From Thermoflexus hugenholtzii JAD2 (GTDB lineage: Bacteria > Pseudomonadota > Gammaproteobacteria > Burkholderiales > Burkholderiaceae), in contig CALPOM020000004.1 of the NCBI GenBank assembly GCA_943325205.2, positions 1 through 58,087 of the forward strand: DNA of 58,087 bases, in the 5' to 3' direction. Both the position numbers and the translations under genes were made by a program. Shown here one piece after another: positions 1-58,087 of the stretch. The notes under the pieces were generated by a model. The model was not told the DNA's origin and made no database searches. It saw nothing but the letters and a program-made list of their open reading frames with translations. Position 1 is the stretch's first letter; the number at the start of each line of letters is the position of its first letter.

Positions 1-143
1 AACTGAGGCCAGATAAGGTATCGAAACACCACTTGAGTTAAAACCAAATAAAGAAGGGCCGAGCCACAGATGAAATAACCAATTCGACGCAATAAAACGA
101 CCCATTTAGAGGTTAAAGTATTGTCATGAGTTGGCGTGTTCAC
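1..143 (-). CDS. YhdP/AsmA-like envelope protein, N-terminal fragment
   Basis: This is the 5' end of a minus-strand gene that leaves the window at base 1, so only about 47 residues are visible. A GTG at 141-143 is the likely start. The residues after it form a short polar head, a basic patch (LLRR), and one long hydrophobic segment ending in FRYLIWP. This signal-anchor layout is typical of the large YhdP/TIGR02099 AsmA-like proteins implicated in lipid transport between inner and outer membranes. Such a gene next to glnE is, from memory, a usual arrangement in Burkholderiales. It is divergent from glnE. The family call rests on N-terminus shape and neighbourhood only, so another anchored protein is possible. 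Confidence 0.5.
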   Translation of the reverse strand, partial: MNTPTHDNTLTSKWVVLLRRIGYFICGSALLYLVLTQVVFRYLIWPQ

Positions 144-253
144 GTGAAAATTTTTGGGCTTTTATTGTTAATAATTGTGTAACTATTATCCATTAATCAG
201 ATGAAAGACAGAAAGTTTTTGAGGATCCCTATAAAAGTTGTCACAATAGAGTA

Positions 254-3025
254 ATGATAAGTAATATCACTCAAGCGAAGCAGTATTCAGAATTTCTGAG
301 TCGTTGGCTAATAGCTAATCCAGAATGGGAAAATTGGCTTCTTCATAGAATCGCTAAGCCGATCGACCGGAAAATTTTAGAAGCTATTTTTCAAGAGAAT
401 CTGGATACTTTGCTGACTAGTCAACTGGCTGAGCAAGATTTTTGTTCGGCTTTACGGATTGCTCGTCAAAAAACGATGATGTATTTGGGTGTGCGCGATT
501 TGACCGACCAGGCCAGTCTTTGCGAGGTGATGCAAGGCATGTCGGATATGGCTGAGATAGCATTAGCTTACGCTAGTGATTATGCCAAACAGCAGATGCA
601 AAATGATTATGGCTTACCGTATTATCCGGATGGTAGCGAGATGAATATTTGGATCATCGGTATGGGTAAATTAGGTGCTTGCGAGTTAAATGTGAGTTCT
701 GATATCGATTTAATTTTTATTTATGATGTTGACGGTCAGACTACTGGGGGCGAAAAATCTCTGTCGCATCATGAGTGGTTTAGTCGCTTAGGGAAGCGAA
801 TCATTAAATATTTAAGTGAAATTACTGCCCAGGGCTTTGTTTTTCGGGTGGATATGCGTTTACGGCCGAATGGCGACTCCGGGCCTTTAGTGTGTAGTCT
901 AGACATGTTGGAGGAGTATTTTTTAGTACAGGGGCGGGAATGGGAGCGTTATGCCTGGATTAAAGCCCGTTTAGTTTATCCCTTGGGTATTCATCAGCAA
1001 AATAGCTTCCCACCGAGTTTAAATAGCTTGGTTCGATCTTTTGTCTATCGTCGTTATTTAGATTACGGAATTATTGATTCGATTCGAAAATTACATAGCC
1101 AGATAAGACATGAGGCTAATTTAAGGTCACACCAGTTTCCCGATCGATCGGCGGATGTCAAATTAGGCAAGGGTGGAATTCGGGAGATTGAGTTTTTAGC
1201 GCAAATGTTTCAGTTAATTCGTGGTGGGCAGGAGCCTATTTTACGATCTAGGTCTACCCTAGACGTGTTAAACAATTTAGTTATATTGAAATTGATGGAT
1301 GATACGAGCGTATTATCTCTCCAAGAAGCCTATTATTTTTTTAGAAAATTAGAGCATCGATTGCAGTGGCGAAGTGACGCACAAATTCACTATCTACCAA
1401 CGGATCCTGCAGCCATCTTAAGGGTCTCGAACAGCATGGGATTTGAACATGCTAGCGAATTTCACCACCATTTATTGGCGCATCAGGAATTTGTGGCGAA
1501 CGCCTTTGCACAGGCTTTTGTTTTGGATGGCCAAAGTCATGGATCGAGCTTGAAGGCAGAGCTCGGGCATTTATCAATGTATCCCGAATTTTCCAAGCGC
1601 CTGGAGGCGATGCAGCAGACCAAGCGTTATGTTTTGGCAACAGAGGTAACGAAGGAAAATATTGAATGCATTCTTTTATACATTTTGGATCGGCAACCAC
1701 CGGTAGCGGAAAAAACCTTACTCAAAGTGATTAATTTTTTAGAAAGTATTTTCCGTAGAAGCTCATATATTTCTTTATTAAAAGAATACCCCATGGCATT
1801 GGATCGGGTTATACATCTTCTAGAATCGTCTGCTTGGGGGGCTGATTATGTCATAGCCCATCCACACTTACTGGATGAATTGATCCAAACACAAACAGAG
1901 TACACGCCAGAGCAAGATCCTAATCAATATTGGTCGGAATGGGCGAAGCATTTACGTTTAAAACTAGATGAAGTATCTCAAGAAGATGGCGGTCAAGAGT
2001 TGATGTGGAATTTGTTACGGGATATGCATCACGCCGAAATTTTTAGAACTTTATTGGCAGATTTGGGAATCGGCGCTCAAGGGCGCTTGGCGGTAGAGTT
2101 AATTAGTGATCGTTTATCGTGTATGGCAGACATTATTATTCAAGAAACGCTTACCCGTATTTGGCAATCGATGATGCTGTCTAAGCATTTAGAGATAGAC
2201 TTTACGCAATCGGGTTTTGGTGTTATTGCTTATGGGAAGTTGGGTGGTAAAGAGCTTGGTTATGGTTCTGATTTGGATTTGGTATTTATTTTTGATGACA
2301 CCCAAGTTCAAAAACCATCGCATGAGATGGTGGAGTTATTCATGAACTTAGCGCGGCGCCTCATTTCTTGGTTAACGACTGCAACTAGCTCAGGTGTGCT
2401 ATTTGACATTGACACACGGTTGCGTCCCAATGGTGTTGCTGGTCTGATGGTGAGCAGTTTGTCCGCCTACGAAGCCTATCAGCGACGTGAAGGTGTTAAC
2501 ACCGCATGGGTATGGGAACATCAGGCTTTGACTCGGGCCCGGTTTTGTGCGGGGGATCACCGAATCGGAAAGCGTTTTGAAGAAATACGTAGTGAGGTGT
2601 TATCTTTATATAGAGATCCAAAGAGCTTGCGCCAGGAGATCTTGGCCATGCGCGAAAAATTACATGCTGGGCATCCGAATCGATCGGACCATTTTGATTT
2701 GAAGCATGACTCTGGAGGGATGGTTGATATTGAATTTATGACGCAATATTTAGTTCTAGCTTGGGCTTATCGTTATCCCAGTTTAGTCGCTAATGTGGGG
2801 AATATTGCGCTCTTAGGGGTGGCAGCTCGGGTTGGCTTAATTGATACGTCTTTATCTGACCGAGTAGCGCAGGCCTATCGTGACTTACGTAAAAGGCAAC
2901 ATGAGTTACGCTTAGAGGGTAAGCAAATTGCGCGCGTGGGGCCTAACGAAATAACTGAGCCAATTCAGTTAGCCAGGGATGCTGTCAGAGAATTGTGGCA
3001 AGAAGTCATGCAGCCTGCACTTTAA
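254..3025 (+). CDS. glnE: Bifunctional glutamine synthetase adenylyltransferase/adenylyl-removing enzyme
   Basis: GlnE attaches AMP to glutamine synthetase and removes it again according to nitrogen status, usually under PII control. The protein is 923 residues, near the usual length of about 945. Both nucleotidyltransferase cores are visible. The N-terminal deadenylylase has GMGKLGACELNVSSDIDL at about 136-153. The C-terminal adenylylase has GYGKLGGKELGYGSDLDL near 656-675. Each ends in the metal-binding DxD. PII-domain-type helical segments lie between and after them. The gene is divergent from the YhdP-like fragment and its last 4 bases overlap the end of convergent recN. The start at 254 is an ATG without a strong ribosome binding site. 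The identification is secure. Confidence 0.97.
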   Translation: MISNITQAKQYSEFLSRWLIANPEWENWLLHRIAKPIDRKILEAIFQENLDTLLTSQLAEQDFCSALRIARQKTMMYLGVRDLTDQASLCEVMQGMSDMAEIALAYASDYAKQQMQNDYGLPYYPDGSEMNIWIIGMGKLGACELNVSSDIDLIFIYDVDGQTTGGEKSLSHHEWFSRLGKRIIKYLSEITAQGFVFRVDMRLRPNGDSGPLVCSLDMLEEYFLVQGREWERYAWIKARLVYPLGIHQQNSFPPSLNSLVRSFVYRRYLDYGIIDSIRKLHSQIRHEANLRSHQFPDRSADVKLGKGGIREIEFLAQMFQLIRGGQEPILRSRSTLDVLNNLVILKLMDDTSVLSLQEAYYFFRKLEHRLQWRSDAQIHYLPTDPAAILRVSNSMGFEHASEFHHHLLAHQEFVANAFAQAFVLDGQSHGSSLKAELGHLSMYPEFSKRLEAMQQTKRYVLATEVTKENIECILLYILDRQPPVAEKTLLKVINFLESIFRRSSYISLLKEYPMALDRVIHLLESSAWGADYVIAHPHLLDELIQTQTEYTPEQDPNQYWSEWAKHLRLKLDEVSQEDGGQELMWNLLRDMHHAEIFRTLLADLGIGAQGRLAVELISDRLSCMADIIIQETLTRIWQSMMLSKHLEIDFTQSGFGVIAYGKLGGKELGYGSDLDLVFIFDDTQVQKPSHEMVELFMNLARRLISWLTTATSSGVLFDIDTRLRPNGVAGLMVSSLSAYEAYQRREGVNTAWVWEHQALTRARFCAGDHRIGKRFEEIRSEVLSLYRDPKSLRQEILAMREKLHAGHPNRSDHFDLKHDSGGMVDIEFMTQYLVLAWAYRYPSLVANVGNIALLGVAARVGLIDTSLSDRVAQAYRDLRKRQHELRLEGKQIARVGPNEITEPIQLARDAVRELWQEVMQPAL

Positions 3026-4683
3026 CCAAGTAACTCACGCGCATGTCTTCGGGTAGTTGGGGTGATTGCAGCGCCGCCGAGCATGCGGGCGATTTCTTCA
3101 ACACGCTCTGGTCGGCTTAAGACTTCAATTTCACTGTGCGTTTGGTGTTCTGTCGAGACCTTTTTAACACGCCATTGGTTATCCCCCTGTGAGGCGACTT
3201 GGGGTAAATGGGTTACACACAGAACTTGACGCGTTTGCCCTAGTTTTTTGAGTAAGCCACCTACTGTTTGGGCCACTACCCCACCGATACCAGCATCAAC
3301 TTCGTCAAAAATGAGCGTTGGGACTGAGCTGGCTGAACTTGCAATGACAGCAATGGCTAGGCTAATTCGGGCAAGTTCACCTCCGGAGGCGACCTTCGCA
3401 ATGGCTTTGGGCTGAACTCCGGGGTGTCCAGCTACTAAAAATTCGACCTGTTCTAGCCCGAATGCATTGCCTACGCTTGGGGTAAGTGCCACTTCAAATT
3501 GACCGCCAGACATGGCCAAATCTTGCATTGCAGCGGTTACTGAATGGGCCAATTCTTGAGCAGCTTTTTGGCGTTTTTTAGACAAGTCTTTAGCGTGCTT
3601 ATTAAAGAGTTCTTGTGCTATTTGAGACTCGTGCTCTAGCGCTGAAATATTTTGGGAGGCTTCTAGGACTAGCAGTTTTTCTTGTAAGTCATGCCAAATA
3701 GATGGAAGGTCTTGGGCCGAACAATGAAATTTTTTAGAAAGGCGATAGTAAGACTGCAACCGCTCCTCGACTTCGGTTAGCCGATCGGGATCAAGATCTA
3801 ATTTTTGTAAATAGCGATTAATACTATGAACTGCATCACTGATTTGGATTGCTGCAGGCTCTAGGGCTTCTTTAGCATCTTGTAAAGATGCATCCATATT
3901 AACCAAATCATCTAAAGTATTTTGCGCTTTGGCTAATTGGTCTAGTAGTGCTAGGTCACCATCACTAAGAAGGTTAATTAGTGCTTGCGTACCATCAATT
4001 AAAGCAGCTGCATTAGCTAGTCGGCTATGCTCTTTTTGAATCTCATCCCATTCGCCTGGCAGGGGTTTTAATGTTTGGAGTTCTTCTAGTTGCCACCGTA
4101 ATCTTTCTTGCTCTTGGAGTAATTGTGAGCCTGCCTCTTTGGCACGCAGTAACTTTTTTTCGATAGCGTGCCAATGTTGATAGGATTTCGAGACTAGTAG
4201 AGTCAACTCAGATAATTGGGCGTGGCGATCCAAAAGATCACGTTGCGCCCCAGGTTTTAAGAGGAGTTGATGTTGGTGTTGTCCGTGTATATCGACTAAT
4301 TGTTCTGCGATTTCGCGCATTTGGGTAAGTGTTGCACTACTACCATTGATATAGGCTTTAGTACGCCCATGTGTTTCGATAATCCTTTTGAGTTGTAGGC
4401 TTTTTCCATCCTCCTCGATGGGAAATCCAGCTTCTGTAAGCCACAGTGTGATGGGGGATAAAATGGCACTAGCAATATAAAAAGTGGCACAAATTTCTGA
4501 GCGATCACAGCCCTCTCGAATTTGGCTAACATCAGCGCGCTCACCCATCGTCAGGGAAAGAGCATCCAGTAAGATTGACTTACCCGCACCTGTTTCACCG
4601 GTAAGTACAGTAAAGCCTGGGCCCATCTCTAATTCTAGTTGATGGACAATAACAAAATCACGAATATCAAGACGTTGCAACAT
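3022..4683 (-). CDS. recN: DNA repair protein RecN
   Basis: RecN is an SMC-like cytoplasmic ATPase that acts in recombinational repair of double-strand breaks. The 553-residue protein has the Walker A motif TGETGAGKS at about 28-36 and a central region rich in charged heptad-like sequence, expected for a coiled coil. It has the ABC signature ASGGELARISLA near 430-441 and the Walker B segment LIFDEVDAGIGG near 456-467. Length and domain order are normal for the family. It follows nadK with only 3 bases between the nadK stop and the recN start, so the two are probably co-transcribed. Its 3' end overlaps the end of convergent glnE by 4 bases. I see no LexA box upstream. Confidence 0.97.
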   Translation of the reverse strand: MLQRLDIRDFVIVHQLELEMGPGFTVLTGETGAGKSILLDALSLTMGERADVSQIREGCDRSEICATFYIASAILSPITLWLTEAGFPIEEDGKSLQLKRIIETHGRTKAYINGSSATLTQMREIAEQLVDIHGQHQHQLLLKPGAQRDLLDRHAQLSELTLLVSKSYQHWHAIEKKLLRAKEAGSQLLQEQERLRWQLEELQTLKPLPGEWDEIQKEHSRLANAAALIDGTQALINLLSDGDLALLDQLAKAQNTLDDLVNMDASLQDAKEALEPAAIQISDAVHSINRYLQKLDLDPDRLTEVEERLQSYYRLSKKFHCSAQDLPSIWHDLQEKLLVLEASQNISALEHESQIAQELFNKHAKDLSKKRQKAAQELAHSVTAAMQDLAMSGGQFEVALTPSVGNAFGLEQVEFLVAGHPGVQPKAIAKVASGGELARISLAIAVIASSASSVPTLIFDEVDAGIGGVVAQTVGGLLKKLGQTRQVLCVTHLPQVASQGDNQWRVKKVSTEHQTHSEIEVLSRPERVEEIARMLGGAAITPTTRRHARELLG

Positions 4684-4686
4684 GAT

Positions 4687-5586
4687 CTAAAAAGACGAAG
4701 GATATTCGTTCCAATGTAATTTTTCTCGCAGGGTGCGATAGTCACTATGGCCTTGCGGGTGCAAGATAGTGATTGTTTTGGAGGATTTATTTACCACCAC
4801 CATGTCGCCAGTTTGTAGGACTGCCATGGATTGCATATCAAAATGAACACTAGCATCTTTGCCACTAATAATCGTTATTCCAATCAGAGCGTCGCCGGGC
4901 AGAACAATTGGCCGATTGGATAGTGCATGAGGAGCAACTGGCGCTAAAACAATACCAAATACCCGTGGATGCAGGATTGGTCCACCAGCAGATAGGCTAT
5001 AAGCCGTAGAGCCAGTTGGAGTTGAAACAATGAGACCATCAGAACGTTGGTTATACATAAAACTATGGTTCACATCAACCGCTAGCTCAACCATCCCTGA
5101 AATGCTAGATCGGCTGATGACCACATCATTGAGGGCTAGACCTTGATGACTAATAACACCATTACGAATGACAGATGCCTCGAGCAAAAAACGCTCATCG
5201 GATTCATAATTTCCCTGAATAATGCCAGGCAGGATTGTTGACATTTCATTTAATGGGATATCTGTCATATACCCAAGCCGGCCCATATTAATTCCTACTA
5301 GGGGGATGTTCTTCCCGGCAATTTGTCGCCCTACTCCGATGAGAGTACCATCGCCACCAATGGAGATGACCATATCGATCTTGCCTGAGAAATCAGTAAT
5401 CGCAAGAGTCGGAAGATTACTCTGCCCAAGATGAGCAGCTGTTTCTTGTTCTAAACTAACTTGGCAACCTAGACCCTCGAGCACTTCGGTAATTTCTTTT
5501 AGGATTCGACCAATGGCGTCGCCCTGTAACTTACCGACAAGGGCAATGCGTTCAAACCGATTAGGAAGATTATTTTCTTTTGACAT
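4687..5586 (-). CDS. nadK: NAD kinase
   Basis: NadK phosphorylates NAD to NADP with ATP in the cytoplasm. The start at 5586 (MSKENNLPNRF) gives 299 residues, the family's usual length. The frame stays open upstream to 5928, but that part is antisense to hrcA and does not resemble NadK. Visible motifs are the glycine-rich GGDGT at 77-81 with the catalytic aspartate, the NDVVI segment near 155, and PTGSTAYSLSAGGPI near 193-207, which binds the NAD ribose and adenine. nadK heads a nadK-recN unit and is divergent from hrcA across an 85-base gap. The nadK/hrcA/grpE/dnaK neighbourhood is common in betaproteobacteria. Confidence 0.96.
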   Translation of the reverse strand: MSKENNLPNRFERIALVGKLQGDAIGRILKEITEVLEGLGCQVSLEQETAAHLGQSNLPTLAITDFSGKIDMVISIGGDGTLIGVGRQIAGKNIPLVGINMGRLGYMTDIPLNEMSTILPGIIQGNYESDERFLLEASVIRNGVISHQGLALNDVVISRSSISGMVELAVDVNHSFMYNQRSDGLIVSTPTGSTAYSLSAGGPILHPRVFGIVLAPVAPHALSNRPIVLPGDALIGITIISGKDASVHFDMQSMAVLQTGDMVVVNKSSKTITILHPQGHSDYRTLREKLHWNEYPSSF

Positions 5587-5630
5587 ATACTGATTAAACC
5601 ATAGCAAAGGTGCTCTTTCAAATGATACCT

Positions 5631-5661
5631 TTGACCGAGTTGTAGGGGGAACGGTTAAAAT
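5631..5661 (+). promoter_or_regulatory. Possible hrcA promoter
   Basis: TTGACC at 5631-5636 and TAAAAT at 5656-5661 resemble sigma-70 -35 and -10 elements, each one mismatch from consensus. The 19-base spacer is longer than optimal. Transcription would start only a few bases before the hrcA ATG at 5672, giving an almost leaderless message. No CIRCE operator is visible here. This is a pattern match only. Confidence 0.35.
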
Positions 5662-5671
5662 CACACATATT

Positions 5672-6709
5672 ATGGACAAAAGAGCCCACGAACTTCTTAA
5701 AACACTCATTGAAAGATATATATCTGAGGGCCATCCTGTCGGCTCTAGGACCCTTTCAAGGCATTCTGGGCTTGATTTATCTGCCGCAACGATACGCAAT
5801 GTGATGGCGGATCTTGAGGAGATGGGTTTTGTAACAAGTCCCCATACTTCAGCTGGACGGATTCCTACCCCTCGGGGATATCGGCTTTTTGTTGATACGA
5901 TGCTGACTATTCGACCATTAGAAGACATTGCTGCGCGCGAGGCCTCCGAAGAGATTCAGCCAGATTCACCAAAGCGGGTTATTGCGGCGGCGGCTCATGT
6001 TTTATCGAATCTTTCCACCTTTGCTGGGGTAGTGATGAGTCCGAAGAGGACTCAAATATTTAAACAAATTGAATTTTTACGCTTATCTGAAAAGCGTATT
6101 CTATTAATATTAGTATCCCCACAAGGTGACGTTCAAAATCGGATATTACTCACTTCCCAAGATTACACCCCATCCCAACTGATAGAGGCTAGTAACTATA
6201 TTAATTCCCACTATGCTGGGCTTGACTTTGAGTCGGTTCGAATGCGTTTACGTAATGAGTTAGATGGTTTAAGAGCGGATATTAGTGCTTTAATGAGTCA
6301 AGCGGTCCAAGCTAGCTCTAGTACTTTACAAGAGCCTCAAGATGGCATGGTTATCTCTGGCGAGAAAAAATTATTGGAAGTTGGTGAATTAGTTTCTGAT
6401 ATGGACAAGATCAAGCGTTTATTTCAAGTATTTGAGCAGCGGACGAGTTTGATGCAGTTATTAGATATTTCTAGCCGAGCGGATGGCGTTCAGATTTTTA
6501 TTGGGGGCGAAAGTGCCTTAGTACCTTTAGATGACATGGCTGTAATTACTGCACCTTACAGTGTAGACGGGGTTGTGGTTGGGACCTTGGGGGTCATTGG
6601 ACCTACCCGGATGGCGTATGAACGTGTGATTCCAATCGTTGATATTACGGCCAAATTATTATCCAGCGCACTGAGTCAGCAAGACTATTCCAAGGTTACA
6701 CATGAATAA
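5672..6709 (+). CDS. hrcA: Heat-inducible transcription repressor HrcA
   Basis: HrcA is a dimeric repressor that binds CIRCE operators and controls chaperonin genes; its folding depends on GroEL. The 345-residue protein has an N-terminal winged helix with the segments [14 protein letters not shown] (about 15-28), [16 protein letters not shown] and [15 protein letters not shown], all hallmarks of the family. A GAF-like dimerisation domain and an inserted domain follow. The last 8 bases overlap the start of hemH, so the pair is probably translated together. No CIRCE sequence occurs upstream of hrcA, grpE or dnaK, so its targets (classically groESL) should lie outside the window. Confidence 0.96.
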
Positions 6710-7829
6710 CCGCCTAATTGATCCGAATTTGGCGCATGCCAAAGCCTCTAAAGTTGGTATTTTATTAGTCAATTTAGGCACACCTGCTGCCCCAACAGCG
6801 CAAGCAGTTCGGCCATACTTAAAGGAGTTCTTGTCAGACCCGCGCGTGGTTGAGGTCCCTAAACTGATATGGTGGATTATCTTGAATGGAATCATCTTAC
6901 CGATTCGTTCTGGAGCTTCTGCAAAAAAATATGCCAGTGTTTGGATAGGTGGGCCAAATGGCGGCTCACCTTTGATGGTACATACCAGAAATCAAGCTAA
7001 GGCTTTGCAAGCGGCTTTTCGAAAAGAGGTAAAAACGGCTGATATTGAAGTTGCTATGGCGATGCGTTATGGCCAACCTTCGATAGCTCAAGTCATGGCG
7101 GAATTGGACCAGCAAGGGGTTGATCGTATACTCATTTTGCCTTTATATCCGCAGTATTCTGCAACCACAACCGCCTCTAGTTTTGACGAAGTTTTTAGAG
7201 TTCATCAGACCATGCGGAATCCGCCAGCACTTCGAACCATTAAGCATTATCACGATCATCCCTCGTATATAGATGCTTTAAAGGTGCAGGTTGAGAACTA
7301 CTGGTCTAGGCATGGCAAGCCAAATTTTGCAAAGGGTGATCGGTTGCTACTATCCTTTCATGGCGTACCCAAGCGAACTCTTGACTTTGGGGACCCGTAT
7401 CATTGCGAATGTCATAAAACAGGGCGTTTATTACGAGAGGCTTTAGGTTTAAATGACCAAGAAGCAATTTTAAGTTTTCAGTCCCGCTTTGGTAAAGCGG
7501 AATGGTTAAAGCCTTACACAGCGCCATTATTAGAAAGCTTAGGACAGGCAAAAACTGCTCGCTTAGATATTTTTTGCCCAGGATTTCCTGCAGACTGTTT
7601 AGAAACCTTAGAAGAAATCGCTATGGAAGGTAAAGAAATCTTTCAGCATGCTGGCGGGGGCGCCTACCATGCCATACCTTGCCTCAATGACGAGGCTGTT
7701 TGGCTAAACGCGTTGCACCAAATTGCGACAGAGAATATTGCAGGTTGGAGTTTAGTGCCAAGTTTAGACACAGAAATACAAGACCGACTAGAACAGGCGA
7801 AAAAGGCGGTAGCGCGTTTAACTTCGTAG
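6702..7829 (+). CDS. hemH: Ferrochelatase
   Basis: HemH inserts ferrous iron into protoporphyrin IX, the last step of protoheme synthesis, at the inner face of the membrane. The protein is 375 residues. The family core is visible: [13 protein letters not shown] near 19-31, the QYSATTTAS segment near 150, and the active-site [10 protein letters not shown] near 215-224 with its conserved histidine. [13 protein letters not shown] follows and [13 protein letters not shown] comes further on. The start overlaps hrcA by 8 bases, which suggests coupled translation. The inverted repeat at 7841-7872 just after the stop could end the transcript but lacks a T-run. Confidence 0.96.
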
Positions 7830-7840
7830 TTTCTGTCTCT

Positions 7841-7872
7841 TTTCAAGTAATTTTTTTCCAAATTACTTGAAA
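7841..7872. repeat. 13-bp perfect inverted repeat between hemH and grpE
   Basis: Arms TTTCAAGTAATTT (7841-7853) and AAATTACTTGAAA (7860-7872) are perfectly complementary across a 6-base spacer. The right arm contains the CTTGAA -35 element of the putative grpE heat-shock promoter, and the left arm carries its mirror copy. No T-run follows, so a simple terminator is unlikely. The arms differ from CIRCE in sequence, arm length and spacing. It may be an operator or an RNA hairpin. Confidence 0.7.
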
Positions 7873-7894
7873 TATGTCAGATTGCCTATATTTA
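7866..7894 (+). promoter_or_regulatory. Sigma-32-like heat-shock promoter of grpE
   Basis: CTTGAA at 7866-7871, a 14-base spacer, then CTATATTTA at 7886-7894 resembles the sigma-32 pattern CTTGAA-N13-15-CCCCATNTA, although the C-run of the -10 is weak. The spacing equals that of the dnaK element. A TTGACA at 7899-7904 could be the -35 of an additional housekeeping promoter, but no good -10 follows it. Confidence 0.45.
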
Positions 7895-7944
7895 TTGTTT
7901 GACAACACCTTTTTATGTTGGAAACATTAACTTAAACAATTGAA

Positions 7945-8490
7945 ATGACAGAAGAAAATAAGAATTTAGATCCTGCACAAGCGGTTGAAGCTGAGCAAAC
8001 TCCGCCGTCCACAGAGCCGAACCAAGTTGAGCCGAGCTTAGAGCAGCAAATTGAGCAATTAAAGGCAGAGTTATCGGAAAGTAAGGATGCGTATCTCCGG
8101 GCTAAAGCCGACACAGAAAATGCCCGCCGCAGGGGTATGGATGACGTGGTTAAAGCGCACAAATTCGCGATTGAGAGTTTTGCAGAGCACTTGTTGCCCG
8201 TGATGGACAGTATGCATGCCGCCTTGGCTCACTCGGGTGAAGATGCTCAACAGCTCAAAGAGGGTTTAGATTTAACCCTCAAGCAACTCACTAGTGCCTT
8301 AGAAAAGGGGAAGGTAGTTGAAATTAACCCAGAGGCCACTACAAAATTTGACCCCCATTTACATCAAGCAATCTCGATGGTGCCTTCAGAGCAAGAGGCG
8401 AACACGGTAGTGACTGTTTTACAGCGCGGATATTTAATCGCGGATCGTGTTTTGAGGCCGGCTTTAGTTACGGTAAGTCAGCCTAAATAA
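7945..8490 (+). CDS. grpE: Nucleotide exchange factor GrpE
   Basis: GrpE is the homodimeric exchange factor that releases ADP from DnaK and so resets the chaperone cycle. The 181-residue protein shows an acidic, disordered N-terminus (about 1-35) and a long helix with heptads around [14 protein letters not shown]. The segment [13 protein letters not shown] near 53-65 is the conserved core of the dimer helix. A C-terminal beta-wing follows, with [16 protein letters not shown] and a final block ending [18 protein letters not shown]. It lies just upstream of dnaK but has its own promoter. No clear ribosome binding site precedes the ATG. Confidence 0.95.
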
Positions 8491-8531
8491 GTGATTAATT
8501 GGCTTTTGCTTTAGAAATTTTTTATAAAACA

Positions 8532-8560
8532 CTTGAATTTGATGAGATCAACCTTATCTA
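8532..8560 (+). promoter_or_regulatory. Sigma-32-like heat-shock promoter of dnaK
   Basis: CTTGAA at 8532-8537, a 14-base spacer and CCTTATCTA at 8552-8560 match the sigma-32 consensus well. The -10 has C-C and A-T-x-T-A in register with CCCCATNTA. It lies about 35 bases upstream of the dnaK start, and the ribosome binding site AAGGATGAG follows. The spacer contains the small palindrome TTGATGAGATCAA. Confidence 0.6.
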
Positions 8561-8595
8561 TTCAATATCTATTTAATAAGTAAGGATGAGCTACC

Positions 8596-10515
8596 ATGGC
8601 AAAAATTATTGGCATTGACTTAGGAACGACCAATTCGTGTGTATCCGTAATGGAGGGTAATACTCCAAAGGTAATTGAAAATGCGGAAGGCACCAGAACG
8701 ACCCCATCGATTATTGCTTACATGGAGGATGGTGAAATATTAGTTGGCGCACCTGCAAAACGTCAATCGGTGACTAATCCAAGAAATACTTTGTATGCAG
8801 TAAAACGTTTGATTGGAAGAAAGTTTGCTGAAAAAGAGGTACAAAAAGATATTAATTTAATGCCCTACACCATTGCCAAGGCTGATAACGGTGATGCATG
8901 GGTTGAGGTTCGAGGAAATAAATTAGCCCCGCCTCAAATTTCAGCTGAAGTATTACGCAAGATGAAAAAAACTGCGGAAGATTACTTAGGTGAGGAAGTA
9001 ACCGAGGCGGTGATTACCGTACCGGCCTACTTTAATGATAGTCAACGACAAGCGACTAAGGACGCAGGTCGCATTGCGGGTTTAGATGTCAAAAGAATTA
9101 TTAATGAGCCTACAGCTGCGGCTTTAGCCTTTGGTTTGGATAAACAAACTAAAGGGGATCGCAAGATTGCGGTTTATGACTTGGGAGGCGGAACATTTGA
9201 CGTATCAATTATTGAAATTGCTGATGTGGATGGCGAAAAGCAATTTGAAGTATTGTCAACGAATGGCGATACATTTTTAGGTGGTGAAGATTTTGATCAG
9301 CGCATCATCGACTATATTATTGCTGAGTTCAAGAAGGAGCAAGGGGTTGATTTAGGTAAAGACGTTTTAGCTTTGCAGCGTCTCAAAGAGGCTGCAGAGA
9401 AGGCGAAGATCGAATTATCTTCAAGTCAGCAGACAGAATTGAACTTGCCATATATTACGGCCGACGCATCTGGCCCAAAGCATTTAACTTTAAAAATGAC
9501 CAGGTCAAAATTAGAGTCCTTAGTCGAAGATTTAATCAACCGGACCATTGATCCATGTAAGGTTGCGATGAAAGACGCTGGCATTGCTTTGACTGACATC
9601 CAAGATGTGATTTTGGTTGGTGGTATGACGCGTATGCCAAAAGTGCAGGAGAAGGTCAAAGAATTTTTTGGACAAGAGCCGCGTAAGGATGTCAATCCGG
9701 ATGAAGCCGTAGCAGTTGGCGCAGCTATTCAAGGATCAGTATTATCTGGCGATCGGACAGACGTTTTATTGCTAGACGTAACCCCGCTATCCCTCGGTAT
9801 TGAGACACTGGGTGGGGTAATGACTAAAATGATTACCAAGAACACGACGATCCCAACGAAGCATTCTCAAGTATTTTCTACTGCTGAGGATAACCAGCCA
9901 GCTGTAACGATAAAGGTCTTCCAGGGCGAGAGAGAAATGGCTACGGCCAATAAGGGTCTTGGAGAATTTAATTTAGAAGGAATTCCGCCGTCAAGCCGTG
10001 GCACCCCCCAAATTGAAGTGACTTTTGATATTGATGCCAATGGTATTTTGCATGTGGGAGCCAAAGATAAAGCGACTGGTAAAGAGAATAAAATTACTAT
10101 TAAGGCGAACTCTGGATTGTCGGAAGATGAAATCCAAGCAATGGTTAAAGATGCAGAAGAGAATGCAGAAGAAGATAAGAAGTTGCGAGATTTAGTTGAT
10201 GCCCGCAATACGGCTGAGGCTTTAGTGCATTCAACTAAGAAATCTCTTGAGGAGCATGGCGCCTCATTAGAAGCTAGTGAAAAAGAAAGTATTGAAGCTG
10301 CTATCAAAGCTTTAGAAGAGTCTTCGAAGGCTGGAGATAAAGCAGATATAGAAGCCAAAACAGAAGAACTTGGAAAAGTCAGTCAAAAATTAGGTGAAAA
10401 AGCATATGCCGCGATGGCTGAAAAAGCCAAGGCTGAATCAGGTGCTGAGGGTTCCAAGCCAAAAGCAGATGATAATGTAGTTGATGCCGATTTCAAGGAA
10501 GTCGATAAAAAGTAA
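8596..10515 (+). CDS. dnaK: Molecular chaperone DnaK (Hsp70)
   Basis: DnaK is the ATP-driven Hsp70 chaperone that works with DnaJ and GrpE in the cytoplasm. The 639-residue length is standard. The ATPase domain opens with [13 protein letters not shown] (6-18). The phosphate-2 loop is [15 protein letters not shown] near 195-209, and an adenosine-binding [13 protein letters not shown] lies near 338-350. The substrate-binding domain follows the hydrophobic linker [19 protein letters not shown]. The C-terminus is a helical lid ending in the acidic tail [14 protein letters not shown]. It has its own heat-shock promoter and is followed 28 bases later by dnaJ. Long open frames on the opposite strand are a known by-product of dnaK codon use. 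Confidence 0.99.
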
Positions 10516-10543
10516 TTTGAATGTGTGATTTAAGGAAATAGTT

Positions 10544-11665
10544 TTGGCTAAAAAGCGTGACTTTTATGAAGTACTAGGGGTAGCAAAAAACGCCAGCGAT
10601 GATGAGTTAAAAAAGGCTTATCGTAAGTTGGCGATGAAGTACCATCCTGACCGTAATCCTGATAATAAAGAATCAGAAGAAAAGTTTAAAGAGGCCAAAG
10701 AGGCCTATGAAATGCTTTCTGATCCGCAAAAGAAAGCTGCTTACGATCAGTATGGTCATGCTGGCGTTGACCCTAATATGGCTGGTGGTCAGGCTGGCGG
10801 CTTTGCAGATGCCTTCGGTGATATTTTTGGCGATATCTTTGGCGCAGGTGCGAGGGGCGGTGGCCGCCCTGGTCAGCAAGTATACCGTGGCGGTGACTTG
10901 CGTTACAGCATGGACATATCCCTTGAGGAGGCTGCCCATGGCCATGAAACTCAAATTCGTATACCGGGGTGGAATGAGTGTGATGTGTGCTCTGGAAAGG
11001 GCGCAGAACCTGGTTCCAAAGTAGAGAGTTGTTCAACTTGCGGTGGCCAAGGTCAGGTGCGGATGTCGCAGGGCTTTTTTTCTATGCAGCAGACTTGCCC
11101 GAAATGTAGGGGTAATGGGCAATTTATACCCAAGCCATGTAAAAAATGTCATGGCGAGGGTAAGACCAAGCAGCAAAAAACATTAGAAGTCAAAATTCCT
11201 GCGGGGATTGAAGACGGCATGCGGATTCGATTAACTGGACATGGTGAGCCTGGGATTAACCAAGGCCCTCCTGGTGATCTGTATGTGGAAATTCATATTC
11301 GACCGCATTCTGTATTTGAGCGAGAAGGTGACGACTTACATTTCCAAATGCCAATCTCATTTAAGACTGCTTGTCTTGGTGGTGAGGTTGAGGTTCCGAC
11401 TTTAGCGGGTAAAGCATCTTTTTCGGTTGCTGAGGGAACTCAAACAGGCCGAACTTTTCGACTTCGTGGTAAAGGTATTAAGGGAGTCCGGTCGAGTGTT
11501 GTTGGCGATTTATATGTCCACGTGCAAGTAGAGACCCCGGTTAAGCTCAATGAGCAGCAGCGACAATTATTGCGTGATTTTGATGCGAGTATTCAGTCTG
11601 ATAGCAGTAAGCATAACCCGCAAGAGAAGGGTTGGTTTGATCGGGTAAAAAGCTTTTTTAATTAA
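10544..11665 (+). CDS. dnaJ: Chaperone protein DnaJ (Hsp40)
   Basis: DnaJ delivers clients to DnaK and stimulates its ATPase. The 373-residue protein has a J domain with the HPD triad at 34-36 and a Gly/Phe-rich linker around 70-110. Four zinc-binding repeats follow between about 145 and 205: [24 protein letters not shown] and CKKCHGEG. The C-terminal substrate-binding domains come last. The start is an unusual TTG at 10544. The protein must begin [12 protein letters not shown] by homology, no ATG is suitably placed, and TAAGGAAAT upstream serves as ribosome binding site. It is probably co-transcribed with dnaK. A terminator follows at 11704. Confidence 0.98.
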
Positions 11666-11703
11666 TCAGCCTTAAAAGATCCGAGCTCACATGCACTTCT
11701 ACT

Positions 11704-11732
11704 AAGGCTTAGCTCTAGAATTAAGCCTTTTT
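11704..11732 (+). terminator. Rho-independent terminator after dnaJ
   Basis: The arms AAGGCTTA (11704-11711) and TAAGCCTT (11722-11729) pair perfectly around a 10-base loop and run into five T residues. This ends the dnaK-dnaJ transcript ahead of the convergent panB gene. Confidence 0.75.
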
Positions 11733-11753
11733 CTGAATCATTCAAAAGAGGCA

Positions 11754-12578
11754 TCAATCCGAAAAGCAATGCTCGGGTGCAGGAAAGACGCCAGATTTAA
11801 CTTCTTCGATATAGAGTTTTATCGCTTTTTCAATAGTACCCGTACATTCCAAGAAATTTTTAACAAATTTAGGCTGACGTCCAGGGAATGCACCAATAGC
11901 GTCGTGCATAACTAGAACTTGACCAGAACAATCGGGCCCAGCGCCAATACCCACAGTTGGTATGGTTAAGCTTTCGGTGATTGATTTTCCAAGACTCGAA
12001 GGAATAGCCTCTAAAACGAGTAACTGAGCTCCTGCTGCTTCAAGCGCTAAGGCATCCTCGCGCATGATTTGAGCAGCAGTATTCGTTTTACCTTGGACCT
12101 TAAAACCGCCCAAAGTATTGACTGATTGGGGGGTAAGACCTAGATGGGCACATACCGGTATGCCTTGTTTGACGAGGTGCTCAATGATTTCAACAAGCCA
12201 TTTACCACCCTCCAACTTGACCATTTGTGCGCCAGCTTGCATTAAAAGAGTAGCATTTTTTAGAGCCATCTCGGCATTACCATATGAAGCAAAGGGTAGA
12301 TCAGCGACTAAAAAGGATCTGGAACTTGCTCGAGCAACACAGGCGGTATGATAAACAACGTCAGCTACTTGCACTGGAATTGTTGTACTGTGACCCTGAA
12401 TGACGTTGCCTAAGGAATCACCAATCAAAATGACATCAATCCCATGCTGGTCAAAGAGTGCAGCAAAGCTTGCATCATAGGCTGTTAAGGAAGTGATTTT
12501 ATTACCAGCCTCTTTCATTTTAAAAAGGGTAGTGACTGAGACTGGTAGAGTATTTTTTGGTGGGTCGATATAACTCAT
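11754..12578 (-). CDS. panB: 3-methyl-2-oxobutanoate hydroxymethyltransferase
   Basis: PanB makes ketopantoate from 2-oxoisovalerate and methylene-tetrahydrofolate, the first committed step of pantothenate synthesis. The 274-residue TIM-barrel protein shows ITSLTAYDASFAALFD near 28-43 and ILIGDSLGNVIQGH near 50-63, with its metal-binding aspartate. Further segments are VKLEGGKW near 119, VCAHLGLTPQSVN near 140 and TVGIGAGPDCSGQVLVMHD near 210-228. It is the last gene of the minus-strand run with folk and pcnB upstream (51 bases after folK). Grouping a folate-dependent enzyme with a folate-synthesis gene is sensible. The dnaJ terminator lies just beyond its 3' end on the other strand. Confidence 0.97.
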   Translation of the reverse strand: MSYIDPPKNTLPVSVTTLFKMKEAGNKITSLTAYDASFAALFDQHGIDVILIGDSLGNVIQGHSTTIPVQVADVVYHTACVARASSRSFLVADLPFASYGNAEMALKNATLLMQAGAQMVKLEGGKWLVEIIEHLVKQGIPVCAHLGLTPQSVNTLGGFKVQGKTNTAAQIMREDALALEAAGAQLLVLEAIPSSLGKSITESLTIPTVGIGAGPDCSGQVLVMHDAIGAFPGRQPKFVKNFLECTGTIEKAIKLYIEEVKSGVFPAPEHCFSD

Positions 12579-12628
12579 ATTGAGTCGATAGGTTCTTTAG
12601 GTTTTTTAGAAGAATTTTTGAGAAAAAT

Positions 12629-13147
12629 CTAAGAAGGTTTTGTTTCGCAGGGTCCGTTGCACAATGAGCTATTATGCAAGCGCTCTATTTTTTGCCAAGA
12701 AAGATTTGCTATTTGATCTTTTAATTTTCCAATTTTAGGCAAGGATATTTCTGAATCAATCTCTAATAGCGGCAAAAGAACAAACATTCTTTCAGCCATT
12801 CTGGGGTGGGGCAAGATCAGTTCTGGGGAATTGTAGGTTACATCGTCATACATCAGTAGGTCGATATCAAGAGTTCTAGGGGCATTTTCAAAAGGGCGTT
12901 CTCGACCAAACTTTTGCTCAACAGATTGACAGGCGTGTAATAGGGGAATTGGTTCAAGACGAGTTGAGACTGCGATGACATTATTTACATAATCATTGCC
13001 AGGAGCATTCACGGGCGTACTGATGTAAAAACAACTACGCGCGTTAATTTGAATTGCAGGAATCTGGGCTAGACAAATGACTGCATCGGTTAAGATTTGT
13101 CGAGAGTCTCCAATGTTACCGCCGAGTCCTATGTAGGCTGTTGACAT
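12629..13147 (-). CDS. folK: 2-amino-4-hydroxy-6-hydroxymethyldihydropteridine pyrophosphokinase
   Basis: FolK transfers pyrophosphate from ATP to 6-hydroxymethyl-7,8-dihydropterin in folate synthesis. The 172-residue protein starts with the family's YIGLGGNIGDSRQILTDA. It contains FERERPFENAP-type sequence (here FGRERPFENAPRTLDIDLLM, about 80-99), the HPPK signature with the Mg-binding DIDLL aspartates. LILPHPRMAERMFVLLPLLE follows near 114-133. Length and motifs are normal. It lies between pcnB and panB on the minus strand with gaps of about 50 bases, so a shared transcript is likely. pcnB-folK-panB is a common order in betaproteobacteria. Confidence 0.96.
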   Translation of the reverse strand: MSTAYIGLGGNIGDSRQILTDAVICLAQIPAIQINARSCFYISTPVNAPGNDYVNNVIAVSTRLEPIPLLHACQSVEQKFGRERPFENAPRTLDIDLLMYDDVTYNSPELILPHPRMAERMFVLLPLLEIDSEISLPKIGKLKDQIANLSWQKIERLHNSSLCNGPCETKPS

Positions 13148-13198
13148 GTATTAGTTACCTTTAGTCATGGTATTTATTTCCTCTACTTTAATGAAATT

Positions 13199-14623
13199 TC
13201 AAGGGGACTGCTCGACGTCCAGCAATTTTTCATCAGAGGCTTGATGTTTAGGGCCTCGGCGCCTTCGCCTGCGAGACTTATTTGCATTACTTGACAAATT
13301 TACAGGGGATTCATTTTTAACTTGCAAAAGGAGTTCTGCCTGTTCATCTGGAGTGGTAATTTGGAACTTTTCCCACCACTGAGCCAATTCCATTGGTAAT
13401 TCTTTTGCCTCACATCGAAGACATAGAAAATCAAAGCCTGCCCTAAATCTGGGCGCTTCAATTAATCGATAGGGCATTTTCCCAATGCGTTTTTCAAAAC
13501 GGGGCTGCAAACTCCAAATTTCATGCATATCCGTTTCAAACCTTCGTTGGATAGCAAATACTTCTCGTTGGTTAGCTAAGACGAGATCGATTGCCTGATG
13601 CAGCGCTAACACGATGGGTTTACCAGTTTGCATGAGTAATTGCCATTCGGTATAGACCTGCTCCCAAAGCAAGGCTGCAAATAAAAAACCAGGAGAGATT
13701 GTTTTACCTTCTTGAACGCGTTGATCGGTTCTATCTAGGGCCAATTTGGCAAAGCTCGCTTGACCATCTTTTTCCAAAATTGCATCTAACATAGGTAAAA
13801 GGCCTTGATCGAGTCCAACATCGCGAAGCGTGCAAAGTGAGGACCACGCGTGGCCTGAAACAAGGAGTTTGAGCATTTCATCAAACAGCCTAGCGCTGGG
13901 GACATCGTGAATTAAGTGCGCTAAGGATGCGATTGGCTCTAACGACTTGGGTTCAATCTTGAACTGCGTTTTAGCCGCGAAACGAACGACCCGGAGCATA
14001 CGAACTGGATCTTCACGATATCGTTGCGTTGGGTCACCGATCATTCGTAGTAATTTGTTTTTGATGTCGGCCATCCCGTGGTGGTAATCCAATACACGTT
14101 CGCTCGCCGGATCATAGTACATGGCATTAATTGTGAAATCTCTTCTGGCAGCGTCTTCAGCTTGACTTCCCCAGACGTTATCGCGAAGTATTCTGCCACT
14201 TTGTGCGATATGCTCTCCGGACTCTTCTAAAAGAGCGCGAAAGGTTGAGACCTCGATAATTTCTTGGCGTTGAGTTGTAGAACTAGAGCCATAAAATGTG
14301 ACATGAACAATTTGGAACCGTTTGCCAATGATTCGTGAGCGTTTAAATAACTGATGGACTTGGTCTGGGGTAGCATTTGTCGCAACATCAAAATCTTTGG
14401 GGGTTATGCCTAGGAGTAGGTCGCGAACTGCTCCACCAACAATATAAGCGAGATAGCCTGCATCTTGAAGGGTTTTAGTGACTTTGATCGCATTTTTAGA
14501 AATGAGTTGCGGATCAATGTGGTGCTTCGTCTTTTCAACGGGTGTTGGTTGTTTTTTTTTGTATACTGGCTGAGAAAGACGATCTTTTTTTCCAAACAAG
14601 CGACGAATCATTTGTTGAATCAT
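13199..14623 (-). CDS. pcnB: Poly(A) polymerase PcnB
   Basis: PcnB adds 3' poly(A) tails to RNA and promotes its decay. The start chosen is ATG at 14623, whose ATGA overlaps the stop of the upstream HAD gene; a longer start at 14647 exists but would overlap more. This gives 474 residues. The nucleotidyltransferase core has YIVGGAVRDLLLG at about 60-72 and DFDVATNATPDQV with the catalytic DxD near 77-89. RRDFTINAMYYDP and GDPTQRYREDPVRMLRVVRF follow. The C-terminus is an arginine-rich basic tail (SRRRRRRGPKH), usual for PcnB and probably RNA-binding. A tRNA CCA-adding enzyme is less likely given this tail and length. Confidence 0.94.
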   Translation of the reverse strand: MIQQMIRRLFGKKDRLSQPVYKKKQPTPVEKTKHHIDPQLISKNAIKVTKTLQDAGYLAYIVGGAVRDLLLGITPKDFDVATNATPDQVHQLFKRSRIIGKRFQIVHVTFYGSSSTTQRQEIIEVSTFRALLEESGEHIAQSGRILRDNVWGSQAEDAARRDFTINAMYYDPASERVLDYHHGMADIKNKLLRMIGDPTQRYREDPVRMLRVVRFAAKTQFKIEPKSLEPIASLAHLIHDVPSARLFDEMLKLLVSGHAWSSLCTLRDVGLDQGLLPMLDAILEKDGQASFAKLALDRTDQRVQEGKTISPGFLFAALLWEQVYTEWQLLMQTGKPIVLALHQAIDLVLANQREVFAIQRRFETDMHEIWSLQPRFEKRIGKMPYRLIEAPRFRAGFDFLCLRCEAKELPMELAQWWEKFQITTPDEQAELLLQVKNESPVNLSSNANKSRRRRRRGPKHQASDEKLLDVEQSP

Positions 14624-15312
14624 GCAAATAAATCCAAAATTTGCCATTGATTCGAAGTGGCGTGTGCTCGCAAACGTTCATCAGGATTAGTTGCTACAGG
14701 AGTTTTAACTTGCTGCAATAGGGGGAGATCATTCATCGAGTCGGAGTAAAAAATACTTTCTTGAAGCGATTGCCATTCATAACCAAGCTTTCTTAACCAA
14801 TTTTGCACGTGGACTACTTTGCCTTCCTTAAAGTTAGGGGCTCCATGCACTCTACCAGTAAATTGGATTTCGTCCTGTAAAAGTACAGTTTCTGGCTCGG
14901 TTGCAATTAGGTGGTCGATACCAAAACGTTTTGCAATAGGTCTAGTAACAAAGCTATTGGTAGCTGTCACAATACAACAGATATCGCCTTTAACCAGATG
15001 ATGATTAACCAGGCCGATTGCCTCTTTACGAATTTGTGGTTCGATCACTTCGCTCATAAACTGCTCGTGCCATTGATCTAAGGTCGATTTTTGGTGATCT
15101 TTGAGGGGCTTTAAAGCGAATTGCAAAAACGCATCAATATCCAGCGTACCTTCTTTGTAAGCCCGATAAAAACGTTCATTTTCTTCTTGGTAATATAAGG
15201 GATCGACGACTCCGAGTCGAGCTAGAAAGCGCCCCCATTCATGGTCACTATCGATTGGGAGAAGAGTATGGTCTAGGTCGAATAGAGCGATACAAGGTGG
15301 CTTTGGGTTCAT
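14620..15312 (-). CDS. HAD-IB family phosphatase (SerB-like)
   Basis: This 230-residue protein belongs to the HAD hydrolase superfamily, subclass IB. Motif I is LFDLDHTLL with the nucleophile at D12 and acid/base at D14. Motif II is TATNSF near 116, and motif III/IV ends in YSDSMNDLPLL near 188-198. An alpha-helical cap sits between motifs I and II. Relatives include phosphoserine phosphatase and histidinol-phosphatase-like enzymes; the substrate cannot be read from the sequence. Its stop overlaps the pcnB start (ATGA) and it begins 7 bases after the hda stop, so it belongs to the hda-HAD-pcnB transcript. This order recurs in Burkholderiales, from memory. Confidence 0.9.
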   Translation of the reverse strand: MNPKPPCIALFDLDHTLLPIDSDHEWGRFLARLGVVDPLYYQEENERFYRAYKEGTLDIDAFLQFALKPLKDHQKSTLDQWHEQFMSEVIEPQIRKEAIGLVNHHLVKGDICCIVTATNSFVTRPIAKRFGIDHLIATEPETVLLQDEIQFTGRVHGAPNFKEGKVVHVQNWLRKLGYEWQSLQESIFYSDSMNDLPLLQQVKTPVATNPDERLRAHATSNQWQILDLFA

Positions 15313-15319
15313 TGCGTAA

Positions 15320-16054
15320 TTAGTTTGGGTTAAATAAATCTCTTAATAAAGAAAGATTGATTGGACGTTTTGTTTGTAAGGAATATTGATCTAGGACCTC
15401 TAGTATATTGATTAAACTAGGTAAGTCGCGCGGGCAATTTTTGAGTAGCCACGGAGCAATATCATCAGAAAGATGAAGACCTCTAGCTAAAGCAGCTTCT
15501 TGGATAGCGCATATTTTTTCTGTGTCAGACAGAATCTGTAACGAAAAATTGATGCCAGAAGCCAGTCTTGAAGAAACATCCTCTCTGATATGGAGTCCTT
15601 TGATAGAATGCGCCCCAGAAATACACAAGAGGATTTCTGGCGACGACTTGGTATCGATCATGAGTTTGAATAGCTGACTTAATTCAGTCGAATTCAACAA
15701 ATGGATATCGTCAATCAGATAAGCAAGTTTTTGTGGGGCAGTTTGGAGAGTGCTCCAAAGTGGGCTAGATGGGGTTAGAAATAGGGTTGGTAAGTTAGCG
15801 CCCTTTGCTTCCTCAAATAGGGCCTTTAGTAAGTGTGACTTACCTGAGCCGTTTGCTCCCCAGAGGTAAATTAAGTTTAACTCTGGCGGTATTGTCTTAC
15901 CGGCATGCCAGTTCGAGCTAATCTTTTCAAGAATAGTGCGAACACAAACGGATTCTAATTGAGGCACATTCGACAAAACAAAATTAGCAAGGCTTGGAAT
16001 TGGCGACTTTAATATGTCTAGGGTAAATTGCTGCTGATTTAATTTCATGAACAA
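15320..16054 (-). CDS. hda: DnaA regulatory inactivator Hda
   Basis: Hda is a short DnaA-like AAA+ protein that, bound to the sliding clamp, triggers ATP hydrolysis on DnaA and prevents over-initiation. The 244-residue protein has a clamp-binding motif QFTLDI at about 9-14. Walker A is GANGSGKSHLLKAL at 66-79, Walker B is YLIDDIHLL near 113-121, and a SSRLASGINF sensor/box VII segment lies near 177. It lacks the DnaA DNA-binding domain IV. The start could also be the ATG two codons later. It follows the AI-2E permease by 4 bases and precedes the HAD phosphatase by 7, so all three are likely one transcript. Confidence 0.93.
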   Translation of the reverse strand: MFMKLNQQQFTLDILKSPIPSLANFVLSNVPQLESVCVRTILEKISSNWHAGKTIPPELNLIYLWGANGSGKSHLLKALFEEAKGANLPTLFLTPSSPLWSTLQTAPQKLAYLIDDIHLLNSTELSQLFKLMIDTKSSPEILLCISGAHSIKGLHIREDVSSRLASGINFSLQILSDTEKICAIQEAALARGLHLSDDIAPWLLKNCPRDLPSLINILEVLDQYSLQTKRPINLSLLRDLFNPN

Positions 16055-16058
16055 AAGA

Positions 16059-17063
16059 TTATTTTTCCTTAAACCAAGAACTATCTAGATAGCGTGCTTT
16101 TGAGAAGCGAATTGCGACCAGGCTAATGGCCGCCATGGGGAGGGCTAGTAGGATACCAAAAAATCCAAACAATTGACCAAACACCATCAGGGCAAATAAA
16201 ACAGCAACGGGATGCAGACCGATTCGTTCCCCAACTAGCCGAGGGGTCAGAAAAAAGCCTTCGAGCAGTTGTCCCGCGCCGTAAAGAGCAAGGACTAGTA
16301 TTAGGGCATTACTAGGACCAAATTGTAATAGTGCACCTAGGGTAGACAATGAAAAACTAATTAAAAAGCCCACATAGGGAATAAATGCGACTAGACCAGT
16401 AAAGGCCCCCAGGGCAATAGCGCTTTGCACACCGATAAGGTATAGACCTGTGCTGTAGAAAATAGCCAGTATGAGCATCACTAGGAACTGCCCGCGCAAA
16501 TATTGGGAAAGTAGCTCATCGACCTCTTGAACGATAGGAATAAGTATAGGGCGTAATCTTTGAGGGATGAGTTGACTGAGAAGCTTAAAAAATCCTTTCC
16601 AGTCCAGCAATAAATAAAACAAAATAAATAGTATGAGAACCAAATTTGCTATAAAAAGAAAAAGCGATCCTGATGAAGCTAGGACTGTAGAAAGGGTTTT
16701 GGTTACTAGGTTATTGGCATTATCTGCGACTTGTGAACTAATTTGAATAGTGAGCTGTTCTCGGATATGGCTCCAATCTAATTCGATATTTAAATTAGTT
16801 AATTTGGGGGTGGCCCATAACTGGATTGATGCAAGCCAGCTAGGGAACTGCTTTTTAATGAGTGGAATTTCATGTTGTAGAAGATTCAGGAGTAACAGAA
16901 CAATAGCTAAACAGATAAATACGCCTAAAATTAAAGTACAAAGAGCGGCCAAGCTACGGGGAATTTTCAGAACCTCCAGGCGAACAGTCACCGGCTCTAG
17001 AATATAGGCTAGGATAAATGCGGCTAAAAAAGGCGCCAAAATTTCAGACATTGCGTCCACCAT
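16059..17063 (-). CDS. AI-2E family transporter (PerM-like permease)
   Basis: This 334-residue polytopic inner-membrane protein belongs to the PerM/AI-2E exporter family. It has a hydrophobic pair near 10-70 with the family's LEPVTVRLE turn, and a long extracytoplasmic loop around 80-145. A C-terminal bundle follows, with the signature segments GLVAFIPYVGFLISFSLSTLGALLQ-type sequence near 220-245 and LVGERIGLHPVAVLFALMVFG near 275-295. The transported substrate is unknown; the family includes autoinducer exporters and Na+/H+ antiporters. An in-frame stop lies just before the ATG, fixing the start. It is divergent from purM and heads the run to hda. This placement next to purM and hda is, from memory, usual in Burkholderiales. 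Confidence 0.9.
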   Translation of the reverse strand: MVDAMSEILAPFLAAFILAYILEPVTVRLEVLKIPRSLAALCTLILGVFICLAIVLLLLNLLQHEIPLIKKQFPSWLASIQLWATPKLTNLNIELDWSHIREQLTIQISSQVADNANNLVTKTLSTVLASSGSLFLFIANLVLILFILFYLLLDWKGFFKLLSQLIPQRLRPILIPIVQEVDELLSQYLRGQFLVMLILAIFYSTGLYLIGVQSAIALGAFTGLVAFIPYVGFLISFSLSTLGALLQFGPSNALILVLALYGAGQLLEGFFLTPRLVGERIGLHPVAVLFALMVFGQLFGFFGILLALPMAAISLVAIRFSKARYLDSSWFKEK

Positions 17064-17104
17064 GAATTAGAATCTTCTCATTCTACCGAGTACAAGAGAA
17101 CAAT

Positions 17105-18181
17105 ATGTCAAATTCAAACAAAAATGATACATCCAAGCCATTGATCGCATCTCCCCATGGCCTTTCTTATAAAGATGCCGGCGTTGATATGGCTGCTGGT
17201 GATGAGCTAGTCGAACGAATCAAGCCCTTAGCAAAGAAAACGATGCGGGAGGGGGTTTTGGCAGGTATTGGAGGCTTTGGGGCTCTTTTTGAGGTCCCCA
17301 AGAGGTATCAAGAACCGGTCTTAGTATCTGGCACTGACGGGGTGGGAACTAAGTTAAAGCTCGCTTTTGAGTGGCAGATTCATGACACAGTTGGGCAGGA
17401 TCTGGTGGCAATGAGTGTGAATGATATTCTTGTTCAAGGCGCAGAATCGCTCTTTTTCCTAGACTATTTTGCTTGTGGAAAGTTGTCGGTGGAAGTTGCT
17501 GCGACAGTTATTGGGGGAGTTGCTAAGGGGTGTGAAATCGCTGGTTGCGCGCTGATTGGGGGCGAGACCGCTGAAATGCCAGGCATGTATCCTGCAGGTG
17601 AGTATGATTTAGCCGGATTTGCGGTTGGCGTGGTCGAAAAAAGTAAAATTATTACTGGTAAACAAATCCAACCTGGCGATCAGTTAATCGGAGTTGCATC
17701 AAGCGGAGCGCATTCGAACGGTTTTTCCTTAATTCGAAAAATACTCGAGCGAGCAGGCGCTAAACCGCTAGATGATTTTGCTGGAAGACCACTACAGGAA
17801 GTGGTGATGGCGCCTACCCAAATTTATGTTAAACCGATCTTAAAACTACTTAACATCGTAAGTGTCAAGGGGATGGCACATATTACGGGTGGTGGCTTAG
17901 TTGAGAACATCCCCCGGGTCTTACCTGAAAACCTACAAGCGGTTTTGCACCGGGATGCATGGCAAATGCCAAGCTTATTTCAATGGTTACAAGAAAAGGG
18001 TCAAGTAGCCGATTTAGAAATGCATCGCGTATTTAATTGTGGCATAGGTTTAGTCGTTGTAGTACCTAGCCACGCCGTTTCTCAAGCGATTGAGGCCTTA
18101 AAGGCGGAACAATTAACTGCTTGGCAAATTGGAGAGGTCGTCGAACGTCCTGTGAACGCACCGCAAACGATCGTACTTTAA
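17105..18181 (+). CDS. purM: Phosphoribosylformylglycinamidine cyclo-ligase
   Basis: PurM closes the imidazole ring, converting FGAM to AIR with ATP in purine synthesis. The 358-residue protein has the family N-terminus [18 protein letters not shown] (about 20-37) and GFGALFEVP near 58. It has [14 protein letters not shown] near 76-89, [20 protein letters not shown] near 103-122 and [11 protein letters not shown] near 154. The C-terminal lobe has [19 protein letters not shown] near 258-276. Length is slightly over the usual 345 because of a short polar N-terminal tail. It is divergent from the AI-2E gene and convergent with miaA, with 10 bases between the stops. It is probably monocistronic. 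Confidence 0.98.
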
Positions 18182-18191
18182 AAGAAAATAT

Positions 18192-19187
18192 TTACGGCAG
18201 GCAATATTGTTCAATATAGCTAACGCATTTAGCGGCAGTTTGAGGAATGACTTGAGGTAAGCTTGGATCAACGACAATACGACTTGGCATAGCCCGTAAC
18301 CAAGTCAACTGTCTTTTGCCCAATTGCCTTGTAGCGGCAAGACTTGAACTGACCAAATCGGGGTAGTTTATTTCTTCACGAAGGTATTGCCAGGCTTGGC
18401 GATAACCTACCGCTCGCATAGCTGGTAGATCGGGCGTAATTTGGGGATTTAAAATCAAGCCGGCCACTTCCTCTAAAAAACCAAGCTGCAGCATTTTTAA
18501 AAAACGCTCTGCCATTCGAGTGTGAAGCCATTGACGATCATTTGGCTCCAAAGATATTAAATGATGTTTGATGATGGAGCCATCTCGCGATGGCGCGTAG
18601 GGTGCTTTCGCTATCCAAGACGACATTGGTTCTCCAGAGCCTAGGTAGACTTCAAGAGCCCTAGAAATACGTTGCGTGTCGCCTGGAGGTAATTTTGAGG
18701 CAGTAATTGGATCAATTACTTGTAAGCGATCGTACATGGCTGGCCAACCGATGATCTGAGCTTCTTTGGCGATTTGTAGCCGAATTGCTGGCTGGCTCTG
18801 CGGTAAGTTGGTTAGACCTTGACTCAATGCTCGCCAATACAGCATTGTTCCGCCCACGATAACTGGCACACTTCCTTTAGCGCGAATCTCGGCAGCCCAA
18901 CCCGTTGCATCTTTGGCAAATTGTGCGGCTGAGTAATTTTCCCAAGGATCTCTGATATCAATGCCATGGTGTGGCACTTGCAACTGCTCAGCCATACTTG
19001 GCTTTGCTGTGCCAATATTTAAACCTCTGTAGACTAAAGCTGAATCCATACTAATTAATTCAATCCGGATATTTTTTTGCAGTGCTTGACTAGTCACTTC
19101 CAGAGATAGTTGACTTTTTCCACTGGCAGTTGGCCCAACGATGACCAGTATTTGGTTAAGTGCCGAAGCATTTTCAAATGGAGTCAT
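18192..19187 (-). CDS. miaA: tRNA dimethylallyltransferase
   Basis: MiaA transfers a dimethylallyl group to A37 of tRNAs that read codons starting with U. The 331-residue protein has the P-loop VGPTASGKSQLSLEV (about 18-32) and the SMDSALVYRGLNIGTAKPS block near 46-64, whose aspartate contacts the tRNA. HHGIDIRDPWENYSAAQFA follows near 73-91, then VIVGGTMLYWRAL near 109 and LPAMRAVGYRQAW near 262-274. The start codon shares one base with the mutL stop (TAATG), a strong sign of translational coupling. mutL-miaA is a widely conserved pair, as in E. coli. Confidence 0.98.
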   Translation of the reverse strand: MTPFENASALNQILVIVGPTASGKSQLSLEVTSQALQKNIRIELISMDSALVYRGLNIGTAKPSMAEQLQVPHHGIDIRDPWENYSAAQFAKDATGWAAEIRAKGSVPVIVGGTMLYWRALSQGLTNLPQSQPAIRLQIAKEAQIIGWPAMYDRLQVIDPITASKLPPGDTQRISRALEVYLGSGEPMSSWIAKAPYAPSRDGSIIKHHLISLEPNDRQWLHTRMAERFLKMLQLGFLEEVAGLILNPQITPDLPAMRAVGYRQAWQYLREEINYPDLVSSSLAATRQLGKRQLTWLRAMPSRIVVDPSLPQVIPQTAAKCVSYIEQYCLP

Positions 19188-20995
19188 TAACGACCCCGCA
19201 AAAATAACTTATCCAAGTCTGCTACCGATAATTGAATCCATGTAGGCCTGCCATGATTACATTGGTCGGCTCGATCGGTCTGTTCCATTTGACGCAATAA
19301 GGCATTCATTTCAGGAATCGTTAAAAGTCGATGGGCGCGAACTGCCGCGTGGCACGCTTTTGAAGCCAGCTTTTCATGTTGTGCCGCGTTGATGGTAGCA
19401 CTAGATCCGAGTTGCTCTAAATCGAGGAGTAATTGTCGAATCAATTGAGCTGGATCTGATTTACTCATTAATGCAGGTAATGATCGAATGACTAATTGTT
19501 CAGGCCCAAGCTCAGAGATATCAAAGCCCAGTTGAATGAGGCTAGAATGATATTCATTTAGCGTGCTGATTTCAATTCGACTAGCATTGAGTACTACAGG
19601 AACAAGAAGTTGTTGGGTGACGACGGCGGTATTTAAATCGGATTTATATTTTTCATAGAGAACGCGTTCATGTGCAGCATGCATATCAACAAGTACAATA
19701 CCTCGCTGATTTTGCGCCAAGATATAAATTCCAGCTAACTGCGCAATAGCCTGCCCTAGAGGCTGGTCGTTTTCTTGAGGCATCTCTGAATAACTACTTT
19801 GGACAGGGTTTAGAGTGGTGTTCGGTGTGCTAAAAAGTTGCTGCATCGAGTCTTTGACTGAGCCACTCATCGGCAGCGGTAATCGTTGATTCTGTGAATA
19901 AAACGGTGCGTGGCTCTGGGATTGAGGCGCGATTAATTTTTCTAATTGCTTAAATTGGGTAGTTGGGGGCACCAAGTTTTCTAATGTGGGTAAGCTCGCC
20001 TCTCCCTGGCCAGCCCCATGCGCTAAGCGGTCTTGAATGGTGTGGAAGACAAATTGGTGGACTGCCCTACTATCCCGAAAACGAACTTCAATTTTAGCGG
20101 GATGCACATTCACATCAACCAACTCAGGATTAATAGTTAAGCACAGTAGGAGAATGGGTTGTCGATCGCCATGCAGCACATCTTGATAGGCGCTACGGAT
20201 GGCGTGATTAATTAGCTTATCTTTGACGAATCGTTGGTTGATAAAAATATATTGCTGATCAGCCCTTGCCCGGCTAGCTGTTGGTGCGCCAATAAACCCA
20301 GTCAGTTGAATTAACGCATTACCACTTTGTACGGCAAGTTTTGCTGCTTCAAATTCAGGTCCGAGAATATCAGTTGCGCGGCGATTTAAATCAGCAGCTA
20401 TCCACCGGTGAAGGGCTTTACCGTTATGCCAAATTGCAAAACTAGTTTGAGGATTTGCCAGGGCCACCCGTTTAATCGCTTCGATACAGTGGCCCAGTTC
20501 GGTGGCGTGCGACTTGAGAAATTTTCGTCTAGCTGGAGTATTAAAAAAAAGATCGGCCACATCCACTCGGGAGCCAATATCTCCAGCCGCCGGCTGAACC
20601 TTTTGATGAGCACTATCAATTTCCCAAGCGTGTTCATCATGGAGCGTACGGGAGGTAAAAATTGTTCTTGAAACAGATGCAATAGAGGCGAGGGCCTCTC
20701 CTCTAAAGCCCATCGTTCGGACGGACTCCAGATCTTCTAGAGATCTAATTTTGCTCGTAGCATGTCTTGTTAAAGCTAAGCTGAGTTCGGCTGCGGGTAT
20801 CCCGACGCCATCATCACTAACCACAATACGCGAAGTGCCACCATCTTCAAGGCGAATCTCAATCTGAGAGGCATTGGCATCGACAGCATTTTCTAACAAC
20901 TCTTTGACAACTGCTGATGGTCGTTCAATCACCTCCCCAGCTGCAATTTGACTAATTAACTGATTCGGTAGTTCTAGAATAGGTTGACGTGACAT
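19187..20995 (-). CDS. mutL: DNA mismatch repair protein MutL
   Basis: MutL couples mismatch recognition by MutS to strand incision. The 602-residue protein opens with the GHKL ATPase motifs IAAGEVIERPSAVVKELLEN (about 17-36), DDGVGIP and GFRGEAL. A proline- and glutamine-rich linker (about 330-410) precedes the C-terminal dimerisation domain. That domain holds DMHAAHERVLYE near 436-447, fitting the DQHA(X)2E(X)4E metal motif of nicking MutL proteins, and CNHGRPTW near the end. This suggests an intrinsic endonuclease, as in species without MutH. It overlaps miaA by one base and is the first gene of the pair. Confidence 0.98.
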   Translation of the reverse strand: MSRQPILELPNQLISQIAAGEVIERPSAVVKELLENAVDANASQIEIRLEDGGTSRIVVSDDGVGIPAAELSLALTRHATSKIRSLEDLESVRTMGFRGEALASIASVSRTIFTSRTLHDEHAWEIDSAHQKVQPAAGDIGSRVDVADLFFNTPARRKFLKSHATELGHCIEAIKRVALANPQTSFAIWHNGKALHRWIAADLNRRATDILGPEFEAAKLAVQSGNALIQLTGFIGAPTASRARADQQYIFINQRFVKDKLINHAIRSAYQDVLHGDRQPILLLCLTINPELVDVNVHPAKIEVRFRDSRAVHQFVFHTIQDRLAHGAGQGEASLPTLENLVPPTTQFKQLEKLIAPQSQSHAPFYSQNQRLPLPMSGSVKDSMQQLFSTPNTTLNPVQSSYSEMPQENDQPLGQAIAQLAGIYILAQNQRGIVLVDMHAAHERVLYEKYKSDLNTAVVTQQLLVPVVLNASRIEISTLNEYHSSLIQLGFDISELGPEQLVIRSLPALMSKSDPAQLIRQLLLDLEQLGSSATINAAQHEKLASKACHAAVRAHRLLTIPEMNALLRQMEQTDRADQCNHGRPTWIQLSVADLDKLFLRGR

Positions 20996-21043
20996 AAAGC
21001 TATTTTCTCATGAAGGCTTCAGTTTTCATTTGAAACTGGTAAT

Positions 21044-21700
21044 ATGCTTACCGTGGAACAATTAATTATATTCTTGCAGTTTTTAATGCACATTGGCGAT
21101 CACCTTGGTGAATATGGCGCTTGGTCATATGGAATTTTAAGCGCTATTATTTTTGCTGAAACAGGTCTCGTCGTATTTCCATTCTTGCCAGGGGATACCC
21201 TACTATTCACAGCTGGGGCGTTTTGCGCCACCGGTCAGCTTAATTTATTTTTGTTGAATTTTTTAATCATCACTGCCGCTATACTCGGTAATACAGTGAA
21301 TTATTGGATTGGGAAGTATTTAGTTGCGCGTATGGAGATAAGCTCGATTACTTGGATTGATCAGGGCGCTTTAAAAAAAACCCACATTTTTTTTGAAAAA
21401 CATGGCGGTAAGACCATTATATTAGCGCGCTTTGTGCCGATTGTAAGGACTTTCGCACCCTTTGTTGCAGGGATTTCGGGGATGAATTTCTCAAAATTTC
21501 AGCTATATAATATTGTTGGGGCGGTATTTTGGAGTGGCTCTTTAACTGTCGCGGGTTATTTTTTTGGAAACCTTCCTGTGATTAAGGACAACCTAAATAC
21601 GATCGTATTAATTGGAGTTGGTGCGGCTGTGATTCCAGTTCTTTTGACGGCCTTTGTGCGACTCGTCCAGTTGATCATTTCGAAAAAAAAGTCTAATTAA
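21044..21700 (+). CDS. DedA family membrane protein
   Basis: This is a 218-residue inner-membrane protein of the DedA/SNARE-associated family. DedA proteins help recycle undecaprenyl phosphate or phospholipid and maintain membrane potential; the exact substrate of this member is unknown. Hydrophobic segments lie near 25-45, 55-90, 140-175 and 185-210. The conserved amphipathic region contains ETGLVVFPFLPGDTLLF (about 41-57) and the motif KHGGKTIILARFVPIVRTFAPFV-type sequence near 122-145, with the essential arginines. It stands alone, divergent from mutL over a 48-base gap that should contain both promoters. The next gene is convergent. Confidence 0.93.
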   Translation: MLTVEQLIIFLQFLMHIGDHLGEYGAWSYGILSAIIFAETGLVVFPFLPGDTLLFTAGAFCATGQLNLFLLNFLIITAAILGNTVNYWIGKYLVARMEISSITWIDQGALKKTHIFFEKHGGKTIILARFVPIVRTFAPFVAGISGMNFSKFQLYNIVGAVFWSGSLTVAGYFFGNLPVIKDNLNTIVLIGVGAAVIPVLLTAFVRLVQLIISKKKSN

Positions 21701-21828
21701 TAAGAAGTTTCCAGATAACTCACCTCACGAAATGGGACTGAGCGAAATAGCCCAATTAATTAGCTCGGATAGATTGTATTTACTGAGGGGGTATTTTAGT
21801 ACTTGGAACGATTGCGGTACTTTGGCCG

Positions 21829-22671
21829 CTAATGGGGCTTCAACGTTCTTTCAAGATCCTGGAGATGTTCTCTAATTTCATCGGCATCCTCTGCGAGTGG
21901 CATATGGCTCAAGTAAGTTGCCATGTCCTCGATGGCGGGGCGAGTGTAGTCTAACTGTGCAAAGGCTAGACCGCGGTCACGAATTTCTTCTATTTCGCTA
22001 GGCAGTAAAATAACGAGTCTTTCCTGAATACCTAGAAGTCGCTCCCACCTATCTTGATGGCTATAGACAGCTTTCAAATTCCTCAATAAGCGCGACAAGA
22101 TTTCTCGCGCCCCGGAGCTTTTTAAGAACACACTTAAGGGGAGAGCCATTTCTCCACGGTAACCTTGGGCGTCTAGGTATGGATCTAGCATTGCTTGTAA
22201 TTCGGTTTTTGATAGGGAGGCGCCAGTTGTAGGGTCCAGCACAACCTCCCCTTGGGGCAATGAAACTCGAACTAAGAAGTGGTTCGGAAAAGAGATTCCT
22301 CGAATATTCAAACCAATTTGCCCTCCCATTTCAAGCATAATTAAAGACAGGGATATGGGAATTCCACGACGAGTTTGCAGCACGCTATGCAGATAAGAGT
22401 TCTCTGGGTCATAGTAATCATTGGTATTGAGTTCAAAATGCAACTCTGAAAAGAAATAGTGTTTGAGATGCTGCAATTTTTGTAAATCTGTCGTCTCAGG
22501 GGTAAATCGAGCGTTGAGTTTTTTTACCAGTGCGTCGATATGATCTAAAACAGCTTGAACATCTAGATCGGGATAGGCATGTTGAGCAACCGCAATTGCA
22601 GCCTCAGTAAGGGGTAAATTTTGATCCTCAGCAACCAAAGAGGCAAAGTAATCAAGATGTTTAGTAGGCAT
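21829..22671 (-). CDS. SirB1 family transglutaminase-like protein
   Basis: This 280-residue cytoplasmic protein belongs to the SirB1 (YchA) family, with a transglutaminase-like fold followed by a tetratricopeptide-like helical region. The core has YFFSELHFELN near 72, DPENSYLHSVLQTRRGIPIS near 88-107 and GISFPNHFLVRV near 126-137. The cysteine usual in true transglutaminases is not evident, in keeping with a non-catalytic or divergent role. Helical repeats fill about 200-275. The biochemical role is not established. It follows murJ by 5 bases, so the two are probably co-transcribed. Recognition is good at family level only. Confidence 0.88.
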   Translation of the reverse strand: MPTKHLDYFASLVAEDQNLPLTEAAIAVAQHAYPDLDVQAVLDHIDALVKKLNARFTPETTDLQKLQHLKHYFFSELHFELNTNDYYDPENSYLHSVLQTRRGIPISLSLIMLEMGGQIGLNIRGISFPNHFLVRVSLPQGEVVLDPTTGASLSKTELQAMLDPYLDAQGYRGEMALPLSVFLKSSGAREILSRLLRNLKAVYSHQDRWERLLGIQERLVILLPSEIEEIRDRGLAFAQLDYTRPAIEDMATYLSHMPLAEDADEIREHLQDLERTLKPH

Positions 22672-22676
22672 ATAAA

Positions 22677-24236
22677 TTAACTCGCGTGTCTTAAAAATTC
22701 TTTAAAACGAATTCCACAAATCCAAAGGGTCATAAAGTAACCTAGCATTGCCAATGCCCCCCAAGCAAGCATCAGAAATATTCGACGCATTGGATTAGCG
22801 CTCATAGCAATCCAATCATGATAGTTTGCCCCAAAACCTAAAATGACTCCAAAAATCACTAGCCCCACGCTGAGTTGCGCAAAAAACTTCCACCAGGCTT
22901 GCTTTCCAAAGGACACTCCTCCGCGTCGTGCAAGCCCAACCCATAGCAAGGCCGCATTCAGGCAAGCTCCGACTCCAATGGAAAGGGCTAAGCCGGCATG
23001 CGCAAATAGAGGAACAAAAATCAAGTTTAGGAGTTGCGTACAGATGAGAACAATTAAGGCTATTTTGACAGGTGTTTTGATATTTTGGCGTGAATAAAAC
23101 CCAGGAGCAAGGATTTTAACTAAAATTAAACCAATCAAACCGACCCCATAGGCTTGCAATGCGAGTCGGGTCATTTCGACATCATGGGATGTGAACTTGC
23201 CGTAGTGGTACAAAGCTGCTGCGAGAGGCTCACCGAAGATAAAAAGGGCCAGGGCAGCGGGGGTGGCTAGGAGAAAAGTTAAGCGAATCCCCCAAGTAAT
23301 CAATTGACTAGCTAACTCCGTATGCCCTTGCGCATTTGCCTTACTCAAGCTTGGAAGTAGAACGGTGCCGACTGCAACACCAAGTAACGCGGTTGGAAAT
23401 TCCATTAAGCGATCAGCATAAGATAGCCAAGAAACGCTACCCGCAATCATATGAGAGGCAATATTGGTATTAATTAGTAGGGAGATTTGCGCGACTGAAA
23501 CGGCAAAAATAGCGGGCCCCATCAACTTGAGCACTCTTTTAGCATCTGGGTCGCTAGCCGCTTGGCGAAGGCGTTGATACCCCAGTCCAATACGCGGCAG
23601 CATCCCTATTTTTAAAAGAACTGGCACCTGGAGTATGAGTTGGCAGAGTCCACCCACGAGAACCCCGATTGCTAGAGCGTAGATAGGGGTATTTAATTGT
23701 GGCGCAAGAAATAATGCTGCAAGGATAATACCAACATTTAATAGGGTGGGAGTCAGGGCCGGAATTACAAACCGTTGATGCGTATTGAGAATACCAGCGG
23801 CTAAAGAGACTAGTGAAATGAGCCCAATGTAAGGAAACATGAGTTGCGTGAGCACTACCGTAATTTCGAAGGTTTGTTTATCCTGGAAGCCAGTGGCGAT
23901 TGCTAAAATAAGAAGTGGTGCAAAAACAACGCCAAAGATAACAGTAACTAAGAGACTCCAAAATAACAGGGTTGAAACTACATTAATTAACTTTTTAGCT
24001 TGATCTGGACCTTGGGTACTGTTCATCTCAGATAAGATTGGAACAAATGCTTGCGAAAAGGCACCTTCGGCAAATAACCGGCGCAGTAAGTTCGGTATTC
24101 GAAATGCGACATTAAATGCATCGGTCATTTCGGATGCGCCAAAAGCACGAGCGATTAGAGTTTCCCGAATGAGACCAGTTACTCTGGAGAGCATCGTAAT
24201 ACTACTAACCTTGGCTGCTGCAGAGAGAAGATTCAC
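22677..24236 (-). CDS. murJ: Lipid II flippase MurJ
   Basis: MurJ flips the peptidoglycan precursor lipid II across the inner membrane. The 519-residue protein has the 14 expected hydrophobic segments of the MOP/MVF superfamily. The N-terminus carries the family signature TMLSRVTGLIRETLIARAFG (about 14-33), then DAFNVAFRIPNLLRRLFAEG near 38-57, with the arginines that line the lipid II cavity. AFSQAFVPIL follows. Length is standard. It is divergent from rpsT across a 264-base gap and is followed by the SirB1-like gene. murJ next to rpsT is a conserved pairing in many proteobacteria. Confidence 0.97.
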   Translation of the reverse strand: MNLLSAAAKVSSITMLSRVTGLIRETLIARAFGASEMTDAFNVAFRIPNLLRRLFAEGAFSQAFVPILSEMNSTQGPDQAKKLINVVSTLLFWSLLVTVIFGVVFAPLLILAIATGFQDKQTFEITVVLTQLMFPYIGLISLVSLAAGILNTHQRFVIPALTPTLLNVGIILAALFLAPQLNTPIYALAIGVLVGGLCQLILQVPVLLKIGMLPRIGLGYQRLRQAASDPDAKRVLKLMGPAIFAVSVAQISLLINTNIASHMIAGSVSWLSYADRLMEFPTALLGVAVGTVLLPSLSKANAQGHTELASQLITWGIRLTFLLATPAALALFIFGEPLAAALYHYGKFTSHDVEMTRLALQAYGVGLIGLILVKILAPGFYSRQNIKTPVKIALIVLICTQLLNLIFVPLFAHAGLALSIGVGACLNAALLWVGLARRGGVSFGKQAWWKFFAQLSVGLVIFGVILGFGANYHDWIAMSANPMRRIFLMLAWGALAMLGYFMTLWICGIRFKEFLRHAS

Positions 24237-24285
24237 GAACTATGTCACTTATTGTAGAGGGGTAGTAAAAAGTATCTGGCTAGGT

Positions 24286-24291
24286 TATAAT
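24286..24291 (+). promoter_or_regulatory. Possible -10 element of the rpsT promoter
   Basis: A perfect TATAAT at 24286-24291 sits in the 264-base gap between divergent murJ and rpsT, about 210 bases before rpsT. No convincing -35 lies 16-18 bases upstream. If used, it would give rpsT a long leader, as ribosomal protein S20 mRNAs often have. Apart from this and the short repeat GAAACTGA near 24478-24492, nothing else is evident in the gap. Confidence 0.35.
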
Positions 24292-24500
24292 AGAGGATTA
24301 ATAGCTTTGCGATAGAAAATCTTATTTTAATGATAGTACCTTGTGCGTATGTCCATCGCTTAGAAGTTTAGAAGCATTTAACAGGTATTTTATCAATTAG
24401 AGTGGGTATTTATGGGCAATAGATAACCACCAATCGAATATGTAACAAAATGAGTAGTTCAAACAAATTAATAGAAACTGAAAGAAACTGAGTAAAACAT

Positions 24501-24767
24501 ATGGCAAATACAGCACAAGCTCGCAAACGCGCCCGTCAAGCAGTCAAGTTAAACGCGCACAATTCTAGTTTAAGATCCCGTTTGAGAACGGCAATTAAAT
24601 CTGTTCGCAAGGCAGTTGACACGGGTGATAAAGCAGCTGCAGCAAAAGTTTTTTTAGCAGCGCAATCCACGATTGATCAGATTGCTGACAAGAAAATTAT
24701 TCATAAAAACACTGCTTCACGTCAAAAATCCAGGCTATCTGCAGCGATCAAAGCGATGGCTGCTTGA
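24501..24767 (+). CDS. rpsT: 30S ribosomal protein bS20
   Basis: bS20 is a primary binder of 16S rRNA in 30S assembly. The 88-residue, lysine- and arginine-rich protein matches the family throughout: [20 protein letters not shown] at the start, [17 protein letters not shown] in the middle, and [20 protein letters not shown] at the C-terminus. No strong Shine-Dalgarno precedes the ATG, which is often seen for S20, whose translation is autoregulated. It is monocistronic: divergent from murJ and followed by a terminator hairpin at 24853. Confidence 0.98.
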
Positions 24768-24852
24768 TCGGATTTTTCTGACTTTATTTTGCCATTGAAT
24801 TTGGAAATAACCCCTTTAAAGATAGCTTAGTTTGCAGCAGTAAATCTCTGAC

Positions 24853-24876
24853 AAGTCCGCAATTGCGGACTTTATG
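24853..24876 (+). terminator. Hairpin terminator after rpsT
   Basis: AAGTCCGC (24853-24860), loop AATT, GCGGACTT (24865-24872), then TTTATGGTTTT. The 8-bp GC-rich stem is convincing though the T-run is interrupted. It lies between rpsT and the convergent DUF3579 gene and could act in both directions. Confidence 0.7.
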
Positions 24877-24902
24877 GTTTTAAGTTGTTTGAACAGGAAA
24901 TT

Positions 24903-25196
24903 TTAGGAAGACGTCTCATTGAGCTCGATTAAGACAAGGTGATTGTCTTTCGCAAAATTGAGTACAAAATCGAGCGCTCGAACGTCAATATCTGCTAATT
25001 GTGTATCAACGATTACGCATTTAACATCCTCAATTGTTTCAGGCGTAACATAGGGTGAAAACGTAAATCTTGGATCCCCATCATCATCTGGGGGTCTAAA
25101 TGAAGACATGACCCCACACAAACGGTCGGCCCAATCACTAGGCCTGAATACTTTACCGTTTGGGGTGATGCCTTTGATGCAGTATTGTTTGGACAT
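24903..25196 (-). CDS. DUF3579 family protein
   Basis: This is a small cytoplasmic protein of 97 residues from the start at 25196 (MSKQYCIKGITPNG). An upstream ATG at 25238 adds 14 residues that do not look conserved. The body matches the DUF3579 pattern known from betaproteobacteria: GKVFRPSDWADRLCGVMSSF near 14-33, FSPYVTPETIEDVKCVIVD near 45-63, and a helical ALDFVLNFAKDNHLVLIEL. No catalytic motif or cofactor site is apparent and the function is unknown. It is divergent from argF, an arrangement I recall as usual in Burkholderiales. It converges on rpsT. Confidence 0.85.
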   Translation of the reverse strand: MSKQYCIKGITPNGKVFRPSDWADRLCGVMSSFRPPDDDGDPRFTFSPYVTPETIEDVKCVIVDTQLADIDVRALDFVLNFAKDNHLVLIELNETSS

Positions 25197-25470
25197 GAAG
25201 GACGAATGAATTGATTGGTGTAAGGTAAGCGCAGTCAAACGTTAGTAATGAATCATATAGACTTGGATGACTATAGCGCATTTGCGTGGCAATCTTAAAA
25301 AACCGTCATAACAAATTGATCTGATTTAATGCAATATTCATCAGTGTACAGAAAACCAGGAAGGATCGTTGAAGCATTATAAGAGCGTAATTTAGGAATG
25401 TTGATCGGCAAACAATAACCCTTGTAAGAAGTGGGTTGCATACAATAACTTTTTAGCTTAAAAAATACAT

Positions 25471-26412
25471 ATGGAAAATAAAAACCACCCATTGAGGCAT
25501 TACCTGCAGTTTTCTGACTTTAACGAAAGCGAATACGATTACATTTTGGAGCGAGCCAAGATCTTAAAACGCAAATTTAAAGCGTATGAGACCTGGCACC
25601 CATTACACGATCGAACATTAGCGATGATTTTTGAGAAGCACTCCACTAGAACGCGTTTATCTTTTGAAGCTGGCATGCACCAATTAGGTGGTCACGCCGT
25701 GTATTTAAACACACAGGACACTCAACTAGGCCGTGGCGAACCCGTTGAGGACGCTGCACAAGTGATTTCTAGGATGACGGACATCATTATGATCCGAACT
25801 TATGGCCAAGATATTCTAGAGCGATTTGCGGCTAATTCGAGGGTGCCTGTGGTGAACGGCTTAACGAATGAATATCATCCGTGTCAAGTATTGGCAGATA
25901 TCTTTACTTATCACGAAGAGCGTGGCTCGATTCGTGGCAAAAAAGTTGCTTGGATTGGCGATGCCAATAATATGGCCTATACTTGGCTTCAAGCGGCCCC
26001 AATTTTAGGCTTTGAGTTACATTTTTCAGGCCCCGTCGGTTATACCCTAGATAATCATAGAATTACTGAGGCTGAACAAGCCTGCTTAAGGAATTTTTCT
26101 GATCCCAAACAAGCCTGTATTGGCGTTGATTTAGTAACAACTGACGTCTGGACGAGCATGGGTTATGAAAAGGAAAATACCGATCGCCTAGTGGCTTTTA
26201 GAAATTGGATTGTCGATAGTGACAAAATGGCGATGGCTAAATCAGACGCCTTGTTTATGCACTGTTTACCAGCGCATCGCGGAGAAGAAGTAGCTTCGGA
26301 AGTGATTGATGGACCACAAAGCATTGTTTGGCAGGAAGCCGAAAATCGTTTACATGTCCAAAAAGCTTTAATGGAGTTTTTATTGTGTGGCAAATTGAAT
26401 GAATTGGTTTGA
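25471..26412 (+). CDS. argF: Ornithine carbamoyltransferase
   Basis: ArgF makes citrulline from ornithine and carbamoyl phosphate in arginine synthesis. The 313-residue protein has the carbamoyl-phosphate loop FEKHSTRTRLSFE (about 54-66) and LGRGEPVEDAAQV near 88-100. NEYHPCQVLADIFT follows near 129, then WIGDANNMAYTWL near 154-166. MHCLPAHRGEEVASEV lies near 265-280 and includes the ornithine-binding HCLP. Length is normal. argG follows after 3 bases, so argF-argG are one operon. No recognisable ArgR operator pair was seen upstream, only a weak ATTCA half-site near 25336. Confidence 0.98.
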   Translation: MENKNHPLRHYLQFSDFNESEYDYILERAKILKRKFKAYETWHPLHDRTLAMIFEKHSTRTRLSFEAGMHQLGGHAVYLNTQDTQLGRGEPVEDAAQVISRMTDIIMIRTYGQDILERFAANSRVPVVNGLTNEYHPCQVLADIFTYHEERGSIRGKKVAWIGDANNMAYTWLQAAPILGFELHFSGPVGYTLDNHRITEAEQACLRNFSDPKQACIGVDLVTTDVWTSMGYEKENTDRLVAFRNWIVDSDKMAMAKSDALFMHCLPAHRGEEVASEVIDGPQSIVWQEAENRLHVQKALMEFLLCGKLNELV

Positions 26413-26415
26413 AAT

Positions 26416-27642
26416 ATGACAGATATCAAAAAAGTTGTTTTAGCGTATTCGGGTGGTCTTGATACAAGCGTTATTTTAAAGTGGCTCCAGGATACTTATC
26501 ATTGTGAAATTGTGACATTTACTGCTGATTTGGGTCAGGGTGAGGAGCTTGAGCCAGCGAGAGCGAAGGCGATTCAGTTCGGTATTAAGCCAGAGAATAT
26601 TTTTATTGATGACTTGCGTGAGGAATTTGTCCGAGACTTTGTCTTCCCGATGTTTCGTTGTAATACAGTCTATGAGGGCGAATACTTACTAGGGACTTCA
26701 ATTGCTCGACCATTAATTGCTAAGCGCCAGATTGAGATTGCGCGCCTGACACAAGCTGACTCGGTATCGCATGGTGCAACTGGGAAAGGCAATGATCAAG
26801 TCCGGTTTGAGTTAGGTTACTACGCTCTAGAGCCCGGTATCAAAGTAATTGCGCCTTGGCGAGAGTGGGATTTATTGTCACGTGAAAAATTACTCGCTTA
26901 TGCCGAAAAACATGGTATCCCGGTAGATATGAAGCATAAGCAAGGGGGCGCACCCTATTCGATGGATGCCAATTTATTACATATTAGTTTTGAGGGGCGT
27001 CATCTAGAAAATCCGAATGCGCAGGCTGAGGAAGCGATGTGGCGCTGGACGGTATCACCTGAGCAAGCGCCGAATGAGGCGCAGTATATTGATATCGAAT
27101 TTCAGGGGGGAGATGCTATTGCTATTGATGGGCAGAGTATGAGACCCCACGAGTTATTGGCTAAGTTAAACGAACTTGGCGGCAAGCACGGCATTGGCCG
27201 CTTAGATTTAGTAGAAAACCGCTTTGTTGGCATGAAAAGTCGAGGCTGTTATGAAACGCCCGGCGGGAGTATTTTATTAAAGGCCCATCGCGGCATTGAG
27301 AGTATTACTTTAGACCGGGAAGTGGCACATTTAAAAGACGATTTGATGCCGCGATACGCGGCGCTCATTTATAACGGTTTTTGGTGGTCTCCAGAGCGTA
27401 AAGCGCTACAGATATTGATTGATCATACGCAATTACGAGTTAATGGTGTAGTGAAATTAAAGCTCTATAAAGGCTCTGTGACGGTTGTTTCACGAGACTC
27501 AAAGGACACCCTATTTGATCAAAACATTGCCACCTTTGATGATGATGGGGGAGCTTATAACCAGGCAGATGCTGGAGGCTTCATTAAATTAAATGCGCTG
27601 CGATTAAGGATTGCCGAAATTGCTAAGCGTCATCGACAATAA
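26416..27642 (+). CDS. argG: Argininosuccinate synthase
   Basis: ArgG condenses citrulline and aspartate with ATP hydrolysis to AMP and pyrophosphate. The 408-residue protein is of the short ArgG type. The N-terminal PP-loop is [15 protein letters not shown] (about 10-24). [16 protein letters not shown] lies near 118-133, with the conserved citrulline/aspartate contacts, and [17 protein letters not shown] near 178-194. It starts 3 bases after the argF stop and is followed 23 bases later by ppnP. Together with argF it completes two consecutive arginine steps. Identification is secure. Confidence 0.98.
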
Positions 27643-27665
27643 CTGAAAGATCATCGGAGAATTTC

Positions 27666-27971
27666 ATGCAATTTAACCAAGTAACTGTAGATAAGAAAGC
27701 GAATATTTTTTTTGATGGCAAATGTATTTCGCATACTGTAACTTTGCCGGATCAAACCAGAAAATCTGTTGGCGTCATACTGCCAAGCACCTTACGCTTT
27801 GATTTAACCACTAAAGAAATCATGGAGGTTGTCGATGGCACTGCGTTTGTCAGTGTAAACGGTGGCCAAGAGCAAGCCTATTTAGCCGGTCAATCTTGGG
27901 AGGTTGCTGCGGGCGGTTACTTTGTGATCCGTGCGGAAGCGCCAATACATTATGTCTGCCATTTTGACTAA
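27666..27971 (+). CDS. ppnP: Pyrimidine/purine nucleoside phosphorylase (DUF1255)
   Basis: PpnP is a small cupin that splits several nucleosides with phosphate, giving the base and ribose-1-phosphate. At 101 residues the protein has the usual length. It has the family features NVTVDKKANIFFDGKCISH-like N-terminus, KSVGVILPSTLRFDLTTKEI near 37-56, and WEVAAGGYFVIRAEAPIHYV-type C-terminus with a cupin barrel. It follows argG by 23 bases with a GGAGA-like ribosome binding site, so it is probably in the arginine operon transcript. A metabolic link is not obvious. The next gene is convergent. Confidence 0.93.
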   Translation: MQFNQVTVDKKANIFFDGKCISHTVTLPDQTRKSVGVILPSTLRFDLTTKEIMEVVDGTAFVSVNGGQEQAYLAGQSWEVAAGGYFVIRAEAPIHYVCHFD

Positions 27972-28029
27972 CTAAGCGCTCATTGGATAGCGGCTAGGTC
28001 TCAAAATCTCCAGCCCCAATAGAGACAAT

Positions 28030-28479
28030 TTAAGGTCTAGGTAAACCTTCTACGAGACTACCTGGACCGAGTTTTCTTTTTGAGAACCATCCTCGGTTCA
28101 TTTCTAATGCGTAGGGATTTGCTCTTAATGGGCAATGGCTCGACTCGCTAAAAGCTTCCATTTCAGCGATATTAATAATTTTTCCACTAGCATCTATAAA
28201 TGCGATAGCCAGAGGTATTTCCGTATTTTTCATCCAAAAGCAATGGCTTAGCTTGTCATTAAACACGAATAACATACCCTGATTTTCGGGCAGTTCTTTG
28301 CGGTACATTAAGCCCATTTGTTGGCTAGCGGGCGTACTGGCAACTTCAGCTTTAATTATTTCTTGATGTATTTTTAAGGTGATTGATGGAAGAGGCGCGC
28401 CATAGCACGTTGCTGCAATCATTGATAACGAAATCAGCTGCGCAAGTAAGTGGCTACATTTGATGAAGCTATTTAGCAT
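28030..28479 (-). CDS. DUF192 family exported protein
   Basis: This 149-residue protein begins with a hydrophobic signal peptide (about 7-27) ending in a CYGAPLP-like cleavage region, so it is probably periplasmic. The mature part is a single DUF192 domain. Visible family blocks are EVASTPASQQMGLMYRKELP near 45-64, GMLFVFNDKLSHCFWMKNTE near 68-87, and IPLAIAFID followed by KIINIAEME. Its function is unknown. DUF192 genes lie near isocitrate dehydrogenase, cspA and clpSA in related Burkholderiales, from memory, which matches this neighbourhood. It is convergent with ppnP and divergent from the unknown gene at 28719. Confidence 0.88.
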   Translation of the reverse strand: MLNSFIKCSHLLAQLISLSMIAATCYGAPLPSITLKIHQEIIKAEVASTPASQQMGLMYRKELPENQGMLFVFNDKLSHCFWMKNTEIPLAIAFIDASGKIINIAEMEAFSESSHCPLRANPYALEMNRGWFSKRKLGPGSLVEGLPRP

Positions 28480-28558
28480 AGTGGCTTGGGTTATTCATTG
28501 CGTTGCAAAGATTGTTGGTCATCAGTTATTTGAAGGGTTTAGTTTCAGTAAGCGATAT

Positions 28559-28571
28559 TGACCGAAGGTCA
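28559..28571. promoter_or_regulatory. Small palindrome, possible operator
   Basis: TGACC-GAA-GGTCA is a perfect 5-3-5 palindrome in the 239-base gap between the divergent DUF192 gene and the unknown gene at 28719. A TATAGT at 28611-28616 downstream could be a -10 for the latter, but no good -35 pairs with it. The regulator, if any, is unknown. Confidence 0.3.
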
Positions 28572-28718
28572 TATCACCAAAAGTCAACCCGCATCAGTTG
28601 AATGATTTATTATAGTAACAACTTTGCAGAACTGATAGCTTTATGCTCATTCAAAGCGAAGTAATCAGGACGTGCGATAGTAGCTTTTTTAATCACTTTT
28701 ATTAAAGGTCTTTAAGTT

Positions 28719-30092
28719 ATGTCAACTCCACTGGATTTGTTACAAATTGCCAAAGAAGAACAAAACGGCGATTTATTTAAATTACTAGATAGTATTTACA
28801 AGCGATCTGCTCTGAAGCCCGTAGGCTTTAATGATGCAATTATTTGGGAAGGCGGGAATTTTGTTGGTGATGTGAAGCCAGTAGCCCATGCTTTTACCGA
28901 TATGTTTGCCCTGAACGGGACATTGATGGCCTTGGATGTTTTAGGACTGCCTTTCTTGGGAGTGCCGATGATGGCCCAATTTCGGCATGACACGAACCTT
29001 GCCTCGCTCGAGTGGTTTGGAAAATTAGACTATATAGCTCTGAAGTGGTCTACTGCTGGCGATTTCCTAGTCAACGATGGTGGCAAGAAAGTAGTTGTAG
29101 CGGGTAAGTCTGCTAATGCACCTTTGCGAACTGCCGCAGGCGTGTATTGTAATGTTCGTCCTTATGGCGGAATTACGAGTATTCGTTTTATGCCAGGTTT
29201 ACCTTATTCTCAAGATAAGAAAAAGTTTAAAATAGATCCAGAGACTGGCAATATTCATTCAGAAATGAATACACCGGGTATTCGCATGGCATACGCTGCG
29301 CGATTATTCCTTAAAATGGTGCATGACACCGGGATGATTGGTCGAGTAGCCACAAAACCTACTCAGGCCCAAGAAGATGCAATTAACGCCGGTATTATTC
29401 GTTGGCTAATGGCGGGAACTAAGTTTAAGTTAAAACGCCAGTATGCTGTGGATGCCTATGAAGAGCATCGTGCTAATGTGGACGCAATTGTAGCTTTATT
29501 ACCCAAAGACTTCAAAGCTGGTATGGAGAATTGGGGCGGAGACATTTATGAACATATTGCAGATACTAATTTTGGTCTTTTATTGCATGACATGATTCGC
29601 CAAAGGCCTTGTATTGTTTATGCTACGGATTTAGATGGTGATCGTTTAACTGATTTGATGGCTGATGCAGCTGATGTTCTGCGTGATTGGGGTCAGATTG
29701 TTTTAGACCGAGTAGGATCTCAAGTCGACATGAAGCAGCTTTGGAAAGATATGGGATTTACTATGACAAATGGTAAGGATATGACCAGTATCATGTATCG
29801 TGTCCATGGCGCACCGATCTACGAGCAAACTTTGGGCTCTGCTGATGCGATGTTAATGCGCTTATTAGACGGCGATGAAACCGTTGGTGGTGAGAAGCAG
29901 CCCTATGATCCAAGAATTCATTTTGTGCTTATCAATGAGGCTTATAAGGCAGCCAATCCTGGCAATGAGAGGTTGGCAAATTGGTTGGATGAGCAACTCA
30001 AGGCCTTCGATCGAATTTATAGCCCGAATCGTCCGTTATACATTGAAGGATATCAAGCATTAAAAGCAGCTATTAAACCTTGGGGGGTATGA
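28719..30092 (+). CDS. Unrecognised conserved-looking cytoplasmic protein (457 aa)
   Basis: I do not recognise this protein. It is 457 residues (about 50 kDa), without signal peptide or membrane segment, and of balanced enzyme-like composition with codon use like its neighbours. Distinct blocks are WEGGNFVGDVKP (43-54), ALKWSTAGDFLVNDGGKK (107-124), AGVYCNVRPYGGITSIRFMP (140-159), GNIHSEMNTPGIRMAYAARL (177-196), VYATDLDGDRLTDLMADAAD (300-319) and RPLYIEGYQALKAAIKPWGV at the C-terminus. The acidic DLDGDRLTD could bind a metal; that is a guess. It sits between DUF192 and cspA-clpS-clpA, where I recall icd in relatives, but it shows none of the standard isocitrate dehydrogenase motifs. A divergent decarboxylating dehydrogenase, including the roughly 50-kDa class reported from phytoplankton, is one hypothesis. 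Confidence 0.9.
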   Translation: MSTPLDLLQIAKEEQNGDLFKLLDSIYKRSALKPVGFNDAIIWEGGNFVGDVKPVAHAFTDMFALNGTLMALDVLGLPFLGVPMMAQFRHDTNLASLEWFGKLDYIALKWSTAGDFLVNDGGKKVVVAGKSANAPLRTAAGVYCNVRPYGGITSIRFMPGLPYSQDKKKFKIDPETGNIHSEMNTPGIRMAYAARLFLKMVHDTGMIGRVATKPTQAQEDAINAGIIRWLMAGTKFKLKRQYAVDAYEEHRANVDAIVALLPKDFKAGMENWGGDIYEHIADTNFGLLLHDMIRQRPCIVYATDLDGDRLTDLMADAADVLRDWGQIVLDRVGSQVDMKQLWKDMGFTMTNGKDMTSIMYRVHGAPIYEQTLGSADAMLMRLLDGDETVGGEKQPYDPRIHFVLINEAYKAANPGNERLANWLDEQLKAFDRIYSPNRPLYIEGYQALKAAIKPWGV

Positions 30093-30181
30093 TTTGAGGG
30101 TCGACGGGTATGTGCGAAATTTTTGCATGTATCCCTAGACTCTTACAACTAATCCAAGCAGTTGAGTTAGGTTAGTTAAAG

Positions 30182-30220
30182 GGCAAGCAGCTAAAAGGCA
30201 AGCTAAAAGGCAAGCTAAAA
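30182..30220. repeat. Short tandem repeat (12-bp unit, about three copies)
   Basis: GGCAAGCTAAAA occurs at 30197-30208 and 30209-30220 and, with a 3-base insertion, at 30182-30196. It lies between the end of the unknown gene and the cspA terminator. No function is evident. Confidence 0.7.
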
Positions 30221-30243
30221 AAACCCCTCTCGAGGGGCTTCTT
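30218..30243 (-). terminator. Rho-independent terminator of cspA
   Basis: On the minus strand, CCCCT-CGAG-AGGGG (30237 down to 30224) is followed at once by a run of T residues (30223 and below). It lies about 35 bases beyond the cspA stop. The A-rich other side offers only weak termination on the plus strand for the upstream gene. Confidence 0.75.
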
Positions 30244-30273
30244 TGCAAAACATCCTATAAAGGATTAGCTCAA

Positions 30274-30477
30274 TCAACCGCCTTGGATATTAGTCGCTTG
30301 TTTGCCTTTTGGGCCTTGAGTAATATCAAAAGTTACCTTTTGACCTTCTTTGAGGGTTTTAAAGCCACTCATTGTGATTGCACTGAAGTGAGCAAATAAC
30401 TCTTCTTCTCCATCATCAGGTTTGATAAACCCAAAACCTTTTGCATCATTAAACCATTTTACGACACCGGTTGCCAT
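30274..30477 (-). CDS. cspA: Cold-shock family protein (CspA-like)
   Basis: This is a 67-residue single cold-shock domain that binds single-stranded RNA and DNA and melts RNA structure. RNP1 is KGFGFIKPD (about 13-21) and RNP2 is ELFAHFSAI (about 26-34). The rest, with [20 protein letters not shown] and ATNIQGG at the end, is typical. Members of this family may be cold-induced or constitutive; the paralogue identity cannot be set from sequence alone. It has a long leader that starts with a palindrome at 30552 and a terminator at 30218. It is divergent from clpS, a very common proteobacterial arrangement. Confidence 0.95.
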
Positions 30478-30551
30478 TCGAACTCCATTACATATAAAGG
30501 ATCAATCTTGAAGCGTGAAAAACATTTGATAGCTAACACAACAACAAGCCT

Positions 30552-30573
30552 TGTGTATTAAAATTAATACACA
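30552..30573. repeat. 22-bp perfect palindrome in the cspA leader
   Basis: TGTGTATTAA-AA-TTAATACACA reads as a perfect inverted repeat with 10-bp arms and a 2-base centre. It lies 75-96 bases upstream of the cspA ATG. If the TTGACA promoter at 30582-30610 is used, it forms the first bases of the message. It could be a regulator's operator or a 5' stabilising hairpin. Confidence 0.75.
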
Positions 30574-30581
30574 TGTATGAG

Positions 30582-30610
30582 ATTGTTGGCTTTATTTGCT
30601 CTCCTGTCAA
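30582..30610 (-). promoter_or_regulatory. Likely cspA promoter
   Basis: On the minus strand a perfect TTGACA (30610-30605) is followed after 17 bases by AACAAT (30587-30582), a 4/6 match to the -10. Transcription would begin near 30575, giving a leader of about 100 bases, as is usual for cold-shock genes. Confidence 0.5.
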
Positions 30611-30640
30611 GATGAAATAGGTGAAAACGTATTAGTATTT

Positions 30641-30673
30641 CCCCTTAGGTGTGGGGTTTTTTCACACTTTTTT
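30641..30673 (+). other. Overlapping terminator-like hairpins between cspA and clpS
   Basis: CCCC(30641-30644)...GGGG(30653-30656) followed by TTTTTT, and GTGTG(30649-30653)...CACAC(30663-30667) followed by another T-run, overlap and cannot form together. Stems are short. They lie upstream of the proposed clpS promoter, so their transcript is unclear. Confidence 0.35.
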
Positions 30674-30720
30674 GCTTTTTAGCACCTAAATGATCAAATT
30701 TCTCGCCACTTGGTCAAAAA

Positions 30721-30749
30721 TAAACAGTAAATTAATTAATGATTAGAAT
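30721..30749 (+). promoter_or_regulatory. Possible clpS promoter (leaderless)
   Basis: TAAACA at 30721-30726, a 17-base spacer and TAGAAT at 30744-30749 match 4/6 and 5/6 of the sigma-70 boxes. The expected start of transcription, 6-7 bases on, falls on the clpS ATG at 30756. No ribosome binding site is visible before that ATG, which fits a leaderless message. Confidence 0.4.
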
Positions 30750-30755
30750 CATAGT

Positions 30756-31115
30756 ATGAGCCAGAAATTGAGTAAAAAACCGCTTTTAGCAATTCGTCCG
30801 ACCAAGCCCTTAAAAGATGATGGCCGGGCAACAGTTTTAGATCGGGAAGTTCAAAAAGTTGAACCTCCCCCTTTGTACCGGGTTATTTTGTTGAACGACG
30901 ATTTCACCCCCATGGAATTTGTAGTCATGATTATTCAGGAGTATTTTCATAAAGATCAGGAAACAGCTACTAGAATTATGTTACAAGTACATATGGAAGG
31001 AAAAGGTGTTTGTGGGGTTTATACCCATGACATGGCTGTAACTAAGGTAGCGCAAGTAACTGAAATCTCCCGTAAATCGGGTCACCCTTTGCAGTGCATG
31101 ATGGAGGAAGTATGA
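30756..31115 (+). CDS. clpS: ATP-dependent Clp protease adaptor ClpS
   Basis: ClpS recognises N-degrons (bulky N-terminal residues) and hands substrates to ClpA-ClpP. The 119-residue protein has an unstructured N-terminal tail (about 1-38) needed for delivery. The core domain follows: [20 protein letters not shown] near 41-60, including the NDD pocket residues, [20 protein letters not shown] near 64-83, and [14 protein letters not shown] near 84-97. Its stop overlaps the clpA start as ATGA. ClpS-ClpA adjacency is nearly universal in proteobacteria. The gene may be leaderless. Confidence 0.97.
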
Positions 31116-33415
31116 TTGCTCAAGAATTAGAAGTTAGTCTGCATATGGCTTTTGTAGATGCAAGGGCTGCTCGGCATGAGTTTATTACCGTTGAGCATCT
31201 ATTGTGTGCTTTGTTAGATAATGCCACTGCAGTAGATGTATTAAAGGCTTGTGCGGTAAATATTGTTGATCTTCGCATCCAACTCAAGAATTTCATTAAC
31301 GACAATACGCCCGTTGTGCCGGGCACAGAAGAAGTTGATACGCAACCAACCTTAGGATTCCAAAGGGTAATCCAGCGAGCCATTATGCATGTCCAGTCCA
31401 CATCTAGTGGAAAAAAAGAAGTTACTGGAGCCAATGTATTGGTTGCTATTTTTGGAGAAAAAGATTCGCATGCGGTTTATTACCTGCAGCAACAGGGAGT
31501 AACTCGCCTGGATGTGGTGAATTTTATTAGTCATGGAATTCGTAAGGATCAGGCTGAGTCGGTCAAGCAAGACCAGCAAAATAGTGACTCGGATGAGACT
31601 GCCGCTGGTACTGGAAAAGATAGCCCGTTAGAACAGTTCACACAAAACTTAAATCAATTAGCAAAACAAGGCAAGATTGATCCGCTCATTGGCCGTGAAC
31701 ACGAGGTTGAGCGGGTTATCCAAATATTGTGCCGTCGCCGCAAAAATAACCCGCTGTTGGTTGGTGAGGCGGGTGTTGGTAAGACTGCAATTGCGGAGGG
31801 CTTAGCATGGCGAGTGACCCAAAATGAAGTCCCGGAAATTTTAAAAGATGCGGTTGTTTATTCTCTGGACATGGGGGCTTTGCTTGCTGGTACTAAATAT
31901 CGCGGCGATTTTGAGCAGCGCTTGAAGGCTGTTTTGAAGTCTTTAAAAGATAATGTCAATGCGGTTTTATTTATTGATGAAATTCACACCCTGATTGGGG
32001 CTGGCGCAGCTTCTGGCGGAACTTTGGATGCCAGTAATTTATTAAAACCTGCTTTATCTAGCGGTCAGTTGAAGTGTATCGGAGCAACTACCTTTACGGA
32101 GTATCGTGGCATTTTTGAAAAAGACGCTGCGCTATCTAGACGCTTCCAAAAAATTGATGTTTTAGAACCAAGTATTGATCAAACCGTGCAAATCTTGCGG
32201 GGTCTAAAGTCCCGATTTGAAGAGCATCATGGCGTGAAGTATTCTCAAAATGCCTTAAGCGCTGCTGCTGAGTTGTCATCAAGATATATTAATGATCGGC
32301 AGTTACCAGATAAAGCAATTGATGTGATTGATGAGGCTGGTGCTGCGCAACGAATTTTGCCAAAATCGAAACAGAAAAAAACGATTGGCCGGGTAGAGAT
32401 TGAGGAGATTGTTTCTAAAATTGCCCGGATTCCGCCGCAATCGGTTAGTCAAGATGACAGGAGTAAATTGCAGACCCTGGATCGGGACTTAAAGAGCGTC
32501 GTGTTTGGGCAAGACCCAGCGATTGAAGCTCTAGCATCGTCCATTAAGATGGCTAGGGCGGGACTTGGCAAAATCGATAGGCCAATAGGGTCCTTTTTAT
32601 TCTCAGGCCCTACAGGCGTTGGTAAAACAGAAGTTGCCAAGCAACTAGCTTTTATTATGGGTGTGGAGTTGTTGCGTTTTGACATGTCGGAGTATATGGA
32701 AAGGCATGCAGTTAGTCGCTTAATTGGTGCGCCCCCTGGATACGTTGGTTTTGATCAAGGTGGTTTGCTCACTGAGGGAGTAAACAAAAAACCGCACTGT
32801 GTTTTATTACTCGATGAAATCGAAAAAGCGCACCCTGATATTTTTAATATATTGCTCCAAGTCATGGATCATGGGACATTAACGGATAACAACGGTCGTA
32901 AAGCTGATTTTCGTAATGTAATTATTATCATGACGACCAATGCTGGCGCTGAAACGATGAATAAATCGACCATTGGATTTACAAATCCTCGAGAAGCTGG
33001 GGATGAGATGGCTGATATTAAGCGTATGTTTACCCCAGAATTTAGAAATCGCCTTGATGCAATTGTGTCCTTTAAAGGTCTTGATGAGTCAATTATTCTG
33101 CGAGTTGTCGATAAATTCCTCATGCAACTAGAAGAGCAGTTGCACGAGAAAAAAGTGGATGCGACTTTCTCCCCGGCACTTCGAACTTTCTTATCTAAAA
33201 AAGGTTTTGACCCATTAATGGGCGCCAGACCTATGCAACGTTTAATTCAAGATACCGTTCGTAAAGCCCTAGCCGATGAGTTACTTTTTGGACGCCTACT
33301 CAATGGTGGCACAGTCTTAGTTGATGTGGCGGATAAGGGTGAGGTAGTACTCACCATCCAGGCTGCTGTTACAAAGGGCAAGGCTGCGTCTACAGAGACA
33401 TCTGAAGAGACTTAA
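31112..33415 (+). CDS. clpA: ATP-dependent Clp protease ATP-binding subunit ClpA
   Basis: ClpA is the hexameric AAA+ unfoldase that feeds ClpP. Start at 31112 ([14 protein letters not shown]) is supported by GGAGGAAGT just upstream, by homology, and by the ATGA overlap with clpS; it gives 767 residues. The N-terminal repeat domain occupies about 1-145. D1 Walker A is GEAGVGKTA near 215-223 with Walker [11 protein letters not shown] near 283-292. D2 Walker A is GPTGVGKTE near 500-508. The IGL-type loop for ClpP docking lies near the middle of D2. It converges on dut with 3 bases between the stops. Confidence 0.97.
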
Positions 33416-33418
33416 CCC

Positions 33419-33868
33419 TTACCCCTTACCGGTACTCCCAAATCCACCAGTGCCTCTAGTGCTGGTGGAGAACTCCTCAACGACCTCCCACTCGACTTGA
33501 GCGACGGGCACGATCACTAGTTGTGCTAAGCGATCCATGGCGCAGATCTGAAAATTTTGTTGGCCGCGGTTCCAGGTACTCACCATGAGTTGGCCTTGAT
33601 AATCCGAGTCGATGAGGCCAACTAAATTACCTAGGACGATGCCATGTTTGTGACCAAGCCCAGAGCGAGGCAAAATGATCGCACAGTAGCCTGGATCTGC
33701 AACATGGATTGCAATACCCGTTGGAATTAAGAGGGTCTGTCCAGGAGCAATGTCAATAGGCTCGTTGATACAGGCTCTAAGATCGAGGCCTGCACTCCCT
33801 GGAGTGGCATAACCGGGTAGTTGACTGCGCATCCGTTCATCTAAAATTTTGACTTGTAACTTTTGCAT
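33419..33868 (-). CDS. dut: Deoxyuridine 5'-triphosphate nucleotidohydrolase
   Basis: Dut splits dUTP to dUMP and pyrophosphate, keeping uracil out of DNA and supplying thymidylate synthesis. The 149-residue trimeric-type enzyme shows all five motifs in order: [10 protein letters not shown] near 23-32, [15 protein letters not shown] near 67-81, [17 protein letters not shown] near 84-100, [17 protein letters not shown] near 106-122, and [12 protein letters not shown] at the C-terminus. It follows coaBC by 56 bases on the minus strand. dut next to coaBC (dfp) is also seen in E. coli. Confidence 0.97.
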
Positions 33869-33924
33869 AAATTGAGTTTAAAGGGGTTAAAGAAGTGGCA
33901 AGATGAATTGCTATGGGAACATCG

Positions 33925-35151
33925 TTACGCTGGTAAACGTTGCACAACCTGAGCAATGATTTCCCGAGCAAGACTTAGCTTATCCATTTGCTGGAGAGGA
34001 TAAACACCATTTGCATCAATCAAGCTGACTTGATTATGGTCTTGTCCGAAGGTATCGGGTCCATGATTAGCGATCAAGAGGGGCACATTTTTAGCGATTC
34101 GTTTAGCTTGCCCAAATTCAGAAATGTGTTGCGTCTCGGCGGCAAAGCCAACGCAAAATGGTCTTTGGGGGGAGTTAGCAGCCATGCGAGCCAAAATGTC
34201 AGGATTAAGAGCAAACTCTAAGGTTGGACTTAAAGAGTCCGATTTTTTGATTTTTTGGGAAGATGGATTGATGATTTTCCAGTCTGCGACGGCTGCAACA
34301 GAGAAGAAAATATCGCAGTCTTTAGCAGACTCAACTGCATTTGCCATATCAGCAGCACTTAAGACGTCTGTTCGCCGAATCATTCCAGTAAACTCCAGAG
34401 GCGTTGGTAAGTGGACGGGGCCGGCAATTAAATGCACAGATGCACCTGCTTCTAGCGCTGCTTTGGCAATAGCAAAGCCCATTTTTCCAGAGCTTTTATT
34501 CGTGAGACCACGAACTGGATCAATAGCCTCATAGGTTGGGCCAGCTGTTACAACCACCTGTTTTCCTAGTAAGGTTTTCGGCTGAAAAAAAGCGCACAGA
34601 CCCTCGAGAATTTCTTCGGGTTCGAGCATACGACCAGCTCCGACTTCGCCGCAAGCTTGTGGACCACTAGCTGGACCAAGGATGATGACGCCATCAGCTT
34701 TTAGCCTAGCCACACTGCGTTGGGTGGCGACATGCTGCCACATTTGTAAATTCATTGCCGGCACCATGAGTAGGGGGCACGGCAGGATAGAGCCCTGTTC
34801 TTCAAAACCGCGAGCAATGAGTAGGGTTGATAAGAGATCATCTGCCAGGCCCAAGGAATGCTTGGCCATGAGATCGGCGCTGGCAGGCGCAATCACAATC
34901 GCGTCAGCTTTTCTAGAAAGCTCAATATGAGCCATCCCGTTGGGAATACGATCATCCCATTGACTGATGAAGACAGGATTTCCAGATACAGCTTGTAAGG
35001 TAGTCGGAGTCACAAAGTGTGTTGCAGCTTGCGTCATCACAACTTGAACCTGAGCCCCTTCTTTAATAAAAAGACGCACGAGTTCCGGGGTCTTATAGGC
35101 AGCAATACCACCAGAGATACCTAAAACAATATGTTTGTTTAGTAAATACAT
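33925..35151 (-). CDS. coaBC: Bifunctional phosphopantothenoylcysteine decarboxylase/phosphopantothenate-cysteine ligase
   Basis: CoaBC carries two consecutive coenzyme A steps: CoaB ligates cysteine to phosphopantothenate and CoaC decarboxylates the product using FMN. The 408-residue protein has the flavoprotein half first, with GISGGIAAYKTPELVRLF (about 12-29), the active-site segment ADAIVIAPASAD near 83-94 and PAMNLQMW near 130-137. The ligase half follows with VVTAGPTYEAIDPVRGLTNK near 199-218 and SSGKMGFAIA. It lies 5 bases after lspA and is part of the ileS-lspA-coaBC run. Confidence 0.97.
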   Translation of the reverse strand: MYLLNKHIVLGISGGIAAYKTPELVRLFIKEGAQVQVVMTQAATHFVTPTTLQAVSGNPVFISQWDDRIPNGMAHIELSRKADAIVIAPASADLMAKHSLGLADDLLSTLLIARGFEEQGSILPCPLLMVPAMNLQMWQHVATQRSVARLKADGVIILGPASGPQACGEVGAGRMLEPEEILEGLCAFFQPKTLLGKQVVVTAGPTYEAIDPVRGLTNKSSGKMGFAIAKAALEAGASVHLIAGPVHLPTPLEFTGMIRRTDVLSAADMANAVESAKDCDIFFSVAAVADWKIINPSSQKIKKSDSLSPTLEFALNPDILARMAANSPQRPFCVGFAAETQHISEFGQAKRIAKNVPLLIANHGPDTFGQDHNQVSLIDANGVYPLQQMDKLSLAREIIAQVVQRLPA

Positions 35152-35156
35152 AGTTC

Positions 35157-35663
35157 CTAACGTTTTTTGACTACGCGCCTTAACTCGTCAAAAATCAATA
35201 GAGCAGCACCTAGGCTTATGGCACTGTCTGCAACATTAAAAGCTGGCCAGTGAAACTGTTGATAATACACATCAATAAAGTCTACTACAGCGCCGTAAGC
35301 AAAGCGATCAATTAAGTTGCCCACCGCCCCCCCTAGAATGAGTGCTAAAGAAAAGCAGAATAACGATTCCTTCGAATGGCGCTTGAGTAACCAAAGGATT
35401 GTGACAGTAGCGACTAGGCCTATGCCAATAAAAAACCATTTTTGCCAAGCAAGCCCATCTGCCAGAAAAGAAAAAGCTGCTCCAGGGTTAAAGACAAGTA
35501 CCCAGTTCATCATCGCATTCACACGTTGACTGGTGTTTGGTAGAAGGCTATTGAGGGCAATTATTTTTGTAAGTTGATCGATGATAATCACAAAGATAGA
35601 TAAGCCTAACCACAAAATAAATTGATAAGAGCTATTCATTGCCGAGTTCGTTTTTGCCATCAA
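35157..35663 (-). CDS. lspA: Lipoprotein signal peptidase (signal peptidase II)
   Basis: LspA is an inner-membrane aspartic peptidase that cleaves prolipoprotein signal peptides after lipid attachment. The 168-residue protein has four hydrophobic segments. Family motifs are visible: FVIIIDQLTKIIAL near 19-32, NPGAAFSFLAD near 55-65, GGAVGNLIDRFAYGAVVDFI near 111-130 with one catalytic aspartate, and FNVADSAISLGA near 140-151 with the other. It follows ileS by 24 bases and precedes coaBC by 5. The ribF-ileS-lspA order is widely conserved. Substrates in this window would include LivJ. Confidence 0.97.
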   Translation of the reverse strand: MMAKTNSAMNSSYQFILWLGLSIFVIIIDQLTKIIALNSLLPNTSQRVNAMMNWVLVFNPGAAFSFLADGLAWQKWFFIGIGLVATVTILWLLKRHSKESLFCFSLALILGGAVGNLIDRFAYGAVVDFIDVYYQQFHWPAFNVADSAISLGAALLIFDELRRVVKKR

Positions 35664-35687
35664 TTTTCCCTGAAGAATCGTTTCAAT

Positions 35688-38552
35688 TTAAGCGAATTGT
35701 CGCGTCTCGCCAGTCCCAAACAAATTCTCGAAGCAACGTCCACATAAGTGGGGATGCTCAGCCTGTAACCCAACGTCGGCACGGTAATGCCAGCAACGCG
35801 TACACTTTGGATGAGCACTCGCTCGAACGAGAACTTGGAGGGGTGCGCCGATATCTAGTGCAGATTTAGTTTGAGCACTAGAGGTGATTGTCATATATTT
35901 GAGGTCATCGGCTAAGCTTTGCAAAATTTGGGCATCTTTTTCTGAAGCCAAGATGGTAATTTCAGCCTGCAGTGAAGAGCCGACTTTACCTACTTCTCGT
36001 TCTAGTTCAATGGCTTTGGTCACTTCTTGTCTAAATTGCCGAAGGGTACCCCACTTTGACAGTAAAGTTGGCGCTTCGTCTGGCAGTTCAATTTCTTCAA
36101 ACAGTTCAGTAAAAATAGTTTCCTTACCGATTTGATTGGGATATAAGATTTGCCAGATTTCTTCGGCAGTGAACGATAAAAAGGGAGCCATCCACCTTAA
36201 CATGGCTTGCGTAATGTGTCCAAGGACAGTTTGCGCAGAACGTCGCATGGGAGAATTTGGGGCTTGCGTATACAAACGATCTTTGAGAATATCTAAATAA
36301 AAACCGCCGAGATCTTCTGAACAAAAGGTCATTATTCGTGCAACTGCATTATGAAAGTCATAGCGCTCATAACAAGCTAAAATTTCGGATTGAACTTGAG
36401 CGGTAAGACAAAGCATATACCTATCAATTTCTAGCAAATCAGCTGTTTTGAGGGAATTGATCTTTGGGTCAAAATCACTGATATTGGCAAGTAAAAAACG
36501 CAGGGTGTTACGAATTCTGCGATAACTTTCAACTACACGTTTTAAGATTTCATCGGAGATAGTCATCTCTCCTGAGTAATCTGTGGAGGCGGCCCATAGG
36601 CGAATAATTTCAGAGCCCATTTTATCGAATACTTCTTGGGGTGCAATCACATTTCCAAGGGATTTACTCATTTTCCTACCATGACCATCTACAGTAAAAC
36701 CATGGGTCAAGAGTGCGCGGTAGGGTGGCTTACCATCGAGCATCGCACCGGTTAATAGTGAGGAGTGGAACCAGCCACGATGCTGATCGGAGCCTTCGAG
36801 GTAGAGATCTGCCCAGCGCTCATCAGAGGTGGGGTTGCCGGCTGCGTCATTCATCAGAGAGGCAGCGTGCGAACCGCGAATCACATGCCAGTGCGTTGTA
36901 CCTGAATCAAACCAGACGTCTAAGGTGTCTTTATTTTTTTCATAAAAGGGTGCATCGTCCAATAAGATTGTGGCAGGGTCAAGATCTTGCCATGCTTCGA
37001 TACCCTGACTTTCAATTAATTGCGCAATTTGCTCCATATGCAAAATCGTCTGTGGGTGCAGCTCGCCTGTTTCGCGGTGCACAAAAAAAGCCATTGGTAC
37101 CCCCCATTGTCTTTGTCGAGACAGAGTCCAATCTGGCCGATTGGCGATCATACCGCGCAGCCTTTGTTGGCCCCAGGCTGGATAAAACTGGGTGGATTCA
37201 ATTCCAGCAAGAGCAACTTCCCGAAGACTGTGTGACTGCCCAGCAGATTTTTTATCCATACTGGCAAACCATTGCGAGGTTGCTCGGTAGATAATGGGGG
37301 TTTTATGTCGCCAGCAATGCATATAGGAGTGCTTGTAGGTAATGGACTTTAGCAGCGAGCCAGCATCATCTAATGCTTTGACGATTTGAGGATTTGCTTT
37401 CCAAATAAATTGTCCGCCAAATATTCCTGTAGTGGAAGCATAAACGCCATTACCCATGACCGGATTGAGGATATCGCTATCATTTAGCCCATGTGCTTTA
37501 CACGACTTAAAATCCTCTTCGCCATAAGCAGGAGCAGCGTGCACGATACCGGTACCTGTGTCTAGAGTTACATAATTCGCAGCATACACAGGCGCATATC
37601 TAGCGTAAGACGGATCAAGATTAAATAAAGGGTGGGCAAAACGTAGCTCGGTTAATTGTTCACCAAGACAAGTTCCTAATGTGACTCCCGTAAGACCATA
37701 TGAGTCTAAGCAAAAGCTGACACGATCGGTCGCTAGAATTAATAATTGTGTGCCAACATCGACTAGGGAATACAAAAATTCTGGGTGGACATTTAGTGCT
37801 TGATTAGCAGGAAGAGTCCAAGGAGTTGTGGTCCAGATAACGATCTTACCTGGTTTATTGGGTAAATTATTCAGGCCAAAAATTTGGGCAATTTGAGGCA
37901 GATCATTCTGCGCAAATGCAAAGCCAACGTCCACTGCGGGATCTTCTTTATCTTGATACTCTACTTCGGCTTCTGCTAAGGCTGAGCCACAATCAAAGCA
38001 CCAATTAACTGGTTTTAGTCCACGAAAAACGAAGCCCTTTGCCATGATTTTTGCTAAAGCCCGCAATTCATTGGCTTCATTTTGGAAATTCATGGTGAGA
38101 TAGGGATTCTCCCAATCACCCAGCACACCAAGACGCTCAAAGTCTTTCTTTTGCAGCGCTATTTGCTCGGCGGCATAGGCTCTTGCTTTAGATTGGACTT
38201 CTGCAGTAGATAGATTCTTGCCATATTTTTTTTCAATTTGGATTTCAATAGGCATTCCATGACAATCCCAACCAGGGACATAAATTGCATCAAAGCCCAT
38301 CAATGATCGGCTTTTGATGATCATATCCTTTAAAATTTTATTCACAGCATGGCCAATATGAATACTGCCATTAGCGTAGGGTGGGCCGTCATGGAGAATG
38401 AATTTTTTTTGGCCGAAGCGCGCTTTACGGATGAGTTGGTAAATTTTTTTCTCTTGCCACTGCTTAAGCCAGATTGGCTCTCTCTTTGGTAAATCTCCCC
38501 GCATTGGAAAGGGGGTATCTAGTAAATTAACGGGGTATTGATTTTCAGACAT
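35688..38552 (-). CDS. ileS: Isoleucyl-tRNA synthetase
   Basis: IleRS charges tRNA-Ile and edits misactivated valine. The start at 38552 ([13 protein letters not shown]) gives 954 residues. The frame is open further upstream but that part overlaps ribF. The HIGH motif is [10 protein letters not shown] near 66-75 and the KMSKS motif is [11 protein letters not shown] near 620. The editing domain lies between them. The C-terminal zinc site is formed by [12 protein letters not shown] and [10 protein letters not shown] near 915-945. The start overlaps the ribF stop by 8 bases, so translation is coupled. A zinc-bearing C-terminus marks the usual bacterial type, generally mupirocin-sensitive. Confidence 0.98.
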
Positions 38553-39498
38553 TTGACGCATTCTTAAAGTAATTGATCGCTTTTTGAGCATCTTGATGGA
38601 TTGCTTGTTGCAAGCTAGCAAGATCAGGGTATTTTGCCTCATCTCGTAATTTTTCAATAAATTCGACTCGTATCACTTTGCCATAAACGGCTTGGTTAAA
38701 GTCAAAGATATGCGTTTCAAGTAAAACTCGACCAGCATCTTCAACGGTAGGTCGAACACCAATACTTGCTACTGCTGGCAATGGGGAGGGGCTTAGGCCA
38801 TGGACTTGGACAATAAAGATCCCTCTAATAGCCGGCACTCTAGGTCGTGCTTTACTTGAGATCGCTAGGTTTAGTGTGGGAAAGCCAATGGTTCTTCCAA
38901 GCTTTTTGCCATGAATTACATGCCCACTGATGGTGTATGGTCTTCCGAGTAACTGTTTTGCTCGCGCAATTTGACCATCTTTTAAAGCTTGTCGAATTGC
39001 TGAGCTAGAGATTCTAGTTTGCTGTTGGTCGAGAACTGTATCCATGGACTCAACAGTAAATCCGCTCATTTTTCCAGCCTGTTGAAGAGTCGTAAAGCTA
39101 CCGGCGCGCTTTGCTCCGTAGCAAAAGTCATCTCCAATCACAATATGTTTTGCATGTAGGCCATCGACAATAATTTTTTGTACAAATACTTCAGGACTCA
39201 TACTGGCAAAATTAGCATTAAAGCGCTCTACAACCACAAGGTCAATGTCAGCTGCTTGCAGTGCTTCTAATTTATCTCTTAAATTCAAAATTCTTGCGGG
39301 TGCATTAGCTGGGTCAAAAAACTCTTTTGGATGTGGCTCGAAGGTTAAGACACACGTTTGAACCTGTAACTGTTTTGCTTGGATTTGTAATTTTTTTAAT
39401 AATGCCAGATGACCCTGGTGCACTCCATCAAAATTACCGATGGTTAGGGCGCATGGGGTTCTATGAAAAGAAGGAGGGATTCCGCGAATAACTTTCAC
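38545..39498 (-). CDS. ribF: Bifunctional riboflavin kinase/FAD synthetase
   Basis: RibF phosphorylates riboflavin to FMN and adenylates it to FAD. The 317-residue protein opens with the nucleotidyltransferase domain: [18 protein letters not shown] (about 21-38) containing the (T/H)xGH-type site, and [16 protein letters not shown] near 161-176. The kinase domain follows with [21 protein letters not shown] near 190-210, including the GFPTxN motif. It heads the ribF-ileS-lspA-coaBC-dut run and its 3' end overlaps ileS by 8 bases. It is divergent from purN across only 27 bases, so the two promoters must overlap. Confidence 0.97.
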
Positions 39499-39525
39499 AA
39501 CAATATTTCAATTATATTAGGGGGC

Positions 39526-40170
39526 ATGAAGAAAATAGTTATCCTGATTTCTGGTAAAGGTTCGAATCTAAGAGCAATTTTAAACGCTCAACGATTAAGA
39601 GGGGGGTTATCTGAGGTATCCCAAGTTATTTCAAATCGGCCTAATGCCGAAGGAATCCTTGTTGCAAGGGAGTTTGGGGTTCCTCTGACAGTACTAGATC
39701 ATGCAAGTTTTAGCTCTAGAACGCAGTTTGATGAGGCTCTGATAGCGCTGATTGATAGTTATCAGCCTGATTTAGTTCTTTTAGCAGGCTTTATGCGACT
39801 GCTATCCGATCAATTTGTTGATCATTTTATGGGGAAGTTACTGAATATTCACCCATCTTTGTTGCCCAGTTTTCCTGGTTTAAAGACGCACCAGCAGGCT
39901 TTAAGTACTGGTGTTAAGTGGCACGGCGCCACAGTTCACTTTGTGACGCGCGAAATGGATGTTGGCCCAATCATTGCTCAGGGCATTGTGCCGGTGTGTG
40001 CAAATGATACGGAAGGTGATTTGGCACGCCGGGTTTTAGAAATAGAACATATAATCTATCCACAAGCAATTGAATGGTTTCTAAAAGACCAGTTACTCCT
40101 TGAAAACGGTATAGTGCGTGTCAGTCCTGAGCAAAGCCAGTATTTTTACCACGATCAATGCTGTATATGA
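39526..40170 (+). CDS. purN: Phosphoribosylglycinamide formyltransferase
   Basis: PurN transfers a formyl group from 10-formyl-tetrahydrofolate to GAR in purine synthesis. The start at 39526 (MKKIVILISGKGSN), preceded by TAGGGGG, gives 214 residues. An upstream in-frame start at 39463 would overlap ribF. Visible motifs: ISGKGSNLRAIL (8-19) for substrate binding, AGFMRLLSDQFV near 86-97, and NIHPSLLPSFPGLKTHQQAL near 107-126 with catalytic N and H. GATVHFVTREMDVGPIIAQG follows with the catalytic aspartate. It is divergent from ribF. Confidence 0.97.
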   Translation: MKKIVILISGKGSNLRAILNAQRLRGGLSEVSQVISNRPNAEGILVAREFGVPLTVLDHASFSSRTQFDEALIALIDSYQPDLVLLAGFMRLLSDQFVDHFMGKLLNIHPSLLPSFPGLKTHQQALSTGVKWHGATVHFVTREMDVGPIIAQGIVPVCANDTEGDLARRVLEIEHIIYPQAIEWFLKDQLLLENGIVRVSPEQSQYFYHDQCCI

Positions 40171-40294
40171 AATAACAAGTCGTCATTGAGGATCTGGAAC
40201 ATATCTCGGGAAGTAGGATCTAGGGCCCATATCAGGATATTGAATCTGCATGATCATATCCCTGATTAGTTGGCGTACTTGAAAAAAGAAACTT

Positions 40295-41824
40295 ATGAAT
40301 AATCCAACAAAATCAAGTGGTAAGGCAGTGCAAAAAAGAAAAGCAAACCCCTCAGGTAGACCTGTCGTTGCGAGAAACCCAAACTCAGGAGGAGTTACTT
40401 CCCCTGCCAAAAAAAGTCCTTACAACCCAGCTATGGCAAAAGCAAGGGCTTTGCCGGTTCATCTAGAGCATTTGCTAAGAGTCTTGCCTGAAGTATTAAA
40501 TTTAGCATCACCAGCAGACATGGTGGTCAGTAAATACTTTAAAGAGAACGCGCAATTAGGTAATCGAGATCGGGCTTTAATTGCGGAGGCGACGTTTGCA
40601 ATTTTACGTCGCAAGTTAGAGCTTTCCCAATATGCTCAAAGTGGTAACGGTTCCCTATATAGACGGATTGGTTTATTAGGTTTAATGATCGCCTTATCTG
40701 AAGGCGGTCTTGGATCAGGCAGTCGCTTTGAAAGTGCTTTAGCTGATTTAGCATTTGTAGCTCATCCGGGCGAAGTTGAATGGTTACAACGCTTTGTTAC
40801 TTATCCTCGGGATAGTTTGTCGCCGGTAATTCGCGTTAATTTGCCAGATTGGTTATGGGCAGAGTTAAGCACGCAACTTGGCGAGTCAGAACGGCAATTA
40901 TTAGCAGAAGCTTTAATGAAGCCAGCTTATTTAGATTGTCGGATCAATCCCATGAAGGTTAAAAGAGAGGATCTTTTAGAGCAAATGAATGCTTTGGGAG
41001 GTCGATATCAATCGATACCAACGCCACATTCTGAACTTGGCTTTAGGATGTTAGGTAAGCCAGCATTGCAGAATTTAACAAGTTTTAAAGATGGGCAATT
41101 TGAGGTACAAGACGAGGGTAGTCAACTTCTTAGTATGTTGCTTGCGCCAAAGCGTGGCGAGATGGTCGTAGACTTTTGTGCTGGCGCTGGTGGCAAGACT
41201 CTAGCGCTAGGGGCGATGATGAAGTCTATGGGGCGCTTATACGCATTTGATATTTCAGCACGAAGGCTTGCCAAGCTGAAGCCTCGGGTTGCCAAAAGTG
41301 GCTTATCCAACGTGCATCCTGTATGGATTGATAGCGAGAACGATACCAAAGTAAAGCGTTTAGCAGGTAAGATTGACCGAGTGTTAGTAGATTCCCCTTG
41401 CAGTGGTCTTGGCACACTTCGCCGCAATCCTGATTTGAAATGGCGTCAGACACTGCAAAGTGTTGCTGAGTTGCAGGCAAAACAGTTTTCGATTTTGACC
41501 GCGGCAGCCAAATTGCTCAAGGTGGGGGGGCGACTTGTATATGCCACGTGTAGCATCCTGAAACAGGAAAATCAAGAGATCATAGAGGCTTTTTTAAAGA
41601 TTCATCCAGAATTTGAGTTACTCGACCCCAAAGTTGTTCTGACAGCGCCATTTCCTCGACAAAATGATTTGCCAATTGGAGCATCTGTAGACTCACTTTT
41701 TTGGCAGTTATGGCCACACCAACATGAAACAGATGGTTTTTTTGCGGCCATTTTACAAAGAAGGCCTAACCCATTAGACCCATCAAAAGATTTGCCAGCT
41801 TCGGATTTGGCTGTATCAGAGTAA
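40295..41824 (+). CDS. RsmB/NOP family RNA m5C methyltransferase
   Basis: This 509-residue protein is a SAM-dependent RNA cytosine-C5 methyltransferase of the RsmB/NSUN family. A lysine- and proline-rich tail (1-45) precedes a NusB-like helical region (about 60-165). The Rossmann fold has DFCAGAGGKTLALGAMMKS near 291-309. The first cysteine lies in DSPCSGLGTLRRNPDLKWR near 364-382, and the second in YATCSILKQENQEII near 415-429. Both cysteines expected for m5C catalysis are present. The exact rRNA or tRNA target is not clear from sequence. It follows purN after a 124-base gap. Confidence 0.92.
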   Translation: MNNPTKSSGKAVQKRKANPSGRPVVARNPNSGGVTSPAKKSPYNPAMAKARALPVHLEHLLRVLPEVLNLASPADMVVSKYFKENAQLGNRDRALIAEATFAILRRKLELSQYAQSGNGSLYRRIGLLGLMIALSEGGLGSGSRFESALADLAFVAHPGEVEWLQRFVTYPRDSLSPVIRVNLPDWLWAELSTQLGESERQLLAEALMKPAYLDCRINPMKVKREDLLEQMNALGGRYQSIPTPHSELGFRMLGKPALQNLTSFKDGQFEVQDEGSQLLSMLLAPKRGEMVVDFCAGAGGKTLALGAMMKSMGRLYAFDISARRLAKLKPRVAKSGLSNVHPVWIDSENDTKVKRLAGKIDRVLVDSPCSGLGTLRRNPDLKWRQTLQSVAELQAKQFSILTAAAKLLKVGGRLVYATCSILKQENQEIIEAFLKIHPEFELLDPKVVLTAPFPRQNDLPIGASVDSLFWQLWPHQHETDGFFAAILQRRPNPLDPSKDLPASDLAVSE

Positions 41825-41856
41825 AATAGTAGTACTTTTTTTAGAGACACATTTTC

Positions 41857-43056
41857 ATGCAAAACGCCCTATCTTTTTTTGATTCCTATGTGATATCTTG
41901 GATCGCCTCTGGCTTATGGGACTTGTCGTGGATTGGCATGTTGGTATTTACTTTGGTAGTTACACATATCACTATTGCTAGCGTAACTATCTTTTTACAT
42001 CGTTGCCAAGCGCATCGGGCACTAGACTTGCATCCATTACCGGCGCATTTTTTTCGTTTTTGGTTGTGGTTGACAACCGGTATGGTTACTAAAGAGTGGG
42101 CTGCAATTCATCGCAAGCATCACGCCAAGTGTGAAACGGCAGAAGACCCGCATAGCCCAAGAGTTTTGGGGCTTGACTGTGTATTTTGGCGGGGAGCTGA
42201 CTTATACCGAATAGAGAGCAAGAATCAAGAAACTCTGCAGAAATTTGGGCATGGCACTCCTGATGATTGGCTTGAGCGAAATATTTACTCAAAATATCAG
42301 TGGCAGGGTGTAGGTTTGATGTTGACGATTGATTTAATTTTATTTGGCGCTTTTGGAGGCCTTATTTGGGCGATACAAATGATGTGGATTCCAATAACTG
42401 CTGCTGGGATTATTAATGGTATTGGACATTTTTGGGGTTATAGAAATTACGATTGCGAAGACGCCTCGACAAATATTGTTCCATGGGGAATTTTAATTGG
42501 TGGCGAAGAGCTGCATAACAACCACCATACCTTTGCCACTAGCGCCAAATTATCTAGTAAGTGGTACGAGTTTGATATTGGTTGGTTTTATATCACTTGT
42601 TTAGAGCGCTTTGGACTTGCTAGAGTGAAGAAGCAAATCCCGAAATTGAAAACTACCGAATTAAAACATGCTGGTGAGGAGTTGCTGATGACTGTTATTC
42701 ATCATCGTTATGAAATCATGGTTAAGTACAGTAAATCATTACGCACAGCATTTAATGAAGAGGTTGAGCATATGAAAATTGCTGCTAGGGACTTTGCTGA
42801 CAATCACCAGTGGTTATGTAAGGACGAGAATAAACTAAGCGCTATGGAAATGGTCAAGCTTGAGAAATTGATGCTAGCTAATGAGCAAATTAGGATATTT
42901 ATTGAAATGCGTCGTGAATTAGCTCAGATTTGGTTAAAGACTAGTGCTTCAAAGGAGCACTTAGTAGAGCATTTACAGGCGTGGTGTAAAAAAGCTGAAC
43001 TGAGCGGGATTCAATCATTACAAAACTTCTCACTGAAATTACGGACTTATGCATAG
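41857..43056 (+). CDS. Membrane fatty-acid (acyl-CoA) desaturase
   Basis: This 399-residue integral membrane di-iron enzyme is of the OLE1/stearoyl-CoA desaturase type and probably makes cis-unsaturated acyl chains. The three histidine boxes are present: HRCQAH at 48-53, HRKHH at 85-89 and EELHNNHH near 217-224. Hydrophobic segments lie near 22-48, 62-78 and 150-185. After the third box come about 170 mostly helical, charged residues without obvious domain; similar long tails occur in proteobacterial homologues, from memory. It stands alone with a terminator at 43184. A short T-rich leader separates it from the upstream methyltransferase gene. Confidence 0.92.
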   Translation: MQNALSFFDSYVISWIASGLWDLSWIGMLVFTLVVTHITIASVTIFLHRCQAHRALDLHPLPAHFFRFWLWLTTGMVTKEWAAIHRKHHAKCETAEDPHSPRVLGLDCVFWRGADLYRIESKNQETLQKFGHGTPDDWLERNIYSKYQWQGVGLMLTIDLILFGAFGGLIWAIQMMWIPITAAGIINGIGHFWGYRNYDCEDASTNIVPWGILIGGEELHNNHHTFATSAKLSSKWYEFDIGWFYITCLERFGLARVKKQIPKLKTTELKHAGEELLMTVIHHRYEIMVKYSKSLRTAFNEEVEHMKIAARDFADNHQWLCKDENKLSAMEMVKLEKLMLANEQIRIFIEMRRELAQIWLKTSASKEHLVEHLQAWCKKAELSGIQSLQNFSLKLRTYA

Positions 43057-43183
43057 CGTTCTTTTTAGTGGCTTTAGATTGATAAATCGGGCCCTGATTT
43101 GACAGAGACTTAGCTTGAAATAGGATAGAAGAAGCATAGAAGAGCAAATAAAACACCCAATTTAGACTCAATCAAACGTGCAT

Positions 43184-43212
43184 AAAAAAACCGCAATTTT
43201 TGCGGTTTTTTT
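43184..43212. terminator. Bidirectional terminator between the desaturase gene and rpmG
   Basis: CCGCAA (43191-43196), loop TTT, TTGCGG (43200-43205), flanked by seven A residues on the left and seven T residues on the right. It can end the desaturase transcript on the plus strand and the rpmB-rpmG transcript on the minus strand. Confidence 0.85.
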
Positions 43213-43273
43213 GTATTGCATTCTTTTGCTTCTAAATTCTTAAGATTGCTAAGATCTTATTGAGAATGCACTT

Positions 43274-43441
43274 TTATTTAATTTTTGTTTCTTTATAAGA
43301 AACGTGTTTACGAACCTTGGGGTCAAACTTCATAATCTCCATTTTTTCAGGAGTAGTTCTTTTATTTTTAGTTGTTGTATAAAAGTGACCTGTACCTGCA
43401 GTCGACTCCAACTTGATTTTTTCACGCCCACCTTTAGCCAT
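43274..43441 (-). CDS. rpmG: 50S ribosomal protein bL33
   Basis: bL33 is a small 50S subunit protein near the tRNA exit site. The 55-residue sequence is typical: [20 protein letters not shown] at the start, [20 protein letters not shown] in the middle, and [15 protein letters not shown] at the end. It lacks the zinc-binding CxxC pairs, so it is the C- form that does not need zinc. It lies 46 bases after rpmB on the minus strand, forming the standard rpmB-rpmG operon that ends at the terminator at 43184. Confidence 0.97.
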
Positions 43442-43487
43442 TTTTACACCTTACTCTGTTTAATTACTTAGTTTATTGAGGATACAG

Positions 43488-43721
43488 TTAGATTACGCCG
43501 CGGGCACGCACATCTGCCAGGACGGAATCAATACCATTTTTATCAATTAAGCGAAGTCCAGCGTTAGTTAAGCGTAAGCTGACCCAACGATTTTCAGATT
43601 CGACCCAGAAACGGCGGTTTTGCAGATTAGGCAAGAAACGGCGTTTCGTTTTATTGTTTGCATGGGAAACATTGTTACCGACCATCGGCTTTTTCCCGGT
43701 GACTTGGCATACTCGAGCCAT
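43488..43721 (-). CDS. rpmB: 50S ribosomal protein bL28
   Basis: bL28 is a 50S subunit protein. The start at 43721 ([13 protein letters not shown]) gives 77 residues, the normal length; an ATG five codons upstream is unlikely because bL28 begins MARVCxVTGK. Conserved blocks are [20 protein letters not shown] near 19-38 and [19 protein letters not shown] near 46-64. Upstream AAGGAGTGT gives a good ribosome binding site. It is the first gene of rpmB-rpmG. Confidence 0.97.
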
Positions 43722-43756
43722 GACACACTCCTTCATTATTAGTACTAAAGAATCTG

Positions 43757-43786
43757 ATTATAGCATCTTCGTTTTGACTATAGCAA
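43757..43786 (-). promoter_or_regulatory. Likely rpmB-rpmG promoter
   Basis: On the minus strand TTGCTA (43786-43781), an 18-base spacer and a perfect TATAAT (43762-43757) form a plausible sigma-70 promoter about 35 bases ahead of the rpmB start. Confidence 0.5.
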
Positions 43787-43818
43787 TACCATTTCGCAGA
43801 TTATTAATAGTAATCGTT

Positions 43819-44469
43819 TTACAGAATACCCGCATCCGCAAAAGAAAAGAAGCCATTATGGGTTACGATACAGTGGTCTAAGAGATGAATTTCTAGGGTA
43901 TTTAAAATACCTTGCATCGTATGTGTAAGTGAGAGATCACTTTCGCTTGGATAAGCAATTCCATTTGGGTGGTTATGAGCGAATATTACCGAATTGGCAT
44001 TAAGTGCCAGCGCTTCCTTGATAATTTCACGGGGATGGACAGTTGTTTGAGAGGCGCTTCCGCGAAACAGGATTTTGAATTCGATTAAAGCGCCTTGCAT
44101 GTTTAAAAAAAGACATGAAAAAACTTCATGTGGTAAGTGGCCTATAGCTGTTTGAAGAAATTCACGGGTTAAACCAGGTGAACTAAGAACCATGCAGGTT
44201 GCAAGTTGTTCTTTGAGAGCGCGTTTCACGATTTCGTGCGCTGCTTGAAACTGGGCCCATTTGGCCAGCCCTAGGCCATTAATCTTTGAAAACTCCTCCA
44301 AATTACTAAATAATAGGGCGCGCATACCCCCACAGCTTTGGAGCAAATCTTGAGATAGCTCAATCGCATTACGTGTTTTGGAGCCGCTTCTCAAAAAGAT
44401 AGCTAGCAGTTCTGCATCGCTCAGAGCTTGTGCACCGTCGCTGAGAAGTCTTTCTCTAGGGCGCATCAT
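43819..44469 (-). CDS. radC: RadC-like JAB/MPN domain protein
   Basis: RadC proteins carry a helix-hairpin-helix region and an MPN/JAB metallo-domain; despite the name, a role in repair is not firmly shown. From the ATG at 44469 the protein is 216 residues. It shows RPRERLLSDGAQALSDAELL near 2-21, LFLNMQGALIEF near 110, and the JAMM metal motif FAHNHPNGIAYPSESDLSLT near 172-191. The family usually has an Ile-x-x-Trp-Pro motif before RPRERL. Here IHSWPIMMRPRERL exists, but the Trp-Pro lies before the ATG. A TTG at 44532 would include it (237 residues) and slightly overlap divergent fkpB. Confidence 0.9.
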   Translation of the reverse strand: MMRPRERLLSDGAQALSDAELLAIFLRSGSKTRNAIELSQDLLQSCGGMRALLFSNLEEFSKINGLGLAKWAQFQAAHEIVKRALKEQLATCMVLSSPGLTREFLQTAIGHLPHEVFSCLFLNMQGALIEFKILFRGSASQTTVHPREIIKEALALNANSVIFAHNHPNGIAYPSESDLSLTHTMQGILNTLEIHLLDHCIVTHNGFFSFADAGIL

Positions 44470-44523
44470 AATCGGCCAAGAGTGAATTGGCGAAGAGTTT
44501 GGAGCTCTAGCTACAATAGGGGT

Positions 44524-44967
44524 ATGACACAAATTGTAAAAAATGATTCTTTTTTGACTTTGCACTATCGAATTGGTTTGCCTGAAGGGGGTGACATCGT
44601 CAATACATTTACTGATAAGCCTGCGACATTGTTGATGGGGGGGGAGCAGTTTGCACCAACTTTGGAAACAGTATTGTTGGGTTTGGCACAGGGTGAGCAT
44701 AAGACTTTTACGTTGGCTCCGGAGGCGGGTTTTGGTATTCGCAACCCGGAATTGATTCAAAAGGTCAGTCAACAAACCTTGCAAAAGAATAGCGACATGG
44801 AGCAGGCCTTTGAAATTGGTGATATGGTTGAATTTAATGCCCCGATGGGTGGCCAATATGCTGGTATATTGCAAGCCATTGACGAAGAGGGTGCTTGGTT
44901 TGATTTTAATCATCCGCTGGCTGGTAAGACAATCACGTTTGAAGTAAAGATTATTTCTATTTTGTAA
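44524..44967 (+). CDS. fkpB: FKBP-type peptidyl-prolyl isomerase (SlpA/SlyD-like)
   Basis: This is a 147-residue FKBP-type prolyl isomerase of the SlyD/SlpA group. The FKBP fold is split by an insert-in-flap domain: FLTLHYRIGLPEGGDIVNTF near 10-29, LMGGEQFAPTLETVLLGLA near 37-55, the insert with EAGFGIRNPELIQKVSQQ near 66-83, and a C-terminal return with FDFNHPLAGKTITFEVKI near 125-142. It lacks the histidine-rich metal tail of SlyD, which favours SlpA/FkpB. The start at 44524 is chosen because upstream codons are antisense to radC. It pairs with ispH, as in E. coli fkpB-ispH. Confidence 0.92.
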   Translation: MTQIVKNDSFLTLHYRIGLPEGGDIVNTFTDKPATLLMGGEQFAPTLETVLLGLAQGEHKTFTLAPEAGFGIRNPELIQKVSQQTLQKNSDMEQAFEIGDMVEFNAPMGGQYAGILQAIDEEGAWFDFNHPLAGKTITFEVKIISIL

Positions 44968-44982
44968 AAATTGCTGACACTT

Positions 44983-45957
44983 ATGGACCAAAAAGAATCT
45001 CCAGTGCTTACGAATCAGACTCACCATTCTGGCGAAATTTTGTTGGCGCAGCCAAGAGGTTTTTGTGCGGGTGTTGACCGAGCAATTTCGATTGTGAATC
45101 AAGCTTTGGAGAAATTTGGTCAGCCAATTTATGTACGTCATGAGATTGTTCATAATCAATATGTGGTGGCAGATTTGAGGTCGCGTGGGGCAGTCTTTAT
45201 TGATGAGTTGAGTCAAGTACCACCAGGAGCTACGCTGGTGTTTAGTGCGCATGGCGTATCTCCAGCGATTAAGAGTGAAGCTCAGCGCTTGGGTTTTCGG
45301 ATTTTTGATGCGACTTGTCCACTGGTGACAAAGGTACATGTTGAGGTTTTGAAGATGCACCGTGAGGGCTATAAGATCTTGATGATTGGACATGCTGGGC
45401 ATCCTGAAGTTGAGGGGACGATGGGTCAGATACCTGGCAGTATTGATTTAATTCAAACGATGGACGACGTCGCACAATTAACTTATCCAGTAGATATGCC
45501 AATTAGCTATGTCACCCAAACCACTTTATCGATCGATGAAACGAGAGAAATTGTCCAAGCTTTGACGGTTAAGTATCCTAAAATCACCCAGCCTAAAAAA
45601 CAGGATATTTGTTACGCAACACAAAATCGGCAAGACGCAGTAAAAATTATGGCTCCACAAGTTGAACTTGTTATTGTCGTGGGAAGTCCTAATAGTTCGA
45701 ACTCTAATCGGTTGAGGGAATTATCTGAAAAGCTCGGTATAAAATCCTACATGGTCGATGATCCTTCGCAACTCGACCCAGCATGGTTTGTAGGTGTTCG
45801 AAGAGTTGGCTTGACTGCTGGCGCTTCAGCGCCAGAAGCTTTAGCACAGTCGATTATTGCCAGAATTAAAGAGTTTGGCCCAAAACAAGTTAGATCCTTA
45901 GAGGGGGTTGTGGAGAGTACAGTATTTGCATTACCCAAGGGTTTAAATGTAGACTGA
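44983..45957 (+). CDS. ispH: 4-hydroxy-3-methylbut-2-enyl diphosphate reductase
   Basis: IspH (LytB) is the iron-sulfur enzyme that makes IPP and DMAPP in the last step of the non-mevalonate isoprenoid pathway. The ATG at 44983 gives 324 residues; a TTG at 44971 is an alternative. The three cluster cysteines are visible in GFCAGVDRAI (C28), DATCPLVTKVH (about 112) and QDICYATQNRQ (about 210). The conserved VRHEIVHN (near 50-57), GHAGHPEVEGTMGQ (near 131) and SSNSNRL segments are present. It follows fkpB by 15 bases in one transcript. Its product feeds undecaprenyl lipid, quinone and MiaA substrate synthesis. Confidence 0.98.
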   Translation: MDQKESPVLTNQTHHSGEILLAQPRGFCAGVDRAISIVNQALEKFGQPIYVRHEIVHNQYVVADLRSRGAVFIDELSQVPPGATLVFSAHGVSPAIKSEAQRLGFRIFDATCPLVTKVHVEVLKMHREGYKILMIGHAGHPEVEGTMGQIPGSIDLIQTMDDVAQLTYPVDMPISYVTQTTLSIDETREIVQALTVKYPKITQPKKQDICYATQNRQDAVKIMAPQVELVIVVGSPNSSNSNRLRELSEKLGIKSYMVDDPSQLDPAWFVGVRRVGLTAGASAPEALAQSIIARIKEFGPKQVRSLEGVVESTVFALPKGLNVD

Positions 45958-46052
45958 GTTGAGTTCAATGTGGAGTGCTTGTTGAATTGAATCTAGTTGT
46001 CATAATGAATAGATTAGCAAAGTCATGATTTACATACTATGAGGAGTTCAAA

Positions 46053-47231
46053 ATGTTTTTGAAATTAGGATGTGATAATCATCGTCAAGCTTTAAGGGTA
46101 TTAGCAGTTATCCTGGTTTCTGCATGGTTATTTGGTTGCAGCAAGAAAGAGACTGCTACATCTGGGGTAGTGATAAAGATAGGAAATGTTGCCCCACTAA
46201 CTGGACCGGACTCTTATTTAGGCAAAGATAATGAGAATGGCGCTCGTCTGGCCGTTGAGGAAATCAATCGACAAGGTTTAACGATTAATGGTAAAGCGAT
46301 TACTCTAGAACTGCTCGGTGAAGATGATGCTGGAGATCCTAAATTAGGTACTCAGGTGGCACAAAAACTGGTAGATAGTAAAGTAGTTGCAGTAGTAGGG
46401 CATCTCAATTCCGGGGTAACGATTCCAGCTTCAAAGATTTATAGCGAAGCGGGAATTGTACAAATTTCGCCATCCTCTACCAATCCAGAATATACCAAGC
46501 AGGGATATAAAACGGCTTATCGTATGGTTGGTACAGATGCTCAACAGGGTCCAGTTTTAGCAAAATTTGCCCTAGAGACTCTGAAAGGGAAGTCGATTGC
46601 TATCGTCGATGATGCAACCCAATACGGTAAAGGTCTAGCTGATGAGTTTGAAAAAAAGATTATTTCTAGCGGCTCCAAAATAGTCATTCACGAGGCCACC
46701 AATAATAAAGCAACTGACTTTAAAGCCATTTTGACAAATATTAAAGCTAAAAATCCAGATATTATCTTATTTGGTGGAATGGCTGCAACAGGCGGCCCGT
46801 TTGCCAAGCAAGCTAAAGAATTGGGTATTAAGGCTAAGATCATTGGCGGTGATGGTATTTGTAGTCCGACTCTATATGAGTTAGCTGGTGATGCAGTTGA
46901 AAATATTATTTGTTCGACCGTCGGCATACCAAAAGAAAGCTTAAACAATAGTGATAATTTTTTAAAAAATTATCAAGAAAGATTTAAAACGGAAGTTCAA
47001 ATTTATGCACCGATGGCGTATGACGCTGTGATGATCATTGTGGATGCCATGAAAAGATCGAACTCCACAAATGCTGCAGATATTTTAAAAGCGATACCGA
47101 CGACTAACTATGCAGGTTTAAGTGGGCAAATCACTTTTGACGAGAAGGGGGATTTAAAAGAAAGTTACATTACTTTAAGTCAATTTAAAGATAAAAAAAT
47201 TCTCACTCTTGAAGTTGTGAAGATGCAATAG
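46053..47231 (+). CDS. livJ: Branched-chain amino acid ABC transporter, substrate-binding lipoprotein
   Basis: This 392-residue periplasmic binding protein belongs to the Leu/Ile/Val (PBP type I) family. The N-terminus has a signal ending in a lipobox LFGC, so C29 is probably lipidated, which is unusual for E. coli LivJ but common elsewhere. The mature protein has VAPLTGPDSYLGKDNENGAR near 50-69 and GHLNSGVTIPASKIYSEAGI near 115-134. The order livJ-H-M-G-F gives the function; ligand preference among branched-chain or other hydrophobic amino acids cannot be fixed. A good AGGAG precedes the ATG. The run reads in one direction through livF. Confidence 0.94.
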   Translation: MFLKLGCDNHRQALRVLAVILVSAWLFGCSKKETATSGVVIKIGNVAPLTGPDSYLGKDNENGARLAVEEINRQGLTINGKAITLELLGEDDAGDPKLGTQVAQKLVDSKVVAVVGHLNSGVTIPASKIYSEAGIVQISPSSTNPEYTKQGYKTAYRMVGTDAQQGPVLAKFALETLKGKSIAIVDDATQYGKGLADEFEKKIISSGSKIVIHEATNNKATDFKAILTNIKAKNPDIILFGGMAATGGPFAKQAKELGIKAKIIGGDGICSPTLYELAGDAVENIICSTVGIPKESLNNSDNFLKNYQERFKTEVQIYAPMAYDAVMIIVDAMKRSNSTNAADILKAIPTTNYAGLSGQITFDEKGDLKESYITLSQFKDKKILTLEVVKMQ

Positions 47232-47266
47232 ATCTGATTACGGCAGATGAAAGTTTGCCGTTTTCT

Positions 47267-48202
47267 ATGGATATTTTCTTACAACAAATTCTCAATGGCC
47301 TTGTCCTTGGAAGCATTTACGCTTTAATAGCACTGGGCTATACGATGGTATACGGTGTTTTAGGCATTATTAATTTTGCGCATGGCGAAGTTTTGATGTT
47401 TGGCGCCCTAATAGCCTTGGTTGTCATTAAAAATCTAGTGGCTTTTTTTCCAACAATACCCTTATGGCTTGTCTTAGTTGCGGCCTTATTGGTCGCTATG
47501 TCTGGATGTGCAGTCCTGAGTTTTTATATTGAAAAGATTGCCTACCGTCCTCTGCGCAATGCGCCTCGTCTAGTTCCTTTGATCTCAGCGATTGGCATGT
47601 CGATTTTGTTACAAACGATTGCGATGATCATTTGGGGGAGAACCCCGCTGAATTTTCCGCAATTATTACCTGAGCAGTCACTGGCAGTTTTTGGAACTGG
47701 GGCACTAGTGACAGTGAAAGAGTTAATTATTATGCTAACAGCCCTCATCGTTATGGTTGCATTACTGTTTTTAGTCAAGAAAACGCGTTTCGGTCGAGCG
47801 ATCCGAGCGACCGCCGAGAATCCTCAAGTTGCAGGACTGATGGGTGTGAATACGACTCGGGTCATTTCGTATACCTTTATTCTGGGGGGAACTTTAGCTG
47901 CTCTTGCCGGGGTCATGATTGCTTCTAATTACGGCTCAGCGCATTTTTATATGGGGTTTATGCCTGGATTAAAGGCTTTTACAGCGGCAGTTTTAGGGGG
48001 TATTGGCAATATTCCAGGGGCGATGTTAGGTGGACTTTTGCTGGGGTTAATAGAGGCCTTGGGTGCGGGATACATTGGAACGCTATCTGGCGGAATCTTC
48101 GGTTCAAATTATCAAGATATTTTTGCATTTTTGGTCTTAATCCTGGTGCTCGTATTTCGACCTTCGGGAATTTTAGGAGAAAAACTGAGGGATCGAGCAT
48201 AG
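47267..48202 (+). CDS. livH: Branched-chain amino acid ABC transporter permease LivH
   Basis: LivH is one of two inner-membrane subunits of the branched-chain amino acid importer. The ATG at 47267 (MDIFLQQILNGLV) gives 311 residues; a TTG four codons upstream is possible. The family opening LVLGSIYALIALGYTMVYGV-type sequence and INFAHGEVLMFGAL near 36-49 are present. The conserved cytoplasmic loop RATAENPQVAGLMGVNTTRV lies near 184-203, and AAVLGGIGNIPGAMLGG near 242-258. Eight or so hydrophobic segments are evident. livM starts at the base after its stop. Confidence 0.96.
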   Translation: MDIFLQQILNGLVLGSIYALIALGYTMVYGVLGIINFAHGEVLMFGALIALVVIKNLVAFFPTIPLWLVLVAALLVAMSGCAVLSFYIEKIAYRPLRNAPRLVPLISAIGMSILLQTIAMIIWGRTPLNFPQLLPEQSLAVFGTGALVTVKELIIMLTALIVMVALLFLVKKTRFGRAIRATAENPQVAGLMGVNTTRVISYTFILGGTLAALAGVMIASNYGSAHFYMGFMPGLKAFTAAVLGGIGNIPGAMLGGLLLGLIEALGAGYIGTLSGGIFGSNYQDIFAFLVLILVLVFRPSGILGEKLRDRA

Positions 48203-49297
48203 ATGGATTTCCTCAATAGTATGCGTTACCCTTCACCTCAACTTTCAAAAAGATATTGGCTTTTTATTCTAGTTGGGGTGCTTTGTCTTGCACCATGGGT
48301 ATGTGTTTTCACAGGTGGTAATTATTGGGTACGTGTACTTGATTTTGCCTTGCTTTATGTTTTCTTAGCCTTGGGGCTGAATATTGTGGTTGGTTTTGCA
48401 GGATTACTTGATCTTGGATATATTGCATTTTATGCTGTAGGTGCCTATGTTGCAGGCTTATTAGCATCGCCTCATTTAGCAAATTCTTTTAGTACTATTT
48501 CGGCAATATTTCCTGGAGGAGTCCATACAAGTTATTGGATCATTCTGCCAATAGCCGCACTCGTAGCAGCTTTTTTTGGCATCTTACTTGGCGCACCCAC
48601 ATTGAAGTTACGGGGTGATTATTTAGCCATCGTCACTTTGGGATTTGGTGAAATTATCCGAATTTTTTTAAATAATTTGGATCGTCCTTTGAATATCACG
48701 AACGGTCCTAAGGGAATTAATAATATTGACGCTATTGCCATGGGGTCATTCTCTTTTGGGAAGTCTTTCCAACTGTGGGGAGTAACGATCCCATCGGTCA
48801 TTTTTTATTATTACTTATTTCTGATCTTAGTGATGGCGGTGCTGATTGTTAGTTTACGTATCCAGGATTCGAGGATTGGTCGAGCTTGGGTCGCCATTCG
48901 AGAAGATGAAACTGCTGCCCAAGCGATGGGTCTAAATACCCGTAACTTAAAGTTGCTCGCATTTGCAATTGGGGCTTCATTTGGCGGTATCTCTGGCGCT
49001 TTATTCGCGTCCTTCCAAGGATTTATATCGCCAGAGTCCTTTTCTTTGTCTGAGTCAATTGTAGTTTTGGCCATGGTTGTTTTAGGTGGTATGGGCCATA
49101 TACCGGGTGTCATTTTAGGGGCTATTTTGCTTGCGGCGTTTCCAGAGTTCTTAAGAGCTACCTTAGAGCCCTTGCAAAGGCTTTTATTTGGCCAAGTGCT
49201 CTTAGACTCAGAAATCATTCGGCAACTTTTGTACGGTACTGCGCTGATTCTAGTTGTCCGATATAAACCCAAAGGCTTATGGCCAAAAGTGCCCTAA
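48203..49297 (+). CDS. livM: Branched-chain amino acid ABC transporter permease LivM
   Basis: LivM is the second membrane subunit and pairs with LivH. The 364-residue protein has about ten hydrophobic segments. Family blocks are ALGLNIVVGFAGLLDLGYIA near 57-76, LRGDYLAIVTLGFGEIIRIF near 135-154, and the ATPase-coupling loop IREDETAAQAMGLNTRNLKL near 232-251. VVLGGMGHIPGVILGAI follows near 292-308. It abuts livH and overlaps livG by 19 bases if livG starts at 49279. The coupling loop matches the one expected to contact LivG/LivF. Confidence 0.96.
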   Translation: MDFLNSMRYPSPQLSKRYWLFILVGVLCLAPWVCVFTGGNYWVRVLDFALLYVFLALGLNIVVGFAGLLDLGYIAFYAVGAYVAGLLASPHLANSFSTISAIFPGGVHTSYWIILPIAALVAAFFGILLGAPTLKLRGDYLAIVTLGFGEIIRIFLNNLDRPLNITNGPKGINNIDAIAMGSFSFGKSFQLWGVTIPSVIFYYYLFLILVMAVLIVSLRIQDSRIGRAWVAIREDETAAQAMGLNTRNLKLLAFAIGASFGGISGALFASFQGFISPESFSLSESIVVLAMVVLGGMGHIPGVILGAILLAAFPEFLRATLEPLQRLLFGQVLLDSEIIRQLLYGTALILVVRYKPKGLWPKVP

Positions 49298-50073
49298 GCA
49301 TGAACTCAGAGACACCATTATTACGAATTCGGGGAGTAGTGAAGCGATTTGGAGGATTGCAGGCGCTTGAGCAGGCTCATCTGGAGGTGATGCGGGGTCA
49401 AATTGTAGGCTTAATTGGCCCGAATGGGGCGGGTAAGACCACTTTTTTTAATGTAATGACAGGCTTATATACGCCTGATGGTGGAGTATTTGAATTAGCG
49501 GGGCAAACTTATAATCCAGGTGCGGTAGATCAAGTAGTGCATGCTGGTATTGCTAGAACTTTTCAGAATATTCGTTTATTTAAAGAGATGACAGCCTTAG
49601 AAAATGTCATGATTGGACGGCACATTCGAACGAAAGCGGGTTTCTGGGCTGCGGCGTTTCATACGAGGGCTGAACGTGCAGAGGAAAAGGCTATATCAGT
49701 TGATGCTGAGCACTTATTGCAATATGTGGGCATTGCTAAAGAGTCTAGTCAGTTAGCAAAAAATTTATCATATGGTGATCAGCGTCGCTTAGAGATTGCT
49801 AGAGCACTTGCAACTAGCCCAAAGTTACTCGCCTTAGATGAACCAGCTGCCGGCATGAATCAAACGGAAAAAAGAGAGTTACAAGTACTTCTAGAACGCA
49901 TCAGGCAAGACGGCACTAGTATTTTGATGATAGAGCATGACGTTGGCTTAGTCATGGGATTGTGTGATGTAATTACTGTCTTAGATAATGGCCGAGTTAT
50001 TGCCACGGGTGAGCCTGATGATGTTCGTAGAAACCCATTAGTAATTGCTGCTTATTTAGGATCAGTCGGCTAA
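49279..50073 (+). CDS. livG: Branched-chain amino acid ABC transporter ATP-binding protein LivG
   Basis: LivG is a cytoplasmic ATPase subunit. The ATG at 49279 gives 264 residues and has AAAGG just upstream; an ATG at 49300 (MNSETPLLRIRG) gives the more typical N-terminus and avoids the 19-base overlap with livM. Walker A is GPNGAGKTTFFNVMTG near 48-63. The family-specific ARTFQNIRLFKEMTALENVM lies near 93-112, signature LSYGDQRRLEIARALA near 165-180, and Walker B LLALDEPAAGMN near 184-195. A C-terminal extension with RNPLVIAAYLG follows. livF begins 3 bases later. Confidence 0.95.
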   Translation: MAKSALSMNSETPLLRIRGVVKRFGGLQALEQAHLEVMRGQIVGLIGPNGAGKTTFFNVMTGLYTPDGGVFELAGQTYNPGAVDQVVHAGIARTFQNIRLFKEMTALENVMIGRHIRTKAGFWAAAFHTRAERAEEKAISVDAEHLLQYVGIAKESSQLAKNLSYGDQRRLEIARALATSPKLLALDEPAAGMNQTEKRELQVLLERIRQDGTSILMIEHDVGLVMGLCDVITVLDNGRVIATGEPDDVRRNPLVIAAYLGSVG

Positions 50074-50076
50074 GAG

Positions 50077-50772
50077 ATGCTCAGGATTAAAGAACTTCAA
50101 GTTGCTTATGGCAATATTTGTGCAGTCAAAGGCCTGAACTTAGAAGTTCATCAAGGGGAGCTAGTTTGTTTAATTGGTTCGAACGGTGCTGGTAAGTCGA
50201 CCACACTCAAGGCTATTGCTGGATTAATCATACCTACTCATGGAGAGATTCATTTGCAGGCTTGGCGAATTTGTGGCCGACCTGAGGAGTTATTAGCTCG
50301 AGGTTTAGCGCTCGTTCCCGAGGGGCGAGGAGTTTTTGCAGGTATGACCGTTCTGGAAAATCTACAAATGGGGGCTTATTTAAGGTTGGATGACATCAGA
50401 GAGGATTTGGAGCAAATTTTTGAGTATTTTCCGCGCCTCAAAGAACGGTTACATCAGTTAGCAGGTACTTTATCAGGCGGTGAGCAACAGATGGTGGCGA
50501 TGGCTAGGGCGATCATGGGCAAGCCTTCATTATTGCTCTTAGATGAGCCATCGATGGGTTTATCTCCGATGATGGTTGAAACAGTTTTTCAAGTGATAGA
50601 GCAAATTGCTAAACAGGGGATGACAATTTTATTAGTTGAGCAAAATGCCCAAAGGGCTTTATCGATCGCAGATCGTGCCTATGTGATGGAGAGTGGCTTA
50701 ATTACCATTGAGGGGACGGGTGAAGAATTACTGCATGACCCACGCATTAGTAAAGCTTATTTGGGTGAGTGA
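50077..50772 (+). CDS. livF: Branched-chain amino acid ABC transporter ATP-binding protein LivF
   Basis: LivF is the second ATPase subunit of the importer. The 231-residue protein has Walker A GSNGAGKSTTLKAIAG near 36-51. The LivF-type block LVPEGRGVFAGMTVLENLQM lies near 85-104, signature LSGGEQQMVAMARA near 133-146, and Walker B LLLLDEPSMGLSP near 152-164. It ends YLGE, a typical LivF tail. It begins 3 bases after livG. Its last 16 bases overlap the end of the convergent aminotransferase gene, so termination signals for each must lie within the other gene. Confidence 0.96.
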   Translation: MLRIKELQVAYGNICAVKGLNLEVHQGELVCLIGSNGAGKSTTLKAIAGLIIPTHGEIHLQAWRICGRPEELLARGLALVPEGRGVFAGMTVLENLQMGAYLRLDDIREDLEQIFEYFPRLKERLHQLAGTLSGGEQQMVAMARAIMGKPSLLLLDEPSMGLSPMMVETVFQVIEQIAKQGMTILLVEQNAQRALSIADRAYVMESGLITIEGTGEELLHDPRISKAYLGE

Positions 50773-51935
50773 CGCAATAATTGTTTAAGCATTGCCAGCA
50801 TTTGATCAATTTCAGATCGGCTTACGGTTAGTGCTGGCATAAATCGCAATAAATTCGGGCGAGGCGCGTTAATAATTAAGCCAATGGGTGCCATGATTCG
50901 AGCCTCCTCTACGAGTTCGTTGGCAATATCGCGACCGAGTTTGAGTGCCCGAAGTAAGCCTTCTCCTCGTTCACCATCTAAGCCGAATTCATCAGACATT
51001 TCTAATAATCGCGACTTTAAATACGCACCTTTGGCAATTACCTCATCCAAAAAGCCAGGCGCAGTAAGTTGTTGGATGACGCTGACGCCCACTGCACACA
51101 TGAGGGGATTGCCATTATAGGTGCCACCTTGATCGCCTGGTTCAAAGCAAGCCACCGCATCGGTACATAGAAGTGCTGCAAGCGGAACGCCTCCACCGAT
51201 ACCTTTACCCAAGGTCATAATATCTGGCTCAATATGACTGAGCTGATGGGCAAAAAGTTTACCAGTTCGCCCACAACCTGCCTGCACTTCATCGACAATG
51301 AGTAAAATACCGTGCTTTTTTGTTAAAGCGCGCAGTGCCTGCATGAACTCTGGTGTGGCTGGAATAACGCCACCTTCTCCTTGGACTGGCTCAAGCATAA
51401 TAGCCACGGTTTTTGGGTTAATAAGGCGCTCGACCGAGTCTAGATCATTTAAATCTGCTTTTGGAAAACCAGGAATTTGTGGAGCGTACATCGTGTCCCA
51501 ACCGGGTTTGCCAGAGGCGCTCATTGTAGCGATAGTGCGGCCATGAAAGCTGTGGTCAAAGGTAATAATTTCAAAAGCGTGATCTTTATGAATTTTTCCC
51601 CATTTTCTAGCCAGTTTAATTGCGCCCTCGTTTGCTTCAGCACCGCTATTTGCAAAAAAAACTTTATCAAAGCAGCTATGCTGAGTGAGCAGATCAGCTA
51701 GTTCGATCATCGGTTGGTTGTAAAAGGCTGGGCTAGGATTGATGACTTTTCGCGCCTGTGTTTCTAGCGCCGAGATGATTCCTGGGTTACTATGCCCCAA
51801 ACAATTTACCGCCCATCCTTGCACAAAATCTAGATACTGTTTACCGTCATGATCGGTTAGCCAAGAACCCTCCCCGCTGACCATCTCAATATCTGGTCTT
51901 TTAGTAATAAACATAATAGAGTGCGTATCGTGCAT
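50757..51935 (-). CDS. argD: Class III aminotransferase, acetylornithine transaminase-like
   Basis: This 392-residue PLP enzyme is close to acetylornithine/succinyldiaminopimelate aminotransferases, used in arginine and lysine synthesis. Visible features are the PLP phosphate loop FFANSGAEANEGAIKLARKW near 93-112, TFDHSFHGRT near 125-134 and LIVDEVQAGCGRTGKLFAHQ near 213-232. MTLGKGIGGGVPLAALL follows near 240-256, where the lysine binds PLP. Related enzymes act on other omega-amines, so the substrate is inferred. argF and argG lie elsewhere in the window, not linked. Its 3' end overlaps livF. Confidence 0.88.
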   Translation of the reverse strand: MHDTHSIMFITKRPDIEMVSGEGSWLTDHDGKQYLDFVQGWAVNCLGHSNPGIISALETQARKVINPSPAFYNQPMIELADLLTQHSCFDKVFFANSGAEANEGAIKLARKWGKIHKDHAFEIITFDHSFHGRTIATMSASGKPGWDTMYAPQIPGFPKADLNDLDSVERLINPKTVAIMLEPVQGEGGVIPATPEFMQALRALTKKHGILLIVDEVQAGCGRTGKLFAHQLSHIEPDIMTLGKGIGGGVPLAALLCTDAVACFEPGDQGGTYNGNPLMCAVGVSVIQQLTAPGFLDEVIAKGAYLKSRLLEMSDEFGLDGERGEGLLRALKLGRDIANELVEEARIMAPIGLIINAPRPNLLRFMPALTVSRSEIDQMLAMLKQLLRHSPK

Positions 51936-51996
51936 AGGGTTACCTACAAAAGGGTCAATAAAGAGTATTTTAATTTTTTAAGATGACAAGCAAATT

Positions 51997-53043
51997 TTAT
52001 AAATCTGCCTCGGAGGTAAAGGCATCAGCATAGAACTCCTCCTCCGATAGTTTACACAATGAAATAAAATCTTTTTGGGCGCTCGAAACAACAATCGGTG
52101 CGCCGCAGGCATAGATCTGATGGTTACTCATATCTGGAAAATCTTGCATTGCCGCTTGATGGACAAAACCTGTCCGACCCTGCCAATGATCCTCAGGTAG
52201 GCCATCTGAAATAACTGGTATATATTGAAATTGAGGGATAGTTTTAACCCAAGCATGGATCAAATCCTCTTGATACAGATCGGTTGGTCTACGCCCACCC
52301 CAATAGAGCGTCATTGGTCGGTGGATATTGCGATGCACGGCATCCTCAATAATCGCCTTAATTGGCGCAAAACCCGTTCCTGATGCAATGAAAATAATTG
52401 GCTTAAGAGAGTCCTCTCTTAAGAAAAAACTTCCCATAGGGCCCTCAAAACGCAGTATATCCTTCTCTTTCATCAGGAGTGATGGGTTAACTCCAAAAAC
52501 ATGATCTGTGAAGCGTCCACCGGGAAGGTGGCGCAGATGGAGTTCGATTGGCCCCTCTTGGTGGGGGGCGCTGGCAATAGAGTAGGCTCGCCGCTTACCA
52601 TCTTTTAGTAAAAACTCAATATATTGACCAGCTAAAAAGCTAAAACGCTCGGTCGACGGAAGTTGTAGCTGTAAGATCATCACGTCATGACTTGCTTGCG
52701 TCATTTTTGCAACGCGACAGGGAATTTTTTTGATCGGGAATTGTCCATCAGATTCGATTTCTCTGGCTGAGACTGTGCAGTCTGTTTTAGCAAAGGTGCA
52801 GCACAGTAGAGCGATATTTCTGGCCCTTTCATCATCCGTTAGGGTTGAGGCGTTATGCGGGCCCATCATATATTCGCCGCTGAGCACTTTGGCCTTACAC
52901 GAACCACAAGCGCCATTTTTACAGCCGTAGGCTAGAATAATGCTTTGTCGTAATGCGGCATCTAGAATAGACTCATCTGGGTTAACTTCAAACGATTTAC
53001 CACTGGTTTGAAGGGTAATTGCAACGATACGATTTGCTTCCAA
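51997..53043 (-). CDS. Ferredoxin-linked flavoprotein reductase (2Fe-2S / FAD / NAD(P)H)
   Basis: This 348-residue protein is an iron-sulfur flavoprotein reductase similar to CDP-6-deoxy-glucoseen reductases and phenol hydroxylase reductases. The N-terminal plant-type ferredoxin has AYGCKNGACGSCKAKVLSGE near 38-57 with C41, C46, C49 and a fourth cysteine near 81. The FAD domain has KRRAYSIASAP near 150-160, and the NAD(P) domain has PIIFIASGTGFAPIKAIIED near 219-238. The start is probably the TTG at 53043, since AAAGGAAG sits just before it; another TTG at 53058 overlaps that site. The electron acceptor is unknown. It is divergent from the YeeZ-like gene. Confidence 0.88.
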   Translation of the reverse strand: MEANRIVAITLQTSGKSFEVNPDESILDAALRQSIILAYGCKNGACGSCKAKVLSGEYMMGPHNASTLTDDERARNIALLCCTFAKTDCTVSAREIESDGQFPIKKIPCRVAKMTQASHDVMILQLQLPSTERFSFLAGQYIEFLLKDGKRRAYSIASAPHQEGPIELHLRHLPGGRFTDHVFGVNPSLLMKEKDILRFEGPMGSFFLREDSLKPIIFIASGTGFAPIKAIIEDAVHRNIHRPMTLYWGGRRPTDLYQEDLIHAWVKTIPQFQYIPVISDGLPEDHWQGRTGFVHQAAMQDFPDMSNHQIYACGAPIVVSSAQKDFISLCKLSEEEFYADAFTSEADL

Positions 53044-53078
53044 AATACTTCCTTTCAAAAACGATTACTATTTAACGT

Positions 53079-53975
53079 ATGACCCTATTTAGACGAACCA
53101 TATTTCGTAAGCCAAGATTGCTGATTATTGGTTGTGGTGATGTTGGCATGCGTATGTTGCCTATTTTAGTCAAAACTCATCGAGTTTTTGTTTTAACGAG
53201 CCAGAAAGAGAAAATGGCTTATTTTCGTAGCCAAGGGGTCGTACCAATTTACGGCAATTTAGACCAACCATCAACCTTAAGCCGATTAATTCATTTAGCG
53301 CCATCGGTCATTCATTTAGCACCGCCCAATAATTCTGGCGCGGTTGATTTGAGGACAAAAGCCCTTTTGCAGGTCCTTGGTCAGGGTCAACAAGCAAGAC
53401 ATTTAATCTATATTAGTACCACAGGGGTTTATGGTGATTGCCAAGGTGACCTTGTTACCGAAATAAGGACCCCGAATCCAAAGAGTGCCCGCGGTCAACG
53501 GCGCCTCAGTGCCGAGCAACAACTCAGAGCATGGGCTATTTCGCACAAAGGGCGAGTCACTATTCTTAGGGTGCCAGGTATTTATGCTGCTGACCGACTT
53601 CCTATAGAGCGTTTAAAGAATGGGTCGGCAGCCTTAAATCCGAGCGAGGATGTGTTTACGAATCATATTCATGCCGATGATTTAGCGCGAATTATTATTC
53701 TTACTTTATACCGAGGTGTATCGCAACGCATTATTCATGCGTGTGACGCAAGTCGATTGAAGATGGGCGAATATTTTGACCTAGTAGCAAATCATTTTGG
53801 ATTACCTTTGCCGCCTCGAGTTTCTTTTGCAGAGTTAAAAGAACGAGTTAGTCCAGCGATGATGAGTTTCATGGAAGAATCGAGAAGGATCAATAACGAT
53901 CGTTTAATGGAAATAGGCTGTCAATTACGATATCCAACAGTCGGAGATTTTTTGAAAAGCGTAGATCCAAATTGA
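53079..53975 (+). CDS. NAD(P)-dependent epimerase/dehydrogenase (YeeZ-like)
   Basis: This 298-residue protein is an atypical short-chain dehydrogenase of the extended, YeeZ-like type. The dinucleotide site is LLIIGCGDVGMRMLP near 14-28. The segments VIHLAPPNNSG near 77-87 and HLIYISTTGVYGD near 107-119 match the family, and VTILRVPGIYAADRLPIERL lies near 154-173. The usual YxxxK pair is not obvious: GVYGD carries the tyrosine but no lysine follows four residues later. Catalysis may differ or be lost, as in other atypical members. The substrate is unknown. It is divergent from the ferredoxin-reductase gene by about 35 bases. Confidence 0.85.
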   Translation: MTLFRRTIFRKPRLLIIGCGDVGMRMLPILVKTHRVFVLTSQKEKMAYFRSQGVVPIYGNLDQPSTLSRLIHLAPSVIHLAPPNNSGAVDLRTKALLQVLGQGQQARHLIYISTTGVYGDCQGDLVTEIRTPNPKSARGQRRLSAEQQLRAWAISHKGRVTILRVPGIYAADRLPIERLKNGSAALNPSEDVFTNHIHADDLARIIILTLYRGVSQRIIHACDASRLKMGEYFDLVANHFGLPLPPRVSFAELKERVSPAMMSFMEESRRINNDRLMEIGCQLRYPTVGDFLKSVDPN

Positions 53976-54007
53976 TCCAGCGTTTAAAAACCGATCAAAT
54001 CATTTTT
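53972..54007 (+). terminator. Weak terminator after the YeeZ-like gene
   Basis: TTGATC (53972-53977) pairs with GATCAA (53993-53998) around a 15-base loop, followed by a T-rich tract from 54002. The left arm overlaps the stop codon. The stem is short, so activity is uncertain. Confidence 0.35.
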
Positions 54008-54019
54008 TATGAGCCTTGA

Positions 54020-55801
54020 TTATTTTTTCCACTGATCTTTGAGACCAACTGCTAAGTTAAAGACAGGTTGTTCCGGTTGATGATCTGCGCGATCAGCCAC
54101 GAAGTAGCCATGGCGTTCAAATTGAAAGCGCTGTTCTTTTGCAATATTTTTCAAGCTTGGCTCAAGATAGCCTGTAATAACCGATTTTGAGTTGGGGTTG
54201 ATGCAATTCAGAAAATCTTTACCTGCACCGGTTGGATTTGCATCGTTAAACAGCCGGTCGTATAAACGAACCTCTACAGCTATCGCATTACTAGAACTTA
54301 CCCAGTGAATATTCCCCTTCACTTTATATTGATCAGAGCCTGGAGTGCCGCTTTTGCTATCGGGGTAATAATTGACATGAACCGCAGTAATCAATCCTTG
54401 ATCATCTTTCTCAAAGCTTGTACATTCAATCACAAAACCATACCTTAAACGAACTCGACTCCCGGCCTGGCCATTTTGTGGGGGATACAGCCTAAAGAAA
54501 CCTTTGACAGGCTCGACCATAAAGTCACTTTTTTCAATCCACAGTTCTTTGCATAGTGTAAATTCTCTTCGACCCAGTTCTGGCCGGTGCGGATGTTTTG
54601 GGGCTGAGCATAGTTCGGGATGTTCTTGAAAATTATCGATGATTAGTTTGAGCGGTTCTAGCACTGCCATTACCCGCTCTACTTGGGGATCTAAATCATC
54701 CCGAAGAGCCTGCTCGAGAACGCCCATATCAATCCAGCTATCCGCTTTAGAGACACCGATACGATCACAAAATAATTGGAGACTTTGGGGTGTATAACCG
54801 CGACGACGCAATCCAACAATCGTTGGCAAACGCGGGTCATCCCAGCCCTCGACGTGTTTTTCTGAAACTAATTCTAAAAGTTTTCTTTTACTAGTAATGG
54901 CGTAGGTTAAATTGAGGCGCGCGAATTCATATTGATGGGGAAGCGGATTTGTGAGCGCGCCAATATTTTTCAGTGCCAGCAAAATCCATTCGTAAAGTGG
55001 CCGATTATTTTCAAACTCCAAAGTACACAATGAGTGGGTGATGTTTTCCAGAGCATCAGAAATACAATGGGTGAAATCATATAGCGGATAAATACACCAA
55101 GTATTTCCGGTACGGTGGTGATGGTCGTGACGGATACGGTAGATGACTGGGTCGCGCATCACTAAATTGGGGTGAGACATATCAATTTTAAGTCGTAAGA
55201 CATGCTCTCCGTCAGCATACTGCCCGGCCCTCATTGCCCTAAATAGGCTTAAATTTTCATCGATGGAGCGATGTCTAAAAGGGCTATTAATACCTAGTTC
55301 GTTGAAATTACCGCGATTTTTTTGGATTAAATCAGCACTTTGACTATCTACATAGGCTTGGTTATGTTGGATGAGTAATTCGGCAAAGGCATAGAGTTGA
55401 TCAAAATAATCACTCGCATAAAACATACACTCTTGGCCATTCGATTGCCAATCAAATCCCAGCCAGTGCACGGCATCAATGATGCTGTTGACATACTCGG
55501 TTTCTTCTTTACTTGGATTTGTGTCATCAAAGCGTAAATGACACCTAGCGCCACCCGGCCGATTGGCATAGTCCTTGGCAAGCCCAAAATTCAGGCAAAT
55601 ACTTTTAGCATGGCCAATATGCAAGTAGCCATTTGGTTCTGGAGGAAAGCGGGTAATTACCTGTGGCAGGGGTTGATGATTCAAATCAAGACGGTCAAGA
55701 TAAGTGCCATTGGCACAATCTGCATCAATGATCTGTCGTAAAAAGTTAGAAACCTCGGCATTCGCCGAGGTTTCTGAGGGTGAATTAAGTTCCTTGGACA
55801 T
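54020..55801 (-). CDS. glnS: Glutaminyl-tRNA synthetase
   Basis: GlnRS charges tRNA-Gln directly. The ATG at 55801 gives 593 residues; a GTG two codons upstream also fits. The class I motifs are FPPEPNGYLHIGHAKSI near 53-69 and an MSKRK-like ITSKRKLLELV near 305. RFDDTNPSKEETEYV lies near 93-107. The C-terminal two beta-barrels for anticodon binding have FFRLYPPQNGQAGSRVRLRY near 437-456. Residues 1-18 form a low-complexity extension before the conserved NFLRQIID, and its codons 9-18 contain a terminator-shaped hairpin. A palindrome ends at the start codon. It is the last gene of a tctB-tctA-glnS run. Confidence 0.97.
   Translation of the reverse strand: MSKELNSPSETSANAEVSNFLRQIIDADCANGTYLDRLDLNHQPLPQVITRFPPEPNGYLHIGHAKSICLNFGLAKDYANRPGGARCHLRFDDTNPSKEETEYVNSIIDAVHWLGFDWQSNGQECMFYASDYFDQLYAFAELLIQHNQAYVDSQSADLIQKNRGNFNELGINSPFRHRSIDENLSLFRAMRAGQYADGEHVLRLKIDMSHPNLVMRDPVIYRIRHDHHHRTGNTWCIYPLYDFTHCISDALENITHSLCTLEFENNRPLYEWILLALKNIGALTNPLPHQYEFARLNLTYAITSKRKLLELVSEKHVEGWDDPRLPTIVGLRRRGYTPQSLQLFCDRIGVSKADSWIDMGVLEQALRDDLDPQVERVMAVLEPLKLIIDNFQEHPELCSAPKHPHRPELGRREFTLCKELWIEKSDFMVEPVKGFFRLYPPQNGQAGSRVRLRYGFVIECTSFEKDDQGLITAVHVNYYPDSKSGTPGSDQYKVKGNIHWVSSSNAIAVEVRLYDRLFNDANPTGAGKDFLNCINPNSKSVITGYLEPSLKNIAKEQRFQFERHGYFVADRADHQPEQPVFNLAVGLKDQWKK
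55748..55775 (-). terminator. Intrinsic-terminator-shaped hairpin within the glnS coding region
   Basis: AGAAACCTCGGC (55748-55759), loop ATTC, GCCGAGGTTTCT (55764-55775) pairs perfectly over 12 bp. On the minus strand, the direction of glnS, the stem is followed after 3 bases by TTTTT (55744-55740). It covers about codons 9-18 of glnS. Shape and position suggest attenuation or premature termination, but this is inferred from sequence only. Confidence 0.65.
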
Positions 55802-55822
55802 AGACACATTGTAATGTGTCTA
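55801..55822 (-). promoter_or_regulatory. Palindrome ending at the glnS start codon
   Basis: TAGACACATT-GT-AATGTGTCTA is a perfect inverted repeat with 10-bp arms. On the minus strand its last A is the A of the glnS ATG. No Shine-Dalgarno is visible outside it. As RNA it would make a 9-bp stem with a four-base loop at the place of ribosome binding. A protein operator is the alternative. Confidence 0.65.
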
Positions 55823-55836
55823 CAAGGACTTGAGAA

Positions 55837-57339
55837 TTACTCTTCTTTAAAGGCTTCTTCTCGGGTCTTCTTAAATGCTGGTAGAGCAACAATTAAAACC
55901 AGTAGAGCTGCAGCAATTAACAAACCACAAGATAGCGGCCTTGTTAAAAATACTGAATAGTCACCACGGGAGAGTAATAAGGCCCGGCGGAAGTTTTCTT
56001 CCATCATTGGTCCAAGAACAAACCCAAGCAACAATGGTGCAGGCTCACACTCCAGTTTGACAAAGATATAGCCTAGCACTCCAAAAATAGCAGTGAGGTA
56101 AATATCAAAACTCGTATTGTTTACAGAGTAAACACCAATACAACAGAAGACCAAGATTGCTGGATATAGATAACGATAAGGGATCGTCAACAACTTCACC
56201 CAAACACCAATCATTGGGAGGTTAAGAATAATCAGCATCACGTTACCAAGCCACATAGAAGCAATTAATCCCCAGAATAAAGCCGGATTACTAGTCATTA
56301 CTTGTGGGCCAGGCTGAATATTATGAATGGTCATCGCACCTACCATTAAAGCCATCACCGCATTTGGTGGGATACCAAGAGTCAATAGTGGAATAAAGGA
56401 AGTTTGAGCAGCGGCGTTATTTGCACTCTCAGGAGCAGCAACCCCTTCGATGGCACCTTTTCCGAACTCATGGGAGTTTTTAGACATCTTTTTTTCTAAA
56501 GAGTAGGCACCAAAGGCTGCTAAAGAGGCTCCTCCACCAGGTAAGATTCCCAGGAATGACCCTAGTACCGTACCTCTAAGGATTGGTGGAACCATTCTTT
56601 TGAAGTCAGCCATCGTTGGCCAAAGCTTGGTAATTTTCTTGAGAAAAGTCTCACGATGTTCCTTTTGTTCAAGGTTGACGATAATTTCGGCAAAACCAAA
56701 CATACCCATGGCAACAGTTACGAAGCCCAGACCGTCTGTCAACTGAGGAATATCAAAAGAGTACCTAGCCGTTCCAGAATTCACATCTGTACCTACTAAG
56801 CCCATTAAGAGTCCCAAGATAATCATTCCAATAGCCTTGATTAAAGATCCAGATGCCAAAACGACGGCTCCGATGAGACCTAAAACCATTAAGGAAAAGT
56901 ATTCAGCAGGACCAAACTTAAAAGCTAACTCGGATAGTGGCGCAGCAAATCCAGCTAAAACGAGTGTGGCTACACAACCCGCAAAAAAGGATCCCATACC
57001 TGCAGTAAAGAGAGCCACTCCAGCCCGCCCATTTCTAGCCATCTGATAACCATCAATCGCAGTAACTACCGAAGATGATTCTCCAGGAATATTAATTAAG
57101 ATTGCCGTAGTTGAGCCACCATACTGTGCGCCGTAATAAATTCCGGCAAGCATAATGAGAGCTGCAATCGGTGGCAAGGCATAAGTTGCTGGTAAGAGCA
57201 TAGCGATTGTTGCTACAGGCCCAAGCCCTGGGAGGACTCCGATAAGCGTACCCAGCGTTACACCGATAAAACAATACAGTAAGTTTTGAAGTGTAAATGC
57301 TGTCTCAAAGCCCAGTGAAAGATTACTTAGTAAATCCAT
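55837..57339 (-). CDS. tctA: Tripartite tricarboxylate transporter, large membrane subunit TctA
   Basis: TctA is the large inner-membrane subunit of a tripartite tricarboxylate transporter driven by an ion gradient. The 500-residue protein has about 12 hydrophobic segments. The family signatures are clear: GTLIGVLPGLGPVATIAMLL near 30-49, YYGAQYGGSTTAILINIPGE near 68-87 with the first repeat glycines, and GILPGGGASLAAFGAYSLEK near 265-284. PLLTLGIPPNAVMALMVGAM follows near 318-337. It follows tctB by 45 bases, and glnS comes after it. No binding protein (TctC) gene is present in the window. The solute could be citrate or another carboxylate. Confidence 0.95.
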   Translation of the reverse strand: MDLLSNLSLGFETAFTLQNLLYCFIGVTLGTLIGVLPGLGPVATIAMLLPATYALPPIAALIMLAGIYYGAQYGGSTTAILINIPGESSSVVTAIDGYQMARNGRAGVALFTAGMGSFFAGCVATLVLAGFAAPLSELAFKFGPAEYFSLMVLGLIGAVVLASGSLIKAIGMIILGLLMGLVGTDVNSGTARYSFDIPQLTDGLGFVTVAMGMFGFAEIIVNLEQKEHRETFLKKITKLWPTMADFKRMVPPILRGTVLGSFLGILPGGGASLAAFGAYSLEKKMSKNSHEFGKGAIEGVAAPESANNAAAQTSFIPLLTLGIPPNAVMALMVGAMTIHNIQPGPQVMTSNPALFWGLIASMWLGNVMLIILNLPMIGVWVKLLTIPYRYLYPAILVFCCIGVYSVNNTSFDIYLTAIFGVLGYIFVKLECEPAPLLLGFVLGPMMEENFRRALLLSRGDYSVFLTRPLSCGLLIAAALLVLIVALPAFKKTREEAFKEE

Positions 57340-57384
57340 GATGTTGTTCTTTTCTAAATTTGAAAGTTAAGAGTAGATAAGTTT

Positions 57385-57840
57385 TTATATAAATGTTGGC
57401 CAAACGGGGAATTGCAACTTTAGGCCCCAAACAAACGCCATATAAGCAAATCCAATCAAAAAGACTGCACTTAAAACAGACCCTTTCCATGAGAACTCAT
57501 GACTTGCCATCGATGAAATAACTACAAGCAAGAATAAAGAAGCAACTAAGCCTAGGATTGGTAGGCAAATAGCAAAGACCAAGGTCGAGCCAGTTACCCA
57601 GAGCACCGATGGAATGTCGACCTTCGCCAGTTTTACATCCTCTTGCGAAATAGCCAAGGATCTAAATGCTACATAAGCTCCAATTGTGGCTAAGAGTACC
57701 CCAAGCCAAAATGGAAAATACCCTGAACCCATTTTGGCGGCTGTGCCCATTTGATAGCCCCTTGCTAAGATAGCGAAGAAACTTCCCAGTCCGATGTACA
57801 TAAGACCCGAAACAAAATCTTTTTGATTGCGTATTTTCAA
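57385..57840 (-). CDS. tctB: Tripartite tricarboxylate transporter, small membrane subunit TctB
   Basis: TctB is the small, poorly conserved four-helix membrane subunit that partners TctA. The 151-residue protein has hydrophobic segments near 10-27, 38-58, 78-112 and 122-142. It opens with the family's KDFVSGLMYIGLGSFFAILA and continues with GYQMGTAAKMGSGYFPFWLG near 28-47, the usual TctB signature. Placement directly before tctA confirms the call. It is divergent from alaS across a 163-base gap. Confidence 0.92.
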   Translation of the reverse strand: MKIRNQKDFVSGLMYIGLGSFFAILARGYQMGTAAKMGSGYFPFWLGVLLATIGAYVAFRSLAISQEDVKLAKVDIPSVLWVTGSTLVFAICLPILGLVASLFLLVVISSMASHEFSWKGSVLSAVFLIGFAYMAFVWGLKLQFPVWPTFI

Positions 57841-57904
57841 CTCAAGCTCCTAATGTATGTATTTACAACAAATAGGATTGTAAGTTGAAATGCTTCTAAG
57901 TTGT

Positions 57905-57926
57905 CTAAGGGTTTGCCCTTAGTTTT
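57905..57926 (+). terminator. Terminator-like hairpin in the alaS leader
   Basis: CTAAGGG (57905-57911), loop TTTG, CCCTTAG (57916-57922), then TTTT. It faces alaS, whose ATG lies 78 bases on. Since the gene to the left (tctB) reads the other way, the hairpin would act on an alaS transcript started nearer tctB, or be an attenuator. The rest of the 163-base gap shows only a GCTTTT/AAAAGC mini-hairpin at 57950-57962. Confidence 0.45.
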
Positions 57927-58003
57927 AGGCTTATTTCTGGGTGCTTCAGGCTTTTAAAAAGCTAATTTATTCTGCAAATCAGACGAGATGTAATAATAAA
58001 GGC

Positions 58004-58087
58004 ATGAAAGTTACAGAAATTCGCCAACAATTTTTAAGTTTTTTTGAGTCCAAAGGGCATCAAATCGTCAGTTCGAGCCCAGTTGTG
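58004..58087 (+). CDS. alaS: Alanyl-tRNA synthetase, N-terminal fragment
   Basis: Only the first 28 codons are inside the window. They read MKVTEIRQQFLSFFESKGHQ followed by IVSSSPVV, a strong match to the start of class II alanyl-tRNA synthetases, where the FFxxxGHxxVxSSxxVP segment opens motif-1-proximal sequence. AAAGGC upstream may serve as ribosome binding site. The gene continues past the window end. It is divergent from tctB. Confidence 0.93.
   Translation, partial: MKVTEIRQQFLSFFESKGHQIVSSSPVV

Follow-up and report, generated by a model that had tools for sequence, protein, structure and literature searches.

Isocitrate dehydrogenase (IDH) is a central enzyme of respiration and among the best-studied of all enzymes. 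In the window (the whole stretch of DNA that was analysed, 58,087 nucleotides), the place where the IDH gene icd would be expected is occupied by a gene for a 457-residue protein, here called Q457, raising the question of what this protein is and whether it serves as the IDH of the cell. The gene and its surroundings are as follows:

28719..30092, + strand: Q457 open reading frame (ORF), proposed divergent isocitrate dehydrogenase; intact from ATG to TGA, 457 amino acids, 50.9 kDa, pI 6.0
28030..28479, - strand: DUF192 gene (Pfam PF02643), upstream border of the slot
30274..30477, - strand: cold-shock protein gene, csp (Pfam PF00313), downstream border of the slot
30756..31115, + strand: clpS (Pfam PF02617)
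31094..33415, + strand: clpA, for a ClpA-like AAA protein with Clp/AAA domains (Pfam)
30224..30237, + strand: terminator-like hairpin in the gap between Q457 and csp, a weak feature that fits a single-gene unit

The position of the gene between DUF192 and csp-clpS-clpA, claimed in an earlier note made from the DNA letters, was confirmed by the Pfam assignments of these neighbours; upstream of Q457, Pfam further identified argF (two carbamoyltransferase domains), argG (argininosuccinate synthase) and a Ppnp gene. Likewise, the claim that the gene encodes a protein of 457 residues and about 50 kDa held, given the intact frame, the calculated mass, the third-position differences and the conserved residues. 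Mismatches between Q457 and seven homologs were concentrated at third codon positions (differences at codon positions 1/2/3 of 55/26/240 for L012 and 98/64/319 for L009), and 223 of the 457 residues are invariant in the family (alignment of 103 rows). Together, this third-position pile-up and this invariance indicate that, as judged from the sequences compared, Q457 is under strong purifying selection.

Regarding expression signals, the region has 2 terminator-like hairpins, no more than shuffles give on average (2.0). A TAGTGCGATAATC-like stretch, which may be an extended -10 promoter, is common to the window (around 28670-28685) and to L017, L018, L020, L024 and L027, about 35-65 bases 5' of the Q457 start codon, and was unreported by a simple promoter scan. 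An icd-II RNA has been described 5' of icd in Polynucleobacter (PMC8632094). Neither in the window nor in 12 loci did any Rfam family reach its gathering score, and 28480-28780 gave nothing at E <= 5; icd-II may be missing from Rfam.

The slot itself links Q457 to IDH. The earlier note had expected icd in this neighbourhood of related bacteria, and this expectation proved right. Two congeners (G001 and G036; loci L147 and L148) have the order clpA (-), clpS (-), csp (+), type I icd (-), DUF192 (+), ppnP (-), argG (-), which, when reversed, is the order and orientation of the window with a type I icd in the place of Q457. Their icd protein is an NADP-dependent isocitrate dehydrogenase (785-786 bits, NCBIfam). 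A third locus, L109, has a type I icd between DUF192 and csp. With 4 kb flanks, csp was found in one flank of 7/12 type I loci and 2/6 type II loci (L128 and L131). With 1.5 kb flanks, L107, L108, L113 and L114 showed no csp, in contrast to L109. Seven loci with a monomeric IDH, which cover five genes and include some fetched with 1.5 kb flanks, showed csp once, about 0.9 kb away in L145. For Q457 itself, csp, clpS or clpA lay in the fetched flanks of 45/97 loci, a count in which flank lengths vary and some genes perhaps occur twice, and from whose original 46 rows the type I locus L109 was removed. Q457 loci outside the clp slot had no common neighbour theme (10 proteins, 6 loci). Thus, Q457 and members of each known IDH type occur at or near one slot. 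The monomeric IDH gene of L145 (G314) and the type II genes of L128 (G283) and L131 (G159) are close to csp-clpS, the position that type I icd holds in relatives, which suggests repeated in-place replacement.

Despite this location, no sequence search assigned Q457 to a family. There was no family at E <= 1 in NCBIfam or PHROGs, a single chance row below the cut-off in Pfam (E 0.28) and a single chance row among the PDB sequences (E 0.39), so that the statement of the earlier note that the protein belongs to no nameable family stands: nothing beyond chance was found in these four collections. In the PDB sequence search with family profile A1, no IDH was matched, and neither Q457 nor any of 33 family members matched the isocitrate/isopropylmalate dehydrogenase family PF00180 (Pfam, E <= 1). 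Having no NCBIfam match at E <= 1, Q457 also fails the models of type I (TIGR00183, 567.3 bits), type II (TIGR00127, 397.15) and type III (TIGR00178, 950; about 740 amino acids). A literature search, with subscription journals mostly outside its scope, returned known IDH papers and no account of a fourth IDH type or of Q457.

In the genome that carries Q457, a canonical icd, sought as evidence against a replacement, was not found. The genome (93.8% complete, 206 contigs) contains sucA and four Iso_dh proteins, namely LeuB, two tartrate dehydrogenases (TTC) and one protein, L003, that stays below every cut-off; none of the four passed an IDH cut-off. The L003 gene (L003:1498-2556, contig C8) gave a best IDH-model score of 259 bits against a cut-off of 509, and was the single type II match in the genome (1.6e-5). 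It is flanked by two ORFs that by eye resemble receptors of tripartite tricarboxylate transporters. In genome G003, which is 99% complete and whose Q457 is 99% identical, there was no monomeric IDH, and the best matches were 1.9e-33 for type I (below cut-off) and 1.1e-5 for type II.

Across genomes, Q457 and the known IDH types largely exclude one another. Among 37 congeners, 33 have a monomeric IDH (two partial), two a type I icd and two Q457; the searches for Q457 and monomeric IDH covered 37/37, that for type I 7 and that for type II 2. In a sample of 300 order genomes, 0/21 Q457 carriers versus 212/279 others have a type I icd over the cut-off, and 0/21 carriers have a monomeric IDH. The 88 order genomes without type I over the cut-off include 32 with monomeric IDH (29 over cut-off), and 20 of the 45 of them that were scanned have a type II IDH over the cut-off. 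Two carriers also have a known type: G038 a type II IDH of 583 bits (type II was sought in 7/21 carriers) and G174 a below-cut-off type I match (3.4e-165). Overall, no known IDH was found in 19/21 carriers (type II sought in 7) versus 14/279 non-carriers (Fisher p 2.9e-19), a table whose genomes are non-independent because the carriers fall into 6 genera, and in which G114 (8.5e-160), G156 (2.8e-167) and G174 were scored as type I positive despite lying below the cut-off. One of the three known types is present in the remaining 265/279 non-carriers, in G114 and G156 on the strength of these sub-cut-off matches. In five of the 14 IDH-negative non-carriers (G130, G170, G193, G204 and G299), type I was matched at E values between 5e-45 and 3e-96, perhaps by gene fragments. 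SucA consumes 2-oxoglutarate, and it was present in 22/22 Q457 genomes examined (21 over cut-off).

Also among these 14, the nearly complete genomes G183 (98%) and G280 (99%) of family f20 yielded neither type I nor type II over the cut-off, no monomeric IDH and no Q457. SucA is present in G280 and missing from G183, and these genomes possibly have another replacement or a broken cycle.

Relatives of Q457 were found in at least 147 genome stretches in a genome scan, and the 80 kept are all 80-99% identical to it and nearly full length. Their record titles name mostly uncultured Betaproteobacteria and Burkholderiales, and also Zwartia, Sheuella and Jezberella strains. Many metagenome-assembled contigs with relatives are titled Bordetella parapertussis, a label that looks like a wrong automatic assignment. 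In the 300 order genomes, Q457 occurs in 21, at 76-100% identity, the rest giving nothing at E <= 0.001, and these carriers represent 6 of the 134 genera sampled. It was present in all 11 genomes of the family of G048, with one copy truncated, and, among 398 genomes of the phylum, in its own genome only. No relatives were found in viral contigs, phages or plasmids, where the three rows from plasmids (E 6-10) are chance matches. Q457 is thus either highly conserved or absent, an all-or-none pattern that would suit a housekeeping enzyme for which alternatives exist.

The sequence of Q457 was then compared with IDHs at the residues that bind isocitrate and metal in enzymes such as E. coli Icd and human IDH1. 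The candidate sites are:

29109..29159, + strand: proposed isocitrate-binding block, codons 131-147, S-A-N-A-P-L-R-T-A-A-G-V-Y-C-N-V-R (S131, N133, R137, R147)
29355..29357, + strand: proposed catalytic Lys K213 (ATKPT; compare STKNT in type II and VHKGN in type I), placed by eye; invariant in 103/103
29562..29564, + strand: proposed third metal-binding Asp, D282 (YEHIADTN), 26 residues before D308; invariant in 103/103
29628..29654, + strand: proposed metal-binding block DLDGDRLTD, codons 304-312 (D308, D312), aligned by hhalign with NLNGDYISD of a pooled profile
29799..29846, + strand: strongly conserved block RVHGAPIYEQTLGSAD, codons 361-376, with invariant columns; tentative counterpart of the coenzyme loop

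The earlier note had found none of the icd motifs in this protein, a claim that did not survive: divergent IDH motifs are present in the form of SxNxxLR(x9)RP and of DLDGDRLTD, the counterpart of NLNGDYISD. The 2/4/10 spacing of S131-x-N133-x-x-L-R137-(9)-R147-P is that of the type I signature SLNVALRQELDLYVCLR, and the stretch AGVYCNVRPYGG of Q457 contains the end of the SxNxxLR...RP signature. N133, R137 and R147 are invariant in 103/103 sequences, as are D304, D308 and D312, and position 131 is S in 101 and T in 2. The distance from this Ser to the Asp of the GD pair is 177 in Q457, compared with 179-180 for type II enzymes and 193-194 for type I enzymes, and the counterparts of D282 precede the GD Asp by 24 residues in type I and 22-23 in type II, EHIAD being comparable to EHRLID of type II. 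hhalign left K213 unaligned to the IDH Lys. The block R361-D376 as a coenzyme site is a guess from sequence conservation. With motif patterns written after sight of the sequences, 766 ORFs of at least 280 amino acids were scanned, and every ORF with the pair of blocks was a Q457 (111, counting duplicates), a type I (17) or a type II (8). All four Iso_dh paralogs of the genome, L003 included, are without the SxNxxLR block, so the pair points to isocitrate, and not to isopropylmalate or tartrate, as the probable substrate of Q457.

To compare whole families, a pooled profile of 12 type I rows (L107 being the same gene as L115), 5 type II rows (L113 the same gene as L127) and 4 paralogs, leaving out the monomeric IDHs and six fetched IDHs (L120-L122 and L130-L132), was aligned with the Q457 family by hhalign. 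Both blocks were aligned in register over 170 columns (Neff 1.4), with scores of 39.1 for alignment A1 and 40.7 for A2 (without the truncated L144), P values of 2.5e-4 and 1.4e-4 and probabilities of 43 and 52%. The best of 200 column shuffles scored 25.6 (0/200 reached the pooled score), the reversed profile 20.4 and the best family that is neither Q457 nor IDH 24.1 (28 decoy families). Its greater diversity relative to the decoys somewhat favours the pooled profile, a bias for which the column shuffles control, as they were built from the same pooled profile. When families were scored, one with type I members (30.2) came first after Q457, and type II (18.4) and monomeric IDHs (15.9) were in the decoy range. 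Profiles of single types stayed at decoy level or aligned out of register, with scores of 25.0 for type I (out of register), 17.6 for type II, 17.0 for monomeric IDHs and 22.1 for the paralogs.

Two template-free AlphaFold2 models were built from family members only, using 33 sequences (model 1, pLDDT 62.5) and 103 sequences (model 2, pLDDT 68.2, pTM 0.56). In Foldseek searches of 350,542 PDB chains, the superfamily of isocitrate/isopropylmalate dehydrogenases took ranks 1-13 and 30 of the best 50 rows for model 1 (best E 5.1e-3), and superfamily members and IDHs took ranks 1-27 and 49 of the best 50 rows for model 2 (best E 1.1e-4, probability 0.99), the sole other row being RNase J2 at rank 28. 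Among the top matches of model 2 is the type II IDH of Ostreococcus tauri (about 400 residues), together with many other type II IDHs. The IDH matches have TM-scores <= 0.32 and rmsd values of 14-20 A, so the fold match is local, and stretches with pLDDT under 50 take in the isocitrate block (131-147) together with the greater part of the metal block (305-314). Thus, the fold comparison with isocitrate/isopropylmalate dehydrogenases proposed in the earlier note does retrieve IDHs at modest model confidence, and the predicted models support membership of the superfamily, not its details.

Three IDH types have been described, of which types I and II have subunits of 40-45 kDa and share less than 15% identity, and type III has about 740 residues (PMC8287583). 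Diatom IDHs include one type II enzyme of about 55 kDa (PMC7460673) and one type III enzyme of 80 kDa (PMC8287583). Q457 may or may not be related to the phytoplankton class of roughly 50 kDa raised in the earlier note: in sequence, no PDB IDH was matched by Q457 or by its family profile, and in fold the O. tauri enzyme came up together with many other type II IDHs. Q457 resembles each type in part. With type II (TIGR00127; human IDH1, O. tauri 7e2w/6ixl) it shares nearly the same spacing from Ser to metal block, KPT in the place of KNT, E-H before the candidate third Asp and the top Foldseek rows of model 2; however, there is no sequence-level match, Q457 is about 50 residues longer, its DLDGDRLTD stands against NYDGDVQSD, and its inter-Asp gap is 26 against 22-23. 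With type I (TIGR00183; E. coli Icd) it shares the slot, SxNxxLR with an R ten residues on and the GDxx[TS]D block, whereas it has no significant match to the type I profile alone and its inter-block stretch is 16-17 residues shorter. The monomeric type III (TIGR00178) is present in 33/35 congeners without Q457 and is among the best Foldseek matches, but has about 740 amino acids against 457 and no sequence match. LeuB and TTC have a related metal block, NLFGDILSD (L001 and L002) or NLHADVLSD (L004), but are without SxNxxLR, and the genome of Q457 already has LeuB and two TTC over the cut-off.

Based on the locus replacement, the exclusion pattern, the conserved motifs with their spacing, and the resemblance in profile and fold, we consider it highly likely that Q457 is the IDH of the cell, a very divergent subfamily of isocitrate/isopropylmalate dehydrogenases that replaced the known types at the icd locus. 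Two options raised in the earlier note, a replacement of icd and a divergent decarboxylating dehydrogenase, are jointly supported: the search for a canonical icd came up empty, and IDHs are what the predicted fold retrieves. Q457 is probably a fourth IDH type, without significant overall sequence similarity to types I-III.

Three other readings were weighed. Q457 might belong to the superfamily and act on another 2-hydroxyacid of the isopropylmalate, tartrate or homoisocitrate kind, with another protein such as L003 making 2-oxoglutarate; L003 indeed passes no NCBIfam cut-off, reaches up to 259 bits with an IDH model and lies between the transporter-receptor-like ORFs, but it and the three other paralogs are without the SxNxxLR block of Q457, and this reading, which would leave unexplained both the swap at the icd locus and the mutual exclusion of Q457 and two other IDH types, is improbable. 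We regard it as slightly more improbable still that Q457 is an unrelated enzyme, its slot and exclusion being by-products of shared ancestry and 2-oxoglutarate arising by an unknown route. Such a reading would account for the absence of a significant sequence match to any IDH and draws on the restriction of the carriers to 6/134 genera, by which the counts are non-independent; however, the exclusion persists within one genus, and the motifs, the pooled-profile controls and the fold search point to IDHs. That a known icd is hidden in an assembly gap, with Q457 as an extra gene, is suggested by the incompleteness of the genome (93.8%, 206 contigs), but the 99% complete G003 is also without type I over the cut-off, type II (1.1e-5 only) and monomeric IDH, and 16/21 carriers have a completeness of 90% or more with contamination of 5% or less, so that this explanation is very improbable indeed.

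If Q457 is an IDH, its activity, metal, coenzyme and dimeric state can be proposed from the matched residues. S131, N133, R137 and R147 would hold isocitrate, and D308 and D312, with D282 probably contributed by the partner subunit, would hold Mg2+ or Mn2+. K213 would be the acid/base Lys. Hydride would pass to NAD+ or NADP+, and the intermediate would lose CO2 to give 2-oxoglutarate, which would supply SucA and glutamate. More tentatively, and less likely than not, Q457 might represent a fourth phylogenetic type beyond the published types I-III, with a rebuilt coenzyme-binding third (around 338-457, with no canonical loop recognised) and so a coenzyme choice or regulation unlike that of any known IDH, and it might move between lineages and take the icd locus.

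If Q457 is the IDH of these bacteria, what looks like a gap in the citric acid cycle of many Burkholderiales would be closed by an unnamed protein whose gene is present in at least 147 genome stretches, and one chromosomal slot would have been refilled with different IDH types.
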